From: a virus
IMG/VR virus record: IMGVR_UViG_3300042301_001255
Location: 1 to 26,392 of that record
DNA: 26,392 nucleotides
Reading direction: 5' to 3' (one strand)
Under the pieces are notes generated by a model, which ran no database searches, was not told the origin of the DNA, and worked only from the letters and a program-made list of their open reading frames with translations. Positions 1-26,392 of the stretch are shown one piece after another. Each line of letters opens with the position of its first letter. Position 1 is the first letter of the stretch. Both the position numbers and the translations under genes were made by a program.

Positions 1-942
1 ACAGAAGATGTAGAGCTAATTGAGGCTACTGTATTTGATCCTAAGCGTGGCGACTATTGCTATCACGTAATCCACAAAGAGTCTAAAGTAGAGGTTGTTT
101 ACCGCAGACTAAAGCACAGCCCTTGGGTTGTCAGTCGCTATATGAAAGTCGCTGGCGAGATTTATGGTCGTGGCCCATTGATTACAGCCCTGCCAGACAT
201 CAAAACATTAAACAAAGTAAAAGAGCTGGTACTTAAAAATGCTAGCTTGGCTATCTCAGGCGTATACACAGCGGCAGACGATGGTGTTTTAAACCCAGCT
301 ACCGTTAAGATTATCCCCGGTGCAATTATCCCAGTAGCGCGTAATGGTGGCCCACAAGGTGAATCATTAAAACCGCTACCTCGCGCTGGGGATTTCAACG
401 TATCGCAACTAATTATTAATGACTTAGTGCAAAACATTAAACGCATTTTGCTTGATGAGTCGTTACCACCTGATAATATGTCTGCTCGCTCCGCTACAGA
501 AGTAGTTGAGCGCATGAAGGAGTTAAGTCAAAACTTAGGCTCTGCGTTTGGTCGCCTGATTAACGAGACGATGATTCCGCTGGTAAGTAAGACTTTACAG
601 GTAATGGATGAGCGTGGCCTGATCGATCTGCCATTACGAGTCAATGGATTAGAGGTGCGTGTATCTCCTATCGCTCCGCTGGCTATGGCTCAGAACATGG
701 AAGATGTAACCAACACAATGCAGTTTGTACAGATGGCTGCACAGCTGGGGCCAGAGGGTCAAGCAACTCCTAAGTATGGTGAGATTATTGACTTTATCGC
801 TGATAAGCTGGGCGTACCTAGCAGACTCAGAACATCGCCAGAAGAACGCGCATTTAACTTAGAGCAAGCAGCTCAGCAAGCACAGCAACTAGCCCAGCAA
901 AATCCTGAGGTGGCTGCTGAAGTAATAGGCAATATGCAATGA
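1..942 (+). CDS. Portal (head-tail connector) protein, 5' end missing
   Basis: The frame is open from base 1 to the TGA at 942, so the gene starts upstream and at least 313 residues are present. The visible part contains YGRGP followed by ALPDIKTLN, a hallmark of the T7-type head-to-tail connector family, then a helical stretch (RSATEVVERMKEL) and a Gln/Ala-rich C-terminus. In that family twelve copies form the ring through which DNA enters and leaves the capsid. A methionine at 142 lies inside the gene and is not the start, because the residues before it fit the family. The stop overlaps the next start (ATGA at 939-942), so the two are probably translated together. Position just before scaffold and capsid supports the call. 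Confidence 0.92.
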   Translation, partial: TEDVELIEATVFDPKRGDYCYHVIHKESKVEVVYRRLKHSPWVVSRYMKVAGEIYGRGPLITALPDIKTLNKVKELVLKNASLAISGVYTAADDGVLNPATVKIIPGAIIPVARNGGPQGESLKPLPRAGDFNVSQLIINDLVQNIKRILLDESLPPDNMSARSATEVVERMKELSQNLGSAFGRLINETMIPLVSKTLQVMDERGLIDLPLRVNGLEVRVSPIAPLAMAQNMEDVTNTMQFVQMAAQLGPEGQATPKYGEIIDFIADKLGVPSRLRTSPEERAFNLEQAAQQAQQLAQQNPEVAAEVIGNMQ

Positions 943-1223
943 GTAAGCTAGAGCAGGCGCTTACAGAAGGATGGGAAGGGCTCAATGAGATATCCTTAGA
1001 CATTAGGGATTCTCAGCAGGCCGTAGAGGATTTGAATAAGCTATGCCTCAGAGTGTTAGGTACTGAGGATGGCCAAAAGCTCATGGGATGGCTACGTGCC
1101 TCCATACTAGAGCAACCAGTCGCCACGCCTGGTAGCGACTCTAGCTATGCTTACTACCGAGAAGGGCAGAACAGCATCGTTAGAGACCTTGAAGCGAGGC
1201 TAATTAAAGCTAGGAAAATGTAA
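939..1223 (+). CDS. Bbp19-like small phage protein
   Basis: A 94-residue protein whose ATG overlaps the portal stop by four bases. Its centre (LCLRVLGTEDGQKLMGWL) and its end (YREGQNSIVRDLEARL) match the pattern I know from Bbp19-like proteins of Bordetella-type podoviruses, which have a phrase such as 'F-x-T-x-x-G-x-x-V-L-x-x-L' and a terminal 'REGQR' helix. Their role is not established; they lie among the portal and head genes and are presumed structural or assembly proteins. Predicted mostly helical, no membrane segment, no Cys cluster. The assignment rests on pattern memory only. Function in this phage is unknown. Confidence 0.65.
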   Translation: MSKLEQALTEGWEGLNEISLDIRDSQQAVEDLNKLCLRVLGTEDGQKLMGWLRASILEQPVATPGSDSSYAYYREGQNSIVRDLEARLIKARKM

Positions 1224-1225
1224 CC

Positions 1226-2002
1226 ATGAATGACGAAGCGAACCAACCCGCAGCAGAAAGCGGCCTATTGGATTCAGCAACAGTTGATGACAGTAATGCC
1301 GCAGAGCAACAAGAGCCAAATAGCACCACAATCAGCCATTTGGCGCCACAAGAAGATGATTCTCCCTTAGAAAGACCCGATTGGTGGCCAGAGAACTTTT
1401 GGAAAAAAGACACTACTGAGCCTGACTTAGAGGGCATTGCGAAGTCGTGGTCTGATTTGCGTAAGCAGATTAGCCAAGGCAAGCACAAAGCCCCAGCGGA
1501 CGGAAAGTACGATACCGCATCCTTTGGTGATGTACCAGATAATGACCCTGTAAAGAGCCATGTACTGAGCTGGGCTAAGGAATACGGCGTATCGCAGGCC
1601 GCACTAGATACCCTAGTCGGTGAAGTTGTTAAAATGGGTGGTGAGCAGGTCGAGCAAGGCCAGCGTACCATTGAGCAAGAACGCGCAGCTCTAGGCCCTA
1701 ATGCCGATGTAATGATTAAAGGCATGACGGACTGGGCGCGTGGGCTAGTAAACAAAGGCATCTGGGGTAAGGATGACTTTGAGGAATTTAAGTATATGGG
1801 CGGTACAGCTAATGGTTTAAAAGCCTTAGCTAAAGTACGGGAGGCTTACGAGGGTACTCGGATTCCTACCCAGTCCATGCCAGTTGAGGGAGCCCCATCT
1901 AAGGATGAGCTCTATCAGATGGTAGCGGATCCTAAGTACAAGACCGACCCAGGATACCGAGCCAAGGTAGAGAAGATGTTTAACGCTACTTTTGGTCAAT
2001 AG
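1226..2002 (+). CDS. Capsid assembly scaffolding protein
   Basis: 258 residues, acidic and Gln-rich at the N-terminus, largely helical after that, as expected for a scaffold that fills the procapsid and is then released. Residues 50-60 (RPDWWPENFWK) are the conserved Trp-rich motif common near the N-terminus of scaffold proteins in T7-like podoviruses. The C-terminus (about 225-258) is short, helical and charged, the part that usually touches the capsid shell. The gene sits between portal and capsid genes, where the scaffold gene belongs. It is separated from the preceding gene by two bases and followed directly by an intrinsic terminator. Confidence 0.85.
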   Translation: MNDEANQPAAESGLLDSATVDDSNAAEQQEPNSTTISHLAPQEDDSPLERPDWWPENFWKKDTTEPDLEGIAKSWSDLRKQISQGKHKAPADGKYDTASFGDVPDNDPVKSHVLSWAKEYGVSQAALDTLVGEVVKMGGEQVEQGQRTIEQERAALGPNADVMIKGMTDWARGLVNKGIWGKDDFEEFKYMGGTANGLKALAKVREAYEGTRIPTQSMPVEGAPSKDELYQMVADPKYKTDPGYRAKVEKMFNATFGQ

Positions 2003-2023
2003 ATCCTTCACGGGAGTGGCTTG

Positions 2024-2052
2024 CCCCGGCGCAGTACGGCCGGGGTTTTTTT
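2024..2052 (+). terminator. Intrinsic terminator after the scaffold gene
   Basis: A perfect 7-bp GC stem, CCCCGGC (2024-2030) and GCCGGGG (2039-2045), with an 8-base loop, followed at once by seven T residues (2046-2052). This is a textbook Rho-independent terminator, 21 bases after the scaffold stop. It sits between scaffold and capsid, so transcription from upstream would be reduced or stopped before the capsid gene. This is the strongest terminator seen in the window. Confidence 0.9.
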
Positions 2053-2257
2053 ACGCCTATAAAAATATTTGCATAAAGTGTTGTGTTTTAGTAACACTTC
2101 TGCTAGAAACTCCATAAGGCATATCATTTAATTGACCCTTAATGCAGATATCTCTGTCGATTGGCTAGCGTAACTAGCAAGCATACGGCCCTGCGAAACA
2201 GGCTAACCGAAGCAATAAACCTTAATTTTTTGTTTACCTATCTTAGGAGATTTTCAA
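2053..2257 (+). promoter_or_regulatory. Structured leader of the major capsid gene
   Basis: 205 non-coding bases between the terminator and the capsid ATG. Three small inverted repeats are visible: AAGTGTT/AACACTT (2076-2082, 2093-2099), GCTAG/CTAGC (2164-2168, 2174-2178) and CCTG/CAGG (2190-2193, 2199-2202). A good ribosome site, AGGAG, lies at 2245-2249, eight bases before the ATG. A promoter is expected because of the terminator upstream, but I find only poor sigma-70 matches (TTGCAT at 2069 with TAACAC at 2092; TTGACC at 2132 without a good -10). The promoter type is therefore open. Confidence 0.5.
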
Positions 2258-3103
2258 ATGAGCATTTCATTATCTAATGCCTTTGTAACTCTATTTGATG
2301 CTGAGGTAAAACAGGCCTACCAGGGCAAGGCTATGCTGGTTGGTGCTGTACGTCAGCGTCGTGGAGTAGAAGGTTCTACCGTTAAATTCCCAAAAGTTGG
2401 CAAGGGCGTAGCTACAGCACGCATTAGCCAGTCCGATGTAACCCCATTAAACGTAGGCTTTTCCAATGTAACTTGCACATTGCAAGACTGGAACGCTGCT
2501 GAATATAGCGATATTTTCAGCCAAGCCAAAGTAAACTTTGACGAGCGCTCAGAGCTCGTACAAGTATTGGGCAACGCTATTGGCCGCCGTCAAGACCAGT
2601 TGGTTTTAGATGCTTTAGCTGCATCAAGCACCGCTTTGACTGTTGGCAACGATATCGGTGGTACTGACACCAACATGAACGTAGCTAAGCTCCGCGAAGC
2701 TAAGAAACTGTTGGATAAAAACAACGTACCCCCAGAAGGTCGTCATATCATTCTCCACGCATCCGGCTTGGCATCTTTGTTGTCTGAAACAGCTGTAACC
2801 AGCTCAGACTTCAATACCGTTAAGGCTTTGGTTGCTGGTGAAATCAACACCTTCTTAGGCTTTACTTTCCACATTTTGGGCGACCGCTCTGAAGGTGGTT
2901 TGGCTATTGATAATAGCTTGGATCGCACCTGCTTTGCTTTCCATAAAGACTCTATCGGCTACGCTGAAGGCATTGCTCCACGCACCGAAATCAATTACAT
3001 CCCAGAGAAAACATCGTTCCTCGTGAACTCTGTATTCTCCGCTGGTGCGATTGCTATTGATGCTGAGGGTATCGTTCAGATCACCGCTCGCGAAACAGCC
3101 TAA
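2258..3103 (+). CDS. Major capsid protein (HK97-type fold expected)
   Basis: 281 residues, the right size for the short phage capsid proteins found in podoviruses. It follows scaffold and has the best ribosome site nearby (AGGAG). Features that fit: an N-terminal helix (LSNAFVTLFDAEVKQAYQ), a central stretch of basic residues and turns that could be the E-loop (QRRGVEGSTVKFPKVGKG, about 33-50), the helix GNAIGRRQDQLVLDAL (about 106-121), a P-domain-like helix (AKLREAKKLLDKNNVPPEGR), and late beta-strands ending in the pattern 'SVFSAGAIAIDAEGIV'. The codons are rich in preferred-looking ones (AAC, GTA, CGC), consistent with high expression. No slippery sequence or frameshifted C-terminal extension is evident. 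Confidence 0.88.
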   Translation: MSISLSNAFVTLFDAEVKQAYQGKAMLVGAVRQRRGVEGSTVKFPKVGKGVATARISQSDVTPLNVGFSNVTCTLQDWNAAEYSDIFSQAKVNFDERSELVQVLGNAIGRRQDQLVLDALAASSTALTVGNDIGGTDTNMNVAKLREAKKLLDKNNVPPEGRHIILHASGLASLLSETAVTSSDFNTVKALVAGEINTFLGFTFHILGDRSEGGLAIDNSLDRTCFAFHKDSIGYAEGIAPRTEINYIPEKTSFLVNSVFSAGAIAIDAEGIVQITARETA

Positions 3104-3117
3104 TAGGAGAATAAATC

Positions 3118-3399
3118 ATGGCATATAACTCAACCGGATTAAACCTAGCCTCTGGTTCAAAGGCTGGCAACGCTCCTCAATTTTGGACTTACAAAACCGC
3201 TGATTTGATTACAGCAGTTGATGGCTCTGGTTATTTCAACAGCGCTGCCTCTCTGTTAAAAGTAGGCGATTTAATGTATGTTCACGCTAACTCGGCTGGC
3301 ACGACACCTACTTATGGCTTTGTAATTGTTACAAGCAATACAGGTACGGTTGTTGATGTAACGAACGCAACTGCATTAGGTGCTATTGATAGCGACTAA
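3118..3399 (+). CDS. Small capsid-linked beta-rich protein, decoration candidate
   Basis: 93 residues, 14 bases after the capsid stop with an AGGAGA ribosome site (3104-3109). It is rich in Gly, Ser, Thr and Asn with alternating hydrophobic residues, so mostly beta. The phrase DGSGYFNSAASLLKVGDLMYV (near 55-75 in type, here about 35-55) is of a kind I have seen in small proteins encoded beside phage capsid genes. A head-decoration or stabilising role is inferred from position and composition only. It could also be a small virion protein of another kind. Confidence 0.5.
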   Translation: MAYNSTGLNLASGSKAGNAPQFWTYKTADLITAVDGSGYFNSAASLLKVGDLMYVHANSAGTTPTYGFVIVTSNTGTVVDVTNATALGAIDSD

Positions 3400-3400
3400 T

Positions 3401-3420
3401 AATTAGGGTTTACCCTAGTT
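3401..3420 (+). promoter_or_regulatory. Hairpin abutting the start codon of the next gene
   Basis: The 20 bases directly before the ATG at 3421 can fold on themselves: AATTAGGG (3401-3408) pairs with CCCTAGTT (3413-3420), including one G-U pair, around a four-base loop. No separate Shine-Dalgarno site is present; the only AGGG lies inside the stem. The fold could hide the start and limit translation of the following gene. It has no T-run, so it is not a terminator. Confidence 0.45.
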
Positions 3421-4026
3421 ATGGCTGAAATCTATGGCACTAAGCACAAGGGTCGCGCCATTATATGTGGTGCGGCTCCTTGTGTTTTTAAAGATGTAGA
3501 AATAGCACGGGCCTTATGGCCCGATGCTGTTTTGTTGGGAGTAAACAATGCTGCAGCAATGTTTCCTGAGATTGAGCATATTTGGACTCAACATGGAGAC
3601 CACGCTCAGATGTTTAAGGAAAAGGCAGGTCGTAAGATTTACGTACACGCCAGACCTCGAAAGTACAGTAATGGTGCTGGTATTTGGTTTTTGCCAGTAT
3701 CAAAAGATAAGTGGGAGTTTGTAGATTACAAGTGGCCTAGCTTAGGCTGGGTGGCTGGTTCAAGTGGCGTAGCTGGCGCATTATGGGCTAAGCATGGATT
3801 GGGATTTGATGAGGTAATAATGGCTGGTGTTCCATTAGAAATGAGCACTTTGGTGTATTCGGATAAGTACCCTAGCAAACCAACTAAAGATAACGGTTGT
3901 TTTGCTGAGATGAGTCAGGTAGAGCATTGGGCGCAGATCCTAAGAGACCATAAAACAAAAGGATTGACAGAGGGTATTTACTCTGTAAGCGGTGAAACAA
4001 ATAAGATATTAGGGATGCCATGCTAA
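3421..4026 (+). CDS. Rossmann-like enzyme, sialyltransferase/MptE-like (weak)
   Basis: 201 residues, not confidently assigned. The N-terminal pattern is a beta strand and glycine turn (RAIICGAAPCVFKDVEIA, residues 12-29), then VNNAAAMFP (41-49), and later SSGVAGALWA (114-123) followed by DEVIMAGVPLE (130-140). This order resembles the nucleotide-binding folds of CstII-type (GT42) sialyltransferases and of MptE/DUF115-like proteins, which have G-x-GPS, then a Ser-Gly helix, then 'EIYLAGID'. It would use a nucleotide-linked substrate in the cytoplasm. Its stop overlaps the start of a clear glycosyltransferase gene by seven bases, which supports a sugar-related role. The region is AT-richer than the tail genes. 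Alternative: a nucleotide-binding enzyme of other function. Confidence 0.45.
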   Translation: MAEIYGTKHKGRAIICGAAPCVFKDVEIARALWPDAVLLGVNNAAAMFPEIEHIWTQHGDHAQMFKEKAGRKIYVHARPRKYSNGAGIWFLPVSKDKWEFVDYKWPSLGWVAGSSGVAGALWAKHGLGFDEVIMAGVPLEMSTLVYSDKYPSKPTKDNGCFAEMSQVEHWAQILRDHKTKGLTEGIYSVSGETNKILGMPC

Positions 4027-4682
4027 GCGTGGTATGTGTATTAAAAGCAGGAAGATTTGACCAGGGCGTATACAAGGATGGGTACACCCCAGACGATGTA
4101 CTTAGGCTACGTAATATGGTTACTGCTAATTTACATATTCCCCATCGTTTTATTTGTTTTTCTGATGTTGGTGTACCGTGTGAGCGTATTCCCTTAAAGA
4201 ATAACTGGCCGGGGTGGTGGTCAAAGATTGAGATATTCTCAGAAGTGTTTGACGACACCGTTTTGTACATTGATTTAGATACGGTAATTGCTGGAGATAT
4301 TACACATTTTGCGGAGTATAACCATCGCTTTACGATGCTTAAAGACTTCTCAAAATGGGATATACCGAATAGTGGTTTGATGGCTTGGAATGGGGATTAT
4401 TCCTTCTTATATAAAACCTTTACGAAAAGTAAAGACAAGTATATGATTGAATACAATAAAATGCCCAGATTAGGAGACCAGTCTTTTATATCTGAACATC
4501 AAGCACCGTATGATTTTTGGCAAGAGGTTTTTCCAGAGCAAGTGTTTTCGTATAAGAAACACATACTAGAAAAGCCAAAGCCAGCAGACGCAAGGGTTGT
4601 ATGTTTCCACGGTGAGCCAAAGGGAGCTGGCTCTAGTGGTTGGGTAAAAGATATTTGGAGCAAGTCAAATGGCAGCTGGTGA
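4020..4682 (+). CDS. Glycosyltransferase with DxD motif
   Basis: 220 residues with the order expected of a GT-A type glycosyltransferase: N-terminal beta strands (LSVVCVLKA), GWWSKIEIF (65-73), then LYIDLDTV with DLD at 85-87 (the metal and sugar-nucleotide binding DxD), an acceptor-site phrase PNSGLMAWNGD (116-126), GDQ (152-154), and a late FHGEPKG (197-203) whose His is typical of metal-binding at the end of GT8-like domains. It should transfer a sugar from a nucleotide donor; the acceptor is unknown. Candidates are the capsid or tail proteins, since the genes lie between them. Counts on sample lines at 4321, 4381 and 4441 give 38, 33 and 32 percent GC, below lines from 5401 (55) and 10801 (48), suggesting acquisition. 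Confidence 0.75.
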   Translation: MLSVVCVLKAGRFDQGVYKDGYTPDDVLRLRNMVTANLHIPHRFICFSDVGVPCERIPLKNNWPGWWSKIEIFSEVFDDTVLYIDLDTVIAGDITHFAEYNHRFTMLKDFSKWDIPNSGLMAWNGDYSFLYKTFTKSKDKYMIEYNKMPRLGDQSFISEHQAPYDFWQEVFPEQVFSYKKHILEKPKPADARVVCFHGEPKGAGSSGWVKDIWSKSNGSW

Positions 4683-5283
4683 TACCGCACTATCAATATG
4701 TTCTGACGCATTATTGATGCTGGGCGCAAAGCCCATATCTTCTTTTGACGAAGGATCCGATGAGGCATCTGTAGCCAATCGACTGTATCCAGATATTAAG
4801 GATCAGGCGCTACTTATGTACCCTTGGTCTTTTAGCTTTAAAAAGACATCTATAGCGCGTTTACTAACAACACCTATTAACGAGTACCGTTATGAGTATC
4901 AGCTGCCAGGAGACCGTTTAACGAGTCCTAGAGCTATCTACGATACCAACGCTACTAACATCCCGCCACGCAAAGAATACCGCATTATTGGCGACAAGCT
5001 GCTTACAGACTACGAGCAGGTCTATATTGATTATCAGTATTCTGTGCCTGAGTTTGAGATGCCTACCTATTTTGTTCAGCTGCTCAAGTACATGATGACT
5101 TGGCACCTCGCTTTACCTATTACAGACCAAACAGACAAAAGCCAGTACTGGCAGTCTGTATCTACAGGCGGCCCATCCGAGAATGGCCGTGGTGGCTATC
5201 TGCGTCAGGCTATGAATATTGATGGCGCTGGTAATCCAAGCAATGCCATTAACGACTTTTCGCTTATTGCCGTGAGGTATTAA
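4669..5283 (+). CDS. Tail tubular protein A (gp11-like adaptor)
   Basis: 204 residues. The start (AGDTALSICSDALLMLGAKP, residues 3-22) and the phrase LMYPWSFSFKK near residue 50 are characteristic of T7 gp11-like proteins, which form the ring joining the portal to the tail nozzle. Length matches the family (about 200). The gene overlaps the glycosyltransferase by 14 bases and has GGAG as ribosome site inside that gene. Its own stop overlaps the next start (TAATG at 5281-5285), so it is coupled to tail tubular protein B. Confidence 0.88.
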   Translation: MAAGDTALSICSDALLMLGAKPISSFDEGSDEASVANRLYPDIKDQALLMYPWSFSFKKTSIARLLTTPINEYRYEYQLPGDRLTSPRAIYDTNATNIPPRKEYRIIGDKLLTDYEQVYIDYQYSVPEFEMPTYFVQLLKYMMTWHLALPITDQTDKSQYWQSVSTGGPSENGRGGYLRQAMNIDGAGNPSNAINDFSLIAVRY

Positions 5284-7508
5284 TGAGTCGCTTTGTAAGC
5301 ATACAGACTAACTTCTCGACAGGCGAGCTCGATCCGTTACTCCGCGCCCGTGTGGATTTAACTGCATACGCAAATGCACTAGAGAAGGCAACCAACGTAG
5401 TCTGCCAGCCACAAGGCGGTATTCGCCGTAGGCCTGGCACTCGTTACATTACATCACTAGCAAACACAGGGGCAGACTCAGCGGCCAATGGTGTGCGCTT
5501 AGTTGAGTTTGAGTTCTCCACGTCTGATAGCTATATGCTCTGCTTTACCCATAATCGGATGTATATATTTAAGAATAAAGTCTTAATTACAAATATTAAC
5601 GGTACGGGTAATCCCTATCTAAGCACATCATCTGTCGGGTTAGTTGGATCTACTTTAGCCAATATCGTATGGACTCAATCGGCTGATACCCTAATCGTGG
5701 TACATCCTGACATTGCGCCCATCGAGATTGTTCGCGGTGCTAGTGATTCTCTTTGGACTGCTGGCGCAATCGCGTTTGAATCGATCCCAAAATATAATTT
5801 TACATCCTCTTTATACAACCCAGCTGGTACGCTAACCCCGTCTGCTGTTGCTGGCAAAGTTACGTTAACAGCCTCGGAGGCAGATGTAAGCGATACGGCT
5901 CAGGCTGGCTCTACTGGCACAACGATTGTGTTGGCTGCTGCATCGAGCGCTACAGATGATGTTTATAACGGTAGATATATTCGGATTACAGGCGGCACAG
6001 GCAGCGGCCAGCTAAGGGTTATTAGCGATTACGTTGGTGCTACAAAAGTAGCAACGGTTAGCGCCGCTTGGACTACAACGCCAGATGCAACGTCAACCTA
6101 CACAATTAGCATTTTTAGCTCATCATCTGTTGGCCAGTACATTAACGTATCGCCACAGGGCAGGGCTAAGATTGTTCGCTTTACATCCGGCACAGTAGTT
6201 GATGCTATTACTGAGTTTCCGTTTTTTAATAACAGCGCAATAGCTACAGGGGACTGGGACTATGAATCTGGGTACGAGGCTGTTTGGTCTAGTTCTAAAG
6301 GTTATCCTCGCTCTGTTACTTTCCATGAAGGTCGCCTTTTCTTTGGCGGTTCTAAGTCTCGCCCTAGTACTATATGGGGTTCTAAAGTTGGCCTCTTTTT
6401 TGCTTTTGAAGCTACCGAAGGTTTAGACGATGACGCAGTAGAGGCAACGCTAGATACCAATACATTTAATGCGATTGTCGATATTATTTCTGGGCGCGAC
6501 TTACAAGTGTTTACGACTGGCGGTGAGTTCTATGTACCGCAGTCTGGCTTAGATCCAATTACACCTACTAACTTCTTTGTTAAGACTGCTAGCCGTAATG
6601 GCACACAGCAAGGCATACGAGTTCAGCAATTAGAGTCAGGCACGCTGTTTGTTCAGCGTCAGGGTAAGTCGTTAAACGAGTTTGCGTATACAGATACGCA
6701 AGCTACGTATGTTACTCAGAAAATCTCATTGCTTGCTGGCCACCTACTCAAGGGGCCAAGTCGCTTGGCTTTGCGTAGGTCTGTAGCTACAGATGAGAAT
6801 GATTTGCTTTTGATGACCAATACGGAAGATGGCACGATGGCCGTATTCTCCTTACTGCGAGCTCAGAACGTCATTGCTCCATCCGAGTTCATTACGGTAG
6901 ATGGCGCATACATTGATGTCAGCGTGGATATATCAACGATATATACCGTTGTGCGCCGCAATGTAAATGGCGTTAATCAGTTCTACGTTGAGGCGTTTGA
7001 GGATGGTTTATTGACCGACTCCGCTAAGACTGGCACAGGTGTAGTTACAACGGTAACGATGGCTCACCTAGCAACGGAGACCGTTAATATCATTGAAGAT
7101 GGATCGGTACAAGCCAATCAGGTCGTGCCTGCTGGCGGCACCGTTACTTTGCCTAGAGCTACCGCAAGCTCGTATGAGATTGGTTTGCCTATTACGGTCT
7201 TGGCTCGCACAATGCCAGTCGATTTAAAGCTACAAACAGGCACGCGCCTTGGCTTTAAGAAACGCATTGTTGAGGTAAATGCACTTGTTGTTGAAACGCA
7301 ACACATGAGAATCAACGATAAGCTAATTTCGTTTAGGCAGCTGGGCGACATATTGGATCAGCCAGTCGCAGAGTTTACTGGCACTAAAACATTGCATGGA
7401 ATCTTAGGCTACTCGCAAGAGGCTAAGATTACGATATCTCAGGACATACCGCAGAAGATGACTTTGCTAGGTATGGAGTACAAAGTAGCTACGCATCAGG
7501 GGACATAG
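5283..7508 (+). CDS. Tail tubular protein B (gp12-like nozzle)
   Basis: 741 residues. The N-terminus carries FSTGELDPLL (11-20) and GGIRRRPGTRYI (45-56), the two signature phrases of the T7 gp12-like nozzle family. The rest is beta-rich, as expected for the propeller-like nozzle. Residues about 195-285 are Ser/Thr/Ala-rich and look like an inserted beta domain, which is common in this family and may touch the cell surface or fibres. Length is close to T7 gp12 (794). It lies between tail tubular protein A and the internal virion protein genes. Confidence 0.88.
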   Translation: MSRFVSIQTNFSTGELDPLLRARVDLTAYANALEKATNVVCQPQGGIRRRPGTRYITSLANTGADSAANGVRLVEFEFSTSDSYMLCFTHNRMYIFKNKVLITNINGTGNPYLSTSSVGLVGSTLANIVWTQSADTLIVVHPDIAPIEIVRGASDSLWTAGAIAFESIPKYNFTSSLYNPAGTLTPSAVAGKVTLTASEADVSDTAQAGSTGTTIVLAAASSATDDVYNGRYIRITGGTGSGQLRVISDYVGATKVATVSAAWTTTPDATSTYTISIFSSSSVGQYINVSPQGRAKIVRFTSGTVVDAITEFPFFNNSAIATGDWDYESGYEAVWSSSKGYPRSVTFHEGRLFFGGSKSRPSTIWGSKVGLFFAFEATEGLDDDAVEATLDTNTFNAIVDIISGRDLQVFTTGGEFYVPQSGLDPITPTNFFVKTASRNGTQQGIRVQQLESGTLFVQRQGKSLNEFAYTDTQATYVTQKISLLAGHLLKGPSRLALRRSVATDENDLLLMTNTEDGTMAVFSLLRAQNVIAPSEFITVDGAYIDVSVDISTIYTVVRRNVNGVNQFYVEAFEDGLLTDSAKTGTGVVTTVTMAHLATETVNIIEDGSVQANQVVPAGGTVTLPRATASSYEIGLPITVLARTMPVDLKLQTGTRLGFKKRIVEVNALVVETQHMRINDKLISFRQLGDILDQPVAEFTGTKTLHGILGYSQEAKITISQDIPQKMTLLGMEYKVATHQGT

Positions 7509-7510
7509 AC

Positions 7511-8038
7511 ATGGGAGCAGCGGCGGTAGTAGCGTTAGGTTTTGCGGCGGTTGGCGCGTATGGGTCAATCAAAGAAGGCCAAGACAAGAAAAAGTACTAT
7601 AACCAACAAGCGGCCATGACTCGTATTGAGACTGAGCGCGCAGCGATTAAGTATGAATTTCAAGCTAATCAAATATTGCAGCGTACCAATGCGGCTAATG
7701 CAGCTGTAATCGCCCGTGGCTTTGCTGGTGGTGTAAATGCTTTTGAGGGGTCTGCTGGTTTAATACAGTCGGTTAATAACACTCGCGGCGGCAAAGAGTT
7801 TGTGTTTGCTTTAGCAGGCGCAGAAGGCCAGCGCCGTAATGGATTGATCCAAGCGAGTCTGTATGAGGATGCCGGAGCTACAGCGGAGCGCACAGGTTAC
7901 TTTAATGCGTTTGCCAAACTCGGTATGGCAGGCGCAAGCGCTAGTTCATTGGGTGGCGCTCCCAGCGCAGGGCGAGCTGGTGGTGCTGCACCAATTAGTG
8001 ATTTTAGTACCGATTATGTTCCTGCGGGAAGAGGTTAA
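7511..8038 (+). CDS. Internal virion protein, gp14-like
   Basis: 175 residues with an N-terminal hydrophobic, Ala/Gly/Val-rich segment (about 2-17), a long charged helix (KKKYYNQQAAMTRIETERAA), and a central Gly/Ala/Asn stretch. This matches the gp14-type internal virion protein of T7-like phages, which is ejected first and forms a channel in the outer membrane. The start ATG lies three bases after the preceding stop. The C-terminus is Gly/Ser/Ala-rich and likely flexible. The call rests on position, size and the hydrophobic N-terminus rather than a diagnostic motif. Confidence 0.7.
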   Translation: MGAAAVVALGFAAVGAYGSIKEGQDKKKYYNQQAAMTRIETERAAIKYEFQANQILQRTNAANAAVIARGFAGGVNAFEGSAGLIQSVNNTRGGKEFVFALAGAEGQRRNGLIQASLYEDAGATAERTGYFNAFAKLGMAGASASSLGGAPSAGRAGGAAPISDFSTDYVPAGRG

Positions 8039-8040
8039 AT

Positions 8041-9657
8041 ATGGCAACTCTCCCACTCTACCAGCCCACAGGTTTTCTGCCTGCTGATATTCCACGTTTA
8101 GATCGTGCTGACGTAAAAGAGTCTGCTGCACAGCTAACTACAATTACATCTGCGCTAGATCGCGTATCTCAGTTTGCATTTAAGAAGGCTGAGGAACAGG
8201 CTGAAAGAGAAGGCTTGCAGTATGGTGCGGAGAATCAACCAAGCGCAGATCAGGTAATGGCTGCTATCCAAGGCGGCAAAAGCCCACAGGAATTGTTTGC
8301 GGAGCCTGGCACTACCTTTGGTAATGCAGCTCGTAAAGTACAGGCTATTCAGCTGCGTAACGAATTAGAAGTAAAAGCCCGTAATGAGTTCTCAAGACTG
8401 AGCGGCATGATTGAGGGTGGCTCGTTTAATCTTCAAGATGTACAGACTCAGATTAAAGCTATTACGGATGGATACGGCAGAGCTATCTCTAGCATATCTC
8501 CAGAAGAAGGCCTGCGCTTTAGGGCATCCGCTGGTAGCGCTGGAGCGCCTGTATACGCTAAGGCAGCAGACCGCGCTTATAAGATTTATGGTGAAGGTGT
8601 AAAAGCCAATGCAGATGACTTAATCTCACAGACACCTACTATCATCGCTGATTTAATCAGGGTAGAAAAGGATCCAGTTTTATTAGCTGAGCGTATCTTA
8701 GTTGAGCGCCAGCGCGTATTCGATATTGCAGCGCAAACAAATGACCCACAGTTCTTTGCTGAGAAACGCGCAGACTTTGACCGCGCATTGATGGGCGCGA
8801 TTGTAGATTACACAGCTACCCCAGACTTTGCTAAGAATCCTGTAGAGGGATTACGCAAGATGCAGGCTGGTGATTTTGGCCAGTTAGATCGCGTAATGAC
8901 GCGCGTCAATAAAGACAAGCTAATCAAGATGTACGTAGACCGTAATGGCGAAATCGCTACTGCATGGAAACGTACAAGCGAATTAAATGCGGCAACAAAT
9001 ATTGACGTAATGAACGGCATTGAGGATGAGTTTTACGCTGGTCGGATTAGCGGGCAGCAAGTACTAAATCAAGCTAGAGCTCTTGGCATTACCTTGCCTG
9101 ATGAAAAGCGCAAGGCTTTGATTGGCGGCGATGGTGCTGGCTCAAGCGCACAGCTCTACGGTCAACTTGAATCATTAGCAGACCGTCAACTGGTAGGCGA
9201 GGCTTACTTTGATAATTTGGCTAGCAATAAAGTGATTAGCTGGAAACAGGCTAATACGCTTAAAAAGCAAGTACGCAACGATAACCCTGAGATGAGCCGC
9301 GCCCGTGAGTTTATTCGTAACTCGTTAGGCGTACCCGATATGATGGCTCCTGGCTTTGGTCAAGAAAAGAAAACTGTTGCTGATTTGAGTACACAATTAC
9401 AGATTAAGCAGGCAGAAGCTAGAGCAGCTGGCGAGGCGTTTAATCCGTTTGCCGAAGCTCAGATATTAGTTAAGGGTGAATCTGCCCAACTCGTTATTAA
9501 AGCAAACGAAAATAAACAAAAGCGTATTGAAGATAAGTTTGTTAAGCAGCGCGTGGTTTATGATAAAAACAAGTTCTACACTAAAGAAGATTTGAAGCTG
9601 ATGGGATTTTCCAACTCGGATGCAGAGTCGATTATCAGAATACAAGGCAAACAATAA
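8041..9657 (+). CDS. Internal virion protein, gp15-like ejection protein
   Basis: 538 residues, mainly alpha-helical with many Ala, Gln, Glu and Lys, and no membrane segment. An early helix ESAAQLTTITSALDRVSQFAFKKAEEQ fits the start of gp15-type internal core proteins of T7-like phages; the family size there is about 750, so this one is shorter. It follows the gp14-like gene by two bases, in the same order as in T7. In T7 gp15 binds gp16 and helps form the periplasmic tunnel for DNA entry. Function here is inferred from order and composition. Confidence 0.65.
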   Translation: MATLPLYQPTGFLPADIPRLDRADVKESAAQLTTITSALDRVSQFAFKKAEEQAEREGLQYGAENQPSADQVMAAIQGGKSPQELFAEPGTTFGNAARKVQAIQLRNELEVKARNEFSRLSGMIEGGSFNLQDVQTQIKAITDGYGRAISSISPEEGLRFRASAGSAGAPVYAKAADRAYKIYGEGVKANADDLISQTPTIIADLIRVEKDPVLLAERILVERQRVFDIAAQTNDPQFFAEKRADFDRALMGAIVDYTATPDFAKNPVEGLRKMQAGDFGQLDRVMTRVNKDKLIKMYVDRNGEIATAWKRTSELNAATNIDVMNGIEDEFYAGRISGQQVLNQARALGITLPDEKRKALIGGDGAGSSAQLYGQLESLADRQLVGEAYFDNLASNKVISWKQANTLKKQVRNDNPEMSRAREFIRNSLGVPDMMAPGFGQEKKTVADLSTQLQIKQAEARAAGEAFNPFAEAQILVKGESAQLVIKANENKQKRIEDKFVKQRVVYDKNKFYTKEDLKLMGFSNSDAESIIRIQGKQ

Positions 9658-9658
9658 A

Positions 9659-10156
9659 ATGTTAGACCAATTATTTATGCAAGACTTGGCCAATGAGATG
9701 AAGATGCCGCTTGAAGTCTTACCAGCCGACATGGAAAAAGCCTACGTTGCTAGCCGCTTAAACGTGCCTAAAGCTGGTCAGCCTCAGCCTACCCAGCAAG
9801 ACAGAGAAAACATGGCTATTGGCTTACTGGATACTTTGGCTGGCGCATTGCGTGGCGCAGCTGCTCAGACTATTGGCTTGCCCGGCGACATCCGCTCTAT
9901 CTTAGATATGATTAATGCAGAAGGCGCAGAGAAGTATTTAGGCAAGGCTGTGCTACCAACAACAGAGGAAATGCTTGCTGGAGATATGTTGCCACCAGTA
10001 TTAAAGGAAGGCGTACCCAACCGTGAGGAACGTCAAAAGGCTGTAGATGTAGCTCAAGAAGCTGGCACATTCTTACCCGCTCCAGGCATCCCAGAGGTGG
10101 CAATAAGAGGTTCTAAGGCCGTTGCAAAAACTGTAAAGAAGGCTACTAAAAAATGA
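9659..10156 (+). CDS. Virion-associated protein of unknown role
   Basis: 165 residues when started at 9659, one base after the previous stop; an earlier in-frame ATG at 9620 would lie inside the preceding gene and is less likely. The N-terminus (MLDQLFMQDLANEMKMPLEVLP) reads as a helix. A middle part is rich in Gly/Ala/Leu (about 49-75) and the C-terminus is strongly basic (KAVAKTVKKATKK). Location between two internal virion protein genes and an ATGA overlap with the next gene suggest it is a virion or ejection component. I do not recognise a family. Confidence 0.6.
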   Translation: MLDQLFMQDLANEMKMPLEVLPADMEKAYVASRLNVPKAGQPQPTQQDRENMAIGLLDTLAGALRGAAAQTIGLPGDIRSILDMINAEGAEKYLGKAVLPTTEEMLAGDMLPPVLKEGVPNREERQKAVDVAQEAGTFLPAPGIPEVAIRGSKAVAKTVKKATKK

Positions 10157-13053
10157 GTATTCCATCCCTAACCGAACGCCTAGATGACTTATCCTCTGCG
10201 GATAAAGAGTCGGCTCAGATAGTACCTCCTGAGACTCGTTTAGATGAGTTGATCCCGTTGACTGATGCTGGCCAAGAGTTTGAGCCTACCCAAGTAGCTG
10301 GCCCCGCTAGCTTGATTCGCAAAGCAATTAAAGAAGCGCCTAGCCGTACCGAGCGCACTATCCTCCCAGAGGGCGTAGAACAAGGTCAAGTAGGTAGATC
10401 GCAAGTAATTCGCGAAACAGGCGCTAGGGGTGAAGTCATTGTTGAGACTGCTCCGCAGATGCCTACTACGGGTAAACCCTCACCTACCCCTACAGAGAAG
10501 GCAGCAGGCGTACCAGAGACAGCATTTAACTTGGATATGATCCAAGATGAGGATGGCGTTAAGCAGTTTATTGAGGCCACAGCTAGGGCATACGGCGCAG
10601 ACAAGATCGAAAAGATTAGCTATAAGCAGATGGCCGAGGAGTTATCTGTCAGCGGCTACGATGAGGGCTTTATCGCTCGCATAATCGATCCATTGCAAGC
10701 GACTAAGGCTAGCCCTCAAGATGCGTACAAAATGCAGCTAGCGCTCGTTGACGCAGGTAAGCGAGCCTTTGATTTGGGTGAGCAGGTTAAGGCAGCTAAA
10801 GATGCTGGCGAATTAACCCCAGAGCTAACCTCTGCTTTTATGCAGGCCGTAGCTTTAGAGGGTACCCTAGTCAAGGCAGTACGTGGCCGTCAGGCTGACA
10901 TTGCTCGCACTCTCGGCATCTTCTCTCAGGCTCGCCAATCCAGCGCACAGCGCGGGGCTATGCTTGAGGCGATTATGAATGACGCTGGCGGCATTGAGTC
11001 AGTTCACGATTTTGCTAACAAGTACACATCGCTATCTAGCAGCTCTGCTCGCGCTAACCTAGCCGAGAATGGATATGGCAGCGCCGTATCCCAAGCTACT
11101 GATATGTGGATGAGCACATGGATTAATGGCCTACTTTCTAGCCCAGTAACCCACGCTAAGAATATTGCAGGTAACACCTTCTTTGGTGGCCTGCAAATCC
11201 CTGAGCGAGCATTAGCATCGGTTATAGGGAAAACCCGTAACTTTATGTTTAAGGGTGGCGAGGAAGCTATATCAGGAAACGAGATATACGCACAGGCTAT
11301 GGGGTTCTTGCATGGCATCCGCGAGGGTGGTGAGATTGCTGTGCGTGCAGCAAAGAGCAATACGCCTACAGATCCATTCCAAAAGATAGAGGCTACCCGC
11401 GCTGGCCGTGAGCCATTTGAGATGGATATGGGTGACTCGGATACAGGCAAGGCCATGAGCAATGCTCTGCGCTATTGGGGTAAGTTTGTTACCTTGCCGG
11501 GCCGCGCCCTGATGGCTGAGGATGAGTTCTTTAAAGCAGTCGGCTACCGCATGGAGCTAAACGCTTTAGCTACCCGTGAGGCTGACCGTATGTACACCAG
11601 CCTAGTCAATTCCAATGTAAGCCCAGACAATGCGGCTAAACAATCGGCTGACTTCTTGGCTGAGTTATTGGCCAACCCTACAGCCGATATTAGCAATGCA
11701 GCTATGGGGATGTCTCGTACCGTTACCTTTACCCGTGAGTTAGAGCCAGCATTGCAAGGCATCCAGCGCACAGCTCAGAACCCGCTAATCAAGATGTTTG
11801 TACCGTTTATTAAAACGCCTACGAATATTGCTTTAGAGGCAATGGCTCGGACTCCTGGCCTGAACTTTGCTAGCCCACGCTTTTGGGGTGACTACAATGC
11901 AGGCGGCATCCGCAGGGATCAAGCTATGGCTAGGGTTACTTTGGGTGGAGCCCTGATCTACTCGGTTAGCGCAGGTGTGTTTGAAGGCCGCCTAACTGGT
12001 TATGGCCCTATGCGCTTAGAGGATAAGAAGGCATTAGAGGGTACAGGCTGGCAGCAGTTCTCCTTTGTATTCAATACCAAGGATGTATCTGACGAGTTGA
12101 TGGCTCAGTTTGAAAAGTTGACTGCGGTATCCCGTGGCCCAGATAAGGTGTATATCTCCTACGCTGGTCTTGAGCCTGTAGGCACATTGCTTAGTATCGG
12201 CGCTACATCCGGCGAGTATGCCCAAATGACTCCAGGCGGTGAGGATTTAGATAAGCTGGCTATGGGCGGCGCTTTGGGTATTTATCAGTACTTAGGCGAC
12301 CAGCCTATGCTGAGTGGCGCATCGGAGATTATGAAGGTATTTACCTCTGGCGCTAAGGATGGCCCTACCATTCTGTATGACTTCATTAAGGCGGCTGGTA
12401 AGCAGGTAGCCCAGTTCGGCATTGGCGGTTCTCCATTAGGGGCGCATAGCTCTTTGGTTGGTGCCATTGAGCGTATTGTTGATCCTGAGAAGTCCAGCAC
12501 TATGCCAGCTGAGATGAGTACCAAGACAGGCATTGTAGAGCCAGCAGTACGCTCGTTCTACGAGGCAGTCAATTACTACAAATCACGCAACCCGCTGACC
12601 TCAAACAGCCTGCCACGCCCTATTGACCCGATTACTGGGGAAGTAGAGAAGGCAGGGGAAGGCAAGCTCTATGAGCTGTTTAATCCATTTAAGATGTCTA
12701 GCGGTAAGTACAACCAAGCAAAGGCCGTACTGGTCGCTTACGGCGTTCCTATGTACATTCCCAGCAAGAGTGTTGATGGCATCCAGCTATCGGCTACTCA
12801 GTACAACCGTTGGATTGAGATTGCTACTCAAGATGGCGCATTAGCAGAGCAGATTGCGTACCTAGGCGAGTCCGATGCCATGCAGAACCTAGCTAGCAAT
12901 GACCTAGGAAAAGCTCAGGCGGTAATATCTAAGGTGATATCAGACGCATATTCACAAGCAAAACAGGTATTAATCGCAGAGGATCCCGATTTGTTTGATG
13001 CAATGCGGGAAGTTGAGGAGTCCAAACGCGATTACGGTAGATATAAACGCTAG
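10153..13053 (+). CDS. Large internal virion/DNA-ejection protein, gp16 position
   Basis: 966 residues. Residues 1-120 are Pro/Glu/Thr-rich and probably disordered. From about 225 on it is helical, with LEGTLVKAVRGRQADIARTLG (236-256) and SSPVTHAKNIAGN (329-341), phrases I have seen in large internal proteins of many podoviruses. Hydrophobic stretches near 345-360 and 590-615 could enter a membrane during ejection. I see no lytic transglycosylase motif like that of T7 gp16, and the protein is shorter than gp16 (about 1320). Position as the last protein before the tail fibre supports an ejection role. Its start overlaps the previous stop by four bases. Confidence 0.65.
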   Translation: MSIPSLTERLDDLSSADKESAQIVPPETRLDELIPLTDAGQEFEPTQVAGPASLIRKAIKEAPSRTERTILPEGVEQGQVGRSQVIRETGARGEVIVETAPQMPTTGKPSPTPTEKAAGVPETAFNLDMIQDEDGVKQFIEATARAYGADKIEKISYKQMAEELSVSGYDEGFIARIIDPLQATKASPQDAYKMQLALVDAGKRAFDLGEQVKAAKDAGELTPELTSAFMQAVALEGTLVKAVRGRQADIARTLGIFSQARQSSAQRGAMLEAIMNDAGGIESVHDFANKYTSLSSSSARANLAENGYGSAVSQATDMWMSTWINGLLSSPVTHAKNIAGNTFFGGLQIPERALASVIGKTRNFMFKGGEEAISGNEIYAQAMGFLHGIREGGEIAVRAAKSNTPTDPFQKIEATRAGREPFEMDMGDSDTGKAMSNALRYWGKFVTLPGRALMAEDEFFKAVGYRMELNALATREADRMYTSLVNSNVSPDNAAKQSADFLAELLANPTADISNAAMGMSRTVTFTRELEPALQGIQRTAQNPLIKMFVPFIKTPTNIALEAMARTPGLNFASPRFWGDYNAGGIRRDQAMARVTLGGALIYSVSAGVFEGRLTGYGPMRLEDKKALEGTGWQQFSFVFNTKDVSDELMAQFEKLTAVSRGPDKVYISYAGLEPVGTLLSIGATSGEYAQMTPGGEDLDKLAMGGALGIYQYLGDQPMLSGASEIMKVFTSGAKDGPTILYDFIKAAGKQVAQFGIGGSPLGAHSSLVGAIERIVDPEKSSTMPAEMSTKTGIVEPAVRSFYEAVNYYKSRNPLTSNSLPRPIDPITGEVEKAGEGKLYELFNPFKMSSGKYNQAKAVLVAYGVPMYIPSKSVDGIQLSATQYNRWIEIATQDGALAEQIAYLGESDAMQNLASNDLGKAQAVISKVISDAYSQAKQVLIAEDPDLFDAMREVEESKRDYGRYKR

Positions 13054-13101
13054 ATTTTTTTAGCAAAATCAGATAGATTCAGACTAAGTTAAGGAAAGAA
13101 T

Positions 13102-15534
13102 ATGGCAGATTATCCAATTTCAAATGTACCTCGCAGGGTTCAATACGTAAACTCTGGCGTAGGGCCATACGCTTTTACTTTTGAGGTGCTTGTTCAAACC
13201 GATATCGCAGTATATCGTGGCAGCACATTACTAACTTTAACCGCAGATTACACCGTAACGATTAACGCAAACGGTACTGGATCGGTTACGTTGGTGACTG
13301 CTGGCACAGGCAACATTACTATTGTGGGCGCTAGGGCTGTTCAGCGCTCATCGGACTACACGACTGGCGGCGACCTGTTTGCTAGCACACTAAACACAGA
13401 CCTAGACAGTCAGACAATTTTTAGCCAGCAATTAGCTGAGGACGTTACTAGATCGGTAAAAGCTCCAGTTTACGACTCAGCGATACTGGATATGTCTTTG
13501 CCAAATCAAGCGAGCAGGGCAAATAAACTGTTTGCATTTAATAATCTTGGGGCTCCAGTAGTATCGGCTAACACCCTTGCTGCTGTTGATGCAGCAGTTA
13601 GTACAATTAATTCAATCGCTGGCGCACCAGCCGGAAGCTCTGCTGGGATATCTCACATTTCAGCAGGTACAAACGCAGTAGCTACAACCGTTCAAACTAA
13701 ACTGCGCGAAATTCTGTCAGCCAAAGACTTTGGTGCGGTAGGTGACGGCACAACAGACGATACAGTAGCGCTTAAAAATGCGTTTGATTATGCTATTCCA
13801 CTTGGCATCCCTGTTGAGCTAGAAGGTAATTACCTTATTAGCGGCCCAATTCAGCCTTACCTAGGCGTTGCATCTGGTAGTTTACACATTGTTTGTAAAG
13901 GCGATGTTCGCATTACAGTAAACCCTTCTGCGGCTGGCTTTAGTGATGTTTTGTATTTAGAGTCAACCGCAATTAATAACGCATCCATCACAGGAAACTC
14001 TTTATCGATTGATGGTTCTAGCAAGGCTGGGCGCGGGATAACGATTCGGCACAACGGTGGTCAAGGCGGCAACGTAGTCATTTCTGCTCGGCTCAAGATT
14101 ACAAACATCCTTGAAACGGATGCTGCTGCTACTCGTGAAAATCAGGCTTTGTCTGTTTATGGCCGATATGAAACGGTAGTCATTGACCAACCTTTTATTC
14201 AGAACGTAAATCGTACCAATGCCGCTGCTGGATCTACCAAGGGTATATCGGTTTCTGTATTAGCTGGCACTTGCACTATCAACCAACCTTATGTGGAAAA
14301 TGTGCTTTGCGTTTCTAGTGCTGGTGTTGATGCTGACGGTATTGCTGTTTTTGGCTACCTAGCTGGAAGCACAAACAACGCACGACAAGGTACTGCTGTT
14401 ATTAATGAGCCAACAATTATTAACTGCCAAGGTCGTAGTTTTAAAGGACAGATTTCTGATGTTGCAATTTATCGCCCTCGTGTTAAGCGTACGGGCGCAG
14501 TAGTGGCAATTCAGCAAGGCAATGATTTTGACTTTCAACTTTCTGGTGAAGTATTGTTGCACGAGCCCGTGTTTGAGTATTACGAAGAGGGCGGAGTCAG
14601 CCCGTTTTCTGTTGCTGGTGGAAGTTCGTTCAGCTCTGTTGTTTTCCAGCAGACATTAGATGACCGTGAAATGTCTAGTCGTTCTATTGGCGGTACGATA
14701 TACACTCAAGTGCAATGGCCTCGTTATTGCGCAGTAATTTTATCTGCAACAGCAAAGCGTTCTGTAGCGGAAGTATCTGGGTTAAAAATTATACCTGTTG
14801 GCGCATTTGCTTCTTCTGCAATAAATCGAGCTATTATGGAAGTTAACATGGGCTTGGTTGCTGCAAAAGCAGACAAGACAAAACTGATTGTTCGAAACGT
14901 TGAAGGCCCATTTACAAGTATTGTTGGTATTGGCTACGTTTCATACGTATCAGGCGCGCTTGACACGAAGTTCTCTTGGCAAGTTACCGATTGCACTAGC
15001 ACCTTATCTGGGACACCTAGCAGAGCATTTGGTACTTTGTCTGGTACGCAAATTGGTGAAGTAGAAGCGTTTCTTGTGCGGGATAACCACAGATTTAGCG
15101 ACCTTCTACAAGCAAGTAGCCAAGTCTTTAGTTTCGCCAAACTCGTTCCTGGTTGCAAGTTTTCGGTTGACCTTGCGACTTTAGTTTCTGTTACCAATGC
15201 CCCTCCCTGGGGTACTAATGGCTACGCATATATCGAGTGCTTGCAGCAATGGGCTGCTGGGGATTCAGCAATTAAAGTGTATGTGAATGAAGGCGATAAA
15301 GCGTCAATGCGATTCTTCACACGCAATAACGGCGTTGCTTGGGCGTCTGAAGCACTTTTCGGCGTATCCGCAGCTAACATTGCTTCTGTTGGTGCATTTA
15401 TTAATACCCGTAACAAATTGTTTGGGTTAATGGTTTACGACACAACCAACAACCGAGTGATGGTAGCAAGCGGATCGCTTCCAGCATCACCTTGGTACGT
15501 TGCCGATGGCTCCGCATCTGTCACGCCAACCTAA
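13102..15534 (+). CDS. Tail fibre/tailspike with gp17-like N-terminus and beta-helix
   Basis: 810 residues, ribosome site AAGGAAAG before the ATG. Residues 1 to about 125 fit the particle-attachment domain of T7 gp17-type fibres (VQYVNSGVGPYAFTFEVL, then YTVTINANGTGSVTLV and the helix TIFSQQLAEDVTRSV). Residues 205-222 (LSAKDFGAVGDGTTDDT) are the standard opening of the pectate-lyase-like right-handed beta-helix found in depolymerase spikes. Repeating short strands follow to about 500, then a C-terminal region with different composition that may be the trimer tip. It should bind the host surface, and may cut a surface polysaccharide; the catalytic residues cannot be placed by eye. Confidence 0.82.
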   Translation: MADYPISNVPRRVQYVNSGVGPYAFTFEVLVQTDIAVYRGSTLLTLTADYTVTINANGTGSVTLVTAGTGNITIVGARAVQRSSDYTTGGDLFASTLNTDLDSQTIFSQQLAEDVTRSVKAPVYDSAILDMSLPNQASRANKLFAFNNLGAPVVSANTLAAVDAAVSTINSIAGAPAGSSAGISHISAGTNAVATTVQTKLREILSAKDFGAVGDGTTDDTVALKNAFDYAIPLGIPVELEGNYLISGPIQPYLGVASGSLHIVCKGDVRITVNPSAAGFSDVLYLESTAINNASITGNSLSIDGSSKAGRGITIRHNGGQGGNVVISARLKITNILETDAAATRENQALSVYGRYETVVIDQPFIQNVNRTNAAAGSTKGISVSVLAGTCTINQPYVENVLCVSSAGVDADGIAVFGYLAGSTNNARQGTAVINEPTIINCQGRSFKGQISDVAIYRPRVKRTGAVVAIQQGNDFDFQLSGEVLLHEPVFEYYEEGGVSPFSVAGGSSFSSVVFQQTLDDREMSSRSIGGTIYTQVQWPRYCAVILSATAKRSVAEVSGLKIIPVGAFASSAINRAIMEVNMGLVAAKADKTKLIVRNVEGPFTSIVGIGYVSYVSGALDTKFSWQVTDCTSTLSGTPSRAFGTLSGTQIGEVEAFLVRDNHRFSDLLQASSQVFSFAKLVPGCKFSVDLATLVSVTNAPPWGTNGYAYIECLQQWAAGDSAIKVYVNEGDKASMRFFTRNNGVAWASEALFGVSAANIASVGAFINTRNKLFGLMVYDTTNNRVMVASGSLPASPWYVADGSASVTPT

Positions 15535-15545
15535 AGGATTAATAT

Positions 15546-17111
15546 ATGGCAAATAGATTTTGGGTTGGTGGCACAGGAACATGGGACACAACAAACACAG
15601 CCAACTGGTCAGCGACCTCTGGTGGCGCTGGCGGCGTTTCGGTGCCTGTAAGTATAGACGCCGTTTATTTTGACGCTAATTCGGGTGGCGGTACGGTAAC
15701 TTTAGGTGCTGACGGCGCTTGCGGAATTATTAACCTTGCAGCATTTACAGGCGTTGTTGATTTTGTAAATACATATAAAATTGTTTGCGCTTCTGGTGGA
15801 ACGACAATAGTTAGCGCAGGAACGGGTGGAATTTTTTCTAATGGCCCTCGATTTGATTTAACATTTAGCGGTGGATCTGGCACAAGGACTATATCTGCCG
15901 CACAAGCAGAAGCATTTGTCGCGTCTTTTTATATTACTGCTGGCACAGATACAATTAGTGGAATTGGAGGGGCAAAAACGGTAAACTTTACTGGGTTTGC
16001 TGGGACATGGGCTGGAAACTCTGTAGTTCGTGGTGATCTAATCATTTCTACAGGGATGACCATCACATCAAGTGCCAATAACATTTGGTTTGCTGCGACT
16101 TCTGGAACACAAAAAATTACCACAAATGGAAAACTATTTGATTGTTTAGTTAATTTTGGTTTTGCTAATGCTGGTCTTGCAACATACGAGTTGCAAGACA
16201 ATATGACTGTAGGTTCTACTAGAGCCTCTACCCTGTGGAATGGAACGCTTAACTTAAACAACCTTACTTTAAGCACAGGGCTATTTGTTGGTATAGGAAC
16301 TAGAACTAGAAGTATTACGTTTGGTACTGGAAACATTACAACAACTGGATCGGGTACAGTTTGGAATACCGCTACGCTGACAGGCTTTAGCCGCACAGGT
16401 ACGCCAACCGTAAACATTTCTAACAACTCAGCTACCGCAGCCACCGTATCAACTGGCGCGATGACCGCTGCGCAAGCGTTAGATTTTAACTACACTACTG
16501 GCACTTACACTCTTACGGATACTGCATCAGTTTATAGGTCTGTTAATTTCACAGGCTTTGCTGGAACGATACCTAATTCTGTGCGTACTATTTTTGGTAG
16601 CTTAACTTTAAGCACAGGAATGACTTTAACTGCTGGTGCTAATGCGACTACATTTTCATCTACTTCTGCTGGAAATACAATTACTAGCGCTGGCAAAACG
16701 CAAGACTATCCAATTATTTTTAACGGTGTTGGTGGTGTGTGGGCCTGCCAAGATGCTTTAACTCAGGGCTCAACAAGGGCATTTACATTTACTAATGGAG
16801 CAGTAGAGCTTAAAGATAGTGTTACATCTACTGTTGGTGCTTTTGCTACGTCAGGCACAAGCCAAAAGTTTTTACGCTCAACAACTGCTGGCAAGCAAGC
16901 GACAATATCTCAGGCTAGTGGCAACGTAAGCGCATCATACCTATCCATTAGTGATATCAATGCTACTGGCGGCGCTAACTGGGTTGCTAGAACTGATTTA
17001 GGTTCTAAAGACATAACCAACAACACGGGCTGGAACTTTATTTTTATTGCAGTACAACAAATACTAAAGCCAATTATGGCTAAAATTCTTCAACCGATTA
17101 TCTTGAACTAA
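15546..17111 (+). CDS. Repeat-built tail adhesin, beta-helix type
   Basis: 521 residues, extremely rich in Gly, Ser, Thr, Asn and Ala, almost without charge. It opens with FWVGGTGTWDTTNTANWS (5-22) and SIDAVYFDANSGGGTVTL, a phrase common at the start of phage and bacterial surface beta-helix proteins. A module is present twice, about residues 146-230 and 333-415 (VNFTGFAGT, then STGMT-I/L-T, then GSTRA). Near the end comes GANWVARTDLGSKDITNNTGWNF, a known closing phrase in such proteins, then a short hydrophobic tail (SYLS...; residues 499-519 IFIAVQQILKPIMAKILQPII). It lies between the fibre and lysis genes and is presumably a second receptor-binding or fibre-linked protein. Confidence 0.6.
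   Translation: MANRFWVGGTGTWDTTNTANWSATSGGAGGVSVPVSIDAVYFDANSGGGTVTLGADGACGIINLAAFTGVVDFVNTYKIVCASGGTTIVSAGTGGIFSNGPRFDLTFSGGSGTRTISAAQAEAFVASFYITAGTDTISGIGGAKTVNFTGFAGTWAGNSVVRGDLIISTGMTITSSANNIWFAATSGTQKITTNGKLFDCLVNFGFANAGLATYELQDNMTVGSTRASTLWNGTLNLNNLTLSTGLFVGIGTRTRSITFGTGNITTTGSGTVWNTATLTGFSRTGTPTVNISNNSATAATVSTGAMTAAQALDFNYTTGTYTLTDTASVYRSVNFTGFAGTIPNSVRTIFGSLTLSTGMTLTAGANATTFSSTSAGNTITSAGKTQDYPIIFNGVGGVWACQDALTQGSTRAFTFTNGAVELKDSVTSTVGAFATSGTSQKFLRSTTAGKQATISQASGNVSASYLSISDINATGGANWVARTDLGSKDITNNTGWNFIFIAVQQILKPIMAKILQPIILN
15981..16790 (+). repeat. Two-copy module inside the tail adhesin gene
   Basis: The stretches encoding residues 146-230 (15981-16235) and 333-415 (16542-16790) carry the same series of phrases: VNFTGFAGT, G-x-L-x-x-STGMT-x-T, a GK-rich turn before a hydrophobic strand, and GSTRA. 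The protein match is clear; the DNA has drifted, so the duplication is old or under selection for the protein only. The period is about 187 residues. Confidence 0.55.
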
Positions 17112-17120
17112 GGAAAAATC

Positions 17121-17411
17121 ATGGCAACCTTATCAACCGTAACAATTACAGCCCAAAATACGTTTAGTACAGGCGCTTTGACTGAGGGATACTTTAACGT
17201 ATCTATCAGCGGCACGTTTGTAGCTACAGTATTTTTGCAGCGCAGCACAGACAACACTACTTGGATGGATGTTGATAGCTTTACAGGCCCAGTAGAGCAG
17301 TATGGCTTTGACCCTGAGTTCATGTATTACCGCATCGGCGTTAAGACTGGCGGCTTTACATCAGGAACTATCGTTTGCCGCATTGGTGGTGAAGATAAAG
17401 AGGAACATTAA
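17121..17411 (+). CDS. Small beta-sandwich-like tail protein, unknown role
   Basis: 96 residues, ribosome site AAGGAAAA before the ATG. Alternating hydrophobic and polar residues (TVTITAQNTFST, VATVFLQRSTDNTTWMDVDSF) suggest a small beta-sandwich domain of the type seen in phage tail accessory proteins and carbohydrate-binding modules. The phrase 'LQRSTDNTTW' is common in short phage proteins next to tail fibre genes. No membrane segment or Cys. It might be a fibre-linked or head-surface protein. Three aromatic residues (YYR region) could contact sugars, but that is speculation. Confidence 0.5.
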   Translation: MATLSTVTITAQNTFSTGALTEGYFNVSISGTFVATVFLQRSTDNTTWMDVDSFTGPVEQYGFDPEFMYYRIGVKTGGFTSGTIVCRIGGEDKEEH

Positions 17412-17413
17412 TA

Positions 17414-17686
17414 ATGATTGTTCTGCCATTTTTGCTAGGTATCTTGCAAATACTTGATTCAATTACTACTGATAAAATACTCAGAAACGGCGGCAGAGAA
17501 CTTAATTTATTAATGGCTTGGCTTTTTAAGCACTTTGGAGTACGTAAAGTATTAGCTGCAAAAACGATAGTAGTAACGGCTGCCGGATTTATGTTGTATG
17601 AATTAGCGCCTATTACGTTGATTCCATTTTGCTGCTTGTATGTTGCTGTTGTTGGCTGGAATACTTATCAGATATATAAGGGGTAA
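17414..17686 (+). CDS. Small membrane protein, DUF5658-like, holin candidate
   Basis: 90 residues with three hydrophobic segments (about 1-15, 41-62, 64-84). The phrase LQILDSITTDKILRNGGRELNLLMAW has the 'D-x-x-TT ... GG-x-E-x-N-x-L-M' pattern I associate with DUF5658-like membrane proteins. It starts two bases after the preceding stop. Location upstream of a lysozyme makes a lysis or holin role possible, but DUF5658-like proteins have no known function, and the gene could encode another phage membrane factor. Confidence 0.5.
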   Translation: MIVLPFLLGILQILDSITTDKILRNGGRELNLLMAWLFKHFGVRKVLAAKTIVVTAAGFMLYELAPITLIPFCCLYVAVVGWNTYQIYKG

Positions 17687-17688
17687 TC

Positions 17689-17880
17689 ATGTTTGTAATC
17701 GATTGGATACTATCTAAGTTCAACTACCATAAGTTTTATAAGGTAGATGTGGATGCGCTCTTTGCTGAGTTTGATAAGCAAGAGAAAAAGCCAGCAGTAG
17801 CTAAGAAACGACCAGCTCGTAAAGTAGCTGCCAAGAAACCAGCGGCTAAGAAAGTAGCCACAGCGAGAAAGAAAGTCTAA
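17689..17880 (+). CDS. Small protein with histone-H1-like basic tail
   Basis: 63 residues. Residues 1-32 form a small amphipathic head (WILSKFNYHKFYKVDVDALFAEFD). Residues 33-63 consist almost only of Lys, Ala, Arg, Pro and Val in KKPA/AAKK-type repeats, like the C-terminal tails of bacterial histone-like proteins (AlgP, BpH1, HctB type). Such tails bind DNA or acidic surfaces without sequence specificity. It lies in an unbroken series of tiny genes (two-base gaps) before the lysozyme. Possible roles are DNA binding, packaging charge neutralisation or interaction with the membrane. Repeat-rich short genes like this can drift quickly in length. Confidence 0.6.
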   Translation: MFVIDWILSKFNYHKFYKVDVDALFAEFDKQEKKPAVAKKRPARKVAAKKPAAKKVATARKKV

Positions 17881-17882
17881 TC

Positions 17883-18065
17883 ATGTCTAACCTTACCGAC
17901 CAAGAACTGGAAGATATTGTGGAAAAAGTAACTGAGCGTGTAATCGAAAAGGTATACACTTCGGTGGGTAAATCCATTGTGACTAAGTTCTTTTGGATTG
18001 TAGGAGTGGGCGCGGTTGGCCTAGTAACTTACTTGGCTAGCATTGGCCACATCAAGGTCGGTTAA
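17883..18065 (+). CDS. Small single-span membrane protein
   Basis: 60 residues: a charged helix (DQELEDIVEKVTERVIEKVYTSVG, about 6-29), then one membrane segment (FFWIVGVGAVGLVTYLASIG, 36-55) and a short end. This is the size and layout of some phage small membrane proteins, including antiholins and membrane anchors. It starts two bases after the previous stop and ends two bases before the next start. Function not assigned. Confidence 0.55.
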   Translation: MSNLTDQELEDIVEKVTERVIEKVYTSVGKSIVTKFFWIVGVGAVGLVTYLASIGHIKVG

Positions 18066-18067
18066 GA

Positions 18068-18538
18068 ATGATTGAAACCCTGCTAGGCTCCCTGCTTGGT
18101 GGTGTATTCCGCATAGTCCCAGAGGTAATGAAACTGTGGGATGCAAAGAACGAGCGCGAGCATGAGCTTGCGATGCTAGGCAAAGAGATGGAGTTTGCCC
18201 AGATCAAGGGCGAGATCTCCATGCGTGAGCAAGAAACTGTGCTCATGGGCAAAGAGCTGGACGCTATGACAGAGGCGCTCAAAGAGCAGGGCGAGACAGC
18301 TAGGGCATCCGGCCAATTCATCTCTGCTATCTCCGCAGCTGTAAGGCCTCTCGTTACATACTGGTTTGTAACCCTGTACTCCATTGTCAAGCTAGCCTCG
18401 ATCCTGATGGCCATTGATGCTGGCGCAGAATGGAAAGAAGTACTCGTCAGCTCATGGTCTGAAGATGACATGGCTCTGCTGATGATGGTTCTCACATTCT
18501 GGTTTGTTGGCAGGGTATGGGACAGAACCAGGCACTAA
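18068..18538 (+). CDS. Holin-like membrane protein (three-segment type)
   Basis: 156 residues: a short N-terminal hydrophobic stretch (about 1-22), a long charged helix with EHELAMLGKEMEFAQIKGE (about 31-49), then AAVRPLVTYWFVTLYSIVKLASILM (about 90-114) and MALLMMVLTFWFVGRVW (about 135-151). The order 'EHE ... coiled helix ... VRP-x-x-TYW' matches the 3TM holins related to gene-transfer-agent release (GTA holin type). It would make the lesion that lets the lysozyme reach the cell wall. It overlaps the lysozyme gene by 22 bases, which fits the lysis pair. Confidence 0.72.
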   Translation: MIETLLGSLLGGVFRIVPEVMKLWDAKNEREHELAMLGKEMEFAQIKGEISMREQETVLMGKELDAMTEALKEQGETARASGQFISAISAAVRPLVTYWFVTLYSIVKLASILMAIDAGAEWKEVLVSSWSEDDMALLMMVLTFWFVGRVWDRTRH

Positions 18539-18975
18539 TCCTAGCCGCGGATCTGTGCAGATTTTTTGAGGGATTTTCTAGTAAACCCTACATCTGCCCA
18601 GCTGGCTACCCTACCATTGGATACGGCACCGTATACAAGCCTGATGGCACCAAAGTAACAATGCAAGATGCGCCCATATCTAGGGAGCTGGCAAATCAAT
18701 GGCTCATGCGTGAGCTACGAAACAACTACATGGCTGGGGTGCTCAAGGCATCGCCTATCTTAATACGCAATCAGAGGCTATTAGCGGCCATTACAGACTT
18801 CGCTTACAACTTAGGGGTAGGTAGGTATCGTGCAAGCACATTAAAGCGCAGGGTGGACTCTAATGACCTGATAGGCGTAGAGACAGAACTCAGGAAATGG
18901 ATCAGAGGTGGCGGCAAGGTACTGCCTGGCTTGGTTAAGCGCAGGCAGGCCGAGATCGATTTACTCCGCGGTTGA
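18517..18975 (+). CDS. Lysozyme/endolysin, glycoside hydrolase family 24
   Basis: 152 residues, the usual length of T4-type/P22-type lysozymes. Residues 18-38 carry E18, then eight residues, C27, then five residues, T33, the classical Glu-x8-Asp/Cys-x5-Thr catalytic triad of family 24, with PTIGYGT directly after. Further conserved parts: LLAAITDFAYNLG (about 87-99) and RRQAEIDLL at the end. It cuts the glycan strands of peptidoglycan at lysis. No signal or SAR helix at the N-terminus, so release should depend on the holin. No Rz/Rz1-type spanin is seen. The 3' end overlaps the convergent RecT gene by 15 bases. Confidence 0.93.
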   Translation: MGQNQALILAADLCRFFEGFSSKPYICPAGYPTIGYGTVYKPDGTKVTMQDAPISRELANQWLMRELRNNYMAGVLKASPILIRNQRLLAAITDFAYNLGVGRYRASTLKRRVDSNDLIGVETELRKWIRGGGKVLPGLVKRRQAEIDLLRG

Positions 18976-19914
18976 CGCATCAATAGCTTGCTTGCGTTTC
19001 TGCTTGTGTGCAGTCATGCCAACCTTTTGAATCGTAGTCAGCATGGAAAGTACGTCCGCGTTTAGCGTATTGAACTCTGCAATCTTTTGGATCTTGAGGT
19101 CTGCTGCCAGCCTTGATCTAGCTACCTTATCTGCCAGCTCGTTATAGCGATCCATCCATGCCGTCATGCCTTCATGCAGCTCAGAGGGTTTGCCGGGGAT
19201 GTTTAGCTTGAAAGTACCAGGCGGCTGTATCTGATCGGATACTAACATTTCTGTTGTATTTTCGCTACACTCAGCAGCTGGTGAATCCAAAGAAACTACC
19301 TCTGTAACTTCCACCTCTACGGCTGGTGCTATGGCATCAAGCGGGTTGGCGTGTTTAATCTGTGGGGCTTGGGCTACAGGCGTATCTTCTAGATAATCCT
19401 GAGCCTCCTCGACTGTAATTAAACCTTTCAGAACGTCTGGAAACGCATCCCGCAGGGCAAAGCCACGGGCTCGCATCTGTAGCATCCGCTTTGGGTACTG
19501 AGTCCAAGGCCCTTGCTTATTCCACAGGCCAGCTCGCTTGGCATCCTCAACTGAGTACTTGCTGATTACCTCGGTACGGTTCTTACGCTTGGCCACGCAG
19601 ACCGCGATTGGATTGCTAGTACCCTCGCCTTCAAAGTACTCTTTCACATCCTCGCAGACGGGTGAGTTCTGGACTAAAGCCATCGCTGCGTCACCGTATA
19701 CGCTGGGCTTACCGTTGATGGTTGCGATATTCTGCAAGGCCTGTAGTGGTGCTAGACCGAGCTCGTAGCCCCATTGCACAGCAACCAGTACATCTTCTGG
19801 TTTATTTTGGTAGGCCTTGGGAACCATCGTGCTCTTGCTTAGCATATTGCTAAAGTCAATAGCCTCTGTCATTGTCTGCGGGGCAAAGCCCTGATGCTTT
19901 ACTAGGTTAGTCAT
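18961..19914 (-). CDS. recT: RecT-family single-strand annealing protein
   Basis: 317 residues. AQNKPEDVLVAVQWGYELGL type wording appears at residues 35-54, with APLQALQNIA (55-64) and ING-PSVYGDAAMALV (67-81), the signature of phage RecT annealing proteins. It should coat single-stranded ends left by the exonuclease and anneal them to homologous DNA. Residues about 165-240 are Glu/Val/Ser-rich and low in complexity, less conserved in the family. The start overlaps the exonuclease stop (ATGA), and AAGGAATTGAA precedes it. Last gene of the leftward operon. Confidence 0.9.
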   Translation of the reverse strand: MTNLVKHQGFAPQTMTEAIDFSNMLSKSTMVPKAYQNKPEDVLVAVQWGYELGLAPLQALQNIATINGKPSVYGDAAMALVQNSPVCEDVKEYFEGEGTSNPIAVCVAKRKNRTEVISKYSVEDAKRAGLWNKQGPWTQYPKRMLQMRARGFALRDAFPDVLKGLITVEEAQDYLEDTPVAQAPQIKHANPLDAIAPAVEVEVTEVVSLDSPAAECSENTTEMLVSDQIQPPGTFKLNIPGKPSELHEGMTAWMDRYNELADKVARSRLAADLKIQKIAEFNTLNADVLSMLTTIQKVGMTAHKQKRKQAIDASTAE

Positions 19915-20867
19915 TTCAATTCCTTAATCGTTAAAGTGGACTGACGTATGGAGTACGCCTCTTTTGCTGGTGTTATCGTTGCTGGCTTAGCCTTGTAGCT
20001 GCGGACTGGCCAACTTATTTGGTACTGCCCTGCTATACCGTGGGTATGGTTCTGCATAATGCCCATAATTTCGGTCTGTATTTTGCTGTTTTCATCTTCT
20101 GCTTTTGTAATTTTTGCCTTGTTTTCCAAAAGTAATTTGGTCAACTCCTCGACATAATTATCCAAGACTACTGGCTCATCATCCGAGCCTGAGCTGAAGG
20201 TACGAGCTGCATCCTTTGGGTTGATAGGCGGGTAGTAATCAATCTCGCCTGTGTTTTTCCAGCGATCTAGCTTGTCTTGAAACTCTTTGCAGGTCTTTTC
20301 GATCAGCTCTAGCGTTGCCGGATGCTGTTTAAACAAGAATATACGCAGCTCGGTACCCTGATACAGCGTAGCAATCGCGCCCCATGCGGCTTTGTAGATA
20401 GCCATCTGTGCTTGCAGCTGTATAGGGCCTCTATACAAGGGCAGCACGTCCTCCGCTGGCATTGAGGTTAGCTTGGCCTCGATGATGCCTGTACCACTCA
20501 GTACGATACTTTCGCTGCCGACCACGTAGATGCCCTTCTCAGGATCTGTAAACACTTCGTTTACATTGCCTGTGGCTGTGCCGTCAAGGGAGCAGCACAG
20601 AGGCCACTTATCATGGAAGTAAGGCGTAGGGTGCTCAATCTCTAGCTGGCTGCATCCAAGCCTGTTAGCGGCCTCCATAAGAATGGTTGGCTCTAGCCTG
20701 TTGCCCCATGCCATAGCCTCGTTTCCAATGTCTGGCGGGGTAATGCCTTTTAGAAAATCAATGGATGACAACAGCTCATCATTGGGGGATCTGTACTTGC
20801 TCATGCCGCAGACCGCAGGGATGCGGCTTGCAGAGAGCATATCGTTTGGAGTGACTTTACCTACCAT
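19911..20867 (-). CDS. YqaJ-type viral recombinase exonuclease
   Basis: 318 residues. Motifs in order: SASRIPAVCGMSKYRSP (12-28), WGNRLEP (54-60), a catalytic Asp at 95 in CCSLDG, IIEAKLT with E130 and K132, and QLQAQMAIY with Q150, Q152 and Q154. These are the D-(E-x-K)-Q pattern of the PD-(D/E)xK YqaJ/lambda exonuclease-like family. It degrades one strand of double-stranded ends, giving single strands to RecT, the next gene (four-base overlap). Residues 240-275 are a charged coiled-coil-like helix, a later addition to the core. Start at 20867 chosen because GAGGT lies upstream at 20876-20880 and it follows the preceding stop by four bases. Confidence 0.9.
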   Translation of the reverse strand: MVGKVTPNDMLSASRIPAVCGMSKYRSPNDELLSSIDFLKGITPPDIGNEAMAWGNRLEPTILMEAANRLGCSQLEIEHPTPYFHDKWPLCCSLDGTATGNVNEVFTDPEKGIYVVGSESIVLSGTGIIEAKLTSMPAEDVLPLYRGPIQLQAQMAIYKAAWGAIATLYQGTELRIFLFKQHPATLELIEKTCKEFQDKLDRWKNTGEIDYYPPINPKDAARTFSSGSDDEPVVLDNYVEELTKLLLENKAKITKAEDENSKIQTEIMGIMQNHTHGIAGQYQISWPVRSYKAKPATITPAKEAYSIRQSTLTIKELK

Positions 20868-20871
20868 TTTT

Positions 20872-21042
20872 TTATACCTCTGTTTCTGTTCTTGATTCTA
20901 GGATTGCTGCCAGGCTTATCGCGCACCGAGCTACCTCTGCTGCCAAATTGCTGGCTGCCTCGTAGTTGTTGGATTGGGCGGCCTTGTGAACCTCTTGCAT
21001 CAGGCGATTAATCATTAGCAAATATTGGGAGTAGTCAATCAT
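20872..21042 (-). CDS. Small helical protein, 56 residues
   Basis: 56 residues, from the ATG at 21042 to TAA at 20872. Reads MIDYSQYLLMINRLMQEV at the start, then A/N-rich helices (NYEAASNLAAEVARCAI) and a polar end. Its ATG lies in the preceding stop (ATGA) and its stop is four bases before the exonuclease ATG, so it is part of the operon. Predicted fully alpha-helical; no membrane or Cys cluster. Some phages carry short helical proteins of this type, but I do not know a function. Confidence 0.65.
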   Translation of the reverse strand: MIDYSQYLLMINRLMQEVHKAAQSNNYEAASNLAAEVARCAISLAAILESRTETEV

Positions 21043-21287
21043 TTTTTGACCTCCTTCATAGCTGCCATTTTGGGTGAGCTCTTATAGATGTAGCGTTTCC
21101 ACTTGTGCGTTACGTTATCTGGATCGCACTCGTAGAAGTCGGTAATGCGCCAGCCGCTGCTGCGGAGCATATGGATGTAGTGCGCTAGGCGCGTGATGCC
21201 GTACTGCTCGATTACGTCCCAGCTGGTAACACCTTTGCCACGGCGGCGCTTGAGTTCTGATTGGATAATTTCGAATTGTGTAGTCAT
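21039..21287 (-). CDS. Helix-turn-helix protein
   Basis: 82 residues with the start at 21287, chosen because GAGGT precedes it and the upstream residues (an earlier ATG at 21335) are poor. TSWDVIEQYGITRLAHYIHMLRSSGWRI (about 21-48) reads as a helix-turn-helix of the HTH_39 type found in short phage proteins, followed by a charged strand (YECDPDNVTHKWKRYIY). It probably binds DNA and may regulate the operon or modulate recombination. The ATG overlaps the stop of the preceding gene by four bases. No target is visible with confidence. Confidence 0.68.
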   Translation of the reverse strand: MTTQFEIIQSELKRRRGKGVTSWDVIEQYGITRLAHYIHMLRSSGWRITDFYECDPDNVTHKWKRYIYKSSPKMAAMKEVKK

Positions 21288-21451
21288 TTGATTTTTACCT
21301 CGTTGTTGGTTGCTGCGTGACGATAAACTTCCCACTTTGCTTGGAACCGCTTATCTTCCGATGGCGGCTCCCAGCCCATGCGCTTGAAGGTCTCAAGCAC
21401 GCTGGTCTTGGCTGCGGGTATGTAAGGTCGATGGATATCTAACAATCGCAT
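21284..21451 (-). CDS. Small basic protein, 55 residues
   Basis: 55 residues, ATG at 21451 with GGAG (AAGGAGCAACC) just before it. Reads MRLLDIHRPYIPAAKTSVLE then TFKRMGWEPPSED and ends EVKIK. Charged and partly helical, without a membrane segment. The stop overlaps the next start by four bases (ATGA). Not recognised as a named family; the phrase 'FKRMGWEPPSED' has the look of small phage-operon proteins. Function unknown. Confidence 0.6.
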   Translation of the reverse strand: MRLLDIHRPYIPAAKTSVLETFKRMGWEPPSEDKRFQAKWEVYRHAATNNEVKIK

Positions 21452-21460
21452 GGTTGCTCC

Positions 21461-21586
21461 TTATGTAAGTAATGCAATTACAACGAAAGCTAGCATGGCC
21501 ACAGTACCGATGACCTTATCTAGCAGGGAATCCTCAGACTTGTACAAGTCTTTGGAAGATTTGTTGTGCTCGTTCATTGATGTCAT
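21461..21586 (-). CDS. Single-span membrane micro-protein, 41 residues
   Basis: 41 residues: a charged N-terminus (MTSMNEHNKSSKDLYKSEDS) and a hydrophobic C-terminal segment (VIGTVAMLAFVVIALLT, about 25-41). Start at 21586 gives AAGGA upstream at a good distance; an internal ATG at 21577 is possible. Its stop lies nine bases before the next start. The size and layout fit phage tail-anchored membrane peptides; role unknown. Confidence 0.6.
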   Translation of the reverse strand: MTSMNEHNKSSKDLYKSEDSLLDKVIGTVAMLAFVVIALLT

Positions 21587-21762
21587 TTCTTTAGATCCTT
21601 TAAAAATTCTTCAACCAAGCGCTTGCGGCGCTCCCGCCTGTACCGCTTATAAATATCGGTATCGCCTAAGTACATACAACCCATAGCGATTACAGCTGCA
21701 AAAAACACAAACAGAGCTGCCGCATACATCACCGTCAGCGTGAACATTAAAAACTCATACAT
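21583..21762 (-). CDS. Membrane micro-protein with basic tail, 59 residues
   Basis: 59 residues. Residues 4-34 are a hydrophobic segment (FLMFTLTVMYAAALFVFFAAVIAM); residues 40-59 are Lys/Arg-rich and charged (KRYRRERRKRLVEEFLKDL), so the tail probably stays in the cytoplasm. GGAG (TCAGGAGAGTAGCCC) precedes the ATG. The start overlaps the recombinase C-terminus by eight bases, and the stop overlaps the next gene by four. Function not assigned; a membrane anchor or inhibitor is possible. Confidence 0.6.
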   Translation of the reverse strand: MYEFLMFTLTVMYAAALFVFFAAVIAMGCMYLGDTDIYKRYRRERRKRLVEEFLKDLKK

Positions 21763-22405
21763 GGGCTACTCTCCTGATTAATTTAGCTACTTGAGCTGGG
21801 TGCCAAACTTCATTACCTTTGGCGGTCTTGATACCGCGAGCGCGTAACCCTTGGGCTACATCTCGCAAGTTGGTGCCTACCTGCTTAATTACATCCTGTA
21901 GGCTTGGCGCTACTAAAGTAGCAAAGGCATCAGCCTTGGCCACAATAGCGTCAGAACCAGCCTTAGAGCCCTTCTCTGGGCATGGGCTACCTAAGACAGT
22001 ACCGCGTGCTTTGGCGGCCTGTAGGGCTGATTTAGTGCGCTCTGATATCTTCTTTGCCTCCCACTCGGCAAACACAGCAGCCATCTGTAGGAATGTGCGA
22101 TCTGCCTCAGGCATATCTGCGGCCACGAACTGCACGCCAGACTCCAAGAGGCCTGAGATAAAGTGAACATTACGGGCTAGGCGATCTAGCTTGGCGATTA
22201 CAAGGGTAGCCTTCTGCTTTTTAGCAAGGGCTAGAGCTGCTGCAAGCTGTACGCGATCCGACTTACGGCCAGACTCGACCTCGGTGAACTCGGCAATAAT
22301 CTCTTTGCCTGCTAGGAATGTTTGCACAGCTGCGCGCTGCGCCTCAAGGCCAAGGCCTGACTGGCCCTGGCGCTGTGTAGATACGCGGTAGTAGGTTACG
22401 TACAT
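21755..22405 (-). CDS. Serine recombinase (resolvase/invertase type)
   Basis: 216 residues. The N-terminal catalytic domain begins YYRVSTQRQGQSGLGLEAQ, with Ser9 as the expected nucleophile and Arg7 nearby, and continues with VIAKLDRLARNVHF (69-82) bearing the catalytic arginines R75 and R78. The long E-helix (FAEWEAKKISERTKSAL, 112-128) leads to a short C-terminal domain (NLRDVAQGLRARGIKT ... WHPAQVAKLIRR), a helix-turn-helix of the resolvase type. It is near the 180-200-residue size of resolvases and invertases and lacks the large zinc domain of big serine integrases. It should recombine short dyad sites; whether it integrates, resolves multimers or inverts DNA is not shown. Confidence 0.9.
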   Translation of the reverse strand: MYVTYYRVSTQRQGQSGLGLEAQRAAVQTFLAGKEIIAEFTEVESGRKSDRVQLAAALALAKKQKATLVIAKLDRLARNVHFISGLLESGVQFVAADMPEADRTFLQMAAVFAEWEAKKISERTKSALQAAKARGTVLGSPCPEKGSKAGSDAIVAKADAFATLVAPSLQDVIKQVGTNLRDVAQGLRARGIKTAKGNEVWHPAQVAKLIRRVAHV

Positions 22406-22554
22406 TACAGGCCTCCATTCTTGATAAAAGCTACTGCTTGTTTTTTCTTGTAAGCAGTAAAAATAACTTTATCGTTATCGTCCAGCACAACCCATTCGCA
22501 TGAGTCTGTGCCAGCCGAGTGCCAATGCTTGACTACGCGCTTTTGGATTCTCAT
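22405..22554 (-). CDS. Small protein, 49 residues
   Basis: 49 residues from ATG 22554 to TAA 22405, with the stop overlapping the recombinase start (TAATG). Reads MRIQKRVVKHWHSAGTDSCE then WVVLDDNDKVIFTAYKKKQA, probably a small alpha/beta domain with a beta hairpin. The ATG overlaps the stop of the first gene of the operon by four bases, so coupled translation is likely. Preceded by GAGGT at a fair distance. Not recognised; no motif that names a function. Confidence 0.62.
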   Translation of the reverse strand: MRIQKRVVKHWHSAGTDSCEWVVLDDNDKVIFTAYKKKQAVAFIKNGGL

Positions 22555-22766
22555 ACAGTCACCTCATCGCGTGTGTTGGTGAACTCAAAGAAGTAGTACT
22601 TAACTTGATTGATGATTTGGTTTGCCTGCTCTGTGCGGCCCATTGCAATCAACTCCTGGGCATCTGACAGCAGGCCAGCTACATACATATTGATGTTGTA
22701 CTGGGATTTGAAATGACGCTCTAGCGCCTCTGCTGAACAACCTAACATTTTAATATCTGTACTCAT
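22551..22766 (-). CDS. First gene of the leftward operon, small helical protein
   Basis: 71 residues with the start at 22766, chosen because GAGGAG (22775-22780 on the opposite strand) precedes it; a longer reading from 22844 would cover the promoter. Reads MSTDIKMLGCSAEALERHFK then NINMYVAGLLSDAQELIAMG and NQIINQVKYYFFEFTNTRDE. All-helical, no membrane segment. The phrase 'AGLLSDAQELI' has a known ring from small phage proteins of Caudovirales early regions, but I cannot name a function. Its position first after the promoter suggests an early-expressed product. Confidence 0.6.
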   Translation of the reverse strand: MSTDIKMLGCSAEALERHFKSQYNINMYVAGLLSDAQELIAMGRTEQANQIINQVKYYFFEFTNTRDEVTV

Positions 22767-22795
22767 GGTGTTAACTCCTCTATCTGGGTGGTTAA

Positions 22796-22809
22796 AAGCG
22801 ATATCGCTT
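22796..22809. promoter_or_regulatory. Perfect 14-bp palindrome at the leftward transcription start
   Basis: AAGCGATATCGCTT reads the same on both strands. It lies 8 bases downstream of the leftward -10 box, right where transcription would begin, and about 30 bases before the first leftward start codon. That is a natural place for a repressor operator. The protein that would bind is not identified; the ribbon-helix-helix product at 23020 and the helix-turn-helix product at 21039 are candidates. Confidence 0.55.
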
Positions 22810-22816
22810 AGGTGTG

Positions 22817-22844
22817 ACTTTACCACAGCTGCAATACCCGTCAA
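22817..22844 (-). promoter_or_regulatory. Leftward promoter
   Basis: On the minus strand TTGACG (22844-22839) and TAAAGT (22822-22817) are 16 bases apart. The -35 matches five of six consensus bases and the -10 four of six. Start would be near 22810. It would drive the ten-gene operon from 22766 to 18961. The -35 overlaps a copy of the CGGGTA word (22835-22840), which gives a ready means of repression. Confidence 0.55.
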
Positions 22845-22868
22845 GAACTATATGTAGCTAAAACAACA

Positions 22869-22899
22869 CTATTTCATAGGTGTTTACCCTATGAGTTAG
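22869..22899. promoter_or_regulatory. 31-bp imperfect dyad in the control region
   Basis: Two 12-base arms, 22869-22880 and 22888-22899, are inverted repeats matching at 10 of 12 positions around the seven bases TGTTTAC. The inner arms, TCATAGG/CCTATGA, match at all seven. The size (about three helical turns) suits a repressor dimer site, and also suits a crossover site for a small serine recombinase, whose gene lies in the adjacent operon. Sequence alone does not decide. Confidence 0.45.
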
Positions 22900-22941
22900 G
22901 CTACGGGTAGTTTTCCTGTATGCTCACAGATATCGGGTAGC

Positions 22942-22969
22942 TTGACACTATTCAGCTCAGTCCTATCTC
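22942..22969 (+). promoter_or_regulatory. Rightward early promoter
   Basis: A perfect TTGACA at 22942-22947, followed after 16 bases by TATCTC (22964-22969), a weak -10. Start would be near 22976, about 45 bases before the ATG at 23020. It would drive the rightward early operon (ribbon-helix-helix, RusA, methyltransferase-like and further genes). It is bracketed by CGGGTAGC and GCTACCCG, so regulation is likely. The weak -10 may mean that an activator is used. Confidence 0.5.
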
Positions 22970-23019
22970 GTCAGGCACGACTAAAAAGACCTGCTACCCG
23001 GCCAACTAAAAGGATCAAT

Positions 23020-23193
23020 ATGTCAGAATTAAAGCCTTTCCTGGTGCGTCTGCGGCCAGATGTGCGTGAGCTGCTAGTGCAGGCAGCACAAGAGCGCAAG
23101 AAACCCATAGCCAGCGTTATCAATGATGAGCTGCGCGTTGCCCTTGGCAAGACTGGAAACCTTAACCAGCGCCTTACGCAGCTGATCGGATGA
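23020..23193 (+). CDS. Ribbon-helix-helix regulator (Arc/CopG-like)
   Basis: 57 residues with the start at 23020, chosen because AAAAGGA (23007-23013) precedes it; an alternative TTG start at 22942 would be the -35 box. The N-terminal strand LKPFLVRLRPDVRELL and the two helices (DVRELLVQAAQERKKP, ASVINDELRVALG) fit the ribbon-helix-helix fold, in which the strand inserts in the major groove and dimers bind short repeats such as those just upstream. It is the first gene of the rightward arm and probably regulates its own promoter. The stop overlaps the RusA start (ATGA). Confidence 0.72.
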   Translation: MSELKPFLVRLRPDVRELLVQAAQERKKPIASVINDELRVALGKTGNLNQRLTQLIG

Positions 23194-23552
23194 TTATTCT
23201 TACGCTGCCGTTCCCGCCATCAGTCAATACGTACTACAGGCGCGGAGCCCATGCGACCTACATGAGCAAGCAGGGGCGCGAATACAAATGTAAGGTAGCG
23301 GATTACATTGCAGAGAGCAATAGTCCCAAGCTGGGATCTGCCAGGCTCTACTTGGAGATCGTGCTGTGGCCCAAGGACAAGCGCAAGTTCGATATCGATA
23401 ACCGCATTAAGGCCCTGCTGGATAGCCTGCAAGACGCTGGTGTATTCGATGACGATGAGCAGATAGATCAGATGCACGTTTATAGAGGCTCGCATATCGT
23501 ATCAGGCGGCCAAGCAAGGGTAATGATTGAAGTAATAAAGGATGCAGAATGA
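23190..23552 (+). CDS. rusA: RusA-family Holliday junction resolvase
   Basis: 120 residues, exactly the usual size of RusA. Motifs: PFPPSVNTYYR (8-18), the phrase KFDIDNRIKALLDSLQDAGVFDDDEQI (66-92) with D68, D70 and N71, then the acidic cluster D87-D89. These are the Asp residues that bind metal in RusA. It cuts four-way DNA junctions formed in replication or recombination and lies upstream of DNA metabolism genes, with the RecT/YqaJ pair in the opposite arm. Overlaps its neighbours by four bases on each side. Confidence 0.94.
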   Translation: MIILTLPFPPSVNTYYRRGAHATYMSKQGREYKCKVADYIAESNSPKLGSARLYLEIVLWPKDKRKFDIDNRIKALLDSLQDAGVFDDDEQIDQMHVYRGSHIVSGGQARVMIEVIKDAE

Positions 23553-24130
23553 GAGTTTTAGTTGCTTGTGAATACTCCGGCGTTGTTAGAGATGCGTTCA
23601 TCGGGGGGGGGCATGACGCCATGAGCTGCGATTTACTGCCTACAGAAAGGCCTGGGCCACATTATCAAGGCAACATTTTTGATGTCTTAGATGCCCAATG
23701 GGATTTGATGATTGCTCATCCACCATGCACCGATTTAGCGGTATCTGGAGCCGCTTGGTTCCAAGATAAACGAATGGATGGCAGGCAGGCTGCCAGCATT
23801 GCCTTCTTTATGCGCTTGATTAAGGCTGATATTCCCAAAATAGCTGTAGAAAACCCTGTTTGCATTATGTCTAGCTTTTATAGAAAGCCTGACCAGATTG
23901 TGCAGCCTTATATGTTTGGCCACAAAGAAACTAAAGCTACCTGTTTATGGCTTAAAGGATTGCCGAATTTACGAGCAACAAACGATGTGAAAGAAGAAAC
24001 AATGGCCCTGCCAGAAAAGGAGCGTATGCGCCTGCATTACTTACCGCCTTCTGAGGATAGGTGGAAGATTCGCAGCCAGACATTCCAAGGCATAGCTGAC
24101 GCAATGGCCAATCAATGGGGCCTTGCATGA
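23549..24130 (+). CDS. Short cytosine-5 methyltransferase-like protein
   Basis: 193 residues. Motif I-like RVLVACEYSG (2-11) and an acidic residue, D28, then DLMIAHPPCTDLAVSG (52-67) with C60 as the possible catalytic Cys of motif IV, then AVENPVCIMSSF (about 99-110) as motif VI, and RKPDQIVQPYMFGH (about 111-124), a phrase typical of this common phage family. Full C5 methyltransferases are 300 residues or more; here the target-recognition region appears very short, so activity or target is uncertain. A run of nine G encodes G19-G21, where relatives often have Ala-Arg-Gly. Overlaps both neighbours by four bases. Confidence 0.72.
   Translation: MRVLVACEYSGVVRDAFIGGGHDAMSCDLLPTERPGPHYQGNIFDVLDAQWDLMIAHPPCTDLAVSGAAWFQDKRMDGRQAASIAFFMRLIKADIPKIAVENPVCIMSSFYRKPDQIVQPYMFGHKETKATCLWLKGLPNLRATNDVKEETMALPEKERMRLHYLPPSEDRWKIRSQTFQGIADAMANQWGLA
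23603..23611 (+). repeat. Nine-G homopolymer inside the methyltransferase-like gene
   Basis: A run of nine G at 23603-23611, coding GGG GGG GGG (Gly19-21). Runs of this length slip readily in replication and in sequencing. A change of one base would truncate the protein early, so it could act as an on/off switch, or could be an assembly error. Confidence 0.85.
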
Positions 24131-24324
24131 GCCATGAGAATGATGTGTACACAAAGGCCGTACAGGCCGACAGCTCGATCACGGGCAAGCGCTGGTGCTC
24201 TAACTGCCAGTTCGGCAAAGACTACAGGAATGGTGCATGGATCGTAAGCGCAAACAAAAGGCAAAAGAGGTGGGTTTGCAAGGATTGTTGGGAGAGGAAA
24301 CGGGCGAGGGAGGCGGCCAAGTAG
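24127..24324 (+). CDS. Small zinc-ribbon protein, two CxxC knuckles
   Basis: 65 residues from the ATG at 24127 (overlapping the previous stop). C24-x2-C27 and C51-x2-C54 lie in KRWCSNCQFG and WVCKDCWER, the pattern of a four-cysteine zinc ribbon. The rest is charged (KRAREAAK at the end). Zinc ribbons of this size in phages bind nucleic acid or host proteins. Function here is not known. The frame is well supported; an upstream ATG at 24115 is also in frame but lies inside the preceding gene. Confidence 0.72.
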   Translation: MSHENDVYTKAVQADSSITGKRWCSNCQFGKDYRNGAWIVSANKRQKRWVCKDCWERKRAREAAK

Positions 24325-24587
24325 ATGTACGACTCCAATGTCTCGCTTGCGGTCAAGTTCACGGATCATCCAGGCTACTTCATCTGCCGGATGGCAGGAC
24401 AGTCGGAAACTACTCGGAAGAATACCGCCTGTATGCTGAGGCTGCCGGAGTGCTCAAGAGATTTAGAACTCGAAAGACCAGACAGCTGCACCTCGCGAGA
24501 GTGGCAGAGGTGCGTGGCAATGCTAGCTATGAGCAGCTCAGAAACGCCATGTTAGAGATATACGAAAGAGAAAAGAATGATACTTAG
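24237..24587 (+). CDS. CxxC protein overlapping two genes, start uncertain
   Basis: Frame 24237-24587 gives 116 residues. From about residue 31 the sequence looks like a real protein: VRLQCLACGQVHGSSRLLHL, then LPDGRTVGNYSEEYRLYAEA and a helical end (ARVAEVRGNASYEQLRNAML). The phrase is like short phage proteins of a DUF7696 kind. It has only one knuckle, C35-x2-C38. No in-frame ATG lies between 24237 and the conserved part, so either it starts inside the 24127 gene (ATG 24237 or GTG 24270 or TTG near 24279) or translation enters by frameshift. The other ATG, at 24325 (after a GGGAGG site), opens a different frame that looks non-coding. Confidence 0.55.
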   Translation: MDRKRKQKAKEVGLQGLLGEETGEGGGQVDVRLQCLACGQVHGSSRLLHLPDGRTVGNYSEEYRLYAEAAGVLKRFRTRKTRQLHLARVAEVRGNASYEQLRNAMLEIYEREKNDT

Positions 24588-24744
24588 TTGTGGCTGTAAA
24601 TCCGAGTATGAGGGCATATTCTGTGAATGGGATGCCGAATCGAATGAATGTGAGCCAGCCATAGCCTATGGATGTGTATGCGCCAAATGCTACCTAGAGC
24701 TGGGCGCGAGACCAACAGAGAGAGATAAGAATGATTTGCCCTAA
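24577..24744 (+). CDS. Small cysteine-rich protein, seven Cys
   Basis: 55 residues, ATG at 24577, overlapping the preceding gene by 11 bases. It contains C5, C7, C17, C25, C33, C35 and C38 (ILSCGCKSEY, IFCEWDA, GCVCAKCYLEL). Spaced CxC and CxxC pairs suggest one or two zinc sites. Acidic residues are common (EYEGIFCEWDAESNECE). No homologue recognised. It belongs to the run of four tiny knuckle genes, one after another. Confidence 0.66.
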   Translation: MILSCGCKSEYEGIFCEWDAESNECEPAIAYGCVCAKCYLELGARPTERDKNDLP

Positions 24745-24898
24745 TCAGCATTGCGATAGCGAGGACATCAAGGTAGCAGAGACACGCAAGCACGACCAGC
24801 GCAACTGGGTTTGCAGGCGTAGAGTCTGCCGAGAATGTGGCTACAGCTGGTGGAGCAATGAGATACCGCTATTTGAATTGCCTATCAGTTTGAAGTAA
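24731..24898 (+). CDS. NrdR-like zinc-ribbon protein without ATP-cone
   Basis: 55 residues from ATG 24731, overlapping the preceding gene by 14 bases. C3-x4-C8 and C33-x2-C36 frame the phrase SEDIKVAETRK ... CRRRVCRECGYSWWSNE. This is the spacing and wording of the N-terminal zinc ribbon of NrdR (CP-x2-C, D-T-K-V-x-D-S-R, R-R-R-x-C-x-x-C). NrdR is a bacterial repressor of ribonucleotide reductase genes and has about 150 residues with an ATP-cone domain; only the ribbon is here. A role in DNA binding or interference with host NrdR is inference; other ribbon proteins share the shape. Confidence 0.62.
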   Translation: MICPNQHCDSEDIKVAETRKHDQRNWVCRRRVCRECGYSWWSNEIPLFELPISLK

Positions 24899-24919
24899 TC
24901 GATAGTAATTATTTATACA
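24890..24919 (+). promoter_or_regulatory. Possible promoter before the replication genes
   Basis: TTGAAG at 24890-24895 and TATACA at 24914-24919, 18 bases apart, in an AT-rich patch. The -35 is inside the 3' end of the NrdR-like gene. The start would fall near the ATG at 24923, so a leaderless message or an internal start would be needed. Weak evidence. Confidence 0.3.
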
Positions 24920-24922
24920 CAG

Positions 24923-25141
24923 ATGGATAATATTCTGCTAGAAACTAACTACGGGGCCATAACCCAGCCCTTGAGAATGGAGTATCGCCAGACTCAGATA
25001 AACGCAGTCGAATCAGGGGGGATGACCATCGAAAAGATCGGGCCCAGCACTCTGAAGGAGAAGATCCTAGACACAGCGATAAACGATAGATACCTTGCGA
25101 AAGCAAAAATCGCTATAAGCATAGCGGGTGAGGTTCTATGA
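24923..25141 (+). CDS. Small protein upstream of the replication initiator candidate
   Basis: 72 residues, ATG at 24923, without a clear ribosome site; an internal ATG at 24977 or 25022 is possible. Reads YGAITQPLRMEYRQTQINAV and ends LAKAKIAISIAGEVL, a mixed helical protein. Its stop overlaps the next start by four bases (ATGA, 25138-25141). A run of six G (25016-25021) lies inside. Not recognised; presence next to the winged-helix gene suggests a role in replication or its control. Confidence 0.5.
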   Translation: MDNILLETNYGAITQPLRMEYRQTQINAVESGGMTIEKIGPSTLKEKILDTAINDRYLAKAKIAISIAGEVL

Positions 25142-25917
25142 AGTTTTTAAACGAGGAGGATAAACCCTCTTTCAACCTACCAAAAGCCCCAAAAGTAAAG
25201 CTCAAGCCTGCACTACCAGACCAGCGGCAGATAGCCGTGATGCCAATCAAAGCCCTTACAGACCGCAGACTCTCCGGCGGCTGCGTCAGAGTCCTAGCAT
25301 TAATCTGTAGTTATTGCAACCGAGCTGGCATTACGTGGGTTGGACAGCAACGCCTGGCCACAGACCTACAGACTACGAAACAGTACATCTGCCAGCAGAT
25401 GACTACGCTACGCAAGGCTGGCTACATCGAGACGCTCACAAAGGGCTGCAAAGCTAGCCATACCGCCACAACCAGGGTGATATATAACAAAACTATCGGG
25501 GTAGATGATGCGATAGGATTAGTCAATGAGGAAACGAGAAGTCCAAGAATGATTACACAAGAGGAGAAGTTCATGGCAGAGATGCTCAGCAAGGGGGTTA
25601 AACGAGCCCGTAAGACGATTAAATTACCAGTCAAGGGTGAGGCATTGGATGTGATTGAAAAGGCCAAGATGACGGTTGTAGTTAATCATAACAACTGCGA
25701 GGCTATAGTCCAAGAGGTATATAGGAATGTGTTTTTAAAAGAAAAAGTAATAAATGATTTAGATTTGAAAGGATTTGAAATGATTGGAATGTGTGCAATG
25801 ACACAGCAACAGTTCAGCAGAGACCTAGAGTTGTGGCTCAAGGCAAGGTCAGCACCGCCTGATTCCATCCTAGACCTAGCCAGAGCGCTGCTCGATGAGC
25901 AATGCAAGGGAACATAA
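25138..25917 (+). CDS. Winged-helix replication initiator candidate (O-like)
   Basis: 259 residues. Residues about 34-100 (VMPIKALTDRRLSGGCVRVLALI, WVGQQRLATDLQTTKQYICQQM, LRKAGYIETL) form a winged helix-turn-helix of the HTH_36 type present at the N-terminus of many phage replication initiators (lambda O and relatives) and some plasmid Rep proteins. The middle is charged and probably a linker (about 120-180). The C-terminus is helical (RDLELWLKARSAPPDSILDLARALL), which may recruit a helicase or loader. It would bind repeats at the origin; a repeat-bearing non-coding patch follows directly. No helicase-loader gene is visible within the window. Confidence 0.7.
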   Translation: MKFLNEEDKPSFNLPKAPKVKLKPALPDQRQIAVMPIKALTDRRLSGGCVRVLALICSYCNRAGITWVGQQRLATDLQTTKQYICQQMTTLRKAGYIETLTKGCKASHTATTRVIYNKTIGVDDAIGLVNEETRSPRMITQEEKFMAEMLSKGVKRARKTIKLPVKGEALDVIEKAKMTVVVNHNNCEAIVQEVYRNVFLKEKVINDLDLKGFEMIGMCAMTQQQFSRDLELWLKARSAPPDSILDLARALLDEQCKGT

Positions 25918-26113
25918 GGCCTGTATGCGATCCAAACGGTGGTATGCAGGGGCAACAGAGGGGTGTATGCCTATAAGCAAAGGCATTGAGGGGTATTTGC
26001 TAGGGCTAAGGCAGTCAAAAAACAGAGGCACGTTACCCCTCCCCCCGGCCTGTCACTATGGGCGGGGTGTCTCACTCAATTTTTCCCCGTTATTTTAAAA
26101 AAAGGAGCAGAGC
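25918..26113. other. Non-coding stretch with repeats, possible origin
   Basis: 196 bases between the initiator candidate and the next gene. GTATGC occurs three times (25923, 25942, 25965). GAGGGGT occurs at 25958-25964 and 25988-25994, exactly 30 bases apart, and inverted as ACCCCTC at 26035-26041; the version GAGGGGTA/TACCCCTC is an 8-base inverted pair. A stem CCCCGGCC/GGGCGGGG with one mismatch lies at 26043-26067, followed by an AT-rich patch (26079-26103). Repeats beside an initiator gene and an AT-rich patch fit an origin. A frame of 67 residues crosses this stretch but looks non-coding. Confidence 0.4.
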
Positions 26114-26284
26114 ATGGAAGAGCAAGCAAAATTACAACGTGAGATGCACAGCGCAATGTTAAGCCTACTGCGTCAGGGTTTTACCCTACAAGCCGTAGTT
26201 CATGCTTTAATCGTGGAATCTGAGCGATTAAGCGAAAGCGCAGCAGTCGTGCAGGCAATTAATGATTTCAACCACCAACCGTAG
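26114..26284 (+). CDS. Small helical protein, 56 residues
   Basis: 56 residues from ATG 26114, with a strong ribosome site (AAAGGAGC). Reads MEEQAKLQREMHSAMLSLLR and ALIVESERLSESAAVVQAIN, so two helices. No membrane segment and no motif recognised. The strong ribosome site suggests good expression early in infection. The codon pair around 26175-26188 carries the palindrome AGGGTTTTACCCT. Function unknown. Confidence 0.65.
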   Translation: MEEQAKLQREMHSAMLSLLRQGFTLQAVVHALIVESERLSESAAVVQAINDFNHQP

Positions 26285-26297
26285 ATAGGGATAAACA

Positions 26298-26392
26298 ATG
26301 GCATACGATAAGCCTTTTGAAATAAAGCCAGGCAACTTTCAGTTGTTTAAGAATACAAAGAAAACAGATCCAAAGCACGCAGACTGGACTGG
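26298..26392 (+). CDS. Early gene, 3' end beyond the window
   Basis: Starts at ATG 26298 after AGGGATAAAC and runs off the end with 31 codons plus two bases. FEIKPGNFQLFKNTKKTD (about 6-23) resembles small phage proteins of a DUF736-like kind, where 'LFKN-x-KK ... H-x-D-Y/W-TG' is a common start. Those are linked to DNA-related genes and some suggest an OB-fold. The call rests on a short piece and is tentative. Confidence 0.5.
   Translation, partial: MAYDKPFEIKPGNFQLFKNTKKTDPKHADWT

Follow-up and report, generated by a model that had tools for sequence, protein, structure and literature searches.

A divergent phage control region whose rightward mRNA probably opens with a recurrent structured RNA element

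The DNA analysed here, hereafter the window, is the whole of a 26,392-base virus record (IMGVR_UViG_3300042301_001255), in which two genes diverge from a 253-base gap. Leftwards, the first gene (22551–22766, minus strand) encodes a 71-aa protein with a three-helix predicted model (pLDDT 85), and genes for a serine recombinase and an 82-aa winged-helix protein of the HTH_39 type (21039–21287, minus strand) lie further on; rightwards, the first gene (23020–23193, plus strand) encodes a 57-aa protein of ribbon-helix-helix (RHH) type, with a gene for a RusA-like resolvase beyond it. The initial annotation had described the gap as a compact genetic switch, and every string that it named is found in the window. 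A leftward promoter, TTGACG-16-TAAAGT, spans 22817–22844 on the minus strand (TTGACG at 22844–22839, TAAAGT at 22822–22817), and rightward hexamers run from TTGACA at 22942 over a 16-base spacer to TATCTC at 22964; a promoter scan of the region reported the leftward pair and not the rightward one. The perfect 14-bp palindrome AAGCGATATCGCTT occupies 22796–22809 at the leftward start, an imperfect 31-bp dyad whose arms match at 10 of 12 positions lies at 22869–22899, and CGGGTA occurs at 22904 and 22934 on the plus strand and at 22835–22840 and 22995–23000 on the minus strand. Among 2000 dinucleotide shuffles of the 253-base gap, none held CGGGTA four or more times, 72 held some 6-mer at least four times and 34 held a perfect palindrome of at least 14 bp.

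Relatives of the 57-aa protein were found at 36 loci in viral contigs and relatives of the 71-aa protein at 47; Methylophilales phage MEP301, whose upstream layout differs, was the one match among annotated phages. The main comparison set comprises 35 loci with the divergent RHH layout, which overlap in part and give 27 distinct upstream sequences; it leaves out L008 and L011, which lie at contig ends, and L002, L030, L032, L033 and L035–L037, where the RHH gene is not the first gene of such a region. A further set of 20 loci without the RHH gene is a hand-picked part of the 71-aa relatives. We take these phages to come from fresh water, judging by IMG sample numbers and the look of the relatives. 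A promoter similar to the leftward one is present in 25 of the 35 loci. As a separate observation, Betaproteobacteria-1 RNA (RF02932) occurs in the phage loci L055 (397–520), L056, L062, L063 and L064, all of which have 71-aa gene relatives, and in four of the five it lies upstream of that gene on the same strand.

The hexamer GATATC stands at both inferred starts. One copy lies at the rightward start (22929–22934) and a second inside the 14-bp palindrome at the leftward start (22800–22805), and each is present in 35 of 35 loci; all 35 contain exactly two GATATC within 420 bases, and all 35 carry the left GCGATATC. GATATC is absent from the 20 loci without this RHH gene, and at L002 and L035–L037, which are other locus types, the RHH gene is present with no GATATC upstream. 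We propose that the RHH protein would bind GATATC, with the palindrome as a putative operator, and repress both promoters. Its RHH fold rests on weak matches: the 57-aa protein scored E 0.12 against the Arc profile, below the cut-off, Arc was also its best match among solved chains (E 0.47), 5 of 17 family members match Arc and 3 match RHH_1, all weakly, and the predicted structure is poor (pLDDT 69). At relatives lacking the RHH gene (L043, L047–L050, L052, L054 and L066), the first rightward gene encodes, by eye, a different small helix-turn-helix-like protein; there the dyad is kept and GATATC is absent. Elsewhere in the window, a 255-base gap (2003–2257) ahead of the gene at 2258 contains a terminator-like GC hairpin with a T run (about 2027–2053) and a GATATC at 2147.

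Two further sites may form an operator pair. The left operator, CTATATGTAG (22848–22857), adjoins the leftward −35 box, and the right operator, CTACGGGTAG (22901–22910), lies 53 bp from it. Palindromes of the form CTANNNNTAG stand at these positions 40, 53 or 62–63 bases apart, depending on the locus, and in another clade both operators read CAATATGTTG, 43 apart; the spacings would correspond to about 4, 5 or 6 helical turns. By the strict pattern, L027, L031, L034, L042 and L114 have only one such site near the promoters. The candidate binder is the 82-aa protein, which matches HTH_39 (PF14090) with 32.6 bits against a cut-off of 21.3; HTH_39 is encoded in 7 of 7 RHH-type records and in 0 of 2 others. 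In one clade CTANNNNTAG becomes CAANNNNTTG, largely in step with the putative recognition helix, which is TRLAH at all 26 CTA-type loci and TRLAK at all 7 CAA-type loci where it could be located (the helix pattern was not found in L010, L027, L030, L032 and L033), a correlation among related sequences that share ancestry. Because three loci are exceptions (L030, L033 and L330 have CAA-type sites together with TRLAH and a different following stretch), the match between HTH_39 and operator is suggestive only. We infer that the 82-aa protein may bind both operators, probably through looping or cooperative contacts. The likely regulators are the 57-residue protein and the 82-residue HTH_39 protein, the two that the initial annotation had proposed for binding tests, and the region offers two testable regulator–operator pairs.

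At the centre of the 31-bp dyad, TAGGTGTTTACCCTA (22877–22891) is a probable regulator site. With up to 2 mismatches the 15-mer occurs in 41 distinct contexts in 1.78 Mb, compared with 0–13 for 20 shuffled motifs, and 150 genomes hold 4 exact sites against 0 for a reversed control. Ten of 70 dyad matches in the genome collection bear names that we presume to belong to Burkholderiales; nine of these ten have no ORF of at least 50 aa over the site, and in the tenth, L262, an 80-codon ORF covers it. The dyad 15-mer may be a host-type regulator site, and these counts are suggestive only. The literature searched, which was short of most subscription papers, held no relevant paper on the dyad strings. 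Exact or one-mismatch copies of the 15-mer TAGGGTAAACACCTA are shared by unrelated phages and by some intergenic stretches of bacteria, examples being window 22877–22891, L166, L077 and L058.

On the rightward side the comparison points away from the promoter first assigned. The initial annotation had taken TTGACA-16-TATCTC for that promoter and the CGGGTA copies for a shared operator word, and the strings are there, the fourfold CGGGTA beyond what shuffling produced. The hexamer pair is nevertheless intact in only 14 of the 35 related loci, and CGGGTA is absent from 12 of them; an RNA helix is conserved instead. TTGACA falls mostly inside the invariant core of a structured RNA, whose TGACA is unchanged in copies far from any divergent promoter, and TATCTC falls in the variable apical part of that RNA. 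The four CGGGTA are different things: two are strands of the RNA helix, one is half of the palindrome CTACGGGTAG and one touches the leftward −35 box. The 8-base inverted pair flanking the supposed promoter does exist (CGGGTAGC/GCTACCCG), not as an operator but as the closing RNA helix, and it covaries as one. We therefore regard the earlier reading as very improbable. Alignment of related phages, which had been proposed as a check, recovered a conserved layout of promoters and operators, with the CGGGTA word not conserved. Because TGTATG[CA]T followed by GATATC is kept in 35 of 35 divergent RHH loci, the likely rightward −10 is (TG)TATGCT (22917–22924, plus strand; TATGCT at 22919–22924), 11–12 nt before GATATC, with GATATC as the likely start. 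A −35 box is not apparent upstream of 22919–22924, as would fit an activated promoter.

The RNA element, of ~67–70 nt, lies at 22930–23004 on the plus strand and would open the inferred rightward transcript, taking up its first ~70 nt. It is the sole match in the window to the RNA model R1 (64.6 bits, E 1.8e-18). Closing helix P1 pairs 22934–22941 with 22993–23000, and inside it lie the two halves of the core, UGACACUAUUCAGC (22943–22956), which holds most of TTGACA, and CUAAAAAGAC (22981–22990), both identified by pattern matches and alignment. Between clades the P1 strands change on both sides (for example, CGGATAG/CTATCCG and CGGGTGG/CCACCCG), whereas the segments TGACACTATTCAGC and CTAAAAAGAC stay unchanged. 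In an alignment of 54 distinct, less similar sequences chosen from 85 usable ones, two-sided changes occur at 12 of 12 modelled pairs, 83.6% of cells pair compared with 53.0% after shuffling, and covariation reaches 0.764 compared with 0.219 shuffled and at most 0.209 slid. An inner helix of two pairs is paired in all cells while its pair type changes. Folded as a single sequence, the window RNA does not stand out (z −1.08 and −1.97). No match was returned when the core was changed at U20, C24 or G26 (numbered as in the alignment, with free partners); the invariance of the core is partly built into the search pattern, and change was tested at these three positions only. Among 98 instances there are 45 apical forms and 47 P1 forms, with identical apical sequences found on different closing helices. 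Sequence comparison, then, predicts an RNA closed by a helix that covaries freely, with an invariant internal loop of 24 nt and an apical hairpin that can be exchanged.

The two-half core pattern matched at least 119 stretches of viral contigs, with 94 distinct forms among the loci examined. In 30 whole records, many of them chosen for carrying the RNA, strong copies were found in 25, a single copy in 24 and two in one. A ribosome-site-like word with ATG and an ORF of at least 50 aa lies 12–60 nt downstream of 66 of 95 RNA instances; the opposite strand gives 1 of 95 and random positions give 28 of 475; the distance to the start codon has its mode at 28–32 nt, and upstream stop codons often lie 14–19 nt before the core. 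This strict sense orientation, and an excess of G-T over A-C among the P1 pairs (41 and 17, with 490 Watson-Crick pairs, in a best-register search that scored G-T and A-C alike), argue against a DNA hairpin serving as a replication or recombination site, a reading that would suit the presence of one copy per genome, frequently close to replication-type genes, and that we find hardly credible. By eye, the genes downstream encode RHH proteins, RusA-like proteins, long DNA polymerase- or helicase-like ORFs, and lipoprotein-like and Cys-rich small proteins; by rough ORF calls, up to 15 co-directional genes or more precede the RNA in some records. At L028, L029, L031, L034 and L038 the same promoter is present, but the ribosome site follows directly on GATATC and the RNA element is missing. 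Since the RNA may be present in or absent from the leader and precedes varied genes, it appears to be a removable mRNA-leader module, not tied to one gene.

The window RNA matched none of the Rfam 15 covariance models at E up to 10, and a relative of the RNA gave only a chance miRNA match. The exact core pattern had no match in the genome collection, and blastn against cultured phages returned nothing for the window element and chance-level pieces only for two variants. No relevant paper on the RNA core strings was found in the literature searched, short of most subscription papers, so that novelty in print is not proven. These comparisons indicate that the element is a new family, unlisted in Rfam, that recurs across many otherwise different phages. 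Host chromosomal relatives were sought with R1 in 399 genomes of one order and rejected, the two weak matches, both of 25 bits and with E values per genome of about 5e-4 and 8e-4, being at about chance level. One 25-bit match in a bacterial genome (L364, 1501–1607) keeps TGACACAATTCA and ACTAAAAAG and may be chance. The different leader of L027 did no better than shuffles.

A second RNA can stand in the same place. At L030, L032 and L033 the left palindrome is kept and the leader differs, reading GGGYGAAAGCGGATGCT...GCGAGTAGCCC. The second pattern matched 67 viral stretches, and its inner helix covaries: pair 1 is paired in 36 of 36 with four pair types and pair 2 in 30 of 36, after 4 of 40 middles had been dropped for a different 3′ part. 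Rfam gave chance matches only. At L330 the second RNA lies directly before an RHH-like start, both exact patterns occur together in two loci, and the hybrids L121, L154 and L165 join the outer module of the second RNA to the core of the first. The form GAAAGCGGATGCT...GCGAGTAGCCC, for example at L030 (5541–5620), can fill the leader of the same RHH operon. This second unlisted family (GAAAGCGGAUGCU...GCGAGUAGCCC) can replace the first before the same gene.

What the RNA does may be sought among several known kinds. The HK022 put RNA is a structured phage RNA of ~70 nt in early transcripts (PMC9378689), and the window RNA resembles putL in length and in its inferred place at the head of an early transcript. 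It is nonetheless improbable that the window RNA is a put-like antiterminator, acting on RNA polymerase leaving the early promoter: put occurs twice per genome, once per early transcript, and forms two stem-loops (PMC9378689), whereas the RNA described here has a single strong copy in 24 of the 25 records that contain it, a single closing helix with a large internal loop and, elsewhere, a position behind as many as 15 or more co-directional genes by rough gene calls. Structured leader RNAs and small ribozymes in Rfam likewise combine an invariant loop core with covarying helices, and no family matches here. For a self-cleaving ribozyme that cuts polycistronic mRNA, a conserved internal loop between two free helices, a sense intergenic position and diverse downstream genes would all be suitable; we consider it quite unlikely, given that no Rfam ribozyme matched (known classes being excluded through Rfam alone) and that a processing site would rarely occur just once per genome. 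Single copies among unrelated neighbour genes, and apical sequences shared by different closing helices, would also suit a phage RNA that is embedded in mRNA and acts in trans (as decoy, immunity or anti-defence RNA), with the apical hairpin setting specificity. That reading is doubtful: the 28–32-nt mode to the start codon fits a cis leader as well, and a promoter or terminator of its own lacks support so far. The reading we tentatively favour, plausible if short of probable, is that the RNA is not a sensor for the downstream gene and would be a module bound by one conserved factor, most likely the host's, during mRNA synthesis, affecting the fate of the mRNA. A bolder proposal, possible and somewhat unlikely, is a new functional class of phage RNA, either a ribozyme that cleaves itself or an RNA that targets a conserved host factor in trans, present once per genome in many otherwise different, presumably freshwater, phages.

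Together, these comparisons show a conserved layout, with back-to-back promoter regions, GATATC at the inferred start of each, an operator pair flanking the conserved dyad and a structured sense RNA on the rightward side. The lambda CI/Cro and P22 Arc/Mnt regions also have divergent promoters, paired operators and small DNA-binding proteins, one of them of Arc type; the window region is alike in these respects and differs in having no HTH_3 protein, in pairing an RHH with an HTH_39 protein, in its leader RNA and in GATATC at both starts. No HTH_3 match above cut-off was found in 9 records (the window record being a fragment), in agreement with the earlier remark that a CI/Cro-like pair is missing. 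Of the compact switch, the divergent control region and control at both promoters stand, while the rightward promoter and the CGGGTA operator word do not. The region is probably the divergent early control region of a phage group that we take to be freshwater, with two regulators and a rightward mRNA that opens with a new RNA family. In a phage leader, then, a hexamer that looks like a promoter can belong to an RNA structure. A core of 24 unchanging nucleotides with strongly covarying helices, found in more than 100 viral stretches and outside Rfam, points to an interaction in which these phages have no room for change, and the RNA is therefore a direct biochemical target, for cleavage assays and host-factor pull-down.
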